64,000 bases of DNA from Betaproteobacteria bacterium (GCA_025356445.1 JANXSZ010000001.1:1-64000); one strand, 5' to 3'. Shown: positions 1 through 64,000, counted from the first letter of the stretch. Notes: generated from the letters alone by a model not told the origin. Made by a program: numbers and translations.

Positions 1-609
1 ATTCAAGCGACGATCACGCGGTGCCGCCCATGCCGCTGGCACCTCCACCGCTTCGAACTTATCGCCCAATGGGTAGTGATACTCGTGCGCGTGCCATTCC
101 ACGGCAGTCTTCAATGCATAGAAGAGCTTGCGTGCTGACCCCGGTGTGTAGCACCGCTCGCGGTCGCCGTCATACAGCGGGTGTGTCTTCTTTTTGTTCG
201 CTGGCTGCGGTATAGGTGTTACTTGCAGCTTTTTCAAAAACGCACTGATGATCTTGTGGCTCAACGTGTCGATGGTGAAGTCGCCAAGGTGGTGCTTGAC
301 CGATTCAACGCCGTATCGCTTGGTATCGGTCAACGTGCTGACCGTCTCCTCATCACCATCTTCGTTGATAGCGGTCTTGGTGTGGACTGCGAGGTATTCG
401 GTCAATGCTTCCGCGACGGTGGTGCGCTCGCTCTTGCGTGAGACTTTTTCACCGCCGCGTATCTTGACCTCTTGTTCCTGCGCCCACTTGACGGCATCTC
501 GCTTCTTGTTTTTGTCGAAGGTCTTGGACAGCGGCGGGTGGCCTTTGATGATTACGCGCGCTTCCCAGAATTCGCGCTCGCCGCGCACTCGCTTGGTAAC
601 TGCTGCCAT
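1..609 (-). CDS. Tyrosine recombinase (integrase), N-terminal part, cut by window edge
   Basis: An open minus-strand frame of 203 codons starts at ATG 609 and runs off the left edge. The N-terminus (begins MAAVTKRVRGERE, then WEARVIIKGHPPLSKTF) resembles the arm-type DNA-binding domain of Burkholderiales phage or island integrases. Residues 60-200 contain TVAEALTEYL and a helical stretch typical of the SAM-like core-binding domain. The catalytic domain with the R-H-R-Y residues would lie outside the window, so activity cannot be judged. A tRNA-Arg 3' fragment lies about 130 bp upstream of the start, which fits an integrase next to its own attachment site. The family call rests on domain resemblance read by eye. 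Confidence 0.75.
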   Translation of the reverse strand, partial: MAAVTKRVRGEREFWEARVIIKGHPPLSKTFDKNKKRDAVKWAQEQEVKIRGGEKVSRKSERTTVAEALTEYLAVHTKTAINEDGDEETVSTLTDTKRYGVESVKHHLGDFTIDTLSHKIISAFLKKLQVTPIPQPANKKKTHPLYDGDRERCYTPGSARKLFYALKTAVEWHAHEYHYPLGDKFEAVEVPAAWAAPRDRRLN

Positions 610-740
610 GGTGTTGCCTCATGATGAAGTGAACCCAAAGGCCCCGATTCGCTGCTTGCTTGGGACTTAATTGGGATTTCATCATAAACGATAGTCCAGA
701 ATCGTTATTGCATGCGGCCTAGCGGCTGATAGTGTTGGGT

Positions 741-785
741 CCTCCTAAGCGCTAGATACAGGTTCGATTCCTGTCGGAGGCACCA
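741..785 (+). other. tRNA-Arg(CCT) 3' fragment, probable att site
   Basis: The sequence matches the 3' half of a tRNA from the anticodon loop onward: CCT anticodon at 744-746, anticodon-stem 3' strand GCGCT at 749-753, T-arm ACAGG-TTCGATT-CCTGT at 758-774, acceptor 3' strand CGGAGGC at 775-781, discriminator A and CCA at 783-785. The bases before 741 (GGGTC) cannot pair with GCGCT and no matching acceptor 5' strand or D-arm is present, so this is not an intact tRNA. Homology that begins at the anticodon loop beside a tyrosine recombinase gene is the usual form of a displaced tRNA end left by island integration. Confidence 0.75.
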
Positions 786-840
786 GCGCCTGCGCCACCT
801 ACACTTGCACCATTAGCAGTACAAGTTCAAAGGTCAGCTC

Positions 841-954
841 ATGCGAATCATGGCCTATTCTGAAGCGCGTAGCTCGTTGAAATCCGTGCTCGATACGGTG
901 AACGACGATGCCGACTTTGACGTTATCGCCTGCCGTGGGCATTACGATGATTGA
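841..954 (+). pseudogene. Truncated YefM/Phd-type antitoxin remnant
   Basis: A 37-codon frame starts at ATG 841 and stops at 952. It reads MRIMAYSEARSSLKSVLD followed by a D-rich segment and DFDVIACRG. This matches the start of YefM-family antitoxins, which normally reach about 80-90 residues. Frame and homology break where the family usually has the RDAPDAVV-like strand. No YoeB-type toxin follows; the next gene is bcsZ on the other strand. I read it as a degraded antitoxin left behind at the edge of the integrated element. A short functional DNA-binding peptide is possible but unlikely. Confidence 0.65.
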
Positions 955-963
955 GCTTGCAAC

Positions 964-2163
964 TCACGCTCCCCGCGTGCATGCCACGCGCCACTTAGGC
1001 ACCAGGCGGCCGTCCGCCGCGAATTTGTAGAACCCGTCATAAGCCCCCAGTCCAAACAAGCTCAGCGCCTGCTCGTAGTACGCCTTGGGCCGAATGGGTT
1101 TGGCTTGCAGGCGGTTGATTTGGGTTTGTAACGCTACTTTGTCACCCCGAGCTTGCAAAAAGGGCAGCAGCGCTGCTGAAAATCCACTGGGTGCAGGTTT
1201 GGCCCCCTCGCCCGACATGATGTTGACCGATTCGGGGGGATAGCCGTTTTTGGCGACAAACTTGCCCATGGGGGCCAGGGTGTCAAGCAGTGCGCGCGAT
1301 GCCGGATCGCTCGGTGAGAGCAAACCGGCCCACAGGTAGACGCGAATCGCGTTGTATGTTCCTTCGCCCCGCTCTGCACCTTGGGCGTCTATTTCAAAGC
1401 CGAGCTTGGCGCGGTACACAATCCAGTCCGGTGAAAAACCTTTGGGGGCAGAGCCGATGATGAGGTTGCGTGACGAGGCGGCGATTTTGGCCCAGGCAGG
1501 ATTCGGGTCGTACTTGGACAACCAGCGCAAGAGGTGCAGGGGCACGTAACTGGGGTTAAGCCGCCAGCGCTCCCCATCCACCTTGAAGCCTTGCGGGCCA
1601 GGCAACAGACTGAGGCCCAGACCGGGCAAATTGGCGGTGGATTCACGCAACATGCGGGCAGCGATCAAGCTGGACAGCGCCGTGAAGCGTGGCTCCTTCC
1701 ACAAGCGCCCGGCTTCACCCAAGGCGTAAACGATCCACAGGTCAGCGTCAGATGCGGGATTGGCGTCCACCACGCCCCAGTTGCCATCATCGCGCTTACC
1801 CCATTGCCAAGCGGGCAGGTGCGCCGTGAGGTCGCCGCTGGCGAGGTTGTTTTCTGTCCATTTCAGGATACGCTCGAAGCTGGGACGGTCATTACCCACC
1901 AGAGAAAAAAACAAACCGTAGGCCTGGGCTTCAGACACGGTGTGGGCACGGGGCGTTTCCGGGTCGGTAATGCGGCCATCAGGAGCAACAAACTGGGTAC
2001 GGAACAGGCTCCAAGCGGGCCATTCATCCTTGCAAACACTGAGATTGGAAGTGGGCTCAGACGCCACGGGCGTTGCAGCCAGAGGTGCGGCCTGCGGCGC
2101 AGACAACAAACCCAGGCAAAGCGACAGGCTCAACGCCAAGGTGCATAAAGAGTGACGGAACAT
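964..2163 (-). CDS. bcsZ: Periplasmic endo-1,4-beta-glucanase, GH8 (BcsZ)
   Basis: The 399-residue product belongs to glycoside hydrolase family 8, the cellulase that accompanies bacterial cellulose synthase and trims glucan chains in the periplasm. The start at 2163 gives a clean signal peptide (MFRHSLCTLALSL... ending near SAPQAA); a longer frame to 2208 would put charged residues in front of it. The GH8 general acid is expected at E78 in TVSEAQAYG. The DANPASDADLW motif at 133-143 carries the conserved acidic residues. Length fits the family. No bcsA, bcsB or bcsC lies in the window, and the next gene upstream is an MFS transporter, so it is an orphan here. Confidence 0.9.
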   Translation of the reverse strand: MFRHSLCTLALSLSLCLGLLSAPQAAPLAATPVASEPTSNLSVCKDEWPAWSLFRTQFVAPDGRITDPETPRAHTVSEAQAYGLFFSLVGNDRPSFERILKWTENNLASGDLTAHLPAWQWGKRDDGNWGVVDANPASDADLWIVYALGEAGRLWKEPRFTALSSLIAARMLRESTANLPGLGLSLLPGPQGFKVDGERWRLNPSYVPLHLLRWLSKYDPNPAWAKIAASSRNLIIGSAPKGFSPDWIVYRAKLGFEIDAQGAERGEGTYNAIRVYLWAGLLSPSDPASRALLDTLAPMGKFVAKNGYPPESVNIMSGEGAKPAPSGFSAALLPFLQARGDKVALQTQINRLQAKPIRPKAYYEQALSLFGLGAYDGFYKFAADGRLVPKWRVACTRGA

Positions 2164-2236
2164 GGGCAGCATTTCCAGGCCAATACGGTGTACACAAGCA
2201 TAAACCACGCTGCTCCTGCACGCCGCAGCAAGGCCA

Positions 2237-3460
2237 TTAGCGCGCTTTGCTGAAAATCAAAGTCTTGGCCTGCGGTGGACGCAGCTGCCAAATCACCCCG
2301 GTGAACGCCAAACCCGCCAGCCACAGCGTGCTGTAGGCCCACTGCACACCCACCCCATCGGCCAAGCTGCCAATCAGCAAGCCCGCGATTTGCGCACCAC
2401 CGGTCACGCTCATCATCAGCAATGCGGACAATTTGGACGATTGGCTGGGGGCGGCGTCAATCATCAGCGCCAGCAGCATGGGGAACACCACACCCACGCC
2501 CATGCCAAACAGCAGGTTGCACAGACCGTAAACCACCGCCATGCCATGGTGAGGCACCAACACCGCGACACCCAGGCCCAGCACGGCCAGCAGGTTCAAG
2601 CGCCACAGCTTTTGGCCTAACGGCCACGCACTGTGGAAGAAAGCCTGCCAGCAGCGCACCACGCACATGCCTGTCACAAAGCACTGCATCCCGAAACGGG
2701 CCGCGTTAGGGCTGAGCGCTTGTGTCTGCGTGCCATAGCTCACGTACCAAAAATACTGCCCCCATTCGATATAGCCTGTCAGCACGCCCGCCACCATGCA
2801 GATGGCCACCAAAGGGTTGCGCATCAATCGCAGGTAACTGACTGGGGCAACAGGAACCGGGCTGGTGGCACCGTGTGGATACACCGTCAAAAACGGTTTG
2901 CGCGGCACAAAGGCGAGGATGGCTGCACCCAGTGGCAGCAAGAACAACTCGTAAGGCAAGCGCCAGCTGGTGCTGAAATGGTGCAAGCCGATCACCAAGC
3001 CCGGCGTAATGATGGTGCCCGCACTGAAGGCCACATCCACCAGACTGAGCACACGGGAGCGGGCTTGGGGTTCGGTGTACACGTCCGCCAAGATACTGTG
3101 GCCTAAGGTGATGAGGGCAGATTCGACCATGGCGATGCCAAAGAAACCCAGCGCAATGCCCCAAAACGCAGGAGACAACACAATCACCCCGACCGCCACC
3201 GCTGCCGTACAGCAGTAGCTTAAAAACAGCGTTCTGGCAGGGTAAGCCTGTGCGATCCGCCCGCCCTGAATGGCCCCCAGCACATTGCCCGAGGCCCACA
3301 CCATCATCAGCACACCCAGCTGCTTGTAATTGCCCAGTTCAGCGTGCAATTCGGGCGTCACTGCGCCCAAAATGGCGGCGAACAAACCCCAGCACAACGC
3401 AACGTAAGTAACAGCCCAGGCGAGGTAAGGGATGCCAACGACAAATTTTTTGAAATTCAC
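2237..3460 (-). CDS. MFS transporter
   Basis: A 407-residue, strongly hydrophobic protein with about twelve predicted membrane helices and the general layout of the major facilitator superfamily, including a GNVLGAIQGGRIAQ segment between helices 2 and 3 and long small-residue helices such as GLFAAILGAV. The start codon is GTG (MNFKKFVVGIPYLAW). The substrate cannot be read from the sequence. It lies 47 bp downstream of plsC on the same strand and 73 bp upstream of the bcsZ start. It could be cotranscribed with the pyr/plsC series, but nothing in the sequence ties it to those pathways. Confidence 0.8.
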   Translation of the reverse strand: MNFKKFVVGIPYLAWAVTYVALCWGLFAAILGAVTPELHAELGNYKQLGVLMMVWASGNVLGAIQGGRIAQAYPARTLFLSYCCTAAVAVGVIVLSPAFWGIALGFFGIAMVESALITLGHSILADVYTEPQARSRVLSLVDVAFSAGTIITPGLVIGLHHFSTSWRLPYELFLLPLGAAILAFVPRKPFLTVYPHGATSPVPVAPVSYLRLMRNPLVAICMVAGVLTGYIEWGQYFWYVSYGTQTQALSPNAARFGMQCFVTGMCVVRCWQAFFHSAWPLGQKLWRLNLLAVLGLGVAVLVPHHGMAVVYGLCNLLFGMGVGVVFPMLLALMIDAAPSQSSKLSALLMMSVTGGAQIAGLLIGSLADGVGVQWAYSTLWLAGLAFTGVIWQLRPPQAKTLIFSKAR

Positions 3461-3507
3461 GAAAGACTGAATGCGGTAGTAAACCGGAAGTCTAAGCGCA
3501 GAGTGGC

Positions 3508-4266
3508 TCAGCCGGCGGTACGCAGCCGGTCAACCTCGGTACGTAACGCCGCCGTCCAGGCCCGCCGGTCGCGCCCGTCCGCTGTTTGCGGTGTGCCCAC
3601 CGTCACGATGACCACCAGTGGCGGCGCTGTCAATGTACGCCAGAGCGATTGCCACAGACTGTCATCGCCCACATACGCTGGGGTGGTACTGGGCTGGCCC
3701 GTTGCAGCATCCACAAACCGCAAAGCCAGCGGCTGGATGGGTACCTGGGCGGAAATGGCGGCCTGCGTCAGGTTCGCGTGGAACGGCAACAGCCCCGTGC
3801 CATCGCTGGTCGTGCCCTCAGGGAACACAGCCACCACATGACCCGCGCGCAAACTTTCGGCCATGGTGTGCACCACACGCATCGCATCCCGGCGGCTTTC
3901 CCGCTCAATGAACAGTGTGCCGACCCCCACCGTCAAGGTGCCAATCACGGGCCAGTGTTTCAAATCAGCTTTCGCCACAAAACGGCAGTAGCGCACAGCA
4001 TGGACGATGGCGATGTCCAGCCACGAGATGTGGTTGGCGATCAACAGCACAGGGCCAGGACTGAAGGGGACACCCTTTACTTCTAATTGAATAGCTATGC
4101 GAGCAAGCAGGCCCTGCGACCACACCACAACACGTTGTTCCCGTTGGGCAGGTTGCAAGCTGGGAAAGCGCAGCAAAATCGTCAGCAACCCGACCAGCAC
4201 ATGGCTCAGCAAGCGCAGCAGTTTCCAGACTGCCAGCCCTTGCCGCATCATTGCATCAGTGTGCAT
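3508..4266 (-). CDS. plsC: 1-acyl-sn-glycerol-3-phosphate acyltransferase
   Basis: A 252-residue inner-membrane enzyme that transfers an acyl chain to lysophosphatidic acid to give phosphatidic acid in phospholipid synthesis. Evidence: the NHx4D catalytic motif at 78-84 (NHISWLD), the VFPEGTTSDG motif at 147-156, and one N-terminal hydrophobic helix at about 15-35. The start at 4266 overlaps the 3' end of pyrC' by 11 nt, which suggests translational coupling in a pyrimidine-phospholipid operon. Residues 57-62 (around RIAIQLE) are encoded by a copy of the 5-7-5 dispersed palindrome found elsewhere in the window; the frame stays open. Confidence 0.9.
   Translation of the reverse strand: MHTDAMMRQGLAVWKLLRLLSHVLVGLLTILLRFPSLQPAQREQRVVVWSQGLLARIAIQLEVKGVPFSPGPVLLIANHISWLDIAIVHAVRYCRFVAKADLKHWPVIGTLTVGVGTLFIERESRRDAMRVVHTMAESLRAGHVVAVFPEGTTSDGTGLLPFHANLTQAAISAQVPIQPLALRFVDAATGQPSTTPAYVGDDSLWQSLWRTLTAPPLVVIVTVGTPQTADGRDRRAWTAALRTEVDRLRTAG
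4079..4095. repeat. Dispersed 5-7-5 palindrome copy inside plsC
   Basis: ACTTC-N7-ATAGC; one arm matches the consensus, the other is degenerate. GCGAGCAAGC follows, a flank seen with such repeats in related genomes as far as I recall. Confidence 0.4.
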
Positions 4267-5587
4267 GAGCTATCTGGGATGCCACAGAAACGTTCGCGTC
4301 AAAAGCCACGTGTCCACCGACCAGCGTATAACGCACCCGCCCCGGCAACGCGTAGCCGCCAAACGGCGTGTGCTTACCCTGGCTGCGCAGCGCATCGGGC
4401 TGCACCACCCATTCAGCCTGCGGGTCAAAAATGCACACATCTGCCACACCACCCACACGCAAATGCCCCGTATCGGCCTGCAAAGTGCCCAGCGATGCCC
4501 CCAAAACGCGGCTGGGTTCGCTGGTCAGCACAGCCAGAGCGCGCATCAAGGTGGTGTCTGTGGCATCCGTGTTCCACTTCAGCGCCAAACTCAGCAGCAA
4601 CTCCAGGCCCGTAGCACCGGCTTCAGCTTCGGCAAAAGGCAAGGTTTTGGCATCTTCGTCCACCGGCGTGTGGTCAGACACCAGCGCGTCGATGGTGCCG
4701 TCCGCCAGTGCGGCCCGCAGCGCATCGCGGTCGCGCTGCTGGCGCAAAGGCGGGTTCAGGCGGGCGCGGCTGTCGAAAAATCCGATGTCGGCATCGGTCA
4801 AATGCAGCGAATTGATGCTGACATCGCAGCTCACACTCAAGCCCTCACTCTTGGCACGACGCACCAGCTCCACCCCGGCAGCACTGCTGAGGCGACAAAT
4901 ATGAACGCGGGCACCCGTGGCTCGCATCAGCTCAAAAATCGTGTGCAGTGCAATCGTTTCAGCGGCAACCGGCACGCCGCCCAGCCCCAGACGTGTTGCC
5001 AGCGGGCCACTCGCCGCCACGCCTTTGCCCAGGTGCAGCTCTTGCGGACGCAGCCACACGGTATAGCCAAAGGTGCTGGCGTACTGCAAGGCACGTTGCA
5101 GGACTTGGGTGTTGCTCAAAGGCACTTCAGCCTGGCTGAACCCGACACAACCTGCCTCAGTCAACGCCGACATCTCGGTCAGCACCTCGCCTTGCAGATT
5201 GCGCGTCAAGGCCCCCAGCGGCAACACGCGGGACTGGTGCAGCTTTTCGGCACGGAATTTCAACATCTCCACCAGGCCGGGTTCGTCCAGCACCGGATCG
5301 GTATCGGGCGGGCAAACCAAGCTGGTCACACCGCCCGCCACAGCAGCAGCCATCTCGCTGTGCAACATCCGCGCATGCTCATGACCCGGTTCGCGCAGAC
5401 GCACCGCCAGATCGACCAAGCCCGGCATCACGATACAACCTTTGGCGTCAATGACGCGCTGGGGGTGGAAATCAGGCGCTATGGTGTTGATAGCAACCAA
5501 GCGTCCAGCAGCAAGCGCTACGTCGCAGATTTGATCGAAATTGCTGGCAGGGTCAATGACACGGCCATTTTGGATGAGGATTTTCAT
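4256..5587 (-). CDS. pyrC': Dihydroorotase-like protein, probably non-catalytic (PyrC'/PyrX)
   Basis: A 443-residue amidohydrolase-fold protein of the dihydroorotase family. The zinc-binding signature normally reads DxHxHLREPG; here residues 59-68 are DLAVRLREPG, so the two metal-binding histidines are A61 and R63. This loss is the hallmark of the Pseudomonas-type PyrC', which does not catalyse the reaction and instead forms part of the aspartate transcarbamoylase holoenzyme. Position supports this: pyrB lies 75 bp upstream on the same strand. The CPPDTDP and SDHTPVD segments of the family remain recognisable. The true dihydroorotase must be encoded elsewhere. Codons for VAINTIAP (31-38) overlap a copy of the dispersed palindrome. 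Confidence 0.9.
   Translation of the reverse strand: MKILIQNGRVIDPASNFDQICDVALAAGRLVAINTIAPDFHPQRVIDAKGCIVMPGLVDLAVRLREPGHEHARMLHSEMAAAVAGGVTSLVCPPDTDPVLDEPGLVEMLKFRAEKLHQSRVLPLGALTRNLQGEVLTEMSALTEAGCVGFSQAEVPLSNTQVLQRALQYASTFGYTVWLRPQELHLGKGVAASGPLATRLGLGGVPVAAETIALHTIFELMRATGARVHICRLSSAAGVELVRRAKSEGLSVSCDVSINSLHLTDADIGFFDSRARLNPPLRQQRDRDALRAALADGTIDALVSDHTPVDEDAKTLPFAEAEAGATGLELLLSLALKWNTDATDTTLMRALAVLTSEPSRVLGASLGTLQADTGHLRVGGVADVCIFDPQAEWVVQPDALRSQGKHTPFGGYALPGRVRYTLVGGHVAFDANVSVASQIAHAH
5478..5494. repeat. Dispersed 5-7-5 palindrome copy inside pyrC'
   Basis: Perfect GCTAT-N7-ATAGC, in frame near the start of pyrC'. An AAGCGCTA-like segment follows about 25 nt later. Confidence 0.55.
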
Positions 5588-5635
5588 ATTTTGGAAAGAA
5601 ATAAGGTGTTAATGCAGTCTGAATGAGCTGTAAAA

Positions 5636-5652
5636 GCTATCAAAAAAATAGC
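5636..5652. repeat. Dispersed 5-7-5 palindrome copy between pyrB and pyrC'
   Basis: Perfect GCTAT-N7-ATAGC with an A-rich centre, in the 75-bp gap between the pyrB stop and the pyrC' start. Confidence 0.7.
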
Positions 5653-5662
5653 ACTCACCACC

Positions 5663-6625
5663 TTAAGCCTCGTTCCCCGCCACGATCCCCATCACCGCCA
5701 TACGTACCGCGATGCCGAAGGTGACTTGCGGCAGGATCACGCTTTGTTTGCCATCGACCACGGCGGAATCAATTTCTACGCCTCGGTTGATGGGGCCAGG
5801 GTGCATGACGATGGCGTCGGGTTTGGCTAAGTGAAGTTTCTCGGGGGTCAGGCCGTAGCTTTTAAAAAACTCCTGGCTGGATGGCAGCAGCGCACCGCTC
5901 ATGCGCTCGTTTTGCAGGCGCAGCATGATGACTACATCGCAATCCTTAATGCCTTCTTCCAGCGTGTGGCAAACGCGCACGCCCATGTGCGCCATGTCGC
6001 TGGGCACCAGGGTTTTAGGGCCAACGACGCGCACCTCAGCGCAGCCCAGCGTGGTCAAGGCGTGGATGTCGGAGCGGGCCACGCGCGAATGCAGCACGTC
6101 ACCTACGATGGCGACAGTGAGGTTGGCAAAGTCTTTTTTGTAGTGCCGGATGGTGTACATGTCCAGCAAGCCCTGCGTGGGATGGGCATGGCGGCCATCG
6201 CCTGCATTGACGACGTGGACATGCGGTGCGACATGCTGGGCAATCAGGTACGGGGCACCAGATTCGCTGTGGCGCACCACAAACAGGTCAGCGGCCATGG
6301 CACTCAGGTTGGCGATGGTGTCGAGGAGTGACTCACCTTTGCTGGCGCTGGAGCGGGCGATGTCCAGGTTAATCACGTCCGCGCTGAGGCGCTTGGCGGC
6401 GATCTCGAAGGTGGTGCGGGTGCGGGTGGAGTTCTCAAAGAACAGATTGAACACGCTTTTACCGCGCAGCAGGGGCACTTTTTTGACTTCACGGTCGTTC
6501 ACGCTGACGAAGTTGGCTGCGGTGTCGAGAATGTGGGTCAGGATGCTTTTGGGCAGACCTTCGATGGAGAGCAGGTGAATCAGCTCGCCGTTTTTGTTCA
6601 GCTGGGGGTTGCGTTTGTAGAGCAT
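5663..6625 (-). CDS. pyrB: Aspartate carbamoyltransferase catalytic subunit
   Basis: A 320-residue enzyme that joins carbamoyl phosphate and aspartate to make carbamoyl aspartate, the first committed step of pyrimidine synthesis. The carbamoyl-phosphate loop [13 protein letters not shown] is at 62-74, with [12 protein letters not shown] and MHPGPINRG further on. Length fits the family. It sits between pyrR and pyrC', as in pseudomonads where PyrB and inactive PyrC' form a dodecameric complex. The ATG lies 24 nt downstream of the pyrR stop. No gene for a PyrI-type regulatory subunit is present. Confidence 0.96.
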
Positions 6626-6649
6626 GAATAAATCCTAAGGGGCGGGGCT

Positions 6650-7165
6650 TCAGGCTTCTACGTGGAAGCTGAAAACACCCGTCTCGCTGCGGGCCAGGGC
6701 CAGCAACTGGGTGGGGGCCAGGGCGATGCGGGCGGCAGCGTAGTCGGGTTGCAGCGGCAGTTCGCGCCCGCCCCGGTCTACCAACACGGCCAGCTGCACG
6801 CTGGCCGGACGGCCATAGTCAAACAGCTCGTTGATGACGGCGCGAATGGTGCGGCCTGTTTGCAGCACATCGTCGAGCAAGATGATGTGGGTATGGTTCA
6901 CGTCAAACGTGAGCTGGGTCTGACCACTGCCTGCCGCAAGACCTCGGCGTTTGTAATCGTCTCGGTGCATGGCAGACGAAATGATGCCAGGTGCGCCCGC
7001 AATGCCTAAATCCTGGTGCAGCCGCTGGGCCAGCCACGCACCGCCCGAGGTGATGCCAACCAAGTGGCAATTCCCTTGATGTGGGTTGAGCAACTGTTGC
7101 ACGCCCCGCAAAAACTCACGGTACAGCGCCTCCGCATCTAAAAGTAAAACGCCCGTCTGACTCAT
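6650..7165 (-). CDS. pyrR: PyrR bifunctional pyr regulator / uracil phosphoribosyltransferase
   Basis: A 171-residue phosphoribosyltransferase-fold protein. The PRPP-binding loop is clear in IILLDDVLQTGRTIRA (about 94-109), and SSAMHRDDYKRRG gives the flexible loop. In Bacillus PyrR binds pyr mRNA to control attenuation and also has weak uracil phosphoribosyltransferase activity; in Proteobacteria its regulatory role is less certain. Its 5' end overlaps the ruvX stop by 4 nt and pyrB follows directly. I found no obvious PyrR-binding attenuator hairpin in the 24-nt gap before pyrB, so a direct attenuation role in this operon is not supported by the sequence. Confidence 0.92.
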   Translation of the reverse strand: MSQTGVLLLDAEALYREFLRGVQQLLNPHQGNCHLVGITSGGAWLAQRLHQDLGIAGAPGIISSAMHRDDYKRRGLAAGSGQTQLTFDVNHTHIILLDDVLQTGRTIRAVINELFDYGRPASVQLAVLVDRGGRELPLQPDYAAARIALAPTQLLALARSETGVFSFHVEA

Positions 7166-7575
7166 GAAAGCTGCCTTAAAAATTGTTCAAGAATGATGCA
7201 AGCCGAAGCGGCATCGGCGTCTTTGGCGCCTCCTGCCAGCGCTTCGGTGGTGCTGTAGCGCTCATCGACCTCATAGACCTGCACATTGAAGCGCCCTCGC
7301 AATTGGCGCGCAAAGCGCTGGGCCAGCCGGGTGTTCTCGTGCGGTGCACCATCAGGGTGAAACGGCACACCCACCACCAGCGCATCAGGCTGCCATTCTT
7401 TGATACGGGCAGCAATCAGCGGGAAGCGGGCATCGCCTTCGGCTTTGATCGTGGCTTGCGGCGTGGCTTGCCCCAGCAAGCGGTTGCCTGAGGCGACACC
7501 GGTGCGTTTGGTGCCGTAGTCGAAAGCAAGAAAACTTGTGAAATGGGTCGGTACGTCCAGCGGTGGCAGGCTCAT
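7162..7575 (-). CDS. ruvX: Putative pre-16S rRNA nuclease / Holliday junction resolvase-like YqgF
   Basis: A 137-residue RNase H-fold protein of the YqgF/RuvX family, implicated in 16S rRNA 5'-end maturation and earlier proposed as a Holliday junction resolvase. The first catalytic Asp is D19 in FLAFDYGTKRTGVASG. The VVGVPFHPDG strand and the VDERYSTTEA motif supply the other conserved acidic residues. Its ATG overlaps the yqgE stop by 4 nt and its stop overlaps pyrR by 4 nt, so all three are likely translated in a coupled way. The yqgE-ruvX-pyrR order is common in Proteobacteria. Confidence 0.92.
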   Translation of the reverse strand: MSLPPLDVPTHFTSFLAFDYGTKRTGVASGNRLLGQATPQATIKAEGDARFPLIAARIKEWQPDALVVGVPFHPDGAPHENTRLAQRFARQLRGRFNVQVYEVDERYSTTEALAGGAKDADAASACIILEQFLRQLS

Positions 7576-8171
7576 GCGTGCCCCGCTTCAGTAGACAGCA
7601 TCCAGGCTTGCATCCCCAACAAACCGAGTGCTTTGTCGTAGCGCTCAGCGACAGGGGTATCGAAAATAACACCCAAGTCAGCAGCCACGGTGAGCCAGAA
7701 ATTCTCCCCGATTTCACTCTCCAACTGCCCTTCGCCCCAGGCCGCGTAGCCCAGCGTCACCAGCACCTTGCGCGGCCCGGCACCGCTGGAAAGTGCCTCC
7801 AACACGTCTTTGGAGGTGGTCATCTCAAGACCACCCGGAATCGTCATGGTGGACGCGTAGACCGGATCAGCAGGCTTATCAGCATCAGCAAACACGGCTT
7901 CGTGCAGCACAAAGCCCCTGTCGGTCTGCACCGGGCCACCTTGAAGCACAGGGGTGTCCATCAGGTCATCGCGGCGCAGGGGAAGCTCGACTTTGTCGAA
8001 CAGGTTACGCAAAGAGATGTCGCTGGGCTTGTTGATAACGAGGCCCAAAGCGCCCCGGTCACTGTGCTCGCACAGGTAGACCACGCTGCGGGCAAAAACA
8101 TCGTCCTCCAACCCCGGCATCGCTATCAGGAAATGGTGCGTGAGGTTGGTGAGCGCAAAATCGGAAGACAT
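7572..8171 (-). CDS. yqgE: YqgE/AlgH family protein (UPF0301)
   Basis: A 199-residue protein of the AlgH/YqgE family. Recognisable segments are HHFLIAMPGLEDDVFARSVV near the start, GLVINKPSDISL, VLQGGPVQTDRGFVLH, and VTLGYAAWGEGQLESEI. The biochemical function of the family is not established; AlgH was first linked to alginate regulation in Pseudomonas. The start at 8171 matches the usual family N-terminus (MSSDFALTNLTHHFLIAMPG); the frame is open further upstream but that part overlaps the divergent photolyase gene. It is the first gene of the series yqgE-ruvX-pyrR-pyrB-pyrC'-plsC. Its start lies only 15 bp from the divergent photolyase start. Confidence 0.92.
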   Translation of the reverse strand: MSSDFALTNLTHHFLIAMPGLEDDVFARSVVYLCEHSDRGALGLVINKPSDISLRNLFDKVELPLRRDDLMDTPVLQGGPVQTDRGFVLHEAVFADADKPADPVYASTMTIPGGLEMTTSKDVLEALSSGAGPRKVLVTLGYAAWGEGQLESEIGENFWLTVAADLGVIFDTPVAERYDKALGLLGMQAWMLSTEAGHA

Positions 8172-8186
8172 GAAAAGGATTTTACG

Positions 8187-9668
8187 GTGACAGCGAACAA
8201 ACCATTTCCAATCGGCCTGATGTGGTTCCGGCGCGACCTGCGTGCCGACGATAACGCGGCGCTTCATCACGCCCTCAAAGCCTGCGCGCAAGTGCATTGC
8301 GTTTTTGTATTCGACCGCGTCATTCTGGACACCCTGCCTCGCGCTGACCGGCGGGTGGCGTTCATCCGCGAATCGCTGGTGGGGCTGGATGCCGATTTGC
8401 GGACACTGGCAGGCACACCTGGATCAGGCTTGATCGTGGAACATGCCGCGTCGCAAGACGTGATTCCCGAGCTGGCCCGCGCACTGGGTGCCAAGGCTGT
8501 GTTCACCAACCGCGATGACGAACCCCAGGCCTTGGCGCGAGACGACACTGTCCACAGCGCCCTGGCTGCCCACGGTATCGCTTTCAACACCTACAAAGAC
8601 CACGTTATTTTTGAGCGCAGCGAGGTACTGACGCAAATGGGCAAGCCTTACGGCGTATTCACCCCGTACAAAAATGCATGGCTGAAGACGCTGAATGATT
8701 TTTACCTCAAGCCCTACCCGGTCAAAACGTATGCGGCTGCACTGGCCGTACGGCCTGAAGCCTGGCGAAAGCCAGTGCCCACACTGGCCGACATCGGCTT
8801 TGAGGCGACCAACCTCTCCACGCTGAAGATCCCCACCGGCAGCGCGGGGGCACAGACCTTGTTTGCCGATTTCTTTGACCGCATGGACGACTACCAGGCC
8901 ACACGCGATTTCCCCGCGGTCAAAGGCCCGAGCTACCTGAGCGTGCATCTGCGCTTTGGCACGATTTCCATCCGTCAACTGGCGGCTACCGCATACCAGA
9001 TGACTGTCCCCGGCAGCGCAGGGGCGGCAACGTGGCTGAGTGAATTGATTTGGCGCGATTTTTACGCACAGATCATGCACCACCACCCGCACGTGGTGCA
9101 GCGCAGCTTCAAGCCCGAGTACGACGCTATCCGCTGGGCAAGTGGCCCGCATGCCGACGAACTTTTCAGCGCCTGGTGTGAAGGTCGCACCGGCTACCCG
9201 CTGGTCGATGCCGCCATGGCACAAATCAACCAGACAGGCTACATGCACAACCGCCTACGTATGGTGGTGGCCAGCTTTTTGGTAAAGGATCTGGGTATTG
9301 ACTGGCGCTGGGGCGAGCGCTACTTTGCCGAAAAACTGAACGACTTTGATCTCTCGGCCAACAACGGCGGGTGGCAGTGGGCCAGCTCCAGCGGCTGTGA
9401 CGCGCAGCCGTATTTCCGCATCTTCAACCCCATCAGCCAAAGTGAAAAGTTTGATGCGCAGGGCAAATTCATCCGCCGCTACCTGCCGCAGTTGGCCAAG
9501 CTGCCCAACACCGCGCTGCATGCGCCATGGGAGGCCAAACCTATGGAGTTACAGTTGGCCGGCGTGGTGCTGGGCCGGGACTACCCGCTGCCCGTGGTGG
9601 AACACAGCGCGGCACGGGCGTTGACCTTGCAGCGCTATGCCGTGGTCAAGAAATCCCTACAACCCTGA
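8187..9668 (+). CDS. phrB: Deoxyribodipyrimidine photolyase
   Basis: A 493-residue flavoprotein of the class I photolyase/cryptochrome family, expected to repair cyclobutane pyrimidine dimers with blue light. N-terminal antenna-binding Rossmann domain (GLMWFRRDLRADDNAAL), then the FAD-binding helical domain with KGPSYLSVHLRFGTIS, WLSELIWRDFYAQIMHHHP and NNGGWQWASSSGCDAQPYFR near residue 390. The GTG start at 8187 is chosen because AAGGA at 8175-8179 is well placed and the N-terminus matches the family; ATG at 8220 would cut into the first strand. Only 15 bp separate it from the divergent yqgE start, so each promoter must lie within the other gene. Confidence 0.93.
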   Translation: MTANKPFPIGLMWFRRDLRADDNAALHHALKACAQVHCVFVFDRVILDTLPRADRRVAFIRESLVGLDADLRTLAGTPGSGLIVEHAASQDVIPELARALGAKAVFTNRDDEPQALARDDTVHSALAAHGIAFNTYKDHVIFERSEVLTQMGKPYGVFTPYKNAWLKTLNDFYLKPYPVKTYAAALAVRPEAWRKPVPTLADIGFEATNLSTLKIPTGSAGAQTLFADFFDRMDDYQATRDFPAVKGPSYLSVHLRFGTISIRQLAATAYQMTVPGSAGAATWLSELIWRDFYAQIMHHHPHVVQRSFKPEYDAIRWASGPHADELFSAWCEGRTGYPLVDAAMAQINQTGYMHNRLRMVVASFLVKDLGIDWRWGERYFAEKLNDFDLSANNGGWQWASSSGCDAQPYFRIFNPISQSEKFDAQGKFIRRYLPQLAKLPNTALHAPWEAKPMELQLAGVVLGRDYPLPVVEHSAARALTLQRYAVVKKSLQP

Positions 9669-9671
9669 TTG

Positions 9672-9688
9672 CTACAAAATTTATAGCT
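9672..9688. repeat. Dispersed 5-7-5 palindrome copy (phrB/chpA gap)
   Basis: GCTAC-N7-ATAGC, one mismatch from the palindrome consensus, followed by TGCTGTAGC. It lies four bases after the phrB stop in the 80-bp convergent gap with chpA. There is no T-run, so it is not a standard intrinsic terminator. Confidence 0.6.
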
Positions 9689-9748
9689 GCTGTAGCTAAT
9701 CTGGATTGCTCTTAAGGCATTAAATGCTCAAAAACCTATGGCACACGC

Positions 9749-12700
9749 TCAGACGGGAACGAGCGGTTTCGCATAACGGCGAATCAAGCTCAGCAGCTCT
9801 TCTTCACCGTAGGGCTTGCCGAGGTAATGGTTCACACCAATGTCACGCGCCATTTCGCGGTGCTTGTCAGCAGTGCGCGAGCTGATGGTGATGATGGGCA
9901 AGTTCTTCCAGGCGGCGCTGACGCGCACGCTGCGGGCCAGCTCGAAGCCGTCCATGCGGGGCATTTCAATATCGGACAGCAGCACCGCAGGGATTTCTTC
10001 CCGCATGCGCTCCAAAGCCTGAATACCATCTACCGCCAGCGCTACGCGGTAGCCCTCGCGCTGCAACAGACGCTGGGTGACACGGCGCACAGTAATGGAA
10101 TCGTCCACCACCAACACCAGCGGCACCTGCGACAGCACGGCTTGCGGTGCGGCCACCTGCGAACCGTCTGACGACTGGTAGCCCCCGCCCGAAGCTGCTA
10201 CGAGGAACTGCGAACTCTGGAAGCGCTTGGCCTGAGCGCCATACACCGAGGCCAGCGCCACCGGGTTGTAAATCAGCACCACAGCACCGGACGCCAGCAC
10301 CGTCAGACCAGAGAGACCAGGCAGCCTTGAAAGCTGAGGCCCCAGGTTTTTCACCACAACCTCCTGATTGCCCAACACCTCGTCCACGTGCAGCGCAATA
10401 CGCTGCTGCGCGCTGCGGAACACCATCACCGAGGCCGTTTTGCCCACAGGCTCTTCGCTGCGGGCCGAAGCCTGCAACAGCGCACCCGACCAGAAAAACG
10501 GCACCTCTTCACCGCTAAAACTGTAAAGACCCCGGGTGTAGGCATCGCTCAACTCCGCCACAGGCGTGCGTCGCACCTGCTCCACCACGTTGGCGGGGAC
10601 ACCAAACGACGAACGCCCGGCGCGCACCATCACCACCTGGGTAACGGCGGTGGTGAGTGGCAAGACCAGATTAAAGCGTGTGCCTTGGCCAACCTCAAAC
10701 GACGATTCAATGCGTCCGCCCAGGGCTAAAACCTCAGCGCGCACCACGTCCATACCAATGCCACGGCCCGACAACTCGGTCACTTGCGCGGCGGTGGAAA
10801 AACCGGGCATGAAAACCAGGTTGAGCAAATCTGCATCTTCCAGGGTCTGCTCAGCCGTGATCAACCCCAGCGCCAGAGCTTTGGCACGGATGCGCGCCCG
10901 GTTCAAGCCTGCACCATCGTCTGAAAAGGCGATGGACACGTCATTGCCTTCATGGTGCAGGTGAATCGACAGCGTGCCCACAGGTGGTTTGCCTGCGGCT
11001 TCGCGCACCGTGCGGTCTTCCACACCATGGGCGACGGCGTTGCGCAGCAGATGTTCAAAAGCGGGGGTCATGCGGTCAAGCACACCCCGGTCCATCTCAA
11101 TGGAACCACCGGTGATGTCGAGCTTGACCTGTTTGCCGCTGTCCTTGGCGGCTTGGCGCACCACGCGGTAGAGCCGCTCGGCGATCAACTCGAACTCCAT
11201 CATGCGGGTACGCAGCAGGTCACGTTGCAGTTCACGGGTTTGGCGAGCCTGGGCGACCAAATCAGCCTCAGCACCATCGAGCGTACGCTGCAAATTGCGC
11301 TGCACCGTGGCCACGTCGTTCACCGACTCGGCCATCATGCGAGTCAGCTCCTGGACGCGGGTGAAGCGGTCAAACTCCAGCGGGTCAAAGCTGCGGTCAG
11401 CGTCTTTGGTTTGCGCCAGACGCGACTGCATTTGCAGCTCGGCCTGGAGTTCCACATCCCGCAGCTGCTGGCGCAAACGCTCCAGATTACCTGTCAAATC
11501 GCCCAGAGATGCACGCAACTGACCGACACCGGCTTCCAGGCGTGAGCGGGTCATCATCACCTCGCCGGTCTGGTTGACTAAGCGGTCCAGCAACTGCGAG
11601 CGAATGCGTACAGCCTGACCAGCGGCAGCACGCACCGGGCCTGCGGTAAGACGGGGGGGCGGCGCGAGCAGGTCGGATTTAGCAGCAGGGCCGGCAACAC
11701 TGGTATGCAATGCGTCCAGCACATCCGACGAAACCGCAGCGGTGGCATCGAGCGGCAGCGTATCGGCATCGGTGTCATGATCTTCACCGTCGCTGTCATT
11801 GTCTGTCGGCAGCAAAGCCAGGGACGGCGTCTCCACCACAACTTGAAGAGTTTCGGCGTCCATCAAACGCAGCCCTTCAAAGCTGGTTTGCAGCGCATCA
11901 AAGCTGGTCAACAGGGGTTCGATTTGGGTGGCATCGCTGGCGCGATCGTGGTGCTCCAGACGTTCCACAGCGGTTTCGATGCGGTGGGCGCGTTCACCCA
12001 GACGCATCGCACCCGCCAACCGTGCGCTGCCTTTGAGGGTGTGCAACACGCGCAATACCTCGGCCCGCGCACTGCGGTTATCGGGCCGTGCCACCCACTG
12101 GCGCAGTGCCCCACCGAGCATGGGGAGCAGGTCGTTGGCTTCTTCTTCAAAAATCTGGAACAAATCCGGATCCAGAGCGTCAACGGCTTCGAGGTCATCG
12201 TCGTCCAGCACAAAGGCGGGTTCATCCCACAAAATCGTCTTCGCTTGAGGCAGCAAATCGGCATGCTCAACTACAGGCTCGGACACAGGGGCAATAGGCG
12301 CATCCCCCCGTTGGGCCGTCACCTTGTCAGCATGCAGTTGCCGCAAGGCCTCCAGGATGTCCGGGTTGGGCTCCTTCAAGAAGCCTGCTGCGAACTGGTG
12401 CAGCAAACGGCGCATGTCCTCTGCTGCAGCGGTAAAGACGCGGCCTTCTTCAGGCGTGCCGGTGCTTTGCAGCTGCGTCCATTCCATGGCGTGCTCCAGC
12501 TCGCGGGCCATGCCCGACAAGGCATTGAAGCCAACGGTGGCAGAGCTGCCTGCCAGCGAATGGGCCAGCGACACCGTGGAGTCTCCCAAGGGGCGGTGGT
12601 GCAGCTCCAGCGTCCATTCGGTCAACTCAGTTAACAGACGGCGCGACCATTCGTCCGCCTCGTTGAGGTAGACGTTGTACAGCGGGATACCGATGCGCAG

Positions 12701-15700
12701 CGTACCGATGATTTTGGTCTGGTCGTCGTGATCATCCAGCCCCAAGACAGCGGTTGGCGAAGGTGACAGATCGTCCACATCTGCGGCACTCGGGGTATCG
12801 GCTGCGCTTTGTGGCGCGTTTTGCGGTACGTTTTGTTGTGTATTTTGTGCTGCAATTTCCGCCTCAAACTCCGCCAGGATTTGGGCATCCAGATCATCTG
12901 GATTAACGTCGTTCGTTTCAAGCACATCAGATGCGGTGACGTGGCCGGGCAGCGAATCGGGGAGAGGATCGTCGAATTCGGAGAAATCGAAATCAGGGGC
13001 ATCCAGTGGCGGCAGTGGTGGGAACGGTGCCATTTCAGGGGGCATGACCACATCCACATCTTCAGTCACTTCTGCAACAGGCAGGGTGGGTTCGGTCGTG
13101 GGTACAGGCTCTTCAGTTGTCACTTCTTCAGCGGCAACATCAACACCTGGAACAGCAGGCATGTCCAGCGAGGGCATGTCTTGCAGTGCAGCCGCAAACG
13201 AGGAATGAGCCTCTATGGGCTCCGGTGTTGTGAAGCCGAGTGCTTGCTCCTCCGCTACTGTGGGCAGAGCGGCTTCTGTCGGTGCATTGTGCAGTTCATG
13301 GGGTATATCGATAGGCTGCAAACGGTTGTCCAGCCGCAAGGCGTCTGCAGCCGCTTGGAACATGCGGGCGCTCCAACGCTCAGCGTCGCCCGCTGCAATG
13401 TCTTGTGCCCATTGTGCGAAGCCTTGCAAAGCCTGCTGCGAGAGCACGCGCAGGTCTTGGGTAACCGACCGTCGGTCAGCCAGCCAAGTGTTCATCAGCT
13501 GCTCCAGCGACCATGCGGCTTCGCCGAACGCATCCAACCCGACCATACGTGAACTGCCCTTGAGCGTGTGGAACGCACGGCGCAAAATGGTTTGCTGCTC
13601 CAAGTCGGCAGGGCTGTCAGCCAATTCTGCAATGGCAGCACTGCCGCTTTGCACCACTTCACGGGCTTCTTCAAGAAAGATACCCAGCAAATCGTCTTCG
13701 CTGAGATCGGCAGCATCGTCACCAGGGTCTACCGGCAACGACGGGATGCCGACTGGCCTGACAGGTGACACCAAGTCATAAGGAAGTGCCAGCATATCAA
13801 CCGGCATACCCCCCACATCGGGGCCGATGCTGGGCAAAAAGGCAGGCTGCGAAACAAAATTAGTGGCTTCAAAATCCCGTGACTCTTCGAGCGGCACAGG
13901 CGCTGAAGACCCGAAATTGGTGGGTAAAAACTGTTGCAGGGAAAAGTCGTGCTCAGGCGCCTGCACAGGCACTAAGGCCGCATCGGTTGCAGGGCTTCCA
14001 TCGGTATGCCGCTCTGACTTGGCACGGCCCATCACAGGCTGCAATTCGCCCAGCACTTCGTCAAAAACGAACAGTTTTTTGGCCAGCACAGGCTGGTAGT
14101 TCAGCATGTCAAACAACAGGCCCAGCGCACCCAGGTTATTGCCCAGCTTGTCAAACGTGCCCGTGGCACGGGCCTGTACGGCATCCACGTCGGTGTCTAT
14201 CAACTGCTCAACCACATCACGCATGCGCAGCACGGCCCGCACGGCATGGTCTAGGCCCAGCACCGACAGCACACCACGCATCTGCGAAAGTTGCCCAGGC
14301 ACGGCGGCCAGCAAGCTGGCGTCTTTGGGGTTGCGAAAGTACGGGTCCAGCACGCGCTCAAGCTCACCCAGGGCAGAACGCAACTCACCGACCACACTGC
14401 CCATGGTTTGGCGATCGCTCACACGGCGGTACAGCTCTTCAATCCAAGGCTCCAGCGGCTCGGCTGCACCACCTGCCTGTACGCGGGCCAAGCGCTGCGC
14501 CAGTCGGGCCGTACGCTGGGTCAATTGCACGTCTGCTGGGTCCAGTTCTTCAAACGCAGCTTCTAAAAACATCACCGAGGTGGCGACCTCCATCGCAACC
14601 GCAGTGGAAGGGGAGGTCCCAGAGCGTGCGGTGAATTCACCCGCTTGCGTTAAAGCGGCCGCCAGCGCTGTGCTGGGGGGATGCAGTTTGACCAGGGAAT
14701 CAGCAAGCAGGCTGAACTGGTCTGGCAAGCTGCGCGCACGGGCCAAATCGCCCCCTGCAACAGACGACCAGGCTTCTTTGGCGGCACCGATGCGCTTGCG
14801 CGCCTGCGCCAGCAGAGCCGGGTCAAAATGCCCAAAGGGGCTGCTCTCGTAATCGACCACATGCCAACCAGCCAAGCCGAAACCTTGCTGAATCGCTCTC
14901 AAAACAGAAGCAGAAATCTCTTGAGGTACCTGCGCTTGTGCACAGAAAAAGACCAAATCCTGCGCCAACCGGTCTGACACGCCCAACTCACCTTTCACCA
15001 AAGCGGTGTACTGCTGCAAAATGCGTGAAGAGGCCCGCTTGGTATACACATCCTGCGGACACAGGCCCAACGACAGTGCTTCAAAAAAGCCTGCGCTGAT
15101 TTTCCAGAACACACGCGGCTGTATGGCAGGCTGGGCAGCGGCAAAGCCCAAGCTGAAATCGCGCAACAGACGGGCAGCATCCGTATTAGCGGACTTGATG
15201 GTCTTGAGCACAGCTTGCTCAAAGCGGGTACGCACAGCCGCATCGTAGGCCAATGGCTTGGCGGTAGAGGCGATATCGGGATCCGTCCAACGCCATTGCA
15301 CAGGCCACAAATCAGCAGGGTGAACACGGTCTTGCCCCGCCAGCGCCTGGACATCCCGGTACTGCGGGAACAAACCGACAGGTGACACAGGCTTGCCGTG
15401 CAGCACCGATTCCAGGTACTGCAACAGCCCAAAACTGGCCCGTTCGATGCACTTCACCGCATCTTCGTTGCACAACTCCGGGTGCTGCACGCACTGCTGC
15501 ACTGCGGCTTCCATGGCACGCAAGATAAGGGCGGGCGGCGCTTGGTCGACCATGTCCATCGCACCAGCGGCTTGGTGCAACTGTTGACGGGCAACCCGCA
15601 GCGAGCTGGTATCGACAGCACTGTGGGCTATGCTGCCTTCTGAAGGGCCTACCGCATCGGACTCTTGCACGAAACGCCGCATCGCCCGGGTGGCACTGCC

Positions 15701-15811
15701 AACCGCCTTGCGCAGCTCTTCGAGCACCCAGGCCAGCGGCCCGAGATCCGTCTGCGCCAAATCAATGTCGGTGGCGGTAGAGGAAGACGCGACCGGTTGC
15801 ATCAGTGCCAT
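9749..15811 (-). CDS. chpA: ChpA/PilL: hybrid chemotaxis-type histidine kinase of type IV pili
   Basis: A 2020-residue hybrid kinase. Three phosphotransfer (HPt) domains with intact His are visible: AFHTLKGSSRM near 750, LAHSLAGSSATVG near 1083 and VLHTLKGSARLAG near 1258. Degenerate HPt-like helices precede them. A long acidic, Pro-rich linker (about 880-1040) separates the first two. Then come the CheA dimerisation region (LVNQTGEVMMTRSRLE, near 1410), the HATPase with LLRNAVAHGVE, DDGAGL and GRGIGMDVVRAEV (1570-1700), a CheW-like domain, and a C-terminal receiver (LVVDDSITVRRV, SDIEMPRMDG; about 1893-2016). The ATG at 15811 follows the pilJ stop by 7 nt and matches the family N-terminus better than the longer frame. 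It should phosphorylate PilG and PilH to control twitching motility. Confidence 0.93.
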   Translation of the reverse strand: MALMQPVASSSTATDIDLAQTDLGPLAWVLEELRKAVGSATRAMRRFVQESDAVGPSEGSIAHSAVDTSSLRVARQQLHQAAGAMDMVDQAPPALILRAMEAAVQQCVQHPELCNEDAVKCIERASFGLLQYLESVLHGKPVSPVGLFPQYRDVQALAGQDRVHPADLWPVQWRWTDPDIASTAKPLAYDAAVRTRFEQAVLKTIKSANTDAARLLRDFSLGFAAAQPAIQPRVFWKISAGFFEALSLGLCPQDVYTKRASSRILQQYTALVKGELGVSDRLAQDLVFFCAQAQVPQEISASVLRAIQQGFGLAGWHVVDYESSPFGHFDPALLAQARKRIGAAKEAWSSVAGGDLARARSLPDQFSLLADSLVKLHPPSTALAAALTQAGEFTARSGTSPSTAVAMEVATSVMFLEAAFEELDPADVQLTQRTARLAQRLARVQAGGAAEPLEPWIEELYRRVSDRQTMGSVVGELRSALGELERVLDPYFRNPKDASLLAAVPGQLSQMRGVLSVLGLDHAVRAVLRMRDVVEQLIDTDVDAVQARATGTFDKLGNNLGALGLLFDMLNYQPVLAKKLFVFDEVLGELQPVMGRAKSERHTDGSPATDAALVPVQAPEHDFSLQQFLPTNFGSSAPVPLEESRDFEATNFVSQPAFLPSIGPDVGGMPVDMLALPYDLVSPVRPVGIPSLPVDPGDDAADLSEDDLLGIFLEEAREVVQSGSAAIAELADSPADLEQQTILRRAFHTLKGSSRMVGLDAFGEAAWSLEQLMNTWLADRRSVTQDLRVLSQQALQGFAQWAQDIAAGDAERWSARMFQAAADALRLDNRLQPIDIPHELHNAPTEAALPTVAEEQALGFTTPEPIEAHSSFAAALQDMPSLDMPAVPGVDVAAEEVTTEEPVPTTEPTLPVAEVTEDVDVVMPPEMAPFPPLPPLDAPDFDFSEFDDPLPDSLPGHVTASDVLETNDVNPDDLDAQILAEFEAEIAAQNTQQNVPQNAPQSAADTPSAADVDDLSPSPTAVLGLDDHDDQTKIIGTLRIGIPLYNVYLNEADEWSRRLLTELTEWTLELHHRPLGDSTVSLAHSLAGSSATVGFNALSGMARELEHAMEWTQLQSTGTPEEGRVFTAAAEDMRRLLHQFAAGFLKEPNPDILEALRQLHADKVTAQRGDAPIAPVSEPVVEHADLLPQAKTILWDEPAFVLDDDDLEAVDALDPDLFQIFEEEANDLLPMLGGALRQWVARPDNRSARAEVLRVLHTLKGSARLAGAMRLGERAHRIETAVERLEHHDRASDATQIEPLLTSFDALQTSFEGLRLMDAETLQVVVETPSLALLPTDNDSDGEDHDTDADTLPLDATAAVSSDVLDALHTSVAGPAAKSDLLAPPPRLTAGPVRAAAGQAVRIRSQLLDRLVNQTGEVMMTRSRLEAGVGQLRASLGDLTGNLERLRQQLRDVELQAELQMQSRLAQTKDADRSFDPLEFDRFTRVQELTRMMAESVNDVATVQRNLQRTLDGAEADLVAQARQTRELQRDLLRTRMMEFELIAERLYRVVRQAAKDSGKQVKLDITGGSIEMDRGVLDRMTPAFEHLLRNAVAHGVEDRTVREAAGKPPVGTLSIHLHHEGNDVSIAFSDDGAGLNRARIRAKALALGLITAEQTLEDADLLNLVFMPGFSTAAQVTELSGRGIGMDVVRAEVLALGGRIESSFEVGQGTRFNLVLPLTTAVTQVVMVRAGRSSFGVPANVVEQVRRTPVAELSDAYTRGLYSFSGEEVPFFWSGALLQASARSEEPVGKTASVMVFRSAQQRIALHVDEVLGNQEVVVKNLGPQLSRLPGLSGLTVLASGAVVLIYNPVALASVYGAQAKRFQSSQFLVAASGGGYQSSDGSQVAAPQAVLSQVPLVLVVDDSITVRRVTQRLLQREGYRVALAVDGIQALERMREEIPAVLLSDIEMPRMDGFELARSVRVSAAWKNLPIITISSRTADKHREMARDIGVNHYLGKPYGEEELLSLIRRYAKPLVPV

Positions 15812-15818
15812 AGCTGCC

Positions 15819-18074
15819 TCAGACGATCTTGAACCGCGACACAGACTGACGCAGCTCTTGCGCCATTTGCGACAGTTCACGCACCTGCTGCGCGGTGGAA
15901 CGGGTGCCTGCACCGGTCTGCTCAGTCACGGCAAAAATGTGCTGGATGTTGCCTGCCACCACGTTGGCAGACGCAGCCTCGTTGGACGTGGCAGTGGAGA
16001 TTTGCTCAATCAGCTCTGCCAGTCGGCGCGACACGCTGTCAATCTCTTGCAGCGCAGAACCCGCGTTATCGGACAGCTTGGCACCTTCCACCACCCCCTG
16101 CGTGGAGCGTTCCATCGCACCCACAGCGTCTTGGGTATCGGTTTGAATGGTTTTCACCAAGCTGGCAATCTGACGCGTGGCGTCCGCCGAACGCTCAGCC
16201 AGCCGCTGCACCTCTTCAGCCACCACCGAGAAGCCGCGACCGGCTTCTCCGGCAGAAGCGGCCTGAATGGCGGCATTCAGCGCAAGCACGTTGGTCTGTT
16301 CGGTAATGTCAGAAATCAGCTCGGTAATTTCGCCAATTTCTTGCGACGATTCACCCAGACGCTTGATACGTTTAGAGGTTTCCTGGATTTGATCGCGAAT
16401 CGAATTCATACCGTCAATCGCGTTTTGCACCGCATGCAAGCCCGACTCTGCGGCTACCAGCGATTGGCGCGCCACTTGGGCCGACTCTTGAGCCTGCACC
16501 GACACCTGGTTAATCCGGGTCGCCATGTCCAGCACCGACTGGCCTGTATTTTGAATTTCACGCAGCTGCTCAGTAGACGCTGCGAGCAACTCGGTAGACG
16601 TGTCGTCCACCTGCGACGTGGTGGCAGACACCCGGTTAGCCGTGTCTTGCACGTTGCCAACCAGAGAACGCAACTCTTCCACGGTGTAGTTAACAGAATC
16701 GGCAATCGCGCCCGTAATGTCTTCCGACACGGTAGCTTCTTGCGTCAAATCGCCCTCAGCCACGTTTTGCAGCTCGTTCATCAACCGCAAAATGGCCGCT
16801 TGGTTGGCGTCGTTCATGCGCTTGGTTTCTTTTTCCTGCCGCACCGCATCAGAGCGCTGCGACTCGGCCACACCCTGGCGTTTGCGGCTGTCTTGCAGTT
16901 GCACGTAGGCCAAACCACCAGCACAAAGTAAGGCGAACAGCGTGGCCAAGATCAAGCCAATCACCGAACCAGCCCCCAAACCGGCCTGCGATGACAAGCG
17001 ATTTTGCAACTCACCCAAATTGCGTCGCAGCGGCTCGCTGTCAGCCACGATGGCAGCTTGCGCTTCACGTGAGGACACCAGACCTTGCAAATTACCCAAA
17101 ATGGCACCGGCTTGGGTACGGGTTTGCTCATACAGCTTGAGCAAGGCGTCAAGCCGCTCACGCACCTGCGGGTCTTTGGCAGCGCCCAGGCGCAACTCGG
17201 GGCTTCCGTCCATCAAGCCCTGCGCAATTTCCTTGAACGAATTCAAATCCTTGCCCAGCAAAAAGACAGCCTCGGGGCTCACGCCTTCCATGGTCAAAAA
17301 TTCGTTGGCAGATTTACCAATGCGCTGGGTCAGCATCACCAGTTGGCCCGCAGCAGAAATTTCCGCCGAGGGGGCATTTTGTTGCAATTTGAGCGATGAC
17401 ACTGTTTCTGCAATCTCCAACAAATCGGAGGATTGGCGGTTGATGGTGCGCAAAGAAGCCGTCACTTGGGTCAGGACTTTTTGCTGGTCAAGCACCACTT
17501 TGGCGTTCTTGCCGGCGAGATCCACCAACGGGGTAATTTTGACCAGTTCGTCGTCATAGCTGTCGCCCAGTGCCGCGAGGCTCAGTTGCGAATCGCCATC
17601 TTTCAGGCCTTTCACGTTGGCGCTGAGCACGTCAGCACTTTCCTTCACGTCAGGAAAAGCAGATACCGCACCAATCAAGGCCTGCGAGACCGATTTGGCA
17701 AGGCGTTGCGACTGCATCAATGACTGACCTGTTGCAGCCACCTGCTGCGCCACGCGGTCTGATTTGCGCAAAGCCATGAAAGCCAGTGCAGCCAAAACCA
17801 CCAACGACAAAAACAACAGAACCGACAAAATTTGCCGCTGCTGCACGGCCGTGCGCTCGCCCAGCACAGGCAAAGCGACTTGTTCATGCGTTTGATCGGT
17901 CAAGTCCATCATTATGGACAAGGGGCTGTCGATCTCAACCGGGTCAAACGAAGCCGTATGCTGGTCCAGCACACTGGGTGGCCCGGTATCGCGCGAAGGA
18001 GCCTGTTGGGGGTTGTCTACTGAAGCCCCCGAAGAACGAGAAAAAATTTGTTTTACTTTATCGACAACAGACAT
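15819..18074 (-). CDS. pilJ: PilJ methyl-accepting chemotaxis-type receptor
   Basis: A 751-residue inner-membrane receptor. It has a cytoplasmic N-terminal tail, a first membrane helix at about 82-102 (ILSVLLFLSLVVLAALAFMAL), a periplasmic PilJ-type sensory region, a second membrane helix near 361-388, then HAMP and an MCP signalling coiled coil. The tip around residue 595 carries the invariant NVLALNAAIQAA segment. ATG 18074 gives MSVVDKVKQIF, the usual start; the frame is open nine codons further. It couples through PilI (CheW-like) to ChpA. No cheR- or cheB-like gene (pilK, chpB) is present between pilG and chpA or next to it. Confidence 0.93.
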   Translation of the reverse strand: MSVVDKVKQIFSRSSGASVDNPQQAPSRDTGPPSVLDQHTASFDPVEIDSPLSIMMDLTDQTHEQVALPVLGERTAVQQRQILSVLLFLSLVVLAALAFMALRKSDRVAQQVAATGQSLMQSQRLAKSVSQALIGAVSAFPDVKESADVLSANVKGLKDGDSQLSLAALGDSYDDELVKITPLVDLAGKNAKVVLDQQKVLTQVTASLRTINRQSSDLLEIAETVSSLKLQQNAPSAEISAAGQLVMLTQRIGKSANEFLTMEGVSPEAVFLLGKDLNSFKEIAQGLMDGSPELRLGAAKDPQVRERLDALLKLYEQTRTQAGAILGNLQGLVSSREAQAAIVADSEPLRRNLGELQNRLSSQAGLGAGSVIGLILATLFALLCAGGLAYVQLQDSRKRQGVAESQRSDAVRQEKETKRMNDANQAAILRLMNELQNVAEGDLTQEATVSEDITGAIADSVNYTVEELRSLVGNVQDTANRVSATTSQVDDTSTELLAASTEQLREIQNTGQSVLDMATRINQVSVQAQESAQVARQSLVAAESGLHAVQNAIDGMNSIRDQIQETSKRIKRLGESSQEIGEITELISDITEQTNVLALNAAIQAASAGEAGRGFSVVAEEVQRLAERSADATRQIASLVKTIQTDTQDAVGAMERSTQGVVEGAKLSDNAGSALQEIDSVSRRLAELIEQISTATSNEAASANVVAGNIQHIFAVTEQTGAGTRSTAQQVRELSQMAQELRQSVSRFKIV

Positions 18075-18109
18075 GGTCAACCTTCGGTGAACGCACTGCA
18101 CATAAAGCG

Positions 18110-18661
18110 CTATGCACTTATGCTTAAAAACTGGGGCTCTCGGGACAAGGCTTGCAGGTTAATTTCCTGCCAATGCGCGCCTCCTGCCTCGGCAGCTTCT
18201 GTGTAAACCGTACCAAAAAAAGCAGGCGCATCCGCAGGCGGAGCCTTGGATGCCGTGAAGGCATCCACATGGCGCAGCCCCGCTAAACGGTCAATCAGTA
18301 GCACGCAATTGGTTTCCAACACGGGAGAAAACGTCACCATGCGTGACTCAGCCCGCGCCAGATCGGTCAGTGGAGCACGGGGCGCGGAAGGCACAAACGC
18401 AGCCACAAAAGTGGTCATGTCCACCACCCCAAACAGCCCACCCCGCAGGTTCGCCACACCCATGAACCAGGGCTGTGCATAAGGCACATGCAGCATGGGC
18501 GTCCACGGAAAAATCTCACCGGCTTGCCCGAGAGGAAAAAGATAGTTGCGCCCACCAGACACCACGGCCAACCAAGATGCTGCCACATCCCCACTGCGAG
18601 CGGCTTGAAGCCGGCTTGCCAGACGGCTGTGCAATTGTCGAAGTGCTTCGCGGTTGGCCAT
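18110..18661 (-). CDS. pilI: PilI, CheW-like coupling protein
   Basis: A 183-residue CheW-domain protein with the family segments LFPLGQAGEIFPW, ANLRGGLFGVVDM and NCVLLIDRLAGLRH. It is expected to link the PilJ receptor to the ChpA kinase at the cell pole. It lies between pilH (18 bp upstream) and pilJ (35 bp downstream), in the standard pilGHIJ order. The length is normal and ATG 18661 is the only sensible start. Confidence 0.93.
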   Translation of the reverse strand: MANREALRQLHSRLASRLQAARSGDVAASWLAVVSGGRNYLFPLGQAGEIFPWTPMLHVPYAQPWFMGVANLRGGLFGVVDMTTFVAAFVPSAPRAPLTDLARAESRMVTFSPVLETNCVLLIDRLAGLRHVDAFTASKAPPADAPAFFGTVYTEAAEAGGAHWQEINLQALSREPQFLSISA

Positions 18662-18679
18662 GCAGTGCTTTCGAGGGCT

Positions 18680-19054
18680 TTAGGCGGGGGACGTGAGGGC
18701 TTTGATCTTCGCCATCAATTCGGCACCATCTACGGGCTTGGTGATGTAGTCTTTGGCCCCCTGTCGCATACCCCAAACCCGGTCAGTTTCCTGGTTTTTG
18801 CTGGTACACATGATGATGGGGATATCGGCGTACACCGGATCGCGCGAAATAGTGCGGGTCAGCTGAAAGCCATTTTGCCCCGGCATCACCACATCCATCA
18901 AAATCAAATCGGGTTTTTCAAGCGCCAACAACCGCAACGTGTCTTCAGCGTTGCTGGCGCTGCGCACCGACATGCCGCCCTTTTGCAGCAGATCCGTCAA
19001 ATGCATTTGCTCGGTTTTAGAGTCGTCTACCACCAGCACCTTGTGAATGGTCAT
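18680..19054 (-). CDS. pilH: PilH response regulator
   Basis: A 124-residue single-domain receiver. Acidic pair in VLVVDDSKTEQ, phospho-acceptor Asp in LILMDVVMPGQNGFQL, conserved Lys in AKDYITKPVDG. In Pseudomonas PilH is thought to favour pilus retraction or act as a phosphate sink. ATG 19054 gives a TGATG junction with the pilG stop; a GTG three bases upstream is also possible. It is a typical member of the pil chemosensory operon. Confidence 0.93.
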   Translation of the reverse strand: MTIHKVLVVDDSKTEQMHLTDLLQKGGMSVRSASNAEDTLRLLALEKPDLILMDVVMPGQNGFQLTRTISRDPVYADIPIIMCTSKNQETDRVWGMRQGAKDYITKPVDGAELMAKIKALTSPA

Positions 19055-19452
19055 CACACTACTCCTTGTTGCTTGACTGCAAACTGCCGGACGACGCGCA
19101 GCAGTTGTTCTTTGCTAAAAGGCTTGGTCAGATAATCCTGCGAGCCCACCATGCGTCCACGTGCCTTGTCAAACACGCCGTCTTTAGACGACAGCATGAC
19201 CACCGGCACCGCCGCAAAGCGGGCATTGCGTTTGATGATGGCACAGGTTTGGTAACCGTCCAGGCGCGGCATCAAAATGTCGCAAAAAATCAGATGCGGC
19301 TCGTAGTCGTTGACTTTCGCCAGCGCATCAAAGCCGTCTTCGGCCAGCAGCACTTCGTGCCCAGCTTGTTTGAGAAAAATTTCGGCACTGCGCCGAATGG
19401 TGTTGCTGTCGTCAATGACCAGCACTTTGACCCCAGAATCCGCCACACTCAC
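19054..19452 (-). CDS. pilG: PilG response regulator
   Basis: A 132-residue single-domain receiver with VLVIDDSNTIRRSAEI, phospho-acceptor Asp in HLIFCDILMPRLDGYQT and Lys in DYLTKPFSKEQL. PilG is needed for pilus extension in Pseudomonas. The start codon is GTG at 19452, supported by a strong AAGGAG about 10 nt upstream. It is the first gene of pilG-pilH-pilI-pilJ-chpA. Rubredoxin lies 94 bp upstream on the same strand, an arrangement common in Burkholderiales. Confidence 0.93.
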   Translation of the reverse strand: MSVADSGVKVLVIDDSNTIRRSAEIFLKQAGHEVLLAEDGFDALAKVNDYEPHLIFCDILMPRLDGYQTCAIIKRNARFAAVPVVMLSSKDGVFDKARGRMVGSQDYLTKPFSKEQLLRVVRQFAVKQQGVV

Positions 19453-19546
19453 AATGATCGCTCCTTAAATAAGCAGGCCAACGGTTTCACAGCGTGCGAA
19501 TCCCGTCCAGCCCATTTAGCGAAAACCCGAGTCGACGGACTGGGGA

Positions 19547-19732
19547 TCAAATTTGCACCATCTCGAAATCTTCCTTGCGGGCACCGCACTCAGGGCAAGT
19601 CCAGTTCATGGGCACGGCGGCCCACGCGGTGCCAGCGGCGATACCGTGCTCAGGTGAGCCCTCGGTTTCGTCATAAATCCAGCCACAAATCAGGCACATC
19701 CACGTCTTAGAATCAATCACGGCATCGGTCAC
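19547..19732 (-). CDS. rubA: Rubredoxin
   Basis: A 61-residue iron protein. The Fe(Cys)4 site is formed by C13-x2-C16 in MCLICGWIYDE and C46-x2-C49 in WTCPECGARKEDF. It carries single electrons, for example to alkane hydroxylases or in peroxide and NO defence; the partner is not evident here. The start is GTG at 19732. Divergent from the thiD-like gene and upstream of pilG on the same strand. Confidence 0.93.
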   Translation of the reverse strand: MTDAVIDSKTWMCLICGWIYDETEGSPEHGIAAGTAWAAVPMNWTCPECGARKEDFEMVQI

Positions 19733-19947
19733 GGCTTTAGCACTTTCTATCAGGTTATTGGCTGATGAGCCAACAAATACAATGGCGCGATTGTATAGAG
19801 GCAGTTACATCTTTTTGTCTATTCAGAGGGGCTTTTGCTAGGGCCTTACCCCGTTATCCCGCTATCGTTTTCGATATCTTCCCTGCTATCTCGCCGGCCA
19901 TCCACCCCTTTAACCTCTCTACAGCCGGGCGACCGTGCAACCTACCC

Positions 19948-20877
19948 ATGAATTTTGTCTTGCCTGATCCTGTTGACCCGGCCGTTGATGACGACGATGA
20001 GGTCGCCCATCCCGCCTGCGTACTGGTCTTCAACGCCAGCGACCCCAGTGGGGCTGGCGGCTTGTCTGCCGACATCACCACCATTGCGTCAGTAGGCGCA
20101 CACGCACTGCCCATCACCACCGGGGCCTACGCCCGGGACACCACGGAAATCATCGACCACTTCGCCTTTGAAGAAGATGCCGTTACCGAGCAAGCCCGCG
20201 CCATTTTGGAAGACGTGCCGGTGCAAATCATCAAAATCGGCTTTGTAGGCAGCGCCGACAACCTGAGCGCCATCGCCGAAATCACCAGCGATTACGAAGA
20301 AGTGCCCGTGGTGGCCTACATGCCCAACCTCGCGTGGTGGGACGAAGCCAACATTGACGCCTACCAAGACGCCTTTCGCGAACTGCTGTTGCCCCAAGTC
20401 ACCGTGCTGACCGGCAACCACAGCACGCTGTGGCGCTGGCTGCTGCCCGATTGGGCCAGCGACAGACCACCCAGCGCACGTGACATTGCCCGCGCAGCTT
20501 CTGAGTTCGGGGTGTCCTACACCCTGGTGACCGGTATTCCCCTGCCCGATCAGCACACTGAAAACGCCCTTGCCACCCCCGAGACCGTGCTGGTCAGCGG
20601 CAAATTCGAGCGCTTTGAAGCCAGCTTCTTAGGTGCAGGCGACACCCTCTCCGCCGCGCTGGCCGCCCTCTTGGGCACCGGCTGCGATCTGGCCGAAGCC
20701 ACCACCGAAGCCCTGAGCTACCTCGACCAGTGCCTGAACGCAGGCTTTCGGCCCGGCATGGGAGGCATCGTGCCCGACCGCATGTTCTGGGCACAAGGGG
20801 ATGACGACGACGAGGCCGATTCGCCCCCCCCTGGCCCCGCTGATTTTGAGAACCCGTTTAACGAAACCCGACACTGA
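19948..20877 (+). CDS. thiD: Hydroxymethylpyrimidine/phosphomethylpyrimidine kinase-like protein
   Basis: A 309-residue ribokinase-superfamily protein most like ThiD, which phosphorylates HMP and HMP-P for thiamine synthesis. The substrate region NASDPSGAGGLSADI (29-43) and the anion-hole motif GAGDTLSAALAALLG near 228 are present. Divergence from textbook ThiD is notable: the usual KTF/QNT segment reads TTIASVGAHALPITTGAYA, and both termini carry Asp/Glu-rich tails (DDDDE at 14-18; DDDDE near 293). Bifunctional kinase activity is therefore less certain than the family call. ATG 19948 is chosen because the upstream part of the frame has no family similarity. It ends 27 bp before hemL. Confidence 0.8.
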   Translation: MNFVLPDPVDPAVDDDDEVAHPACVLVFNASDPSGAGGLSADITTIASVGAHALPITTGAYARDTTEIIDHFAFEEDAVTEQARAILEDVPVQIIKIGFVGSADNLSAIAEITSDYEEVPVVAYMPNLAWWDEANIDAYQDAFRELLLPQVTVLTGNHSTLWRWLLPDWASDRPPSARDIARAASEFGVSYTLVTGIPLPDQHTENALATPETVLVSGKFERFEASFLGAGDTLSAALAALLGTGCDLAEATTEALSYLDQCLNAGFRPGMGGIVPDRMFWAQGDDDDEADSPPPGPADFENPFNETRH

Positions 20878-20904
20878 GCTCTTTTTAAGCCTTCAAGCCT
20901 TCTT

Positions 20905-22203
20905 ATGGACAACAACCAATCCCTGTTCGAGCGCGCACAGCGCGTCATCCCTGGTGGCGTCAACTCCCCCGTGCGTGCATTCAAAGCCGTGGGGGGCACG
21001 CCCCGCTTTGTGCAGCGTGCCCAAGGCCCTTACTTTTGGGACGCCAATGGCAAGCAGTACATCGACTACATCGGTTCCTGGGGGCCGATCATCCTAGGCC
21101 ACGGCCACCCTGCCGTGGTGGAAGCGGTGCAAAAAGCCATGCTCGATGGCTTCTCCTTCGGTGCTCCCACCGAGCGCGAAGTCGAGTTGGCTGAAGAAAT
21201 CTTGAAACTTGTCCCCAGCATGGACATGGTGCGGTTGGTCAGCTCAGGCACCGAAGCAGCCATGAGCGCCATCCGCCTTGCTCGCGGTGCCACGGGCCGC
21301 AAAAAACTCATCAAATTTGAAGGCTGCTACCACGGCCACGCCGATGCCTTGCTGGTGAAAGCCGGTTCCGGTCTCGCCACCAATGGCCTCGCCACCAGCG
21401 CCGGCGTGCCCCCTGAAGTGGTGCAGCACACCCTGGTGCTGGAATACAACAACATCCTGCAATTAGAAGAAGCCTTCGCCCTGCACGGCCCCGAGTTGGC
21501 CTGCCTGATGATCGAACCCATCGCAGGCAACATGAACTTCGTGCGGGCCAGCGTGCCCTTCATGCGCCGCTGTCGCGAGCTGTGTACAGCGCATGGCGCA
21601 TTGTTCGTGTTCGACGAAGTGATGACCGGCTTTCGCGTCCACTTGGGCGGCGCCCAAGCCGTCTACGCCCAGCAGATCCCCGGTTTTGAGCCGGACATGA
21701 CAGTGATGGGCAAAGTCATCGGTGGCGGCATGCCCCTGGCCGCCTTTGGTGGCAAACGCGAAGTCATGAACCTGCTGGCCCCGCTGGGAGCGGTCTACCA
21801 GGCTGGCACATTGAGCGGCAACCCCGTCGCTACGGCTTGCGGGTTGGCGACGCTGAAAGAGATTCAACAACCCGGTTTTTGGGCCGGACTGGAAGCCAAA
21901 ACGCAATCCTTGGTGGACGGTCTCAAAGCCGCCGCCGCACAGGCCGATGTGCCTTTCAGCGCCGACTGCCAAGGCGGCATGTTCGGTTTCTTCCTCTTCC
22001 CCGATTTGCCGCAGAACTACGCCACGGTGATGAAAACCGACAGCGCCAAGTTCAACACCCTGTTCCACGGCCTGCTAGACCGTGGCATTTACATTGCACC
22101 GGCGTTGTACGAGGCGGGCTTCGTGAGCGCCGCGCACACCGATGCGGACATTGCGGCTACCGTGGCTGCCGCTGCAGAGGTGTTTCAGTTGCTATCAAAA
22201 TAA
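20905..22203 (+). CDS. hemL: Glutamate-1-semialdehyde 2,1-aminomutase
   Basis: A 432-residue PLP enzyme that converts glutamate-1-semialdehyde to 5-aminolevulinate in tetrapyrrole synthesis. PLP lysine K270 in [16 protein letters not shown], cofactor Asp in [10 protein letters not shown], and [20 protein letters not shown] are all present. Full length. The last codons (LLSK-stop) are encoded by a copy of the dispersed palindrome, so the repeat supplies the C-terminus and the stop. Probably cotranscribed with the thiD-like gene. Confidence 0.96.
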
Positions 22204-22207
22204 GAGC
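22191..22207. repeat. Dispersed 5-7-5 palindrome copy overlapping hemL stop
   Basis: GCTAT-N7-AGAGC, one mismatch from the consensus. It spans the last three sense codons and stop of hemL. Confidence 0.55.
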
Positions 22208-22289
22208 TGTCTACACCCATTTAAAGGGCGTAGCAAGAGAGTTTGATGGCGAAAAACAGGGTCAAGGCCCCATACCGCATACCAGCGGC

Positions 22290-23861
22290 TCAATGCCGGA
22301 AGTGCCGCACCCCTGAGAACACCATCGCCACACCGCGTTCGTCCGCAGCGGCGATCACTTCGCCATCGCGCATAGAGCCACCGGGCTGGATCACGCAGGT
22401 CGCACCGGCGTCCACCACCACGTCCAGGCCGTCGCGGAACGGGAAGAAGGCATCGCTGGCCACTGCTGTGCCTGCCAAGCTCAAACCGGCGTGACCGGCC
22501 TTGATGCTGGCGATGCGGGCAGAGTCCAAGCGGCTCATTTGGCCGGCGCCCACGCCCATCGTCATGCCATTGGCACAGAACACGATGGCGTTGCTTTTGA
22601 CGTATTTGGCGACTTTCCAGGCGAACAGCAGGTCTTGCAGTTGCTGGGGCGAAGGCTGGGTTTTTGTGACGACTTTCAGGTCGGCCAGCGTCAACTCGTG
22701 GTTGTCGGCGCTTTGGATCAGCAAACCCGAGCCGATGCGCTTCACGTCTTGCGCGTTGCGGCCTTGTTCCCAAGCGGTTGCGCCGCCCGTGGGCAGGGCA
22801 ATCTTCAAAACACGCACATTGGCCTTGGCTTTGAACACCTCCAGCGCTTCTGGCGTGTAGCCAGGGGCCATCAGCACCTCAACGAATTGCTTCGATATTT
22901 GTAGCGCCTCTTGCCCACCCACTGTGCGATTGAAGGCAATAATGCCACCAAAAGCAGAGGTCGGATCGGTCTTGAAAGCCTTGCTGTAGGCTTCCAGGGC
23001 ATCTGCACCCACGGCCACGCCGCAGGGGTTGGCGTGCTTGACGATCACGCAGGCAGGCACCTCAAAGCTCTTGACGCATTCCCAAGCCGCATCGGCATCG
23101 GCGATGTTGTTGTAGCTCAGCTCTTTGCCTTGCAACTGAACCGCTGTGACCAGCGAACCGGGGGCGGGGTACAGGTCACGGTAAAAGGCGGCTTGCTGGT
23201 GGGGGTTTTCGCCATAGCGCAGGTCTTGCAGCTTGACGAAGCGGCCATTCGACTGGCCGGGGAAGCCTGCGTGGCTGCCGTCTTCGTTGATCGCGGAAAG
23301 GTAGTCGCTGATGGCGCCGTCGTACTGGCTGATGCGGTTGAACGCGGCCACCGAGAGGGCGAATTTGGTCTTGCTGCTGACGGTGCCGCTGGCTGTGAGT
23401 TCGGCCAACACGCCTGCGTACTGGCTGGCATCGGTCAGCACGGCCACGTCTTTCCAGTTTTTGGCGGCACTGCGCACCATGGCGGGGCCGCCGATATCGA
23501 TGTTTTCAATCGCCATAGCCAGCGTGCAGCCAGGCTTGGCGACGGTGGCTTCAAACGGGTAGAGGTTCACCACCAGCAGGTCGATGGTGTCGATGCTGTG
23601 TGCTTTGAGCGCGGCCATGTGCTCGGGCACATCACGTCTGGCCAGCAGACCGCCATGCACCAGCGGGTGCAGGGTTTTGACGCGGCCATCGAGCATTTCA
23701 GGGAAACCCGTGACTTCGGCCACCTCTTTGCAGGGCAAGCCCTGCTCGGCGAGCAATTTGGCCGTACCGCCAGTCGAGATGAGGGAGATACCCAGGGCAT
23801 GCAGGGCACGGGCAAATTCGACAATGCCGGTTTTATCGGAGACGGAAATCAGAGCGTTCAT
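22290..23861 (-). CDS. purH: Bifunctional AICAR transformylase / IMP cyclohydrolase
   Basis: A 523-residue bifunctional enzyme for the last two steps of IMP synthesis. The N-terminal MGS-like cyclohydrolase domain starts [18 protein letters not shown] and includes STGGTAKLL. The C-terminal transformylase has [11 protein letters not shown] near 273 and [13 protein letters not shown] 23861 matches the usual start; a TTG four codons upstream also opens the frame. It lies 45 bp downstream of fis on the same strand, giving the dusB-fis-purH order seen in many Betaproteobacteria. Convergent with hemL. Confidence 0.96.
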
Positions 23862-23906
23862 AGGGGCGTTCAAAAGAGGAGCAAAAGAGGAGCGAAAAAG
23901 AGAGTT

Positions 23907-24140
23907 TTATAAAAGTTTGTGTTCGACGAGCTTTTTACGCAGCGTGTTGCGGTTCAAGCCCAGCCATTCAGCAGCACGGGACTGGTTGTTGTCAGCTTGC
24001 GCCATCACCACGTCAAACAGGGGTTTTTCGACGGCTTTGATGAGCATGTCGTACATGCCATCAGGATCAATACCGTGCAGGTCTTTGAAGTAGGTCGCGA
24101 GACTGTCGCGCACGCAGTCTTCTAGGTTTTTTTGGCTCAT
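23907..24140 (-). CDS. fis: Fis-family nucleoid-associated DNA-binding protein
   Basis: A 77-residue Fis homologue. The C-terminal helix-turn-helix is at 51-71 (NQSRAAEWLGLNRNTLRKKL) and matches the Fis/NtrC HTH consensus. The N-terminal dimerisation part is shorter than in E. coli Fis (98 residues), which is usual in Betaproteobacteria. Its start overlaps the dusB stop by 4 nt, the conserved dusB-fis operon arrangement. Confidence 0.93.
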   Translation of the reverse strand: MSQKNLEDCVRDSLATYFKDLHGIDPDGMYDMLIKAVEKPLFDVVMAQADNNQSRAAEWLGLNRNTLRKKLVEHKLL

Positions 24141-25192
24141 GCACTCAACTCCAACGGTTCTTTCAAGGGGTCAGCTTGGGACGAGAGGGCAGCGCCGCCG
24201 GGCAGCCTGTCCATGTGGGTTCCCAAGTCATCAAAATAATCAGCCACCGCCTGCGTTTGCACGGCGCAATCGTCCAGCAGGTTCATGCGGGCGCGAAACG
24301 CCTCACCGCCAGGCAGCGCACGTACGTACCAGCCGATGTGTTTGCGCGCGGTGCGCACGCCGGAATACTCGCCATACAGCGCGTAGTGGGCTTGCAGGTG
24401 GTCGACCAGCAGGCGCTTGACCTCGGCCACCAGTGGCGGTGCAAGGTGTTCGCCTGTGGCTAAAAAATGAACAATTTCACGGAATACCCACGGGCGACCT
24501 TGGGCCGCGCGGCCCACCATCAGCGCATCCGCGCCGGTATAGGCCAGCACAGCGCGGGCTTTCTCGGGGCTGGTGATGTCGCCATTCGCCACCACGGGCA
24601 CGCGCACCGCAGCCTTCACTGCCGCGATGGTGTCGTATTCGGCGTGGCCGGTGTAGCCCTGCTCGCGGGTACGGCCATGCACCGTCAGCATCTGCACACC
24701 GGCCTGTTCAGCGGCACGGGCCAGGGTCACGGCGTTGCGGTGGCAAGCGCTCCAGCCGGTACGCATCTTCAGGGTGACGGGTACATTGTGCGGGGCGCAG
24801 GCTTTGACCACAGCATCCACAATCTCCAGCGCCAGCGGCTCGTTTTGCATCAGCGCTGAACCGGCCCATTTGTCGCACACCTTTTTGGCTGGGCAGCCCA
24901 TGTTGATGTCGATGATTTGGGCACCCCGGTCGATGTTGTAGAGCGCGGCATCGGCCATCATCTGGGCATCGGTGCCGGCGATTTGCACGGCGATGGGGCC
25001 AGCCTCACCCTCGTGGTCTGCACGGCGTGAGGTCTTCAGCGTCGTCCACAAGTCCCGCCGCGAAGTCACCATCTCGCTCACCGCATAGCCCGCCCCCAGC
25101 GATTTGCAAAGCTGGCGAAACGGCCTGTCGGTGACGCCCGCCATGGGGGCCACGAACAGATTGTTAGCGAGCGCAAACGGGCCAATGTTCAT
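24137..25192 (-). CDS. dusB: tRNA-dihydrouridine synthase DusB
   Basis: A 351-residue FMN enzyme that reduces specific uridines in tRNA to dihydrouridine. It starts MNIGPFALANNLFVAPMAGVTDRPFR, then has DINMGCPAKKVCDKWAGSAL at 95-114, LKMRTGW, TVHGRTREQGYTG, VVANGDITSPEKA and the DALMVGRAAQGRPWVF segment. ATG 25192 matches the family N-terminus; the track frame is open 24 codons further without similarity. First gene of dusB-fis and divergent from the yqaA-like gene. Confidence 0.95.
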   Translation of the reverse strand: MNIGPFALANNLFVAPMAGVTDRPFRQLCKSLGAGYAVSEMVTSRRDLWTTLKTSRRADHEGEAGPIAVQIAGTDAQMMADAALYNIDRGAQIIDINMGCPAKKVCDKWAGSALMQNEPLALEIVDAVVKACAPHNVPVTLKMRTGWSACHRNAVTLARAAEQAGVQMLTVHGRTREQGYTGHAEYDTIAAVKAAVRVPVVANGDITSPEKARAVLAYTGADALMVGRAAQGRPWVFREIVHFLATGEHLAPPLVAEVKRLLVDHLQAHYALYGEYSGVRTARKHIGWYVRALPGGEAFRARMNLLDDCAVQTQAVADYFDDLGTHMDRLPGGAALSSQADPLKEPLELSA

Positions 25193-25326
25193 GAGACAAG
25201 GGGTAGACGGGGGAGGAAAAGGGGAGATGCTGAAAAATGAGGCATGATTGTATGCGCCAGCCATTTCAGCGGATGAAATCCAACACAGCCCTAGGGCTGT
25301 TGCCAGCGTGCCTATACTGCCCCCAC

Positions 25327-25818
25327 ATGGAAGCTTGGATCACCCCCCTACTCAGCCTGCTGGCGCTGCCCAGATTCGGCCTGAGCACAGTTTTTGTGGT
25401 GTCTTTTATCTCCGCCACGCTGCTGCCGCTGGGCTCCGAGCCACTGGTATTTGGCTTCCTCAAACTCAACCCCGATTTGTACTGGCCTACCGTGCTGATT
25501 GCCACTGCGGGCAATACGCTGGGCGGTGCGGTGGACTGGTGGATGGGCTACGGCGCGCACAAGGCGGTGGACAAATACCGGGGCGATAAAACCTCGGCAC
25601 TGCATTTGCGGGCGTTGGCATGGCTGGAAAAACTCGGCCCCAAGGCCTGCCTGCTGTCGTGGTTGCCTGCCGTCGGCGACCCCCTCTGCGCGGTGGCGGG
25701 CTGGTTAAAACTGCCGTTTTGGCCCTGTTTGGGCTACATGGCGGTAGGCAAGTTTGCCCGCTATGCGGTGATGTCCGTGCTGCTGCTGTGGGTGTTTCCC
25801 GGAAAGATCACGTTATGA
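25327..25818 (+). CDS. YqaA-family inner-membrane protein
   Basis: A 163-residue hydrophobic protein of the YqaA/DedA-related (SNARE-associated) group. It shows STVFVVSFISATLLPLGSEPLVFG, GNTLGGAVDWWMGYG and WLPAVGDPLCAVAGWL, all typical of YqaA. Family members are implicated in membrane lipid or solute transport, but no activity has been assigned. ATG 25327 is chosen because the upstream 30 codons are polar and not conserved. The stop overlaps the next gene by 4 nt. Confidence 0.85.
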   Translation: MEAWITPLLSLLALPRFGLSTVFVVSFISATLLPLGSEPLVFGFLKLNPDLYWPTVLIATAGNTLGGAVDWWMGYGAHKAVDKYRGDKTSALHLRALAWLEKLGPKACLLSWLPAVGDPLCAVAGWLKLPFWPCLGYMAVGKFARYAVMSVLLLWVFPGKITL

Positions 25819-26318
25819 CTGACGCCAAGCCTGACCTCGCCAGCATCATCGACCTGGAGGCTTCGGGCTTTGGCTCGTCCAGTTACCCGATTGAAGTCGG
25901 CATCGTGCTGCCCAACGGCCAAACCTACTGTAGCCTGATCGTGCCTGAACCTGACTGGCGGCACTGGGACGAGTCTGCACAAAAAATCCACGGCATCCAA
26001 CGCGACGTGCTCCTCAAACATGGTCGCTCCAGCGTGGAAGTGGCGCTGGCGTTGAACGAGCGCCTGCACGGCCTCACCGTCTACAGCGACGCGTGGTACC
26101 ACGATTACAACTGGCTCAGCCGCCTGTTTGATGCCGCAGAGCGGGCGCCGCACTTCAAGCTCGAAGACTTGCGCGTCATCCTGAAGCAAAGCGAGGCAGA
26201 CAGGTGGGACGTGACCAAAGCGCAAGTCATTCAGGACTTGCACCTGACACGCCACCGGGCCAGCAACGATGCCAAGGTGTTGCAGCAGACGCTGCTGCGG
26301 GTACAGCGCGGCGATTAG
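25815..26318 (+). CDS. DEDD-type 3'-5' exonuclease-like protein
   Basis: A 167-residue RNase H-fold protein resembling short DnaQ/RNase T-type exonucleases. Residues D13 and E15 in ASIIDLEASGFG form the first exonuclease motif. A later HRASNDAKVL segment (about 146-155) supplies the His and Asp of the last motif. Its ATG overlaps the yqaA stop (ATGA), so the two are probably cotranslated. The substrate is not evident. Confidence 0.8.
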   Translation: MTDAKPDLASIIDLEASGFGSSSYPIEVGIVLPNGQTYCSLIVPEPDWRHWDESAQKIHGIQRDVLLKHGRSSVEVALALNERLHGLTVYSDAWYHDYNWLSRLFDAAERAPHFKLEDLRVILKQSEADRWDVTKAQVIQDLHLTRHRASNDAKVLQQTLLRVQRGD

Positions 26319-26324
26319 CGGCGA

Positions 26325-26993
26325 TCAGCTCAACGCGAACGGCCCGCCCTTTTCCAGCGCCCGCTGGTAAGCCGGACGGGCGTGAATGCGGTTCAAAAAG
26401 GCCATCAGCTTAGGGCGCTTGTCGTCCAGGCCTCCCCGCGCGGCAGCCGCTTCCAGCGGGAAGCTCATTTGAATGTCGGCTCCGCTGAATTCGTCGCCCG
26501 CAAACCAACGGCTCTTGCCCAGCTCGCCTTCCATGAAATCCAAATGCGTGTTGATTTGCGGCAAGATGAAGGTGGACTTGGCCTTGCCTGCGATGGCTTT
26601 GGCAATGGGTTTCACAAAAAACGGCATCTTGCTGCTTTCGATCTTGTCGAACACCAGTTTCAACAGCAGCGGCGGCATGGCCGAGCCTTCAGCGTAATGC
26701 AGCCAGTAACGGTAGCGCAGGCGCTCGGGCGTGCCCGCAGCAGGCACGAGACGACCATTGCCGTACTGCTCGATCACCGTCTCGACAATTGCGCCCGATT
26801 CCGCCATCAGCAGCGCACCGTCGGTCACGACCGGCGATTTACCCAGGGGATGAATTTTGCGCAGCGCAGGCGGTGCCAGCATGGTCTGGGCATCGCGCTG
26901 GTAGCGCTCGATGTGGTATTCCAAACCCAGTTCTTCAAGCAGCCAAAGCACGCGCTGCGAGCGCGAGTTGTTGAGGTGGTGGACGGTCAGCAT
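26325..26993 (-). CDS. Glutathione S-transferase family protein
   Basis: A 222-residue GST-fold protein. The thioredoxin-like N-terminal half begins MLTVHHLNNSRSQRVLWLLEE, where the early Ser (S10 or S12) would be the catalytic residue, and continues with the cis-Pro segment PLGKSPVVTDGALLMAESGAI. The helical C-terminal half includes FSGADIQMSFPLEAA. Specific substrate unknown. It stands alone between the exonuclease-like gene (convergent) and ychF. Confidence 0.9.
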   Translation of the reverse strand: MLTVHHLNNSRSQRVLWLLEELGLEYHIERYQRDAQTMLAPPALRKIHPLGKSPVVTDGALLMAESGAIVETVIEQYGNGRLVPAAGTPERLRYRYWLHYAEGSAMPPLLLKLVFDKIESSKMPFFVKPIAKAIAGKAKSTFILPQINTHLDFMEGELGKSRWFAGDEFSGADIQMSFPLEAAAARGGLDDKRPKLMAFLNRIHARPAYQRALEKGGPFALS

Positions 26994-27044
26994 GGGAAAA
27001 CTCCAGCGGTAGGAAACAAACAGCGGTCACATGACTGCATGATC

Positions 27045-27061
27045 GCTATTAAAAAAATAGC
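27045..27061. repeat. Dispersed 5-7-5 palindrome copy (GST/ychF gap)
   Basis: Perfect GCTAT-N7-ATAGC with an A-rich centre, followed by TGCTTACGC. It lies between the GST start and the ychF stop. Confidence 0.7.
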
Positions 27062-27128
27062 TGCTTACGCACACTGGGTATGCACAAGCAGCCTATTTGG
27101 CTTGAACTTAACTTGGCGTTGCTTCGCG

Positions 27129-28220
27129 TCAAGAACTGAACAGGAAGTTCATCACATCGCCATCCTTGACGACATATTCCTTGCCCTCAGAGCGCATCTT
27201 GCCTGCGTCCTTGGCTCCCTGTTCACCCTTGTTGGCGATGAAGTCATCGAATGCGATGGTTTGGGCGCGGATGTAGCCCTTTTCAAAATCAGTGTGGATG
27301 ACACCTGCAGCTTGCGGGCCGGTGTCGCCCACGTGGATCGTCCAGGCGCGCACTTCCTTCACACCTGCCGTGAAGTAAGTTTGCAGACCCAGCAGCGTGT
27401 AGGCAGAGCGGATCAGGCGGTTCAGGCCAGGCTCTGTTTGACCCAGCTCTGCCAAGAACATGGCGCGGTCTTCGTCTTCCATCTCGGACATTTCCGCTTC
27501 CATCTTGGCGCTGATGGCAACCACGGGGGCATTTTGCGCTTGGGCGAAGGCTTTCAGGCGATCTAAGAAGGGGTTGTTCTCGAAACCGTCTTCAGCCACG
27601 TTGGCGACAAACATCGCAGGCTTCGCGGTGATGAGGAAAAACTGCTTCAAGAGCGGAAGCTCTTCTTTGCTGAATTCCAGCGTACGCACAGGCTTGGCTT
27701 CGTTCAGCGCAGCCTGGCACTTTTCCAGAATTGCCACCAGTTTGATAGATTCTTTGTCGCCAGAACGGGCAATTTTGGTGACGCGGTGCAGGGCTTTTTC
27801 GACGGCAGAAAGGTCGGCCAAACACAGCTCGGTCTGGATGACTTCGATGTCTGAAATCGGGTCAACCTTGCCAGCCACGTGGATCACATTCTCATCTTCA
27901 AAGCAGCGCACCACGTTGATGGTGGCGTCAGTTTCGCGGATATGGGCGAGGAATTTGTTGCCCAAGCCTTCACCCGTGCTGGCACCGGCCACCAGACCAG
28001 CGATATCCACAAACTCAACAATGGCAGGCACGATACGCTCGGGCGTGATGATGGCGGCCAGCTGTTGCAGACGCGGATCAGGCACCTCCACGATGCCGAC
28101 ATTCGGCTCGATGGTGCAAAAAGGGTAGTTTTCAGCCGCAATGCCCGCCTTGGTCAGGGCGTTGAAGAGGGTGGATTTACCGACGTTGGGCAGGCCGACG
28201 ATGCCGCATTTCAAACTCAT
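27129..28220 (-). CDS. ychF: Ribosome-binding ATPase YchF
   Basis: A 363-residue Obg-family P-loop NTPase that prefers ATP and binds ribosomes. Walker A is [14 protein letters not shown] at 9-22, the switch region [12 protein letters not shown] follows, and [17 protein letters not shown] is the G3 segment. The C-terminal TGS domain ends near [18 protein letters not shown]. Standard length. Confidence 0.96.
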
Positions 28221-28289
28221 AGATGTCCTAAAAAACTGGTGGGGAAGTGTATGCGAAGGGGGTGTTCAGGGACGACACCAGCGGTTCGG

Positions 28290-29153
28290 TTACTCAAACC
28301 GGTAGTCTGCTTGCACCGTTTGCCCCACGCGCAGGCCATGCTCCAGGCCTTTGAGGATGATGGCGTTGGTGCCGAACGTCACCGCGCCGTCCACCACAGC
28401 ATTACGGCGGTAGGTTTGCAACATGTCACCAACAATGGGGCTGCTGACGGCCGTCAACGGGTCAATGTTGGGAATAGGGCAGCGCGGGCAGGGTTTGACG
28501 CCTTGCAGCTGCACATTGCCCTCAGGGGTGCTGATATGCATCACATCGAGGCGGTCTTCGTCTTGCGCGTCCAGTCCAGCCAGCACGATGTTGGCGCGAA
28601 AGCGCTCGACGGTGACGGGGGTGTGGCCAGCGGCGACGAGCTTGTCGTTCAACTCGGTGACGGACGCCTCACTCACCACCAGAATCGGGAAACCATCGGC
28701 GAACTGGTTTTGCGCGTCCACATCGCCCGTCCATTTTTTGTTCGACAAGCGCTGTTGCTCCGGGTCAAAGCGCGCCAAACGGAGCTTTTGCCCCAGAAAA
28801 TCGCTGAACCACTGGGCGGCCACGTCGCCCATGTCATAGGCTTTCACCGTGTCATTCCACACTTTCACGGTGGTCGGTTGCTCTACTTTGTCTAGCGCGA
28901 TGTGCAATGCCAACATGCCCGGAGCACGTAAAACCATCTCAAAATGCTTGAGCTGTGGCTGGATGAGCGCCATGCGGGGCAACTCACGTTGGCTGACGAA
29001 TTCACCTTGGGTGTCCACCACCATCCAGGCGCGGTCAAATTCCAACCCGGTTTCGATCAACAGGGCCTCCTGCACTTCCACACCCGCGCAGGATTTGACG
29101 GGGTAGACGAACAGGCGAGCGATAGTGGCGTGGATTTCTGGGCTGGTACTCAC
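28290..29153 (-). CDS. MOSC domain-containing protein
   Basis: A 287-residue protein with an N-terminal MOSC-N beta-barrel (ATIARLFVYPVKSCAGVEVQ) and a C-terminal MOSC domain with the conserved Cys region GVKPCPRCPIPNIDP. MOSC proteins handle molybdenum cofactor sulfur or N-hydroxylated compounds, as in YcbX/mARC. The best start is GTG 29153 (VSTSPEIHATIARLF); the frame extends further but runs under the divergent Ubi-type gene. Confidence 0.9.
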   Translation of the reverse strand: MSTSPEIHATIARLFVYPVKSCAGVEVQEALLIETGLEFDRAWMVVDTQGEFVSQRELPRMALIQPQLKHFEMVLRAPGMLALHIALDKVEQPTTVKVWNDTVKAYDMGDVAAQWFSDFLGQKLRLARFDPEQQRLSNKKWTGDVDAQNQFADGFPILVVSEASVTELNDKLVAAGHTPVTVERFRANIVLAGLDAQDEDRLDVMHISTPEGNVQLQGVKPCPRCPIPNIDPLTAVSSPIVGDMLQTYRRNAVVDGAVTFGTNAIILKGLEHGLRVGQTVQADYRFE

Positions 29154-29182
29154 AAGAACTCTTTTCACGGTAAACAGTTGGG

Positions 29183-29195
29183 CAATACCGTATTG
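29183..29195. promoter_or_regulatory. 13-bp palindrome between MOSC and Ubi-type genes
   Basis: CAATAC-C-GTATTG, a perfect 6-1-6 palindrome within the 63-bp divergent gap. TACAAT at 29205-29210 could be a -10 for the rightward gene. A regulator-binding site is possible; no known consensus is matched. Confidence 0.3.
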
Positions 29196-29216
29196 TGCCG
29201 CCCCTACAATTCGGCC

Positions 29217-30374
29217 ATGGCTCAACCCTTTGATGTGTGTATCCGTGGCGCTGGCATTGTGGGGCGCAGCTTGGCGCTGCTGCTGGCCCAGCATCGCCTG
29301 CGTGTGGGCTTGGTGCAAGCACCTCGCCTGTCTCTTTCTCCTGCCATGTCCAGCAGCGAACCCCCAGACCTGCATGACAACCGCGCCTATGCACTGAACG
29401 CGGCGTCACGCCAGCTGCTGCAAGGTTTGCGCTGCTGGCCTGAAGGCACGGCAGTCACGCCCGTTACCGCCATGCGCGTGCGGGGTGATGAGGGCGGCGA
29501 GGTGAATTTCGCAGCCAGTGTGGCCACACCCCAACCCACCACCGCCTTGGCGTGGATCGTTGAAGTGGCTGAACTGGAAAGCTGCCTCGCCAACGCCATC
29601 CGTTTCCAGCCCCAAATTGAAGTGATTGATGCGCCCCAACCTGCGGGGCTGACGGTGGTATGCGAAGGCCGCTTCAGCAGCACGCGCGATGAACTGGGTG
29701 TGGACTTCGACGTGGCCAGCTACGGCCAACACGCCATCGCTGCCCGTTTTGCTTGTGAACACCCGCACCAAGGGCAAGCCTTGCAATGGTTCTCGCAGGG
29801 TGAAGTCATGGCTTTTTTGCCCTTACAGGGCCCGGGCGGGAACTCTGTGGCGCTGGTGTGGTCTGTCTCAGAGTCACGTGCGCAAACGCTGATGGCCTTG
29901 TCTGCCAAAGACTTTGCCGCAGCCGCACAAACGGCCAGCGCGTGCGCCTTGGGTACGCTCTCGGTAGTGGGCGAACGTGCCAAATGGCCGCTGCAACATG
30001 GGCAAGCCCAGGCCTGGAGCGGTAAAACCGCTGCGGGTCAAGCGTGGGTTTTGGCGGGCGATGCAGCCCATACCGTCCACCCGTTGGGTGGGCAAGGTTT
30101 GAATTTAGGGCTGGCTGACGTGGCAGAGTTGGCTAACACATTGGGCACGCGGGACTACTGGCGCAGCGTAAGTGATCCGCGTCTGCTGCGCAGTTATGAG
30201 CGTGCACGACGTGCCGGTTTGGCGCCGGTAGGCGCAGTGATGGACGGTTTGCAACGTCTTTTTGCCCAGCCCGATACGATGGTCAAAAATATGCGCAACG
30301 CCGGTATGCAAGGTTTTGAGCACAGCGGCCCGCTGAAGGCCTGGGTGGCACGCCAAGCCATGGGTTTGAATTGA
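29217..30374 (+). CDS. FAD-dependent hydroxylase of the UbiH/UbiF family
   Basis: A 385-residue flavoprotein monooxygenase of the type that hydroxylates the ubiquinone ring. FAD-binding GxGxxG is in RGAGIVGRSLALLLA (10-24). The GD motif is in AGDAAHTVHPLGGQGLNLG near 279. The N-terminal DNRAYALNAASRQLL segment also fits. Which ring position it acts on cannot be decided; Betaproteobacteria use several UbiH/UbiF/UbiM-type enzymes. ATG 29217 matches the family start. dsbC follows 34 bp downstream. Confidence 0.88.
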   Translation: MAQPFDVCIRGAGIVGRSLALLLAQHRLRVGLVQAPRLSLSPAMSSSEPPDLHDNRAYALNAASRQLLQGLRCWPEGTAVTPVTAMRVRGDEGGEVNFAASVATPQPTTALAWIVEVAELESCLANAIRFQPQIEVIDAPQPAGLTVVCEGRFSSTRDELGVDFDVASYGQHAIAARFACEHPHQGQALQWFSQGEVMAFLPLQGPGGNSVALVWSVSESRAQTLMALSAKDFAAAAQTASACALGTLSVVGERAKWPLQHGQAQAWSGKTAAGQAWVLAGDAAHTVHPLGGQGLNLGLADVAELANTLGTRDYWRSVSDPRLLRSYERARRAGLAPVGAVMDGLQRLFAQPDTMVKNMRNAGMQGFEHSGPLKAWVARQAMGLN

Positions 30375-30408
30375 ATTGACTTACGTGGATATGGACAACG
30401 GAATAACG

Positions 30409-31140
30409 ATGAAACTGAGCACAACACTGTGGGCCACGGCCCTGACGCTTGCTGGACTGGGCCTGCACTTCAGCGCCAGCGCTCAAGAAGCGACCATCCG
30501 CAAAAATTTGGCTGATCGCCTGCCCCAAATGGGCAAAATTGACGAAATCAACAAAACCCCGGTGGCGGGCCTGTTTGAGTTACGCGTCAACGGCACTGAC
30601 ATTTTTTACACCGATGCGGAGGGAAATTACCTCGTCCAAGGCAGCCTGATCGACACCAAGCTGCGCCGCAACCTGACCGAAGAGCGCGTTGAAAAGCTCA
30701 CCGCTATCGACTACAACGCATTGCCACTTAAAGATGCGTTCACCATCGTGCGTGGCAGCGGGAAACGCCATTTGGCGGTGTTTGAAGACCCCAATTGCGG
30801 TTACTGCAAGCGTTTCGAGCGTGATTTGGCGGGCATCAAAGACGTGACCGTGCATATGTTTTTGTACCCGATCCTGAGTCCCGATTCGGCCAAAAAATCC
30901 GAAGCCATCTGGTGCGCCAAAGACAAGGGCAAAGCATGGCAAGACTGGATGGTGCGTGATGTGCAACCTGCAAGCGCTACAGCCAGCTGTGATACTGCCG
31001 CCATCAGCCGCAATGTGGACTTTGGCAAGCGCTTCAAGATCACCGGCACCCCGACGCTGGTATTCGCTGACGGTTCCCGCGTGCCAGGTGCCATCAACGC
31101 GCAGCAGATTGAAAAAATGCTGTCTGAAGCCAAAAACTGA
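30409..31140 (+). CDS. dsbC: Thiol:disulfide interchange protein DsbC
   Basis: A 243-residue periplasmic disulfide isomerase. Signal peptide ends near HFSASAQ (20-26). The N-terminal dimerisation domain is followed by the thioredoxin domain with the active site C130-G-Y-C133 in FEDPNCGYCKRF and the cis-Pro loop TGTPTLVFADG. A second Cys pair (WCAKD and ASCDT) matches the structural disulfide of DsbC. ATG 30409 gives a clean signal peptide. Confidence 0.93.
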   Translation: MKLSTTLWATALTLAGLGLHFSASAQEATIRKNLADRLPQMGKIDEINKTPVAGLFELRVNGTDIFYTDAEGNYLVQGSLIDTKLRRNLTEERVEKLTAIDYNALPLKDAFTIVRGSGKRHLAVFEDPNCGYCKRFERDLAGIKDVTVHMFLYPILSPDSAKKSEAIWCAKDKGKAWQDWMVRDVQPASATASCDTAAISRNVDFGKRFKITGTPTLVFADGSRVPGAINAQQIEKMLSEAKN

Positions 31141-31160
31141 CATTTCACCGCGAAAGATCC

Positions 31161-31622
31161 ATGGCTTTGAAGAATCTCCTTGCCAGCGTGCCGTTTGAAA
31201 GACTCACCACCCGCTTGGGTTACGCTGGCTTGGTACCGTTTGGTGTGCTGGCGCTGCTGCTGTGGCTGGTCAAACCTGATTTGCACCCGTTTGTCGCGAC
31301 CGCGCTGCTGTGCTATGGCGCGGTGATTGCCTCGTTTTTAGGCGGTATCCACTGGGGCATAGGCATCAGCTTGGCACCGCATAAAACCGAGCAGGCCAAA
31401 CACCATGTGCTTTGGGGTATCGCACTTTCGCTGATGGCCTGGGTCGCGGCCATGATGCCCGCGTTTGCAGGCTTGCCGCTGCTGGGCCTGCTGTTCGTCG
31501 CCAGCTACCTGGTTGACCGCAAATACTGGCCGGGTGCCGGCCTGGGGGCATGGCTGACGCTGCGCTTTCGGCTGTCGGCCATGGCGGCCGTGTGCTGCGT
31601 ATTTGGCGCAGCGGCAACCTGA
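31161..31622 (+). CDS. DUF3429 inner-membrane protein
   Basis: A 153-residue integral membrane protein with four or five hydrophobic helices. GYAGLVPFGVLALLLWL and YGAVIASFLGGIHWG are the recognisable segments of DUF3429. No function is known for the family. It lies 20 bp after dsbC and 35 bp before the M61 peptidase, on the same strand. Confidence 0.85.
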   Translation: MALKNLLASVPFERLTTRLGYAGLVPFGVLALLLWLVKPDLHPFVATALLCYGAVIASFLGGIHWGIGISLAPHKTEQAKHHVLWGIALSLMAWVAAMMPAFAGLPLLGLLFVASYLVDRKYWPGAGLGAWLTLRFRLSAMAAVCCVFGAAAT

Positions 31623-31657
31623 CATTGACAGCGGTAACCTCACCCAGGTCGGCAATC

Positions 31658-33433
31658 ATGGCCAAAACAGCACTGAAACCTTCACCTCGCCCCGCTGTCG
31701 GTTACCGCATTGGGGTCGCTGACCTGCATGGGCACCGCTTCGCCATCACGCTCACGATTGCCCAGCCCGCAGCACAGCAGCACGTTAGCCTGCCTGTGTG
31801 GATTCCAGGCAGCTACTTGGTGCGCGAGTTCTCTAAAAATCTGTTGCAGCTGGCCGCTGTACAGGGAGACAACGGCTTGGCTGTGCAGCAGCACGACAAA
31901 TGCACTTGGCTCATCGCCTGTGACCCCACCCAGCCTTTGGTACTGCATTACGAGGTTTATGCTTTCGATAATTCCGTGCGTACCGCGTGGCTCGATGCCG
32001 CACGGGGGTTTTTCAACGGTACCAGCTTGTGTTTGGCCGTAGCGGGCCACACCGATGGCCTGCATGAAATCACCCTGGTTTCATCAAAAAACACAGCAAC
32101 ATGGTCAATAGCCACAGGCTTATCCCCGCATAAAGTCAATAAGAATGGTTTTGGCAGCTACCGCGCTGCCAACTACGACGAGCTGGTGGATTGCCCGGTC
32201 GAGATGGGCCACTTTTGGCGGGGCTCCTTCAAGGCCTGTGGTGTGCCACACCGCTTTGTAGTGGCTGGTGCGCCACCCTCGTTTGACGGACAGCGCCTGC
32301 TGGCCGATACACAAAAAATCTGTGAAACAGAAATTCGCTTTTGGCACACGGGTAAAACCAAACCACCGCATAAAGACTACCTCTTCATGCTCAACGCCGT
32401 GGACGATGGCTACGGCGGACTGGAGCACCGCAATTCCACAGCGCTGATCTGCACACGGCGGGATTTGCCCCGTTTGTCCACAGAAACAACGCCTGTCGCC
32501 AAGCAACCTGACGGTTACACCACGCTCCTGGGCCTCATCAGCCACGAGTACTTCCACACCTGGAACGTCAAGCGCCTGCGTCCAGCCGAGTTCGCGCCCT
32601 ACCGCTACGACCAGGAAAACTACACCGAGCTGCTGTGGTTCTTTGAAGGCTTCACCAGCTACTACGACGATCTGCTGCTACGCCGCGCCGGATTGCTGGA
32701 CGATGCGGGGTACCTGAAACTGCTGGCGAAAACCGTCAATCAGGTGATGCAGACGCCAGGCAGAGCGGTTCAGTCGGTTGCGCAGTCCAGCTTTGACGCC
32801 TGGACAAAATACTACCGGGTGGACGAAAACACGCCCAACGTGACTGTCAGCTATTACACCAAGGGCGCACTGGTCGCGCTGTGCTTCGATTTGACGCTCC
32901 GGGCTGTTGGTGCAGGGCCGCTTGACGAAGCCATGCGCCACCTGTGGCAACGCTGCCAAGGTGGGCCCATGACGCAAGAGGACTTGGCCCATGTGCTGCA
33001 AAGCCTTTCAGGCCGGAGTTTTGCCCCTGAGCTGGCCGCCTGGGTACACGGAACGCAAGACCTGCCGTGGAAAGACCTGCTACAGCACCACGGCGTGCAA
33101 ACCCTCGAAGAACCTGTCGCGCTCGCTCAGCAACTGGGCTTGCGCGTAGGAGAAACAGGAGGCGTCAGCATCAAAACCGTGCTGCGAGGCGGACTGGCTG
33201 AACAGGCAGGCTTTGCCGTGGGAGATGAATGGCTGGGCGTGGACGACTGGCGTTTGAGCAAGCTGGATGACTTGCTGCTTTATGCCGGTACCGCCACCGA
33301 AGTCAGCGCCCTCGTATCACGCGACAAACGGCTGCTGCGCCTACAGCTGGCACTGCCCGGTACAGATGCCACAGCAGCGTACCGCTTGGTGGTGCAGGAC
33401 GCAGCGCGGGTCAGCGCATGGCTCGCCGCCTGA
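31658..33433 (+). CDS. M61-family glycyl aminopeptidase-like protein with PDZ domain
   Basis: A 591-residue metallopeptidase-like protein. The zinc motif HEYFH is at 296-300 in LISHEYFHTWNVKRLRP, and E330 in WFFEGFTSYY is the expected third ligand. The N-terminal half has the LPVWIPGSYLVREFSK segment of the family. A C-terminal PDZ-like domain (LRGGLAEQAGFAVGDEWLGV) follows. No signal peptide is evident. The start at 31658 is preferred because the earlier frame overlaps the DUF3429 gene. It overlaps the following gene by 16 nt. Confidence 0.9.
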   Translation: MAKTALKPSPRPAVGYRIGVADLHGHRFAITLTIAQPAAQQHVSLPVWIPGSYLVREFSKNLLQLAAVQGDNGLAVQQHDKCTWLIACDPTQPLVLHYEVYAFDNSVRTAWLDAARGFFNGTSLCLAVAGHTDGLHEITLVSSKNTATWSIATGLSPHKVNKNGFGSYRAANYDELVDCPVEMGHFWRGSFKACGVPHRFVVAGAPPSFDGQRLLADTQKICETEIRFWHTGKTKPPHKDYLFMLNAVDDGYGGLEHRNSTALICTRRDLPRLSTETTPVAKQPDGYTTLLGLISHEYFHTWNVKRLRPAEFAPYRYDQENYTELLWFFEGFTSYYDDLLLRRAGLLDDAGYLKLLAKTVNQVMQTPGRAVQSVAQSSFDAWTKYYRVDENTPNVTVSYYTKGALVALCFDLTLRAVGAGPLDEAMRHLWQRCQGGPMTQEDLAHVLQSLSGRSFAPELAAWVHGTQDLPWKDLLQHHGVQTLEEPVALAQQLGLRVGETGGVSIKTVLRGGLAEQAGFAVGDEWLGVDDWRLSKLDDLLLYAGTATEVSALVSRDKRLLRLQLALPGTDATAAYRLVVQDAARVSAWLAA

Positions 33434-34596
33434 CTCTGGGGCTGGGGGTAGCCGTCATCGCCTTGCACCTGCTGGTGTTGCAGGTACTGAGCGCACTGTG
33501 GCAAGAGCCGACACGGCTCAAAGCCATGGCGGTACCGCTGTTCACCCGAGAACTGCGCGGCAGCCTCCCCCCCCTGCCTGCCAATGCCCATTCAGAGGCT
33601 AAAAAGCCTGTGGTGCAATCCAGATCAGCTCATCAAGCTACCAATACCATAGCAAAAACAACACCCATACCGTCTGTTGCCCCCAGCACGAGCAGCACCA
33701 CGCACACGACAGCGAATACCCAAGTGCTGGATCAGGAAGACGGTGACATCGTAGGTGGGAACGTCGCGATAGACACCGGCCCCAAGCCCTTGGACACGCC
33801 CGGTTCAAGCACCTTATCGGCGCTTTCCACAGCAACACCTCTCGTCCCTCCTGTTCCCGCCACCACCTCAACCCAGCCCCCGGTCCCTCCCCCTTTGGAC
33901 GACTGGCCCTTGGACACCCGACTCAGCTATGCACTGAGTGGCAATTACCGGGGCCCCATCAGCGGAGACGCCCGTGTGCAGTGGACGCGGGACGGTAGCC
34001 ACTACCAAGTGCTGGTGGAACTGAACCTGAGCGGCGTCACCCTCTTTTCGATGACCAGCCAGGGCCTGGTCACCCCCCAAGGTCTGGAACCCTCCGCTTA
34101 CGAGGAGAAACGCGTAGGCACCAAGGCACTGCAAGTGGCGATGGACGCCCAGCAGGTGCGCTTGTACGACGGCAACCGCGTTACCCGTCAGCCCGAAACC
34201 CAGGACACCGCCAGCCAGTTTGTGGAACTGGGTCATCGCTTTTCCACAGGTTTGGCCGTACCCGAGCCAGGCAAGACAGTCCAGATTTGGTTGGCCAGGC
34301 CCAGTGCACTGGCAGAGTGGACTTACGACGTGGTGGCGCTGGAAACGCTGCACAGCCCACGCCTGGGCACCCTGGAGGCCTATCACCTGAAGCCACGTCC
34401 CTTGGCCAACCCGAGCGGCCCCATCACAGCAGAAATGTGGTTTGCACCGTCTTTGCAGTACCTGCCGGTGCGCATCAAAATCACGATGAATACAGAAACC
34501 TGGGTGGACTTGTTGATTGAGAAAATTGAACAATCCCAGGGCACTCAAAGCAAAACGGGCACCGCCACAACCGCTGCGACAGTGCCCGTGCGTTAG
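33418..34596 (+). CDS. DUF3108 domain-containing envelope protein
   Basis: A 392-residue protein with one N-terminal membrane helix or uncleaved signal (LTLGLGVAVIALHLLVLQVL), a low-complexity Pro/Thr/Ser linker at about 60-160, and a C-terminal beta-rich DUF3108 domain (RLSYALSGNYRGPISGDARV onward). The family is periplasmic and of unknown function. The start overlaps the M61 gene by 16 nt. The linker contains a copy of the dispersed palindrome at 33637-33653, which suggests the repeat entered a region of low constraint. It ends convergent to the Bug gene. Confidence 0.82.
   Translation: MARRLTLGLGVAVIALHLLVLQVLSALWQEPTRLKAMAVPLFTRELRGSLPPLPANAHSEAKKPVVQSRSAHQATNTIAKTTPIPSVAPSTSSTTHTTANTQVLDQEDGDIVGGNVAIDTGPKPLDTPGSSTLSALSTATPLVPPVPATTSTQPPVPPPLDDWPLDTRLSYALSGNYRGPISGDARVQWTRDGSHYQVLVELNLSGVTLFSMTSQGLVTPQGLEPSAYEEKRVGTKALQVAMDAQQVRLYDGNRVTRQPETQDTASQFVELGHRFSTGLAVPEPGKTVQIWLARPSALAEWTYDVVALETLHSPRLGTLEAYHLKPRPLANPSGPITAEMWFAPSLQYLPVRIKITMNTETWVDLLIEKIEQSQGTQSKTGTATTAATVPVR
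33637..33653. repeat. Dispersed 5-7-5 palindrome copy inside DUF3108 linker
   Basis: GCTAC-N7-ATAGC, one mismatch, in frame in the Pro/Thr-rich linker of the DUF3108 gene. Confidence 0.45.
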
Positions 34597-34616
34597 CCGG
34601 TGTGATTGATGACGGT

Positions 34617-35588
34617 TTATTCCGGATCGATCTTGGCGTCTTTCACCACCTTGGCCCAGCGAGGCGCTTCGGCCTTGATAAGGGCCGCAAACTGCTCAGG
34701 GGTTCCACCCACCACTTCATTGCCCTGGCTGGTGATTTTCAGGCGCAAATCAGGGTCTTGCAGGGCTTTGTTGCCCACTTCGTTGAGCAGCTTGATCAGG
34801 TCAGCAGGCATGCCCTTAGGGCCAACCAAGCCTTGCCAGTTCAGCACCTCAAAGCCAGGAAACCCTGCTTCAGCCATGGTGGGTACATCGGGCATCAGGG
34901 GCGAGCGAGCTTTGCTGGTGATCGCCAAGGCGCGCATTTTTCCGCCTTTGACAGCGGGCATGGCAGCATACATTTGCTCAAACATCATGTTGACTTGACC
35001 GCCCATCAAATCGGTGGCCGCAGCAGAACCGCTCTTGTAGGGGGCGTGGATCATGTCGATGCCCGCAACGTGCTCAAACTGGGCACCACTCAAATGGTGG
35101 GTGCCACCAATGCCACCGGAACCATAAGCCAACTTGCCAGGAGCTGCTTTAGCCGCTGCCACCACGTCTTTCACCGTTTTGAACGGTGAATCTGTCTTCA
35201 CCATCAGCATCAATGGGCCACGTTCAATCAAAAAGATAGGTACCAAGTCGGTGAACGGATCGAAATTTAATTTTTTGAACAGCGACTGGTTCACGGCTAA
35301 TGGGGCGATGTTACCCATGCCGATGGTGTAACCGTCAGGCTTGCCCCGTGCAATCGCCTCGGTACCAATGTTCCCACCCGCACCCGATTTGTTGTCGATG
35401 ATGATGGGCTGACCTAACAACGCGCCCATCACTTTGGCTACTTGGCGAGAGCGCTGGTCAGCATTGCCTCCAGCGGCGTAGGGACAAATCCACGAAATGG
35501 CTTTGCTGGGGTATTTGTCTTGCGCAAAAGCCAATGAGGGCAGCGCAACCACAGCACCAGCGGCTTGAATCAGGGAACGGCGTTTCAT
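34617..35588 (-). CDS. Bug-family (TctC-like) tripartite tricarboxylate transporter substrate-binding protein
   Basis: A 323-residue periplasmic solute-binding protein of the Bug family, expanded in Burkholderiales. The N-terminus MKRRSLIQAAGAVVALPSLAFA resembles a twin-arginine signal. Family segments are IDNKSGAGGNIGTEAIARGKPDGYT and GSGGIGGTHHLSGAQFE. Tricarboxylates and other organic acids are typical ligands; the exact one cannot be inferred. No TctA or TctB membrane partner is adjacent, so it probably uses a permease encoded elsewhere. ATG 35588 gives the signal peptide. Confidence 0.9.
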   Translation of the reverse strand: MKRRSLIQAAGAVVALPSLAFAQDKYPSKAISWICPYAAGGNADQRSRQVAKVMGALLGQPIIIDNKSGAGGNIGTEAIARGKPDGYTIGMGNIAPLAVNQSLFKKLNFDPFTDLVPIFLIERGPLMLMVKTDSPFKTVKDVVAAAKAAPGKLAYGSGGIGGTHHLSGAQFEHVAGIDMIHAPYKSGSAAATDLMGGQVNMMFEQMYAAMPAVKGGKMRALAITSKARSPLMPDVPTMAEAGFPGFEVLNWQGLVGPKGMPADLIKLLNEVGNKALQDPDLRLKITSQGNEVVGGTPEQFAALIKAEAPRWAKVVKDAKIDPE

Positions 35589-35673
35589 CAAAGTGATCTC
35601 CTCAATACAAAGAATGTGATTATGTTGGCAATACGTCAACCCGCTGCCAACGGGGAAAACACGGCTTACACGC

Positions 35674-35704
35674 AAAAAGAAGCGTGCTGTTACCAGCACG
35701 CTTC
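35674..35704 (-). terminator. Intrinsic terminator downstream of the porin gene
   Basis: An 11-bp perfect stem pairs 35679-35689 (GAAGCGTGCTG) with 35694-35704 across a 4-nt loop. On the minus strand it is followed by a run of five T (35678-35674). It lies about 50 nt past the porin stop and should separate it from the Bug gene. Confidence 0.85.
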
Positions 35705-35751
35705 AAAACCCCAGACCAATCCAGGGACTCGCAGTTGCCGTTTTTTGTTGT

Positions 35752-37104
35752 TTAGAACTTGATACGCAGGCCTAAACCGATTTCAGTTTGGGTTTTTGCA
35801 CCATTTGCCGAAGCCGCAAGGTACGTGCCGTCGGTGTTCAAGCGGTCAATGGCGACATACAGATCGGTTGTTGCGTCAATATGGTAGAACGCCGATCCGT
35901 ACAGCGTCTTACGCTTGCCCGATGCGCTGGCAGTCGCGGCACTGGCATTGGCGAACGCATTGAGCACATAGCCTGAGGCATTAACAGCGGCCTTGTCAGC
36001 TTTCATGACTTGGTAGCCAATTTCATAGTCCATCTTGCCACTTGGAGTGAATTTCGCCGATACCGTAATGCCATTGTCTTTACGTTGGCCAATGGCAGCA
36101 GCTTGATCCGCGGTGTAGTTGAAGTAACCGGCATTCAAACGCACCATGTCCAGCTGGTAATTACCACCAATGGAGTACGAATTGTTCTTCAAGCCTGCCA
36201 CGCTGGCCGAGTTCACAAAGCCAGAGACGTTGAATTTGCCACCGTTGTAAGCCAAAGCCGCAGCCTTGGTAGAGCCCCGACCAAAGTCACCGGCCACACC
36301 GCCAAACTGGTAGCCCAAACCGGCCACCACATCGCCCATTTGCTTCTTCCAGACGATACCGTCGTTGTAGCGTGTGCCAGACGCGCTACCCGCGTAGAAA
36401 ATCATTTGCTTGAAATTGTTGTTGTTGGTCCAGCCACCTTCATCCAACGTCACCTTGGCACTGCCATAAGGGTCCCCATAGTTTTGAGAAAAGTCGCGTG
36501 GCAACGTGTTTTGACGACCAAAGGTCAACTTGCCCAACGTGTCGCTTTCCAAGCCCAACCAGGCATCGCGGTTGAACAACGACGGTACATCAGGGCCGAC
36601 ACCATCACGGTAGTTAAATTCGCTCTCCAATCTGAAGATGGCTTTCAACCCATTTTCAGTACCCAAGTCACGTTTGCCCGTCAGGCCCCAGCGGTTGCCA
36701 CTGAACCATGCATCTTGAAAGCCTGTCAGGGACTTGCCACCCGTGCCAGCATTGGTACGGTTGCTGATTGTTGCGTCAATCAAGCCATACAACGTGACCG
36801 AATTCGCGCCACTTTGGAAAGTCAGGCCTGAACCAGTGCCTTTAGAAGCTGATTGCATAGGCGCGGAGGCTTGTGCTTGTCCTACCGTTGCTTTCGTCTC
36901 AGCAGCGGCTTGCTGCGCTTGAGCCGCTGCTTGTTGCACCTGAGCCAAAGCTGCCATGGCTTTTTCTGCTGCGGCCTGTGCTTGCGTGGCAGCAGCTTGA
37001 GCTTGTGCCAGAGCTTGCTGTAACTGCTCCATGGATTGCGCCTGAGCACCGACGGAAACAAATCCGGCTGCGGCTGCTGTAAGGGCGAGGTGTTTGAGTT
37101 TCAT
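35752..37104 (-). CDS. Gram-negative trimeric porin with N-terminal coiled coil
   Basis: A 450-residue outer-membrane porin. The signal peptide is MKLKHLALTAAAAGFVSVGAQAQ. Residues about 25-78 are an Ala/Gln-rich, heptad-like helix (repeats such as ALAQAQAAATQAQAAAEKA). A Ser/Gly linker leads into the barrel (NSVTLYGLIDATISN), with FGRQNTLPRDF and the terminal strand TEIGLGLRIKF ending in Phe. The barrel is the common Burkholderiales porin; the coiled coil is an addition and could span the periplasm or bind peptidoglycan. It has its own terminator. The protein is near the Bug protein gene, which fits solute uptake. Confidence 0.9.
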   Translation of the reverse strand: MKLKHLALTAAAAGFVSVGAQAQSMEQLQQALAQAQAAATQAQAAAEKAMAALAQVQQAAAQAQQAAAETKATVGQAQASAPMQSASKGTGSGLTFQSGANSVTLYGLIDATISNRTNAGTGGKSLTGFQDAWFSGNRWGLTGKRDLGTENGLKAIFRLESEFNYRDGVGPDVPSLFNRDAWLGLESDTLGKLTFGRQNTLPRDFSQNYGDPYGSAKVTLDEGGWTNNNNFKQMIFYAGSASGTRYNDGIVWKKQMGDVVAGLGYQFGGVAGDFGRGSTKAAALAYNGGKFNVSGFVNSASVAGLKNNSYSIGGNYQLDMVRLNAGYFNYTADQAAAIGQRKDNGITVSAKFTPSGKMDYEIGYQVMKADKAAVNASGYVLNAFANASAATASASGKRKTLYGSAFYHIDATTDLYVAIDRLNTDGTYLAASANGAKTQTEIGLGLRIKF

Positions 37105-37437
37105 GCGATGTCCTTAAAAGTTATACGTGATACGGTGTGTTTTGTGAGCCAACACCCTGGGCATCTCCGAGCGCCATTACCGCTTTGCAAAACTTAGCGG
37201 CAAGTTGTCTCAATGCCGTGAAGGAATTTAGTCGGTCGAACCTTTCAACTCGCTTTCGATGGCCGCGCATTTTTAAGGGGTCTTGTGTTGTTTCAAAAAT
37301 GCAACAAACGGGCACTTCTCACAGCCATCTGTCTACGGGTTCGCCCCACGCATAGCCACCTTTGAAAGGATAAAATTTGTCAAACAACACGCGCAGGCGC
37401 TGGATTCCCAGCCGCCATTCACGCACAAGGAGACCTC
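37105..37437. promoter_or_regulatory. Divergent intergenic region between porin and binding-protein genes
   Basis: 333 bp with no credible ORF. Toward the binding-protein gene, AAGGAG at 37427-37432 sits five bases before the ATG, and TAAAAT at 37371-37376 could be a -10 box; no good -35 is seen. Toward the porin, an AAGGAC-type site precedes the ATG. No clear operator or terminator was found. Confidence 0.5.
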
Positions 37438-38454
37438 ATGCGCAGCTATATCGCGCGCCATATCGTGCGCTGGATCGGCATGGCCCTCATTGCCACAAGC
37501 TGCATCAACAGCACCGCAGCTGACGGCAAAATCGTCATCATTGCTGCAGGCTTGGAAAAGCAAATTTACCTGCCAGCCCGCTTGGCCATGCAATTGGGGT
37601 ATTTCAAAGACCAAGGGTTGGATGTGCAACTGCTGAACGAATCAGCGGGAGCTAATGCGCAAGACATGCTGCTAGCAGGGGCTGCACAAGGTGTAATTGG
37701 GGCCTATGACCACACTGTGCTGCTGCAAGCAAAGGGGAAATCTGTTCAATCGGTGGTGCAGTTCACCCAGTCACCGGGCGAGGTGGAACTGGTGTCCTCC
37801 AAAATGGCAGGTGAAATCAATTCAGCAGCAGACTTTCGGCATAGGCATTTAGGCATCACCGGCTTGGGTTCATCCACTGCATTTTTGACGCTGTATTTGG
37901 CCAATCTGAATGGCGTCAAGCCTCACGAATTTACCCTGGTCCCTGTGGGCAGTGGCAGCAGCTTCATTCAGGCACTGCAACAAGATCGCATAGATGCAGG
38001 CATGACGACCGAGCCTACCGCCTCTGCTTTACTTTCAACTGGCAAGGCTCAAATACTGACTGATTTACGCACACCTGCCACAACCCAAAAGGCCCTGGGA
38101 GGGCTCTACCCATTTGCTTGCCTGTATATGCAAACGGCATGGATAAATACCCACCGTGTCGAAGTGCAACGTTTAAGCAACGCCTTGGTGAAAGCCTTGG
38201 CATTCATACAGAACCACTCCGCCAGTGAAATTGCAAACCAACTTCCACCTGGGGATTGGGCCGGTAATAAAACGCTGTACATCCAGTCGCTCGCTGCCAG
38301 CAAATCCATGTTTACCCCCGATGGAGTGATGCCAGAAACAGGCCCACCAACCGTACTGAAGGTTCTTTCAACGATAAACCGTTCGGTGATGGGCAAGCAT
38401 ATTGACCTGTCGCAAACCTTCACTACCGAATTTGCCAAAATGGCAAAACCGTGA
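37438..38454 (+). CDS. NitT/TauT-type ABC transporter substrate-binding protein
   Basis: A 338-residue periplasmic binding protein. The signal peptide covers about residues 1-28. The mature part begins GKIVIIAAGLEKQIYLPARLAMQLGYFKDQGLDV, typical of the SsuA/ThiY/NMT1-like family that binds sulfonates, nitrate or pyrimidine precursors. Other family features are ITGLGSSTAFLTLYL and IDAGMTTEPTASALL. No ABC permease or ATPase lies next to it. It is followed three bases later by the convergent sensor kinase gene. The ligand is unknown. Confidence 0.87.
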   Translation: MRSYIARHIVRWIGMALIATSCINSTAADGKIVIIAAGLEKQIYLPARLAMQLGYFKDQGLDVQLLNESAGANAQDMLLAGAAQGVIGAYDHTVLLQAKGKSVQSVVQFTQSPGEVELVSSKMAGEINSAADFRHRHLGITGLGSSTAFLTLYLANLNGVKPHEFTLVPVGSGSSFIQALQQDRIDAGMTTEPTASALLSTGKAQILTDLRTPATTQKALGGLYPFACLYMQTAWINTHRVEVQRLSNALVKALAFIQNHSASEIANQLPPGDWAGNKTLYIQSLAASKSMFTPDGVMPETGPPTVLKVLSTINRSVMGKHIDLSQTFTTEFAKMAKP

Positions 38455-38457
38455 AGG

Positions 38458-39870
38458 TCACGCCAAAGGCGTTATGGGAACCGTCGAAGGCACCGCAGGG
38501 AAAACCACCTCCACCGTCAACCCTTGTCCACCCAGCGGTGTTTTCAAGGCGATCTGGGCACCGCACGATTTGGTGATTTCACGGGCAATAGACAAGCCCA
38601 GTCCACAGCCATCTGATTGCGTCTCGTCTAAGCGGTAAAAGCGCTCAAACACCCGTTCCCGCTCTGTCTCGGCAATGCCCGGGCCATTATCTTCAATGTG
38701 CAGCACCACCGCTTGCCCTGGCCCCAGGGTGATCTTCGCTGTCACCATACCCCCTAGTGAGGTATAGCGCAAGGCATTATCCAACAGATTGGCAACAAGC
38801 TCATAAGCCATCTGTGGCGCAATCATGATGCAGACGGCCCGTGATGGCCGTAAAAAACCCAGGTCAATCTGCCGCTGCTGCGCAGTCGAGGCCAAAGATT
38901 CCAGCACACGTTGCACAACTTCAGCTAAATCAACAGGCGTTTGCCGTTCCAACTGGCCCAGCCCGGCCTCTGCTCTGGAAAACGACAGCAACTGATTCAC
39001 CAAGCGTATGCCATGCTGGACACTGCGGTGCATGGCCACAAGCGTCTCTTCTCGGGCATCGGCGTTTTTATCGCGTAGCGCATAGACCACCTGCGTATTG
39101 AGCAAGGTCAGAGGCGTACGCAATTGATGCGAGGCATCCGCAATGAAGCGGCTATGGGAAGACATCTGCTGATTCAGCCGATCCACATAGTCGTTCAGTG
39201 CAGAAACCAAAGGCTTCAGCTCACTGGGCAAGCGCTCGTGCATCAAGGGCTCCAAGGTACCCGATCGGCGCTCCAGCATCTGGTCACGTAACTTGACCAA
39301 GGGCTGGGTCACATAGCGCAAACCTAACCATAAAAATACGGCAACAACCCCTAGCACGGTAACTTGTCTGCGCACCGCATTGCCCCATATTTCATATGCC
39401 AATGCGTTCCGACCCTCCAGGGTTTGCACCACTTCAATCAAAACCGGCGCATGCCCAGGCAAACTCCATATCGGCTGTGCAAATACAACACCATGCACAG
39501 CGCGCTCCCGCAGAACAGTATCAAAAAAAACAGCATGATCGGCTTGAGGAAGGTACTGTGGAATGGGTAAATCGGGGTAGCCTGCCAACAATTGTTGGTT
39601 TGACTTGGAAATACGGTAGAACACCCGATCTTGACTGGGCGAGGCAAACAACTCCAATGCGGATGGCGGTACATCCACTTGCAGCTCACCATCTTCCAAA
39701 GAGACCTGCTCCCCCATCATGCGGGCAGCCCCTAGCAGCATGCGGTCTTGCACCAAAGTAGCCATCTCTTGCGCACTGCGGTAAGTCATCCACGCGTCGA
39801 GTAACGCAACGGCCAACAGAGGAGCCATCAACCACAAGGCCAACTGGGCGCGCAGACTTCTAAATAGCAT
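38458..39870 (-). CDS. Sensor histidine kinase (TctE-like)
   Basis: A 470-residue membrane kinase. Helix 1 is at about 9-29 (QLALWLMAPLLAVALL). A periplasmic sensor of about 130 residues follows, then helix 2 (VTVLGVVAVFLWLGLRYV) and a HAMP-like segment. The phospho-acceptor His is in ADASHQLRTPLTLL near 247. The ATP site has DNGPGIAETERERVFERFYR and GLGLSIAREI. It resembles TctE, which senses tricarboxylates. The start overlaps the response-regulator stop by 11 nt. A link to the nearby binding proteins and porin is likely but inferred from position. Confidence 0.88.
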   Translation of the reverse strand: MLFRSLRAQLALWLMAPLLAVALLDAWMTYRSAQEMATLVQDRMLLGAARMMGEQVSLEDGELQVDVPPSALELFASPSQDRVFYRISKSNQQLLAGYPDLPIPQYLPQADHAVFFDTVLRERAVHGVVFAQPIWSLPGHAPVLIEVVQTLEGRNALAYEIWGNAVRRQVTVLGVVAVFLWLGLRYVTQPLVKLRDQMLERRSGTLEPLMHERLPSELKPLVSALNDYVDRLNQQMSSHSRFIADASHQLRTPLTLLNTQVVYALRDKNADAREETLVAMHRSVQHGIRLVNQLLSFSRAEAGLGQLERQTPVDLAEVVQRVLESLASTAQQRQIDLGFLRPSRAVCIMIAPQMAYELVANLLDNALRYTSLGGMVTAKITLGPGQAVVLHIEDNGPGIAETERERVFERFYRLDETQSDGCGLGLSIAREITKSCGAQIALKTPLGGQGLTVEVVFPAVPSTVPITPLA

Positions 39871-40531
39871 CGTGGGTCAACAAATAGCCCAGCCCACGCA
39901 GGGTAACGATACAAGCTTGCGAAGACTGAAGCTTTTTGCGCAGCCGATGGATGTAAATTTCAATGGCGTCAGACGACACGCTTTCGTTGACCGTAAACAA
40001 GGCTTCAAAGATCGCCTGCTTGCTCACTGTCTTGCCAACTTTCATCATCAAAGTGTGGAGCAAAGCGTGCTCCCTGGGCGTTAACAAAAGAGGCTGCTGA
40101 TTCACCGAAAACTGCTGGGTATTGGTGTCAAACATTAAATTGCCGCACTGCACCAGGGGGTTCATTTGATTGGCAGAGCGGCGTAACAGTACCCGGATAC
40201 GCGCCTCCAACTCAGCCACATCAAAGGGTTTGATCATGTAGTCATCAGCACCAATGTCCAGGCCATGAATCCTGCTTTGGACATCATCACGGGCCGTCAA
40301 AATAAGCACAGGCATATGGCTATTGCGCGCGCGCAACCGGCGCAAAACATCCTCGCCTCGCATCTGAGGCAAACCTAAATCCAAAATCACCAAATCATAA
40401 ACTTCGGTACGCAAACGAAAGTTGGCTTCTTCACCGTTACCCACACATTCAACGACATAGCGCTCTCTCTCCAAAGTGCGTGCCAACCACTCGGACAGCT
40501 GTACGTTATCTTCTACCAACAAGATGCGCAT
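39860..40531 (-). CDS. OmpR-family response regulator (TctD-like)
   Basis: A 223-residue regulator. The receiver has acidic residues around D8 in MRILLVEDN and phospho-acceptor D51 in VILDLGLPQMRGED. The C-terminal winged helix has LTPREHALLHTLMMKVGKTV and SSDAIEIYIHRLRKKL. ATG 40531 gives the normal start; a TTG one codon earlier opens a slightly longer frame. It is the first gene of the pair and diverges from the enoyl-CoA hydratase gene with a 152-bp gap. Confidence 0.92.
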   Translation of the reverse strand: MRILLVEDNVQLSEWLARTLERERYVVECVGNGEEANFRLRTEVYDLVILDLGLPQMRGEDVLRRLRARNSHMPVLILTARDDVQSRIHGLDIGADDYMIKPFDVAELEARIRVLLRRSANQMNPLVQCGNLMFDTNTQQFSVNQQPLLLTPREHALLHTLMMKVGKTVSKQAIFEALFTVNESVSSDAIEIYIHRLRKKLQSSQACIVTLRGLGYLLTHDAI

Positions 40532-40683
40532 CAATGCGTCCTTTTTACATTCAAATAAAACATACTTACGTTAAACCCAGTCCGATCTGGCTAAAAATAA
40601 GCATTCCCCTTAATCACCAAGATATTCACGCCTCTTGGTTATAGTCTTACTTAGTTTACAAATAAGAAACGACGAGATAACCA

Positions 40684-41475
40684 ATGGACAACACCATGAC
40701 TTACGAAAATATCCTGGTTCGCACCGAAGCCGGCAAAGTCGGCATCATCACACTGAATCGCCCCAAGCAGCTGAATGCCCTGAACGACGCGCTGATGGAC
40801 GAGCTGGGCAGCGCACTCAAAGCTTTTGATGCAGACCCCGCCATAGGCTGTATGGTCATCACAGGCAGTGAAAAGGCGTTTGCAGCAGGCGCAGACATTG
40901 GGGCGATGGCCAGCTACAGCTTTGCCGATGTCTACAAGAATGACTACATCACCCGCAACTGGGAAGCCATCCGCGGCATCCGCAAGCCCGTCATCGCGGC
41001 GGTAAGCGGTTTCGCATTGGGCGGCGGCTGCGAGCTGGCAATGATGTGCGATTTCATCATCGCAGCAGACAATGCCCGGTTTGGCCAGCCCGAAATTAAG
41101 CTGGGGGTGATTCCTGGTGCCGGTGGCACGCAACGTTTGCCGCGTGCGGTGGGCAAGGCCAAAGCCATGGACATGGCACTCACAGGCCGCATGATGGACG
41201 CGGTGGAAGCCGAGCGCGCAGGGCTGGTCAGCCGCGTGGTGCCCTTAGACAAATTGATGGACGAGGCCCTCGGTGCTGCGCTGGTTATCAGCGACTTCTC
41301 GCACATGGCAACCATGGCGGCTAAAGAATCGGTGAACCGCGCATTTGAAGGCTCCCTGTCAGACGGCGTGATGTTCGAGCGCCGTATGTTCCATGCTCTG
41401 TTTGCCACTCGGGATCAAAAAGAAGGCATGGACGCGTTTGTGAACAAGCGCAAAGCCGTTTTTCAGCACCAATAA
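40684..41475 (+). CDS. Enoyl-CoA hydratase/isomerase (crotonase family)
   Basis: A 263-residue enzyme that adds water to 2-enoyl-CoA in fatty acid oxidation. The oxyanion-hole segments [12 protein letters not shown] and [15 protein letters not shown] and the catalytic Glu region [20 protein letters not shown] are intact, as in active hydratases. It lies 48 bp upstream of the large CHAT/cyclase/ATPase gene with no terminator between, so it could share a transcript with the following cassette. That is only suggestive, since crotonases are common in many contexts. Confidence 0.92.
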
Positions 41476-41523
41476 GCAGACTCAAGCCACCCGAAATCAC
41501 TGGTTCATTGACTGCACTGCGCC

Positions 41524-44500
41524 ATGTACAACCTTGACGCCCGCCCACTCAGCCTAACCCTTCTGTGGGAGGAGGGCCGAGTCTGTGCGTCACTCAGCGA
41601 TTCCAGGTCGGTAGGCCTTCTAGGCAGCATCGCAGTAAGCACCACACTGCTGGATGAGGTTGCGGCGCAAGCAACCCAATTGTTGCGCCAGCCTTCGACC
41701 CCTTCATTCGAAGACACCGACTGCAGCAGCCTGGAAGACCGTATCGATCGATTGGGTGGGTTAATTTTTTCACGGCTGCTACCACCTGCTATCGCACGAT
41801 TTCTGGCCGATAGCATGGAGCGGCCCTTGTTTTTGCAGTTGAGTACCCGCCTGCTGCCTATTCCTTGGGAAATAGCCTTTGATGGCAGCCAGTTTTTAGG
41901 GCACAAGTTTGCCATCTCCCGTTACCTGCTGTCAGACCAGCCGGTGATGGCGATGCCCTCGATCCGGGCAGGTGCTGATGCCATCAAGGTGCTGGTGGTT
42001 CACAGTGATGATGAACTGCACTTTGGGAACCTGTATGCCCAAGGGCTGCTCAGCAAGCTTGCAGGTGCGGAAGGTCTGTCGGTCAAAGGTGTGGCCACCC
42101 ACGAACTGGCGCACGCACAGCTGCTGCGCCTGGTCGGGGAAAGTGACATCGTTCACTGCATTGGCCCTTTAGCGGCAACCGTGCACCATGCAGAAGACGA
42201 CGGCAAAGTAAACCGTGCAGTAGGCAGTGAACGCAATGCGCTGTCTGTTCGCGAGATTGCCCATTTAACGGCTCCTCCAGCGCTGCTGATTTTTGAACGC
42301 ACGGATATCGCCAGTGTTCAGCGTCGCGCCTTGGACAACCATGCTGTACTGGCCAGCGATATCAGCCGTGCAGGCTTAAGCGCCCTGTTTCGCAACACCT
42401 TGCTGGCTGGCGATGACCAGCCCGGCTACATGGCAGAGTTTTACAAGGCGTTGGCGAGAGGAGCCTGCCTGGGTATAGCTCTGCGCGACGCTGCGCTGAT
42501 CACGCAAGGCTCAGCCAAGCTCTCTGCGACAGCCTGCCTGGACACAACGCTCTATGGCGATGCCACGGTGGCGCTGGCACAGCAGCAGCCTCAGCAAGAA
42601 GACAATAACCAGCGCCAAGTCACTGTTTTCTCCTACGATTTGGTGGACTCCACCAAACTGCTACGCACATTGGGGGCCGAGAAATACAGCGATGTGCTGG
42701 ACAACTACCACGCTTGCTGCGCCCAAATCGTACAAAAATGGGGTGGCGTGGCCAATGACCCCCAGGGCAGTGACGGCGTGATGTGCTACTTTGGCCTGCA
42801 CGTTGCCTATGAGAATTCAGCAGCGCAATGCCTGCGCGCAGCGCTTGAAACGGTTGAAGCCGTAGCCAAACTGCAATTGCGCATACGTATCGGCATCGTG
42901 ACCGGGCCTGTTGCCGTCAAGGCGGGTATGCCGGTAGGCGTGGCCATCCATTTTGCGGCGCGGCTACAGTCCATTGCCGAGCCGGGCACTGTGGTAGTCA
43001 GTGAATCCACACGCCAAATTGTGCAACAGCAATTTGATTTTGCGCACTTGGCGCATGTGCCTGAACTCAAGGGCATAGACCGCCCTGGCGCGGCCCATCG
43101 CCTGCTGGGTGAGCGCCACGCCTACAGCCACCCCCCAGAATCTGCCCCGCGCCCAACCCCTTTTGTGGGCCGTTCGCGCGAACTGGTCTGGCTGCAAGAC
43201 CATTGGGCACAGATCTGCCATGGCACGGCCACTGCGGTGCTGGTGTCCGGTGAAGCAGGCATAGGCAAATCCCGGCTGGTTCGTGAGTTTCGACACACCC
43301 TTGCCAACAGCGAACACACAGCACTGGAGTGCCGCTGTACGGCTGACCACGCGAACAGCGCTTTTCACCCCGTCACAGATTTGCTTCGCCGCTGGCTGAA
43401 AATTCAGCAAAGTGACACCCCACTGCAAAAACGCGCCAAACTGGAAGCGGGACTGCGGCTCGCACTCGCCCCCAACGGCCAGGGACGTGGTGCCACGTGG
43501 AGTGCACCTGACGAGGCCTTGGCTGCACTCCATGCGATGGCTGCCCTGTTGGCCATTCCTCTGGTTTCCGGAGCTACCGAACAGAAAGTGTCTGTCGAAA
43601 AACAACGGCAAGTAACCCTCAAGGTACTGGTACGCTGGATCGCCCAGCAAGCCCACAACGCACCGGTATGTCTGGTGGTTGAAGACGTGCAGTGGGCGGA
43701 CCCTTCCAGCCGCGAACTTTTTAAACAACTGGTTGCGACCTCAACAGGCTTGCCCCTGCTGGTCCTGCTGACCCAGCGTACAGAGGCATCAGCCCCACGT
43801 GACCCTGGCTTTGCGGTCAAAGAAATCGAGTTGAAAGGCCTGACCCCTGAAGCCACTCAAGGCATGATCCGCAGCGTGTACGGTGAATCACCGGTTAACC
43901 ATGAAGCGGTTCGGTTGCTGGCGGACAAGTCTGACGGTGTACCGCTGTTCATTGAAGAATCAGCGCGCATGCTGCTTGACCTTAAAGCCGCAAATGCCAG
44001 CACGGCTCCAGGAAAGGACGCTGGGGCAGACAGCACCAGCGATACAGCATCGGCACTGAACCTCAGCGTACCCGGTACGATTCAAGACCTGCTGATGGCG
44101 CGTCTTGACCGGCTGGCCGGTGCCAAGCATATTGCGCAATTGGGCAGCGCTATGGGCCGTGAATTTTCCTTGGGTCTGATGCAGGCCGTTCTGGCGCATG
44201 ACAGCTCGCCAGTGCGGGCCGACAATTTGGTTGCCCGGTTGCACGCCTTGGTACTGTCAGGCATGCTGATGGAGAAAACAGACGGCGACAGCGTCAGCTA
44301 TTTCTTCAAACATGCCCTGATGCGCGATGCAGCCTACCAGTCGCTGTGGGAACGTGATCGCCGCAAGTTCCACAGGGCGATTGCGCTGACCGTCAGCGAC
44401 TGCTTCCCCGAACTGGTGCAAAGTCAGCCGGAAATGTTGGCACACCATTACACAGGGGCAGGTATTCACGCCAAAGCGGTGGAACACTGGCAACGGGCAG

Positions 44501-45783
44501 CCCGCTTGGCGCTCTCACGCTCCGCCCACGAAGAAGCCATCAGCCACTTGGGCCAGGGCTTGGCGCTGGTCGATATGCTGCCGGTTGGTCCGGAACGTGA
44601 CCGTGCGGAATTAAGCCTTCAACTGCTGCTGGCAGGGCAGCTCATCGCCACAGAAGGCTATGGCGCTGAGCGTGTAGGGGCCATTTACCAACGTGCATCG
44701 GCACTGTGCCGCGCCAGTGGCGACCAACGGGCTTTGCTGAAAGTGCAGTTTGGTCTGGAGGGCTATCATTTTATGCGCGGTAACTTTGGTCAAGCCCATG
44801 CCATTGCTGCGCAAGCCACCGATCTGGTGCGCCAGTCCAGCGATCCGATGCGCCGGGTACAGTCCACCTGGGCGGTCGCCAATATTTTGTTTCACCAAGG
44901 TGACCTGGTCTCCGCAGTGGCCCATATGGATGCAGGCTTGGCCGACTACCACAAGTTGGAGCATCGCCCCAGTGCGGTGCAAGATCCTGGCGTGATGTGC
45001 CTGTGCTACTCGGCACTGGCCCAATGGGAGCGGGGCTTGTCCGAAGATGCACTGCGTCGCGCCAATGCGGCCATTGCACTTGCGGAGCAACTTAAACACA
45101 AGTTCAGTCTGGGTGAAGCTTATGGTTTGGTCGCGATGTTGCATTACTTTCGCAGCGATTACCCACAAGCACTGCGCTGCGCCCAGCATGCCAAAGATAT
45201 TTGCGAAGAAGGCGGGTTTACTGTCTGGCTGGCCCATGCCAAACTGATCCATGGCCGTGCGTTGGCTCAATTGGGCGACGCTAAGGCGGGCATTGCAGAG
45301 ATGGCTGACGGCTACAGCATGTGGGTCGCCACAGGTGCAGTAGTGACACGGGCTTTCTATCTCGCCATTCAAGCTGAAGGCTATGCACTGGCAGGGCAGC
45401 CCCATGAAGGCTTGGGCTTGCTGCAAACGGCATTTGATTTGGTGTCGCGCTACGGCGAGCGTTACTACGAAGCTGAAATTCGCCGCCTGTATGGCGAGTT
45501 GCTGCTTCAATCTGCCGCTTTGCAAGGCCAGGATCGCCAAGCAGAAGCGGAGCGCTGGTTCAGCAGCGCATTGGATGCGGCGAACAGCCGACAGCTTGAC
45601 GCCCACGCTCTGCGTGCGGCAACCAGTCTCGCCCAGCTTTGCTCACGACAAGGACGCGTGGCCGAAGCACAGCGCATCTTGACGACAGCCCTTGCCAACT
45701 TCAAAGAAAACCTGCCCACACATGACAGGCTGTCGGCGCGCCATCTGCTGGACTTGCTTGAAGCAGGAAATACATCGGTGTAG
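41524..45783 (+). CDS. Large signalling protein: degenerate CHAT, class III cyclase-like, STAND-type ATPase, TPR-like region
   Basis: A 1419-residue cytoplasmic protein. (1) About 1-340 resembles a CHAT peptidase: LPIPWEIAFDGSQFLGHKF at 111-129 matches the CHAT PWE signature, but the HFxGHG motif reads VHCIGP at 210-215 and the catalytic Cys region reads FERTD at 257-261, so protease activity looks lost. (2) About 364-530 is a nucleotide cyclase homology domain with metal-type Asp D372 and D417; the transition-state Asn is His476 in VGVAIHFAARLQ, while Arg480 is kept. (3) An ATPase follows with Walker A GEAGIGKS at 576-583 and Walker B LVVEDVQWAD at 717-726. (4) About 1000-1400 is alpha-helical with TPR-like spacing. 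It precedes P450, DyP and patatin genes on the same strand. Possible roles are regulator, sensor or adaptor; none is proven. Confidence 0.8.
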   Translation: MYNLDARPLSLTLLWEEGRVCASLSDSRSVGLLGSIAVSTTLLDEVAAQATQLLRQPSTPSFEDTDCSSLEDRIDRLGGLIFSRLLPPAIARFLADSMERPLFLQLSTRLLPIPWEIAFDGSQFLGHKFAISRYLLSDQPVMAMPSIRAGADAIKVLVVHSDDELHFGNLYAQGLLSKLAGAEGLSVKGVATHELAHAQLLRLVGESDIVHCIGPLAATVHHAEDDGKVNRAVGSERNALSVREIAHLTAPPALLIFERTDIASVQRRALDNHAVLASDISRAGLSALFRNTLLAGDDQPGYMAEFYKALARGACLGIALRDAALITQGSAKLSATACLDTTLYGDATVALAQQQPQQEDNNQRQVTVFSYDLVDSTKLLRTLGAEKYSDVLDNYHACCAQIVQKWGGVANDPQGSDGVMCYFGLHVAYENSAAQCLRAALETVEAVAKLQLRIRIGIVTGPVAVKAGMPVGVAIHFAARLQSIAEPGTVVVSESTRQIVQQQFDFAHLAHVPELKGIDRPGAAHRLLGERHAYSHPPESAPRPTPFVGRSRELVWLQDHWAQICHGTATAVLVSGEAGIGKSRLVREFRHTLANSEHTALECRCTADHANSAFHPVTDLLRRWLKIQQSDTPLQKRAKLEAGLRLALAPNGQGRGATWSAPDEALAALHAMAALLAIPLVSGATEQKVSVEKQRQVTLKVLVRWIAQQAHNAPVCLVVEDVQWADPSSRELFKQLVATSTGLPLLVLLTQRTEASAPRDPGFAVKEIELKGLTPEATQGMIRSVYGESPVNHEAVRLLADKSDGVPLFIEESARMLLDLKAANASTAPGKDAGADSTSDTASALNLSVPGTIQDLLMARLDRLAGAKHIAQLGSAMGREFSLGLMQAVLAHDSSPVRADNLVARLHALVLSGMLMEKTDGDSVSYFFKHALMRDAAYQSLWERDRRKFHRAIALTVSDCFPELVQSQPEMLAHHYTGAGIHAKAVEHWQRAARLALSRSAHEEAISHLGQGLALVDMLPVGPERDRAELSLQLLLAGQLIATEGYGAERVGAIYQRASALCRASGDQRALLKVQFGLEGYHFMRGNFGQAHAIAAQATDLVRQSSDPMRRVQSTWAVANILFHQGDLVSAVAHMDAGLADYHKLEHRPSAVQDPGVMCLCYSALAQWERGLSEDALRRANAAIALAEQLKHKFSLGEAYGLVAMLHYFRSDYPQALRCAQHAKDICEEGGFTVWLAHAKLIHGRALAQLGDAKAGIAEMADGYSMWVATGAVVTRAFYLAIQAEGYALAGQPHEGLGLLQTAFDLVSRYGERYYEAEIRRLYGELLLQSAALQGQDRQAEAERWFSSALDAANSRQLDAHALRAATSLAQLCSRQGRVAEAQRILTTALANFKENLPTHDRLSARHLLDLLEAGNTSV

Positions 45784-45815
45784 CAAAACCATAGACGTTA
45801 AAAAAGGGGACTCGG

Positions 45816-47729
45816 ATGACAAAACTTGATGAATTCAAGGCTAAAAATACCATCAACCCGCAGCAAGCCAGTCACCTGCTGTTCACCTGGCTGTGCGACG
45901 ACAGTGAGCGCGCTGCCCTCTACCGTTGCCTGCTAGAGCACAAAACCGTGCTGTGTTTTCAGAGTCGCGCCGACACCAAAGAGAATGCCTGGGAAACGAC
46001 GCCCTCGCAGTACCAGCAGCAGGTGTACCTCATCACCGCGCAAGACCATATCAGCCAAGCCTTCAAAAGCAGTCGGGGTGAATTCAGCAACATGCCCTAC
46101 CAAGCGCTGGGCAGCGGGACGTTCATGCTGGGCCTTGACCCAGAAACCCCAGCAATACCTTCAGACCATGCCCAACAACGCCAATTCGCCCATGACTACC
46201 TGAAGCTGGACGCAGCGACAGTCAACGCCTTGTGCACCATCAGTGTGATGACGGCGGGTGTACTGCCCCTCAAACAGCGGTTTTTTGATCTGGCTGATTT
46301 GGCCGAGCAAGCCGCCTTGCGTTTTGTGGGTTTTTTGTTTGGCTTTGCCCAGGCAGACCACCCCCTGCTGGAAGGGGCACTGCGCAAAGCCTCGCGCGGG
46401 CTGGCCTACCAAACCTATGGCCGTCACTTCGTCACAGAACCTGGCGTCATCCCGGAAAACAGTGCAGCCATGGCCATGCTGGCCAAGCGCACGGCCGAGT
46501 TGATTGGCCTGTACCAATCGTCAAAAGGACAGGTGCAAGAAGACGAGCACGCCACGCTTGAAACCGAGCTGGCAGAGATACACGCATTCGAACCAGTTCA
46601 GGGGAACTTTCCACTGAAAGACTTTGTACCCGTGCTCAGACGCATGGCTGCAGCAGGCGGAACACCAGCACAACCGCAACCCTACAGCGGAACAGAACTG
46701 GCCGTGATTGTGGTGGGGTTGATGGCAGGCACAGTGGGTAATGTGCAAAGCGGTGTGGCGATGGCCATAAACCAGTTCTTTCGCTCAGGCCCTGATGCGT
46801 GGAAAAGAGCACACCACGCGGCTGGTGAATCATGGTTGAAGCATGGCAATAACGCTGGGGAAGACACCGCATTCACGCCTTTTGTGTGGGAAGCCTTGCG
46901 ACTCAACCCTCCAGCAGCCTTTTTGCCACGAAAAACGACGAAAGACATCCATTTTTCGCCCCATGGCCCAGTGGACATTCCTAAAGACAGCATCGTATTG
47001 ATGGCCGTAGGGGCTGCCACACGCGACTTGCCCCCCAGCGAAAACCCGGACCAATTCGACGAAACGCGCCACCCCTACAACCCCTTTATTTTTGGGGGCA
47101 ACCCGAACACCGACTTCCTGCACCAGTGTGTGGGTCAGTATTTAGCCATGCCGCTCATCACCCACATTGCACGCCAAGCCTTGCTGCTGGAAGGCCTGGC
47201 AGAACGCCTCAGTCCCAGAACCGGCGAGCCCTTTGGGTTGCAAAAGCTGTGGGGTTACACCGCGCTGAGCTACCCCATGGAGTACACGCGTTCGGCAGTC
47301 ATCAAGCAATCACCCTTGAATGTCTTCATGCGGGTAAAGATGCCCCTGTCAGAGCATGCAGAAGCGCTGAAACGCATCATCCAGTACGGAGCACCCCGCA
47401 TTGAGAAAAAGCTGATGGACGCAAGGCATGTTCATTTTGCACAGTTCATGCTGCTCGAGAACGACAGCACGCTGGCGCTGTTCACCGTCTACGACCGTGA
47501 TTTTGACTCCTACATCGAACACTTTGCGCTGCAAATTGGCCCTTTGTTTGACCGTATCTTTGAACACATCCAAGATGCCCCTCCGCTGCCGGTGAACGAG
47601 TTCCCCAAAGAGTTTGTCGACACAATTCGGCGTTTTAACCAGCGGCCTGTAGGCGACTACTTCTTCAGCGCCTACCCCAAGGGAGAAGTCGCCGATATCC
47701 AGCTGAACATCAACAGGCTCAAGCCATGA
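45816..47729 (+). CDS. Cytochrome P450 with C-terminal extension
   Basis: A 637-residue haem-thiolate protein. K-helix ExxR is E359-R362 in FVWEALRLNPPAAFLPRKT. The haem-binding loop is 424-440 (FIFGGNPNTDFLHQCVG) with C438 as the ligand. In the I-helix region AGTVGNV at 304-310, the expected acid and Thr of the oxygen-activation pair are V307 and G308, and N309 is present. This pattern is seen in P450s that use peroxides or rearrange hydroperoxides rather than NADPH-dependent monooxygenases. Residues about 500-637 extend past the P450 fold and include HVHFAQFMLLENDSTLALF and YDRDFDSYIEHF. A good AGGGGA site precedes the ATG. Its stop overlaps the DyP start (ATGA). Confidence 0.85.
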   Translation: MTKLDEFKAKNTINPQQASHLLFTWLCDDSERAALYRCLLEHKTVLCFQSRADTKENAWETTPSQYQQQVYLITAQDHISQAFKSSRGEFSNMPYQALGSGTFMLGLDPETPAIPSDHAQQRQFAHDYLKLDAATVNALCTISVMTAGVLPLKQRFFDLADLAEQAALRFVGFLFGFAQADHPLLEGALRKASRGLAYQTYGRHFVTEPGVIPENSAAMAMLAKRTAELIGLYQSSKGQVQEDEHATLETELAEIHAFEPVQGNFPLKDFVPVLRRMAAAGGTPAQPQPYSGTELAVIVVGLMAGTVGNVQSGVAMAINQFFRSGPDAWKRAHHAAGESWLKHGNNAGEDTAFTPFVWEALRLNPPAAFLPRKTTKDIHFSPHGPVDIPKDSIVLMAVGAATRDLPPSENPDQFDETRHPYNPFIFGGNPNTDFLHQCVGQYLAMPLITHIARQALLLEGLAERLSPRTGEPFGLQKLWGYTALSYPMEYTRSAVIKQSPLNVFMRVKMPLSEHAEALKRIIQYGAPRIEKKLMDARHVHFAQFMLLENDSTLALFTVYDRDFDSYIEHFALQIGPLFDRIFEHIQDAPPLPVNEFPKEFVDTIRRFNQRPVGDYFFSAYPKGEVADIQLNINRLKP

Positions 47730-49216
47730 GCGCCCTCATTCAAGCGACTGTGGCAAAAAAGCGGTGCCAGCAGCTGCCCTTGCACGATATTCAAAAACTG
47801 GTGCTTCAAGGCTACGACCTGCACCGCAGCCGTTACTTTGTGCTGACCGTTGCCAACGCCAAACTGGCACGGCAATTCCTCACCAAGCTGGCGGACGAGC
47901 ACTGGCTGACCACCGCAGAGCACCACCGTGATCACGTTGCAGAACGGCTGCATGGCCAGCAATGCCCTGTGAGCCTGGGCTTGACGTTCAAGGGGCTGGT
48001 CGCGCTGGAACTGAACCCGCGCTACCAAGCCGTCTTCAAAAACAAAGCACGGGCTTTTGCCGAAGGAGCCCATTTCCGTGCGGCCGCCCATCTGGCCGAT
48101 ACGGGCAACAATGCCGCTGCATTTTGGAAACCTGAATTTCAGCCGGACAAAGCCCATGTGCTGCTGACACTGCACGCCGACACCCAGCAAGCATTGGCAC
48201 AAACCCAGAAGACCTTGCAAGACATGGCAGGCAGCGCTTTTGAAATGGTCGGATGGCATAACGCTTTTGAAGGCCAGCACCTGGAAGAAACCGCACCAGC
48301 CCGAAAAGCCAGACGGGTTCATTTCGGAATGCTGGACGGTATTTCTCAAGTCCGCATCCACGGCGCTACCGACAAAGCGGGAACCCATGAACCCGGTGAA
48401 CTGCTGCTGGGTCATGCCAATGACGAAGGCTTCAACGCGTGGCGGCTGGCCACAGAGCGGCCTGATTTGTCCGGTACGTCAGGCCTTTCGGCCCAAGCAC
48501 AATCGGCAAAGGTAGCGAGCTTCTTTAAAAACGCCAGCTTCTGCGCATTTCGCCCCATGCGGCAGTATGTGACCGCATTCCAGCAATTCTTGGACACACA
48601 GGCCAGTGAATGGGACGTGTCAGCCGAATACCTGCGGGCCAAGCTGTTGGGCCGCTGGGACAACGGGCAGGTCATTCGGACAGGCGAAACCTCGGCCCCA
48701 GTGGCTCAAGCCGGAAGGCTGGATGACTTCAAATTCAAGGACGATCCTGCGGGACTAGGTTGTCCTTTTGGTGCACACATACGCCGAATGAACCCCCGTG
48801 ACGATGGTGTAGTGCCCACCCGCCGCCGACCCATCGTGCGACGTGGTATGCCTTATGGCCCCGCATGGACACCGGCCGAGCCCAATGGCACAGACCTCGA
48901 GCGAGGCCTGCTGGGCTTGTTTTTCTGTGCCAGCCTGGAAGACCAGTTCGAGCATTTGCTCAGTGAATGGGCCAATGCCAACCCGATGGGTGTGCCCAAC
49001 AAAGGTACGGCCAAAGACCCACTGATCGGTAACCACAGCCAACCGCATGCGCGTTTTGATATTCCCCAAGACATGGACCACGACCCACTGGCGCTGCAAG
49101 GCTTCACCCCCTTTGTGCGTACCGAGGGCACCTTGTATGCCTTTTTTCCAGGCCTTCACGGCTTGCACATGATGAACGACTCTGAGGTTTTTGGCCCGCG
49201 TGCGTGCCATGACTGA
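47726..49216 (+). CDS. DyP-type haem peroxidase
   Basis: A 496-residue protein of the dye-decolorising peroxidase superfamily. The GxxDG motif is G201-D204-G205 (HFGMLDGISQ), which places the catalytic Asp. The proximal haem His is H351 in CPFGAHIRRMNPR. RRRPIVRRGMPYGP at 366-379 and GRWDNG at 309-314 also match. The length suits the longer, fungal-like DyP classes. No Tat signal is seen, so it is likely cytoplasmic. It starts inside the P450 stop and its 3' end overlaps the patatin gene by 8 nt, so the three proteins are probably made in fixed ratio. Natural substrate is unknown. Confidence 0.88.
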   Translation: MSALIQATVAKKRCQQLPLHDIQKLVLQGYDLHRSRYFVLTVANAKLARQFLTKLADEHWLTTAEHHRDHVAERLHGQQCPVSLGLTFKGLVALELNPRYQAVFKNKARAFAEGAHFRAAAHLADTGNNAAAFWKPEFQPDKAHVLLTLHADTQQALAQTQKTLQDMAGSAFEMVGWHNAFEGQHLEETAPARKARRVHFGMLDGISQVRIHGATDKAGTHEPGELLLGHANDEGFNAWRLATERPDLSGTSGLSAQAQSAKVASFFKNASFCAFRPMRQYVTAFQQFLDTQASEWDVSAEYLRAKLLGRWDNGQVIRTGETSAPVAQAGRLDDFKFKDDPAGLGCPFGAHIRRMNPRDDGVVPTRRRPIVRRGMPYGPAWTPAEPNGTDLERGLLGLFFCASLEDQFEHLLSEWANANPMGVPNKGTAKDPLIGNHSQPHARFDIPQDMDHDPLALQGFTPFVRTEGTLYAFFPGLHGLHMMNDSEVFGPRACHD

Positions 49217-51212
49217 ACGATCGCCATCACCGGGAACCGACTCAGGCACTCCGCCGCCACTGAGTCAAGACGTACAGCCTCCCGTTGACCGGTATTGCGA
49301 TGTAGTGATGAAGGGTGGTGTGGTCGATGGTGTGGTCTATCCCTGGGCCATCATGGAGTTGGCCCACCACTACCGCTTCAAAAACTTGGGCGGGACCTCC
49401 GTCGGTGCGCTGGCAGCCGCGTTGACGGCAGCTGCGGAATACAGCCGCCGCTATGGCAGCGTAGCTGGTTTCAACAAAGTGATGCTGGACATCCCGAACC
49501 AGTTGGCCGCAGATGCAGAGGGTCAACCGGGGCGCACCAAGTTGTTCTCGCTGTTCCAAGCCGGGCCTCAGACGCAACGCTTGTTCGACGTGTTTGTTGC
49601 CTTGTTCAGCGCACCTGCCAGCCATAGCCAGCCACAGCGCTGGCTGACAGGGCTGACAGCACTGTTGAAAGCCTACGCCCCCTGGGCCTTGCTGGGTGTG
49701 CTCACGGGAACGGCCTTGGCATTGCTGCTGGGGTGGGCCATGGACTTGCCTGCGGGGTGTTGCGACCTGACGGCATGGCCCAAAGGTGCTTTTGCAGCCA
49801 TTTGCCTGTGCTTTGCCCTGGCTGGTCTGCTGATACTGGTCGCGCTAGGCGTATGGCGTGACGTGGTGCACGGGTTGATACCCGGAGGCATGGGACTGTG
49901 TACCGGCAAGCAAACCAGCACTGCCCCTGACGCGCCACAAGGTCTGATTGATTGGTTGCACGAAGGCATTCAAGCTGCAGCAGGGCGCACTCTGGACCAA
50001 GCCCTGACCTTCAAAGACCTGTGGGAAGCACCGGGTGGCCCAGTTACCCCCTCCTCATCCACCCACACTCAACGTACTCACGCTATCGACCTGCGGATGG
50101 TCAGCAGCAACCTGACACAAGGTCGCCCTTACGGTTTTCCACTGACGGGCACCAACAACCGCTTGTTTTTCAAAAAAGAAGAACTGGACGCGTATTTCCC
50201 CACCGAAGTGATGAACTGCCTGATGGCCAAAGCCCATGTGTATACGCCAGTGCTGTCCACCTCGGCAAAAAAACCTCTCGAAGAGATCTACTACGAACTG
50301 CCTCAAGGCGATTTACCCATCATCATTGCCACCCGGCTGAGCCTGAGTGTGCCTATCTTGTTCAAAGCGGTACCGCTCTGGGCACTGAAACCCAACCCAG
50401 GCCCGGACGAGCATCCGTTCTATTGCTGCTGGTTTTCAGACGGTGGCATTTGTGCCAACTTCCCCATTCACCAGTTCGATGCCGCCCTGCCCCGCTGGCC
50501 CACCTTCGGCATCATGCTGGACAAGGCGCGTGCAGGCCAAGCCGTGTGGGTGACAGACCATCACGACGATGGGCTTCAGGAAGACGGCGACTTGCCCGCC
50601 ATCAACACCTCACCCAGCCGCCAGTTGTTCCACTTTGCATGTACGCTGCTCAATACGGTGCGCAGCTGGAATGACAACACGTCAGTTCGGCTACCCGGTG
50701 TACGCGACCGGGTGGTACATATCGGGCTGGAGCCAGAGCACAGCAGCCAGGATGCCAAGGATTCGGTGCTGGGCGGTCTGAACTTGAAAATAACGGGTGC
50801 TGCGATTCTGCGCATGGCAGGCGTATACGGGCGACCTGCGGGCCAAGCATTGGTGAAGAAATTTCTGGGCCCCCCCCTGAGCGCAAGCACCGCAACCGCT
50901 TGGCGCGAACACCGGTGGGTGCGGTTCAACAGCTTTGCAACGGCACTGCGCACACGCATGGCAGGTTTTACCGCGGCAGCACAGCACGCCGAACACACAG
51001 ATCCCCTCTCAGCACAGATAGCCGACAGCAGAATCACCCCGCCACTGACAGGCACTGTCGCGCACAAGGCATTGACGAAAACCCAAGCCGATGCCCTGGT
51101 CAACGTGCAGCAGGCGCTGAGTGCACTTGAGGCGAGCTTCGCCGTGGCCCATCCTGTCCAGCCTTACAAACCCGATCCTCAATCTGAACTGCATATGCGC
51201 TCACCGTTGTGA
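49209..51212 (+). CDS. Patatin-like phospholipase with two membrane helices
   Basis: A 667-residue patatin-fold lipase. The oxyanion loop is in VVMKGGVVDGVVYPWAI (32-48), the nucleophile S64 in GGTSVGALAAAL, and the catalytic Asp D411 in WFSDGGICANFPIHQFD, so the Ser-Asp dyad is complete. Two hydrophobic helices at about 157-178 and 193-215 interrupt the fold between Ser and Asp and should anchor it to the inner membrane. The family releases fatty acids from phospholipids. ATG 49209 lies within the last codons of the DyP gene; ATG 49191 would lengthen it by six residues. Last gene of the cassette. Confidence 0.88.
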   Translation: MTERSPSPGTDSGTPPPLSQDVQPPVDRYCDVVMKGGVVDGVVYPWAIMELAHHYRFKNLGGTSVGALAAALTAAAEYSRRYGSVAGFNKVMLDIPNQLAADAEGQPGRTKLFSLFQAGPQTQRLFDVFVALFSAPASHSQPQRWLTGLTALLKAYAPWALLGVLTGTALALLLGWAMDLPAGCCDLTAWPKGAFAAICLCFALAGLLILVALGVWRDVVHGLIPGGMGLCTGKQTSTAPDAPQGLIDWLHEGIQAAAGRTLDQALTFKDLWEAPGGPVTPSSSTHTQRTHAIDLRMVSSNLTQGRPYGFPLTGTNNRLFFKKEELDAYFPTEVMNCLMAKAHVYTPVLSTSAKKPLEEIYYELPQGDLPIIIATRLSLSVPILFKAVPLWALKPNPGPDEHPFYCCWFSDGGICANFPIHQFDAALPRWPTFGIMLDKARAGQAVWVTDHHDDGLQEDGDLPAINTSPSRQLFHFACTLLNTVRSWNDNTSVRLPGVRDRVVHIGLEPEHSSQDAKDSVLGGLNLKITGAAILRMAGVYGRPAGQALVKKFLGPPLSASTATAWREHRWVRFNSFATALRTRMAGFTAAAQHAEHTDPLSAQIADSRITPPLTGTVAHKALTKTQADALVNVQQALSALEASFAVAHPVQPYKPDPQSELHMRSPL

Positions 51213-51261
51213 CACACCATATAACACCGCAACCCCTCACCCACAGCCCATTCAAACCTGC

Positions 51262-51267
51262 TATAAT
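51262..51267 (+). promoter_or_regulatory. -10 box of the tRNA-Met gene
   Basis: A perfect TATAAT 11 bases before the tRNA. No clear -35 hexamer is seen 16-18 nt upstream. Confidence 0.6.
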
Positions 51268-51278
51268 CTTTGGCTGCT

Positions 51279-51355
51279 GGTGGTATAGCTCAGTTGGTTA
51301 GAGCGCAGCATTCATAATGCTGAAGTCGGTGGTTCAAATCCACCTACCACCACCA
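51279..51355 (+). tRNA. tRNA-Met (CAT)
   Basis: A 77-nt cloverleaf with encoded CCA. The acceptor GGTGGTA pairs with TACCACC; the anticodon arm is GCATT-CAT-AATGC; the T-arm is GGTGG-TTCAAAT-CCACC. The anticodon is CAT. The stem sequence and the paired first acceptor base argue for elongator Met, not initiator; tRNA-Ile2 with a modified CAT is harder to exclude by eye. Confidence 0.92.
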
Positions 51356-51364
51356 TTACATTTT

Positions 51365-51393
51365 AAAAGCACCGCTAGTCGGTGCTTTTTTTT
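51365..51393 (+). terminator. Intrinsic terminator after tRNA-Met
   Basis: Stem AAAAGCACCG (51365-51374) pairs with CGGTGCTTTT (51380-51389) across a 5-nt loop and continues into a T-run to 51393. Confidence 0.9.
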
Positions 51394-51427
51394 ACCCCTC
51401 TTCTGCTTCAGCCTCTGGATACACACC

Positions 51428-51886
51428 ATGAACCGCTGCCCGTTCTTTTACCGCGCCCTTGCCACCTGCGCGGCCATCATCTGCCTGGGCATCACAGCAT
51501 GGCCCAGTGCTGCCAACGCCCAAACGACCGCTGTAGGGCGTGAATTCCCTCGCGCCGCCTTGCGCGGAACCTTGCTGATCGTCGCTCCACCTGAGGTGCT
51601 GCTGGACGGTAAGGCAGAGCGCCTCTCACCTGGGTCGCGTATCCACAGCCCGCAAAACATGCTGGTCATGTCAGGCGCACTGGTAGGGCAAAAACTGCTG
51701 GTGAACTTCACCCGGGAAAACACCGGTTTGATCCACGAAGTTTGGCTGCTGACCCCGGAGGAAGCTGCACTCAAGCGGCCTCGCGCCACGCCAGAGCGCA
51801 ACTTTTTGTTCAGCTCAGAGCAGCAAACCGTACCGCATGACGACGGCAAAACCCCTTACGACCAGCTGCCCAAGTTTCCGCAGTAG
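51428..51886 (+). CDS. Small secreted protein of unknown function
   Basis: A 152-residue protein with a signal peptide (MNRCPFFYRALATCAAIICLG... ending near SAANAQ). The mature part is polar, with PEVLLDGKAERLSPGSRI and LTPEEAALKRPRATPERNF. I recognise no characterised domain; similar small periplasmic proteins occur next to miaB in Comamonadaceae. ATG 51428 is chosen because it starts the signal peptide; the longer frame would run through the tRNA and terminator. Confidence 0.75.
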   Translation: MNRCPFFYRALATCAAIICLGITAWPSAANAQTTAVGREFPRAALRGTLLIVAPPEVLLDGKAERLSPGSRIHSPQNMLVMSGALVGQKLLVNFTRENTGLIHEVWLLTPEEAALKRPRATPERNFLFSSEQQTVPHDDGKTPYDQLPKFPQ

Positions 51887-51989
51887 CGAAGTCACAAGGT
51901 CGCGAAGCCCAGCCACAGCACCCAGCAGCGCTCAACAGATCAAATTCAAGCTAAATCCACCTCATATGCAAGCTGGATGGCCATTAATA

Positions 51990-52006
51990 GCTATTGAATT
52001 CATAGC
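51990..52006. repeat. Dispersed 5-7-5 palindrome copy upstream of miaB
   Basis: Perfect GCTAT-N7-ATAGC with centre TGAATTC, ending 17 nt before the miaB ATG. It may overlap the miaB ribosome-binding region. Confidence 0.7.
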
Positions 52007-52023
52007 ATTTCAAAAATAACACC

Positions 52024-53403
52024 ATGACCACACCTAAAGTCTTCATCAAAACCTTCGGCTGCCAAATGAACGAGTACGACTCGGACAAGATGGTCGATGT
52101 GCTGCACGCTGCCTCGGGCTACGAGAAAACGCAGAACGTCGAAGAAGCCGACTTGATTTTGTTCAACACCTGCTCGGTGCGCGAGAAAGCCCAAGAAAAG
52201 GTCTTCAGCGACCTGGGCCGCATCCGCCACCTGAAGAAAAAAGGCGTGAAGATTGGCGTGGGTGGCTGCGTTGCCAGTCAAGAAGGGTCCGCCATCATCC
52301 AGCGCGCACCCTATGTGGACGTGGTGTTTGGCCCGCAAACCCTGCACCGCCTGCCAGACCTGCTGGCCGCTCGCACGCGTCTTGACCGCCCGCAGGTGGA
52401 CATCAGTTTCCCCGAAATCGAAAAGTTTGACCACCTGCCCCCCGCCCGCGTGGAAGGGGCCACCGCCTTCGTCAGCATCATGGAAGGCTGCTCCAAATAC
52501 TGCAGCTACTGCGTGGTGCCATACACCCGTGGCGAAGAAGTCAGCCGCCCGTTTGACGATGTGCTGGTTGAAGTGGCCGGTTTGGCCGATCAGGGCGTGA
52601 AAGAAATCACCCTGCTGGGTCAAAACGTCAACGCGTACCGGGGAAAGATGGGGGACACCACAGACATCGCCGACTTCGCTCTGCTTTTAGAGGTCGTGGC
52701 CGACATCCCTGGCATCGAACGCATCCGCTACACCACCAGCCACCCCAACGAATTCACCCCTCGCCTGATCGAAGCCTACGCCCGCATTCCCAAGCTGGTG
52801 AACCACCTGCACTTGCCCGTGCAGCACGGCTCCGACCGCATCCTGATGGCGATGAAGCGCGGCTACACCGCCATGGAATTCAAAAGCACCGTGCGCAAAC
52901 TCCGCGCCATTCGCCCAGACATGGCAATGAGTTCGGATTTCATCGTGGGCTTCCCCGGTGAAACCGATGACGATTTCAACAAAATGATGAAACTGATTGA
53001 CGACGTGGGTTTCGACAACTCCTTCAGCTTCATCTTCAGCCCCCGCCCCGGTACCCCCGCTGCGGCGCTGCACGATGACACCCCCCAAGACGTGAAACTC
53101 GCCCGCCTGCACCGCCTGCAAGCCGCCATCAACGCCAACATCAAAACCATCAGCGAGAGCCGTTTAGGCACGGTTCAGCGGGTGCTGGTGGAAGGCAACG
53201 CCAAGCGCGATACGAGCGAGTTGATGGGTCGCATCGAATGCAACCGGGTGGTGAATTTCAAAGGCCCAGCGCAAGGCAGCGAGCGCTTGATCGGTCAGTT
53301 GATTGACGTGACAATCACCGAGGCGATGACGTACACGTTGCGGGGCAACGTGGCGGTGGCTGAGCATGGCTCGCTGGCGACCGCCGCTGCACATTCGGCT
53401 TGA
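52024..53403 (+). CDS. miaB: tRNA-2-methylthio-N6-dimethylallyladenosine synthase
   Basis: A 459-residue radical SAM methylthiotransferase that modifies A37 of tRNAs reading UNN codons. The N-terminal domain cluster cysteines are C13, C50 ([12 protein letters not shown]) and C82 (GGCVAS). The radical SAM cluster is C156-C160-C163 in [22 protein letters not shown] domain closes the protein ([10 protein letters not shown] onward). Full length. Confidence 0.96.
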
Positions 53404-53433
53404 GGCGATTCAAGAGCCGCAAGTAGGAGGTGG

Positions 53434-54831
53434 TCAGCGTGGCATCCCAGGGAAGCCGCCCATGCCACCTCCCCCCATACCGCCCATACCTTTCATCCCC
53501 CCCATGCGCTTCATCATCTTCATGAGGCCGCCGCCCTTCATCTTCTTCATCATGTCCTGCATCTGCTCAAACTCTTTGAGCAAACGATTCACATCTTGAA
53601 CCTGCACACCCGAGCCAGCGGCAATGCGGCGTTTACGGGTGGCTTTAATCAGCTCGGGCTTGCGGCGCTCCAGCAGGGTCATGCTGTGGATGATGCCTTC
53701 CTTGCGGCGAATGTCTTTTTCGGCGCGGTCTAAATCCACTTCGCCGGCTTTGGCCATCATTTGGGCCGGCAGTTTGTCCATCAGGCTGGACAAGCCGCCC
53801 ATTTGCTTCATTTGCTGGATTTGGCTTAAAAAATCATTCAAATCAAAACCTGCACCGCTCTTGACCTTGGCAGCGAGTTTTTGCGCAGCTTCCATGTCAA
53901 CGCCAGCAGTGACTTGCTCAACCAGCGCCAAAATATCGCCCATGCCCAGCACACGACCAGCGTGGCGTTCGGCATCAAACACTTCCAAGCCGTCAATCTT
54001 TTCGCTGGTGCCCGCGAACTTGATAGGTGCACCCGTGATTTGGCGTACCGACAGGGCCGCGCCACCGCGTGAATCACCGTCGGTTTTGGTCAGGATAATG
54101 CCCGTCAGGGGCAGCGCGTCTTTGAAAGCTTTGGCGGTGTTCACCGCGTCCTGGCCCTGCATGGCGTCCACCACGAACAGGGTTTCGACCGGGTTCAGCT
54201 CGGCGTGCAGGGCTTTGATTTCAGCCATCAGGGCCTCGTCAATCGCCAAACGGCCAGCGGTATCGACCAGCAGGACATCAAAGTAATGCTTGCGGGCGTA
54301 GTCCAGGGCGGCACGGGCAATGTCCAAGGGTTTTTGGTCAGGAGTGCTGGGGAACCATTCGGCACCGGCCTGGGCCGTGACCATCTTGAGCTGCTCAATA
54401 GCTGCTGGGCGGTACACGTCGCCCGAGACTGTCAGCACTTTCTTTTTGCGCTTCTCGATCAAATGCTTGGCCAGCTTGGCGGTAGTGGTGGTTTTACCGG
54501 CACCTTGCAGACCCGCCATCAAAATCACAGCAGGAGGTTGGGCATTGAGGTTGATGTCGCTCACACCCTCGCCCATGGTGGCCGCCAGCTCGCGGTTCAC
54601 GATGGCCACCAGCGCTTGGCCAGGCTTCAAAGAACCCAGCACCTCTTGGCCCAGCGCTTTTTCTTTCACGCGGGCGATGAAGTCGCGCACCACGGGTAGC
54701 GCTACGTCGGCCTCCAGCAGCGCCATGCGCACCTCACGCAGCATGTCGGCTACGTTCGATTCGGTGATACGGGCCTGACCGCTGATCTGTTTAACGAGGC
54801 GGGAGAGTTTGTCTGTAAGGGCGGAAGCCAT
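53434..54831 (-). CDS. ffh: Signal recognition particle protein Ffh
   Basis: A 465-residue SRP54-type GTPase. N-domain at 1-90, then G-domain with P-loop GLQGAGKTTTTAKL at 107-120, DTAGRLAIDEALM and TKTDGDSRGGAALS. The Met-rich M-domain ends in a Gly/Met-rich tail (GMGGMGGGGMGGFPG). It targets nascent membrane proteins with 4.5S RNA to FtsY. Convergent with miaB and divergent from the CcsA-like gene, as in many Burkholderiales. Confidence 0.97.
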   Translation of the reverse strand: MASALTDKLSRLVKQISGQARITESNVADMLREVRMALLEADVALPVVRDFIARVKEKALGQEVLGSLKPGQALVAIVNRELAATMGEGVSDINLNAQPPAVILMAGLQGAGKTTTTAKLAKHLIEKRKKKVLTVSGDVYRPAAIEQLKMVTAQAGAEWFPSTPDQKPLDIARAALDYARKHYFDVLLVDTAGRLAIDEALMAEIKALHAELNPVETLFVVDAMQGQDAVNTAKAFKDALPLTGIILTKTDGDSRGGAALSVRQITGAPIKFAGTSEKIDGLEVFDAERHAGRVLGMGDILALVEQVTAGVDMEAAQKLAAKVKSGAGFDLNDFLSQIQQMKQMGGLSSLMDKLPAQMMAKAGEVDLDRAEKDIRRKEGIIHSMTLLERRKPELIKATRKRRIAAGSGVQVQDVNRLLKEFEQMQDMMKKMKGGGLMKMMKRMGGMKGMGGMGGGGMGGFPGMPR

Positions 54832-54922
54832 GGGCAGTATTCCGAACGAGCGGAACCGGGTTGGAAAGCAGAAGATGCGGGTGAGAGGTCGGGGAAGTCC
54901 AGCAAAACGCTAAACTGCATCC

Positions 54923-55744
54923 ATGATTTTAGCGAATGCTTCTCAGAACGCCTCTCTCTTGGGGCTGCCCCTGGCACTGGCCGCCGCCGTGGCCTATGCC
55001 ACGCCTGCGCTAGCCTCGTCGCGCCTGAGCATCAGATCCAGCCAAACTGCGCTGTGGTGCGCATGGTGTCTGCACGGCGTGCTATTATTTTTGAGTTTAA
55101 CAGGGGCTGAACCGCGCTTTGGCTTTGGCCCGGCACTGTCGGTCACAGCCTGGGTGGTACTGACGGTCTATGCGATAGAGAGCCGCTTGTTCCCCAAGTT
55201 GGAGGCGCGCTGGGCATTGGCCGGGTTGGGTGCATTGACGGTGATCTTGGCATGGGCGTTCCCGGGCACGCCTCTGCATGACGACCGATCGCCGTGGTTG
55301 CCCCTGCATTGGGTACTGGGCATTGCCTCGTATGGGTTGTTTGCCGCTGCGGTGGTTCACGCGTGGCTGATGAACCGGGCAGAGAAGCAAATTCGCCTCG
55401 CGGCAGACCCTCACAGCGGTATTCCCCTGCTGACACTGGAGCGACTCACTTTTAGATTCGCTACCGTGGGTTTTGTGCTGCTGACGGCAACCTTGCTGGC
55501 GGGCTGGTTGTTTGGTGAACATTTGTACGGTGCGGGGGCAGTCAAAGCCATGCGCTGGGACCATAAAACGGTGTTTTCGGTGCTTTCATGGCTGGCGTTC
55601 GCAGCGCTGCTGCTGGGTCGTGCGTACTTTGGCTGGCGAGGCCGCAAGGCCACACGCGTGCTGTATGTGGGAGCCGGTTTGCTGCTGTTAGCGTATGTCG
55701 GTTCACGCTTTGTGCTGGAAGTATTGCTGGGGCGTGCGACATGA
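54923..55744 (+). CDS. CcsA/YpjD-like cytochrome c assembly family membrane protein
   Basis: A 273-residue inner-membrane protein with about eight hydrophobic helices. It resembles the CcsA/HemX group: PLHWVLGIASYGLFAAAVVHAWLM and MRWDHKTVFSVLSWLAFAALL are the conserved parts, with His residues placed as in haem-handling members. Whether it acts in cytochrome c maturation or is a YpjD-type protein of unknown role is unclear. It is a standard neighbour of ffh. Its stop overlaps the next gene by 4 nt. Confidence 0.85.
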   Translation: MILANASQNASLLGLPLALAAAVAYATPALASSRLSIRSSQTALWCAWCLHGVLLFLSLTGAEPRFGFGPALSVTAWVVLTVYAIESRLFPKLEARWALAGLGALTVILAWAFPGTPLHDDRSPWLPLHWVLGIASYGLFAAAVVHAWLMNRAEKQIRLAADPHSGIPLLTLERLTFRFATVGFVLLTATLLAGWLFGEHLYGAGAVKAMRWDHKTVFSVLSWLAFAALLLGRAYFGWRGRKATRVLYVGAGLLLLAYVGSRFVLEVLLGRAT

Positions 55745-55986
55745 AATATGCCCTGGTGTTGCTGGCCGTTTTGGTCGGCGTTTGGCTTTGGCGCTCTGGG
55801 CGAGGTAGCAAGGCACAGGCGCCGAAGGCCCCCAAGGCTGCGGTCTTGCAAGACATGGTGAGCTGTGCGGTGTGTGCATTGCATTTACCCCAAAACGATG
55901 CGCTCAAAAGCCAGGTTCGCTCTGGCGCGGGCCACACAGTGGTTTGGTATTGCTGCCACGAACACCGACAGCGCGGCGAAAGTTAA
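55741..55986 (+). CDS. Small membrane-anchored Cys/His protein (PP0621-like)
   Basis: An 81-residue protein. An N-terminal membrane helix (YALVLLAVLVGVWLW) is followed by a Lys/Ala-rich linker and a putative metal site: C42-x2-C45, H48, then C71, C72, H73 and H75 in WYCCHEHRQRGES. Similar small proteins are found between ccsA-like and pilS genes in Pseudomonas and Burkholderiales. Function unknown. It overlaps the previous gene (ATGA) and its stop lies one base before the pilS start. Confidence 0.8.
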   Translation: MKYALVLLAVLVGVWLWRSGRGSKAQAPKAPKAAVLQDMVSCAVCALHLPQNDALKSQVRSGAGHTVVWYCCHEHRQRGES

Positions 55987-55987
55987 C

Positions 55988-57781
55988 GTGGGCCGCTTGA
56001 GCACAACGGGAGAAATCACCTGGTTTGATCCGTCTGAAATCAGCAGCCCGGTTAAGCCCAACTCAGACGTTGCACCCGACTCTGCCTTTGTACGCCTGTG
56101 GCGCAGTTTCACGACAGCACGGGTGACAGTGGCGGTGGTGCTGTTGTTGCTGCAAATTTTCCAGTACGCCATGGTTCCTGCCGGTCACGGTGGGTCGTTG
56201 TTGCTGTGCTGTGCTTACTTGACTGCCCTCATCGTGGTGCAATTTTGGGTGCTGCCTGTGCCCCATGGCTCGGTATTTGACCGCCAGTGGATGCTCACCA
56301 TAGGCATGGACGGGGTGGTTTTCGCGGTACTGCAATGGTTGCAACCCCAGTCCATCAACTACACCCCTCTGCTGGCGCTGCCTGTCCTGCTGGCATCGGT
56401 GATGGGCTCGCTCACCTTGGCTTTAGGTACGACGTCGGCTGTGACGCTGTACTTGCTGGGGCTGGGATGGCGAGCAAGCAGCGGTGTCAGCATGGACTCG
56501 GCCACTGCATTTTTTCAGGCAGGCCTGACGGGCATGGGCTACTTCGCCGTGGCAATTTTGGCGAACCAGCTGGCGACCCGCCTGCTGCGTGAAGAACAAC
56601 TCACCCGCCGCAGCCAACATGCCATACGGGTACAGACCCAGGTCAATGAACTGGTCATTGAGGCTCTGACTGACGGCGTGATGGTGGTTGACGCACGCGG
56701 TGTGGTGCGTGCAGCCAACCCCGCAGCACAGCGGCTGATGGCGCCAGCCCAACGGGTGCTGACTCCCCCGTTTGCGCTGACCGAAGAACCCGGCTGGCTG
56801 GCCCTGCGCACCATGGCCACGGGCACTTTCTTCCGCCGTGCACCACAGGCCAGTGACCTGTCTCTCCAGCACTTGGGCGAAGCAGCTCGACGCTTGCATG
56901 TGCGCACTCGGTTGACCGCCAACGATGATGACATCGGCGAGAGCCTTTGTGTGGTGTTCATGGAGGATTTGCCTGAGCTGGAAGCGCGCATGCGGCAAGA
57001 AAAGATGGTTGCAATGGGCCGGATGTCAGCGGCGGTGGCCCATGAAATTCGAAATCCGCTGGCCGCCATCACCCAAGCCAATGCCCTGCTGGCCGAAGAC
57101 TTGACAGACCCGATTCAGCAGCGCCTCACCACCATGATTGGCCAAAACGCACAACGGCTGGCCCGCATCGTTGATGACGTGCTCAACATTGCCCACGTGC
57201 CTCGCCACAGCGCTGAGCTGGCACCCAGCTTGTCACTGGACGAAGTGGTGAGCCGCGTCACACAGGACTGGTGCCAGCAAAACCACTGCGGGCATAAAAC
57301 CCAGTTGCGGCTGGAGGCCCTGGATGTGGTCGTGGCCTTTGACACAGAGCACTTGCGCCGCGTGCTGATTAACCTGTTGGACAACGCACGGCGCTACGCC
57401 AGTGATCGGCCTCACGCCATTGTCGTAGCCACTCAATTGCGGACAGTGGAGACGCCATCTGGGGCAGGGCTCACTGGCCGCTTGCGGGTATGGAGCGATG
57501 GCGAGGCGCTTGACCCGACCGTACAACACCACCTGTTTGAGCCCTTCTTCTCTTCAGAAAGCCGCTCCAGCGGACTGGGTCTGTATATTTGCCGGGAGTT
57601 GTGTGAGCGCCACGGCGCGGTGTTGGGTTATGTGCGAGAGCCGTCCCGCGCCAGCGGTGTCCCTCTCCAGGCAGAGCAAGACGCGGGCAAGGGCAACACA
57701 TTGGGCAACACGTTTTTTGTCGAATTCAAACTGCGGTACGGTGAAGCCTCTGAGGTCATCACGGCGCACCAGGATGCTTAA
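55988..57781 (+). CDS. pilS: PilS sensor histidine kinase
   Basis: A 597-residue polytopic kinase with about six N-terminal membrane helices (residues about 30-190), a PAS-like segment (ALTDGVMVVDARGVVRAANPAA), the phospho-acceptor His in AAVAHEIRNPLAAITQA near 351, and an ATP-binding domain with NLLDNARRYA and SSGLGLYICRELCERHGA. PilS senses pilin levels in Pseudomonas and controls pilA through PilR. The start is GTG at 55988, directly after the preceding stop; the frame upstream lies within that gene. pilR follows 18 bp downstream. Confidence 0.92.
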   Translation: MGRLSTTGEITWFDPSEISSPVKPNSDVAPDSAFVRLWRSFTTARVTVAVVLLLLQIFQYAMVPAGHGGSLLLCCAYLTALIVVQFWVLPVPHGSVFDRQWMLTIGMDGVVFAVLQWLQPQSINYTPLLALPVLLASVMGSLTLALGTTSAVTLYLLGLGWRASSGVSMDSATAFFQAGLTGMGYFAVAILANQLATRLLREEQLTRRSQHAIRVQTQVNELVIEALTDGVMVVDARGVVRAANPAAQRLMAPAQRVLTPPFALTEEPGWLALRTMATGTFFRRAPQASDLSLQHLGEAARRLHVRTRLTANDDDIGESLCVVFMEDLPELEARMRQEKMVAMGRMSAAVAHEIRNPLAAITQANALLAEDLTDPIQQRLTTMIGQNAQRLARIVDDVLNIAHVPRHSAELAPSLSLDEVVSRVTQDWCQQNHCGHKTQLRLEALDVVVAFDTEHLRRVLINLLDNARRYASDRPHAIVVATQLRTVETPSGAGLTGRLRVWSDGEALDPTVQHHLFEPFFSSESRSSGLGLYICRELCERHGAVLGYVREPSRASGVPLQAEQDAGKGNTLGNTFFVEFKLRYGEASEVITAHQDA

Positions 57782-57799
57782 GGGAATAGGAAAACCGCC

Positions 57800-59338
57800 A
57801 TGGCCACGATCGCGCAACCCAGCAACAGCAACACCCCGGCCACCTCCACCCAAATTTTGGTGGTGGATGACGAACCCGATCTGCGCACCTTGTACGAACT
57901 GACACTGCTGCGCGAAGGCTACCAAGTGCAAACCGCAGGCAACCTCGCGGAAGCCTGGGAACAGCTTAAGCAGCGGCAGTTTGACGCCGTCATCACGGAC
58001 ATGCGCCTGCCCGATGGCTTGGGGCTGGAGATCTTGAGCTACCTCAGCACGGCCCAGCGCAGCGAGCGCTGCATTGTGATGACAGCCTACGGATCAGCAG
58101 AGAACGCTGTGGAATCGCTCAAAGCCGGGGCCTTTGACTACCTCACCAAACCGGTCGATCTCAAGCAGTTTCGCGCCGTGGTGGCATCAGCCATCCAAGG
58201 CCCAGCAGGCTATAAAGTAGCCCGGGCGCTTGCAAAAACCGTTGGGAGTGCGGGCGGCCCTCACGCGTCGGCACTGAACCGGCTGGTGGGCGAGTCTGAA
58301 CCCATGCTCGCCGTCAAAGCCCGCATCGCCAAAGTGGCCCGCAGCATGGCACCTGTGCTGGTACGCGGCGAATCTGGCACCGGCAAAGAACTGGTGGCGC
58401 AGGCGATCCACGCCTGCAGCCACCGTGCCAGTGGGCCTTTTGTCGCGGTGAACTGCGGGGCTATTCCCGAAAACCTGCTGGAAGCTGAGTTCTTTGGTGC
58501 CAAAAAAGGGTCTTACACCGGTGCCATGCAAGACCGCGAGGGCTACTTCCAGGCCGCACGCCATGGCACCCTGTTTCTCGATGAAATTGGGGACTTGCCG
58601 CTGGCCATGCAGTCCAAGCTGCTGCGTGCTATCCAGGAACGCAGCATCCGGGCGATTGGGTCTACAGTGGAAGACACGGTGGACGTGCGCATCGTCAGCG
58701 CCACACACAAAGACTTGTCGGCCGACGTGCAGGCTGGGCGCTTTCGGCAAGATTTGTACTACCGGCTCAATGTGATTGAAATTGCCGTGCCGCCACTGCG
58801 GCACCGGCGTGGTGACCTGCCCGCACTGTGCACCACCCTGCTCGACAAAATTGCCCGGGATTCGGGCCTGAGTGCACCCGCGCTGTCGCAACATCTGCTG
58901 AGCCAGCTCGAAGCCCATCCCTTGCGTGGCAATGTGCGGGAATTGGAAAATCTGCTGCACCGGGCCCTGGCCTTGAATGACGGCTCTGAACTGGACATGG
59001 AGGTCGACCAGACTCCGGAAAGCGCGGAAACAGCAGCAACCATTGTTAAAGCGGACACCGCATCAGCCTCTGCATTACCGACCCACTCCTTGCCCCCAGA
59101 GCAACGCGCCAAGCTGGTGATACCGGATGATTTGCAAGCCTATCTGGACACCCAAGAAAAAGCCATTCTGACCCAAGTCCTACAAGAAACCCAGTTCAAC
59201 CGCACGGCAGCAGCGGCACGCCTGAAGCTCAGCCTGCGGCAAATCCGCTACCGCATCGCCAGCCTGAATATCACCATGCCCGCAAGCGAAGTGAGCGAGG
59301 ACGGTTTGATTGACGAAAGCGTGGAAGATGGGCACTGA
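57800..59338 (+). CDS. pilR: PilR sigma-54-dependent response regulator
   Basis: A 512-residue NtrC-type activator. Receiver with D23/D24 and phospho-acceptor D67 (DAVITDMRLPDG). AAA+ domain with Walker A GESGTGKE at 190-197 and the sigma-54 contact loop GSYTGA at 237-242, where most family members have GAFTGA. C-terminal Fis-type HTH (NRTAAAARLKLSLRQIRYRI). It should activate pilin transcription. Its 3' end overlaps the ampD start by 11 nt. Confidence 0.94.
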   Translation: MATIAQPSNSNTPATSTQILVVDDEPDLRTLYELTLLREGYQVQTAGNLAEAWEQLKQRQFDAVITDMRLPDGLGLEILSYLSTAQRSERCIVMTAYGSAENAVESLKAGAFDYLTKPVDLKQFRAVVASAIQGPAGYKVARALAKTVGSAGGPHASALNRLVGESEPMLAVKARIAKVARSMAPVLVRGESGTGKELVAQAIHACSHRASGPFVAVNCGAIPENLLEAEFFGAKKGSYTGAMQDREGYFQAARHGTLFLDEIGDLPLAMQSKLLRAIQERSIRAIGSTVEDTVDVRIVSATHKDLSADVQAGRFRQDLYYRLNVIEIAVPPLRHRRGDLPALCTTLLDKIARDSGLSAPALSQHLLSQLEAHPLRGNVRELENLLHRALALNDGSELDMEVDQTPESAETAATIVKADTASASALPTHSLPPEQRAKLVIPDDLQAYLDTQEKAILTQVLQETQFNRTAAAARLKLSLRQIRYRIASLNITMPASEVSEDGLIDESVEDGH

Positions 59339-59924
59339 CAACGTTCCACACCAACAGAAGGCGTGGCATGACGGCTGGCTCAATCTGGCCAAACACCTGA
59401 AATCACCCAATGCGAGCACCAGACCTGCTGGAGCAGCTATTGATTTGATAGTCATTCATTCCATCAGCCTGCCCCCCGGCGAATATGGCGGCGAAGGGGT
59501 GAAACAGCTGTTCACCAACCGACTGGACTGGTCAGCACACCCGTACTACGAAACGATTCGCGGTTTAGAGGTATCCGCACACTTCTTCATCCGCCGCGAT
59601 GGTGCACTGTGGCAGTTCGTCAGCTGCGACCAACGGGCATGGCACGCAGGTCGCTCGCACTACCGGGGGCGCGACAATTGCAATGATGATTCGATTGGCA
59701 TCGAGCTGGAAGGGCTGGAAGGTCAGGCCTTTGAAGAAGCCCAGTACACCGCCCTGGTCACGCTGTGCGCAGCGCTGACCAAACACTACCCGATTGCCCA
59801 TATTGCAGGCCACGAGCACATTGCACCGGGCCGCAAAGGTGACCCTGGCGCGGGTTTTGACTGGCCTCGATTGCAAGGCAGCTTGGCATGGCCATCCCAT
59901 CACTTTCCTGAAAATAACACTTAA
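59328..59924 (+). CDS. ampD: 1,6-anhydro-N-acetylmuramyl-L-alanine amidase AmpD
   Basis: A 198-residue cytoplasmic zinc amidase for peptidoglycan recycling. Zinc ligands are H44 (LIVIHSISLPPGEYGG), a second His and a final Asp in AGHEHIAPGRKGDPGAGFDW. VSAHFFIRRDGALWQFVS and AWHAGRSHYRGRDNCND also match. No signal peptide. ATG 59328 lies inside the end of pilR. Codons for residues 37-42 (AIDLIV) are part of a dispersed palindrome, directly before the zinc-binding His. Confidence 0.94.
   Translation: MGTDNVPHQQKAWHDGWLNLAKHLKSPNASTRPAGAAIDLIVIHSISLPPGEYGGEGVKQLFTNRLDWSAHPYYETIRGLEVSAHFFIRRDGALWQFVSCDQRAWHAGRSHYRGRDNCNDDSIGIELEGLEGQAFEEAQYTALVTLCAALTKHYPIAHIAGHEHIAPGRKGDPGAGFDWPRLQGSLAWPSHHFPENNT
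59436..59452. repeat. Dispersed 5-7-5 palindrome copy inside ampD
   Basis: GCTAT-N7-ATAGT, one mismatch from consensus, in frame just upstream of the first zinc-ligand codon of ampD. Confidence 0.55.
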
Positions 59925-59946
59925 TTCATAACGAATTAGCAGTAAG

Positions 59947-59959
59947 TTGACGTCGTCAA
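59947..59959. promoter_or_regulatory. 13-bp palindrome after ampD
   Basis: TTGACG-T-CGTCAA, a perfect 6-1-6 palindrome 23 nt after the ampD stop, upstream of the terminator. The meaning is unclear. The rest of 59925-60229 holds the terminator and NrdR boxes and no credible gene. Confidence 0.3.
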
Positions 59960-59982
59960 GAGGGTAAACTCCGTCCCCCAAC

Positions 59983-60006
59983 AACCCAGTCACAGACTGG
60001 GTTTTT
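59983..60006. terminator. Intrinsic terminator after ampD
   Basis: Stem AACCCAGTC (59983-59991) pairs with GACTGGGTT (59995-60003) across a 3-nt loop and is followed by T residues to 60006. It ends the pilS-pilR-ampD transcript before nrdA. Confidence 0.85.
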
Positions 60007-60040
60007 AGAAAAAAAACGCCAACAGCCAGCACCACGCGAT

Positions 60041-60056
60041 ACACTACAGGTAGTGT
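60041..60056. promoter_or_regulatory. NrdR box 1 upstream of nrdA
   Basis: ACACTACAGGTAGTGT, a perfect 7-2-7 inverted repeat that fits the 16-bp NrdR consensus acaCwAtATaTwGtgt at both ends. NrdR represses ribonucleotide reductase genes when dATP is high. Confidence 0.85.
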
Positions 60057-60072
60057 TCAGCAGCACAAAGAC

Positions 60073-60088
60073 ACCCCAGATATAGCGT
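60073..60088. promoter_or_regulatory. NrdR box 2 upstream of nrdA
   Basis: ACCCCAGATATAGCGT matches 12 of 16 NrdR consensus positions. It lies 16 bp after box 1, so the centres are 32 bp apart, about three helical turns, the usual spacing of paired boxes. Confidence 0.75.
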
Positions 60089-60229
60089 TTAAGCAGCGTT
60101 TACATGCGGTGACAGACTCTGAATTTTGTCCCCAGTTACAGCTTCAAAAATAACAGCAACAAGACGGCGCAAGGCTTCGCAGCTACTGTAAACATAGCAC
60201 CCTCCAAAAGTTACCCAACCGAGTAAACC

Positions 60230-63214
60230 ATGCCCACAACGCTTACCCCCGTACACCCTGAGGCCTTGCCAACGACCTCCGCCACGCCAAGCACTTTGGC
60301 CCACTACCAAATCCTGCGTCGCAATGGCGCAGTCGTGCCGTTTGAGCCAAGCAAAATTGCCATCGCCATGATGAAAGCCTTTTTGGCAGTTCATGGCACG
60401 CAAGGCTCGGCCTCGGCCAGCGTACGCGAAGTGGTGGAAGTATTGACACAAACCGTGGTGCGCGCCCTGATGCGTTCGCGCCCCGGTGGTGGCACCTTCC
60501 ACATTGAAGACGTACAAGACCAAGTCGAACTCGGTCTGATGCGCGGCGGCCACCACGAAATCGCTCGGGCCTACGTGCTCTACCGCGAAAAGCACAGCCA
60601 AGAGCGCCAGCGCCAAGGCACACAAGACCAGCCTGCGGCACCCAAGCTGCATGTGATCGACGGTGGCAAACGCGTGCCACTCGACATGCACCAACTGACA
60701 GCCTTGATCGCATCTGCTTGCGCCAACTTGGGTGCCGAGATCAAGCCGGATCCCATCATGGCGGAAACGCTGCGCAATTTGTACGACGGCGTGGCCATCG
60801 ACGAAGTGCACAAAGCATCCATCCTGGCTGCCCGCACGCTGATCGAAAAAGACCCCGACTACACCTACGCTACAGCCCGCCTGCTGCTGCACACCATCGC
60901 CCGCGAAGTGCTGGGCGAGGAAGTCACGCTGGAAGGCATGGGAGCGCATTACGTCAACTACTTCCCTCAGTTCATCCAAAAAGGCGTGGACGCCGAGTTG
61001 CTGGACAGCCGTTTGTTGACGTATGACCTGCCCCGCTTGGCCTCAGCGCTCAAAGCTGACCGCGACCTGAAGTTTGACTACCTGGGCCTGCAAACCCTGT
61101 ATGACCGTTATTTCTTGCACGTACGCAAGACCCGCATCGAGTTGCCCCAAGCGTTCTTCATGCGCGTGGCGATGGGCTTGGCGCTGAACGAGTCCGACCG
61201 CGAAGCGCGGGCGATTGAGTTTTACGAAGTGATCTCGTCGTTTGACTTCATGTCCAGCACACCTACGCTGTTCAACAGCGGCACCCTGCGTCCTCAACTT
61301 TCCAGCTGCTACCTGACCACTGTGCCTGACGATCTGGACGGCATTTACGAGTCGATCAAAGAAAACGCCCTGCTATCGAAGTTTGCTGGCGGTTTGGGCA
61401 ACGACTGGACACGCGTGCGCGCTTTGGGCAGCCATATCAAAGGCACCAACGGCGAATCACAAGGTGTGGTGCCCTTCCTGAAGGTGGTGAACGACACGGC
61501 CGTGGCCGTGAACCAAGGCGGCAAACGCAAGGGTGCTGTCTGCACCTATTTAGAAACATGGCACCTGGACATTGAAGAGTTCCTGGAACTGCGCAAAAAC
61601 ACTGGCGATGACCGCCGCCGTACGCACGACATGAACACCGCCAACTGGATTCCCGATTTGTTCATGCGCCGCGTGATCGAAAAGGGCACCTGGACGCTGT
61701 TCTCGCCTTCTGACGCACCTGATTTGCACGACAAATTCGGCGGCGATTTCGAGCGCACCTACTGTGCCTATGAAGCCAAAGCAGCACGCGGTGAAATCAC
61801 ACCTTCGCGCACCATCCAGGCTAGCGATTTGTGGCGCAAGATGCTGACAATGCTGTTTGAAACCGGCCACCCCTGGATCACCTTCAAGGACGCCTGCAAT
61901 GTGCGCAGCCCGCAGCAACACATCGGCGTGGTGCATTCCAGCAACCTGTGTACCGAAATCACGCTGAACACCAGCGACACCGAAACTGCCGTGTGCAACC
62001 TGGGTTCGGTCAATTTGCTGCAACACCTGATCCCTGGCCCCACCGGCCAAGTGGGCGACATGGTGCTGGACCACGCCAAACTGAAGAAGACCATCACCAC
62101 CGCCATGCGCATGCTGGACAACGTGATTGACATCAACTACTACGCCGTCAAAAAAGCCCGTGACTCCAACCTGCTGCACCGCCCTGTGGGCTTGGGTGTG
62201 ATGGGATTCCAAGACAGCCTGTACGAACTGCGTATTCCCTATGCCAGCCAAGCGGCGGTGGAGTTCGCTGACACCTCCATGGAAGCCGTTTGCTACTACG
62301 CCTACTGGGCGTCGTCCGAACTGGCCCGCGAACGCGGCAAGTACGAGACGTACACGGGATCTCTGTGGGACAGAGGTATCCTGCCTTACGACACCCTGGA
62401 CATGCTGGCCCGTGAGCGCGGTGGTTTGTACGGTGCCGCAGACACCAGTTTGGTGGACGTTGACCGCTCCATCCGGCTGGATTGGGGCACCCTGCGTAAA
62501 AAGATCACCACTGACGGTATGCGCAACTCCAACTGCGTGGCCATTGCCCCCACCGCCACCATTTCGAACATCATTGGCGTTGACGCGTCAATCGAACCTT
62601 GCTTTGGCAACCTGTCGGTCAAATCCAACCTGTCGGGCGAATTCACCGTCACCAACTCTTACTTGGTCAGTGATTTGAAACGCCTGGGCATTTGGGATGA
62701 TGTGATGGTGATGGATCTGAAGCATTTTGACGGTTCTTTGCAACCGATTGACCGCGTGCCGCAGGACATCAAAGCCCTATACGCCACGGCCTTTGAAGTG
62801 GAACCTGTCTGGTTGGTGGAAGCCGCTGCACGACGTCAAAAGTGGATTGACCAGGCGCAGTCGCTCAATATCTACATGGCCGGGGCTTCGGGTAAAAAAC
62901 TGGATGACACCTACAAACTGGCATGGCTCCGTGGTCTGAAAACCACCTATTACCTGCGCACCCGCAGTGCGACACACGCTGAAAAATCCACCGTGTCGTC
63001 CAACAAAATGAACGCTGTGTCATCTGGCCCTGGCAGCAGCATGACGGGCTCCGCCGCACTGGAAGCTGCTGCGGCCGTGAGCCGTGCACAAGCGTCTGCT
63101 ACACCGGCGGTACCCGTGGCTTCGGCAGCTTTGCCTGATTTGACCGATATGACCCCGGCTACTGATATCAAGTTTTGCGCGATTGATGACCCAGGCTGCG
63201 AAGCTTGCCAATAA
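60230..63214 (+). CDS. nrdA: Ribonucleoside-diphosphate reductase, alpha subunit (class I)
   Basis: A 994-residue reductase that makes deoxyribonucleotides with NrdB. Two N-terminal ATP-cone-like domains are visible: about 25-125 (YQILRRNGAVVPFEPSKIA) and about 139-229 (LHVIDGGKRVPLDMHQL). Catalytic residues are C360 in LSSCYLTT, N572-C574-E576 in SSNLCTEI, and C589 in TAVCNLGS. The substrate-binding segment IAPTATISNIIG follows. The C-terminal thiol pair is C990-x2-C993 after an Ala/Ser-rich flexible stretch. No strong Shine-Dalgarno is seen. Promoter region has two NrdR boxes. nrdB starts 47 bp downstream. Confidence 0.96.
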   Translation: MPTTLTPVHPEALPTTSATPSTLAHYQILRRNGAVVPFEPSKIAIAMMKAFLAVHGTQGSASASVREVVEVLTQTVVRALMRSRPGGGTFHIEDVQDQVELGLMRGGHHEIARAYVLYREKHSQERQRQGTQDQPAAPKLHVIDGGKRVPLDMHQLTALIASACANLGAEIKPDPIMAETLRNLYDGVAIDEVHKASILAARTLIEKDPDYTYATARLLLHTIAREVLGEEVTLEGMGAHYVNYFPQFIQKGVDAELLDSRLLTYDLPRLASALKADRDLKFDYLGLQTLYDRYFLHVRKTRIELPQAFFMRVAMGLALNESDREARAIEFYEVISSFDFMSSTPTLFNSGTLRPQLSSCYLTTVPDDLDGIYESIKENALLSKFAGGLGNDWTRVRALGSHIKGTNGESQGVVPFLKVVNDTAVAVNQGGKRKGAVCTYLETWHLDIEEFLELRKNTGDDRRRTHDMNTANWIPDLFMRRVIEKGTWTLFSPSDAPDLHDKFGGDFERTYCAYEAKAARGEITPSRTIQASDLWRKMLTMLFETGHPWITFKDACNVRSPQQHIGVVHSSNLCTEITLNTSDTETAVCNLGSVNLLQHLIPGPTGQVGDMVLDHAKLKKTITTAMRMLDNVIDINYYAVKKARDSNLLHRPVGLGVMGFQDSLYELRIPYASQAAVEFADTSMEAVCYYAYWASSELARERGKYETYTGSLWDRGILPYDTLDMLARERGGLYGAADTSLVDVDRSIRLDWGTLRKKITTDGMRNSNCVAIAPTATISNIIGVDASIEPCFGNLSVKSNLSGEFTVTNSYLVSDLKRLGIWDDVMVMDLKHFDGSLQPIDRVPQDIKALYATAFEVEPVWLVEAAARRQKWIDQAQSLNIYMAGASGKKLDDTYKLAWLRGLKTTYYLRTRSATHAEKSTVSSNKMNAVSSGPGSSMTGSAALEAAAAVSRAQASATPAVPVASAALPDLTDMTPATDIKFCAIDDPGCEACQ

Positions 63215-63261
63215 GCTGACCGCCAAGAACATCACGACGTGAAACCCAACAAGGAATTTTT

Positions 63262-64000
63262 ATGCTGACCTGGGACGAAGACATCAAGACCGCCCTGCAA
63301 AATGTGGCGGTGCCCGCTGCACCATCACGAGCACACAACCCGCACCAAGATCAGGGCCGCGTGGCGCATGTGTCGCATGTGTCGCCGCTGCATGCTACGC
63401 AGCCCACCGCACCCACCCTCACCACGGTGGCCCCCGTTCAGGCGGCTTTCGCTGAAGTACGCCGCCGCGTCAATGCCGAAGACAAGCGCATCATCAACGG
63501 CAAGACCGACGTGAACCAGCTGGTGCCGTTCAAGTACAAATGGGCTTGGGAAAAGTACTTGGCTTCTTGCGCCAACCACTGGATGCCGCAAGAAGTCAAC
63601 ATGACGCGTGACATCGCACTGTGGAAAGACCCGAATGGCCTGACCGAAGACGAGCGCCGCATCATCAAGCGTAATTTGGGCTTTTTTGTCACGGCAGATT
63701 CGCTGGCAGCCAACAACATCGTGCTGGGCACCTACCGCCACATCACCGCGCCCGAGTGCCGCCAGTTCCTGTTGCGCCAAGCGTTTGAAGAAGCCATCCA
63801 CACCCACGCCTACCAGTACATCGTCGAGTCCTTGGGCCTGGATGAGAGCGAGATTTTCAACGCCTATAACGAAGTCGAGTCGATTCGCAACAAAGACGAA
63901 TTTTTGATCCCCTTCATTGAAGCGATCATGGACCCGAACTTCCACTCTGGCACGCCAGAGAACGACCAAACGCTGCTGAAATCGCTGATCGTTTTCGCCT
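63262..64000 (+). CDS. nrdB: Ribonucleoside-diphosphate reductase, beta subunit, cut by window edge
   Basis: 246 codons are visible from ATG 63262, with an AAGGAA site upstream. The N-terminus ([15 protein letters not shown]) is followed by a His/Pro/Ala-rich stretch and then the core: [37 protein letters not shown] and [19 protein letters not shown]. The last segment holds Glu and His iron ligands. The radical Tyr and the second half of the ligand set fall near or past the edge. It pairs with nrdA. Confidence 0.95.

What the first reader, a model, noticed from the sequence alone, without database searches (positions are those of the whole stretch)
41524..51212. Cassette joining a CHAT-cyclase-ATPase-TPR protein to P450, DyP peroxidase and membrane patatin
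Seen: four same-strand genes; the last three overlap (ATGA, then 8 nt) and the first is 32 bp upstream of the P450. Known: patatins release fatty acids from lipids; DyP enzymes use peroxides; P450s without the acid-alcohol pair include peroxygenases and hydroperoxide-rearranging enzymes; fungal oxylipin synthases fuse a haem dioxygenase/peroxidase to a P450. Inference: this could be a bacterial route in which the membrane patatin frees an acyl chain that DyP and P450 oxidise to an oxylipin-like signal or toxin, controlled by the large STAND-type protein. A second reading is a stress or phage-response system, since patatin effectors and cyclase domains occur together in CBASS/Pycsar-type defence. 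I know of no description of this exact set, but I could not search.
Basis: partly seen in the sequence, partly recalled or inferred. Interest (0 to 1): 0.8.

Follow-up and report, generated by a model that had tools for sequence, protein, structure and literature searches.

The report
Sensor-controlled bacterial lipid-oxidation operon
Four neighbouring genes (a large sensor protein, a P450, a haem peroxidase and a membrane lipase) form a compact operon that recurs in the same order in many bacteria and looks like an undescribed, regulated way of cutting and oxidising membrane lipids, comparable in parts to the pathways that make hormone-like oxidised lipids in fungi, plants and animals.

Summary
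Genes A (inactive CHAT–cyclase–ATPase–TPR), B (P450 plus a new C-terminal domain, here "FLD"), C (DyP) and D (patatin) lie as stated. A–B–C occurs in this order in all 19 loci found with this P450 (window included). Patatin follows in 11; five patatin-less loci carry a ferredoxin gene upstream instead. In 12 relatives the site is empty (echA runs into a tRNA gene), so the window's insert is exactly the four genes.

More widely, FLD accompanies this DyP clade in 76 of 80 loci from many phyla. P450 genes lie within 4 kb in 26 loci, against none at 6–10 kb. STAND–cyclases, lipases, animal-haem peroxidases and catalase-like proteins are enriched the same way. The P450 lacks the acid–alcohol pair and carries Asn there in 19 of 19, like prostacyclin synthase, plant allene oxide synthase and fungal diol synthases.

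Best reading (about 0.45): a STAND-gated lipase–peroxidase–P450 cascade making an oxidised lipid. The architecture is shown; chemistry, trigger and purpose are inferred. Defence is possible but unsupported: the flanks are not defence islands. No description was found in the held literature.

The parts
41524..45783 (+). Gene A: 1419 aa STAND protein: CHAT-like N-terminus, class III cyclase, AAA/STAND ATPase, TPR
   Evidence: Pfam AAA_16 4.5e-21, TPR_12, Guanylate_cyc 5.3e-9; A-B-C order in 19 loci
41752..42498 (+). CHAT-like domain of A, protease dyad lost (Pro215 and Arg259 at the His and Cys positions)
   Evidence: Pfam CHAT 5.2e-6 on the isolated N-terminus; separase/SAVED-CHAT fold match; dyad not conserved in 15 sequences
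42607..43059 (+). Class III nucleotide cyclase domain of A; metal Asp372 and Asp417 kept, transition-state Asn replaced by His476
   Evidence: Pfam; alignment of 19; positions
43159..43764 (+). AAA/STAND ATPase core of A with Walker A (GEAGIGKS) and Walker B (VVED)
   Evidence: Pfam AAA_16; motifs
45816..47729 (+). Gene B: P450 with C-terminal FLD domain, 637 aa
   Evidence: Pfam p450 2.4e-8; P450 folds by Foldseek; relatives 35-56% identical
46725..46748 (+). P450 I-helix motif AGTVGNVQ: acid-alcohol pair absent, Asn309 and Gln311
   Evidence: Asn in 19/19, Gln in 15/19; aligned to DT-type P450s
47127..47129 (+). P450 haem-ligand Cys438 (HQCVG)
   Evidence: HxCxG in 19/19
47307..47711 (+). 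FLD domain of B (new, no Pfam or PDB match), invariant His540
   Evidence: Profile found near DyP in 76/80 loci; no family match; invariant His
47726..49216 (+). Gene C: DyP-type peroxidase, 496 aa; Asp204 (GxxDG), His351, Arg373
   Evidence: DyP_N 9.4e-8; TIGR01413 3.7e-22, below its cut-off; PDB DyPs to 5e-32; residues
49209..51212 (+). Gene D: patatin-like lipase, 667 aa; Ser64 (GTSVG), Asp411 (DGG)
   Evidence: Pfam Patatin 1.8e-10; Ser, Asp and oxyanion loop in 11/11
49677..49856 (+). Two predicted membrane segments between the catalytic Ser and Asp of D
   Evidence: Hydropathy; positions
51279..51355 (+). tRNA-Met bordering the operon; insertion-site neighbour, not part of the system
   Evidence: ARAGORN; empty site in 12 relatives

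Best explanation
The four genes are one operon and one functional unit. Proposed working: the STAND protein A senses a trigger through its inactive CHAT and TPR parts, uses ATP, and signals or scaffolds through its cyclase domain. This switches on a lipid-oxidation cascade at the inner membrane: patatin D frees an acyl chain, and the DyP (C) and Asn-type P450 (B), brought together by the FLD domain, oxidise or rearrange it with peroxide. The product would be an oxidised-lipid signal or toxin. Shown here: tight gene packing, conserved order, insertion as a unit, active-site residues, the peroxide-type P450 motif, and different lipase types in related loci. Inferred: co-transcription, substrate, reaction, trigger and purpose.
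For: Same order in 19/19 loci and an exact four-gene insert at an otherwise empty site. P450, STAND, lipases, animal-haem peroxidases and catalase-like proteins cluster within 4 kb of FLD-DyP and hardly at 6-10 kb (P450 profile control). P450-FLD-DyP fusions. Patatin or a weakly LCAT/PGAP1-like hydrolase next to or fused to the P450. P450 distal Asn 19/19, as in PGIS, plant AOS and fungal LDS/EAS (PMC13049297). Intact patatin and DyP residues.
Against: No dioxygenase or lipoxygenase in the window operon to make a lipid hydroperoxide. Five patatin-less relatives carry a ferredoxin, which suggests electron-fed P450 chemistry there. Distal Asn is neither necessary nor sufficient for peroxide chemistry, and some related FLD-DyP loci have P450s with a normal DT pair. 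The cyclase lacks the usual Asn. No biochemical data.
Confidence: 0.45

Rival explanations
1. Conflict or anti-phage system: A is a STAND invader sensor, and patatin plus the haem enzymes form a membrane-damaging suicidal effector set. This may overlap with the best explanation as its purpose.
For: STAND and CHAT parts; patchy distribution (15 of 350 other family genomes match); CHAT, P450 and DyP diverge faster than regulator, FLD and flanks; related patatins on plasmids lie beside AAA ATPase, S8 peptidase, PLD or ThiF genes.
Against: Few of 60 flank proteins match PADLOC and the flanks are mostly housekeeping. The four proteins have no strong PADLOC match. Three enzymes with intact sites are elaborate for a suicide effector.
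Confidence: 0.25
2. Oxidative-stress repair: patatin removes oxidised acyl chains, DyP and P450 detoxify peroxides, A senses damage.
For: Peroxide-using enzymes beside a lipase; catalase-like proteins in 13 related loci.
Against: Rare and mobile rather than core; fast divergence of the P450 and DyP; many ordinary peroxidases exist already.
Confidence: 0.15
3. A small biosynthetic cluster for a non-lipid metabolite, with P450 and DyP as tailoring enzymes.
For: FLD-DyP lies near TOMM/SagB genes in Gloeothece and two Bradyrhizobium loci; A resembles the TOMM kinase/cyclase model.
Against: No scaffold-making enzyme or precursor peptide in the operon; lipase unexplained.
Confidence: 0.1
4. Aromatic or lignin catabolism.
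For: DyPs oxidise dyes and lignin models (general knowledge); a LigB gene lies downstream in the ferredoxin variant.
Against: LigB is only a flanking gene of one variant; STAND-cyclase and lipase are unexplained.
Confidence: 0.05

Closest known systems
Fungal dioxygenase-P450 fusions (Ppo/LDS/EAS/AOS) and the cyclooxygenase-PGIS/TXS cascade
   Same: A haem peroxidase-type partner with a P450 lacking the acid-alcohol pair and carrying distal Asn (PMC13049297)
   Different: The partner here is a DyP, not a COX-type dioxygenase; no sequence relation shown; STAND regulator, FLD and patatin added
Cyanobacterial catalase-lipoxygenase and catalase-haem dioxygenase fusions
   Same: Bacterial enzyme pairs acting on lipid hydroperoxides (PMC11719350); catalase-like proteins accompany FLD-DyP in 13 loci
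   Different: No LOX, DOX or catalase in the window operon
STAND/NTPase conflict systems of Kaur et al. 2020 (PMC7159879)
   Same: ATPase with cyclase and (inactive) caspase-fold domains controlling further genes
   Different: That paper's text does not mention P450, peroxidase, patatin or lipase; the output here is a multi-enzyme set
TIGR03903 TOMM kinase/cyclase proteins
   Same: Cyclase-ATPase-TPR arrangement (481.7 bits)
   Different: Below the 705.75 cut-off; CHAT instead of kinase; no TOMM genes in the operon
Pycsar and CBASS (patatin CapV)
   Same: Cyclase and patatin in one locus
   Different: Weak PycC match only, no CD-NTase, no PycTM or TIR effector

Membership tests
CBASS | CD-NTase-type cyclase | tested here: not met
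   Cyclase is class III Guanylate_cyc; no CD-NTase match in PADLOC
Pycsar | PycC cyclase with TM or TIR effector | tested here: not met
   Best PycC match 8e-8 inside a STAND protein; no effector match
Pycsar | Active pyrimidine cyclase | not testable with these tools
   Metal Asp kept, transition-state Asn is His in 18/19
TIGR03903 TOMM kinase/cyclase | Score above curated cut-off | tested here: not met
   481.7 against 705.75 bits
Fungal DOX-P450 oxylipin synthases | Animal-haem-peroxidase dioxygenase domain | tested here: not met
   Absent from the window operon; present near related FLD-DyP in 7 of 80 loci
Fungal DOX-P450 oxylipin synthases | P450 with hydroperoxide isomerase activity | not testable with these tools
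   Asn motif present; needs assay
Cytochrome P450 | Haem Cys and ExxR | tested here: met
   Cys438 and E359-xx-R in the window; ExxR lost in several relatives
P450 monooxygenase | I-helix acid-alcohol pair | tested here: not met
   GN instead of D/E-T
DyP peroxidase | GxxDG Asp, proximal His, distal Arg | tested here: met
   Asp204, His351, Arg373
Patatin | GxSxG nucleophile, DGG Asp, Gly-rich oxyanion loop | tested here: met
   11/11
CHAT protease | Catalytic His-Cys dyad | tested here: not met
   Fold supported, dyad absent
STAND NTPase | Walker A and B plus repeat sensor region | tested here: met

The most novel reading that the evidence does not exclude
A bacterial counterpart of eicosanoid/oxylipin signalling: a STAND sensor triggers membrane-lipid release and two-haem oxidation to an alarm or toxic lipid, used in immunity or inter-bacterial conflict. 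FLD would be a new domain coupling haem enzymes, and the architecture is spread over many phyla with interchangeable lipases, peroxidases and sensors.
Probability: 0.3. Interest if true: 0.92.

Novelty: categorically new. Interest (0 to 1): 0.8.

Why it matters
Regulated oxidised-lipid cascades (lipase, then peroxidase or dioxygenase, then a P450 isomerase) are known as hormone systems of animals, plants and fungi. A conserved, sensor-controlled bacterial operon with analogous parts, and an undescribed domain that accompanies the peroxidase almost everywhere, makes it testable whether bacteria run such cascades for signalling or immunity. It also offers a setting for a large clade of DyP peroxidases whose natural role is unknown.

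Tried and rejected
Genomic island by composition: GC is 0.56-0.60 through the operon and close to the right flank. Defence-island location: not supported. Internal promoters or terminators: no more than shuffles give. FLD homology to known families by sequence: none. AlphaFold models of B (pLDDT 57) and A's N-terminus (66) are too weak for residue geometry and were used at fold level only. Literature searches for the gene set found no description; preprints and most subscription papers are not held. The near/far profiles were partly built from near hits; the P450 profile was checked on 14 outside P450s, the other profiles were not checked this way.

Full report
OBSERVATION. Pfam gives Guanylate_cyc, AAA_16 and TPR in A, p450 in B, DyP_N in C and Patatin in D. 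CHAT is found only when A's first 350 aa are scanned alone (E 5e-6; four of five relatives match). The predicted fold of that part matches separase and SAVED-CHAT structures, but the catalytic His and Cys positions are Pro and Arg here and are not conserved in 15 sequences, so it is most likely a pseudo-protease. I call it FLD because its model is beta-alpha-beta-beta-alpha, like part of a ferredoxin-like fold (the overall model is weak). It has no Pfam or PDB sequence match and one invariant His.

THE OPERON IS A CONSERVED UNIT. A scan of 85k genomes with a DyP alignment returned 80 loci. L043-L047, L054 and L084 show A-B-C in the same order, with D in L047, L054 and L084. A profile of gene B against 351 genomes of the window's family matched 15 others; 14 of these have the P450-FLD protein, and all 14 have A-B-C in order. 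D follows in 11. A 2Fe-2S ferredoxin gene (Fer2 6.6e-15 in L043) lies directly upstream of A in five (L043/L174, L175, L176, L044, L045), none of which has D. L046 and L180 end at the DyP, and L181 has neither. In 12 same-family genomes the window's site is empty: echA is followed after roughly 25-110 bases by a tRNA gene (eight at 89-100% identity to the window's tRNA-Met, four more divergent), then the 189-aa gene and miaB. The window's insert is thus the four genes and nothing else. Where flanks could be compared, most operons sit in different places.

WIDER SYSTEM. FLD lies within 4 kb of the DyP in 76 of 80 loci. Within 4 kb against 6-10 kb (582 kb against 452 kb of sequence) the counts are P450 26 v 0, STAND 18 v 1, animal-haem peroxidase 7 v 0, catalase-like 13 v 0, alpha/beta-hydrolase 7 v 0, and patatin 8 loci v 1. 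The P450 profile detects 14 of 14 outside P450s, so its zero is not blindness. Single proteins join the parts: P450-FLD-DyP next to a cyclase gene in Pararhizobium, P450-FLD-DyP in a Sphingorhabdus genome and FLD-DyP-P450 in Variovorax, and FLD-FLD-DyP in L025. In the L052-L062 group without patatin, a hydrolase stands beside or is fused to the P450; its matches to LCAT, PGAP1 and DUF676 are weak (E about 1e-3 to 4e-5), so this is a lead rather than an assignment. Patatins with FLD-DyP recur in Bacteroidota (L079, L098), Chthonomonadaceae (L095) and Chloroflexi (L074, with an animal-haem peroxidase of E 1e-113). If the hydrolase assignment holds, two unrelated lipase types in the same slot are the strongest sign that lipids are the substrate.

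ACTIVE SITES. Patatin Ser, Asp and oxyanion loop are conserved in 11/11. The DyP Asp is present in 18/18 and the proximal His in 16/16 sequences readable in the alignment. The P450 haem Cys is present in 19/19. The I-helix acid-alcohol pair is replaced, with Asn in 19/19 and Gln two residues later in 15/19. Aligned to P450s with a normal DT pair (L076, L080), this Asn sits at the Thr position. Prostacyclin synthase (Asn287), plant AOS (Asn321) and fungal LDS and EAS have Asn there; the same review shows that it helps but is not always needed (PMC13049297). The K-helix ExxR is lost in several relatives, though present in the window. The cyclase keeps both metal Asp residues, but the transition-state Asn is His in 18/19, so cyclic-nucleotide output is doubtful.

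EVOLUTION. Between L174 and L176, flank proteins are 87-98% identical, mostly above 94%. Cyclase, STAND, TPR and FLD are 90-96% identical, but P450 75%, DyP 71% and CHAT 79%. P450 and FLD are parts of one protein, so the contrast is not a matter of gene age. Regulator and FLD stay constant while sensor and enzymes diversify, as expected if trigger and product vary.

MECHANISM AND RIVALS. I favour a STAND-gated lipase-peroxidase-P450 cascade (0.45). Shown: unit, order, residues, peroxide-type motif. Inferred: substrate, hydroperoxide source (no dioxygenase is in the operon), product and trigger. Defence as purpose stays open (0.25): STAND and CHAT parts, patchy distribution and fast divergence fit, but flanks are mostly housekeeping and no CBASS or Pycsar set is present. 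Repair (0.15), other secondary metabolism (0.1) and aromatic catabolism (0.05) explain less.

NOVELTY. No held paper describes the set. It fails defining tests of CBASS, Pycsar, TIGR03903 and fungal DOX-P450. Each enzyme belongs to a known family; the system, and FLD, do not. The call would fall to 'new variant of a known kind' if a preprint or subscription paper already describes it.

Noticed in passing
L031:2969-8335; L041:3969-9281: Sinorhizobium plasmids carry a cyclase-AAA-TPR gene like A (residues 361-1378) divergent from a D-like patatin, without P450 or DyP: a possible two-gene relative.
   Followed up: partly
L174-L176, L044, L045: Ferredoxin (upstream of A) and patatin (downstream of C) never occur together in the 19 loci, suggesting two functional variants.
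   Followed up: partly
L026 (L007): An FLD protein lies next to a catalase-family gene, with a TssA/ImpA-like (type VI secretion) gene nearby (identified by eye).
   Followed up: no
L036, L082, L122: FLD-DyP genes lie near TOMM/SagB-type biosynthesis genes in Gloeothece and two Bradyrhizobium/Frankia-labelled loci.
   Followed up: no
L037-L040: Rhizobial plasmid FLD-DyP genes lie among CHAT, S8 or trypsin-like peptidase, PLD, non-specific endonuclease, LodA/GoxA or metallophosphoesterase genes, resembling arrays of conflict effectors.
   Followed up: partly
L174-L176, L178, L028: Crp/Fnr-family regulator genes lie near several of these loci, a possible reader of a cyclic nucleotide.
   Followed up: no
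L072, L077, L082, L092, L101, L122: A RoxA-like cytochrome c gene follows FLD-DyP in six Bradyrhizobium-type loci.
   Followed up: no
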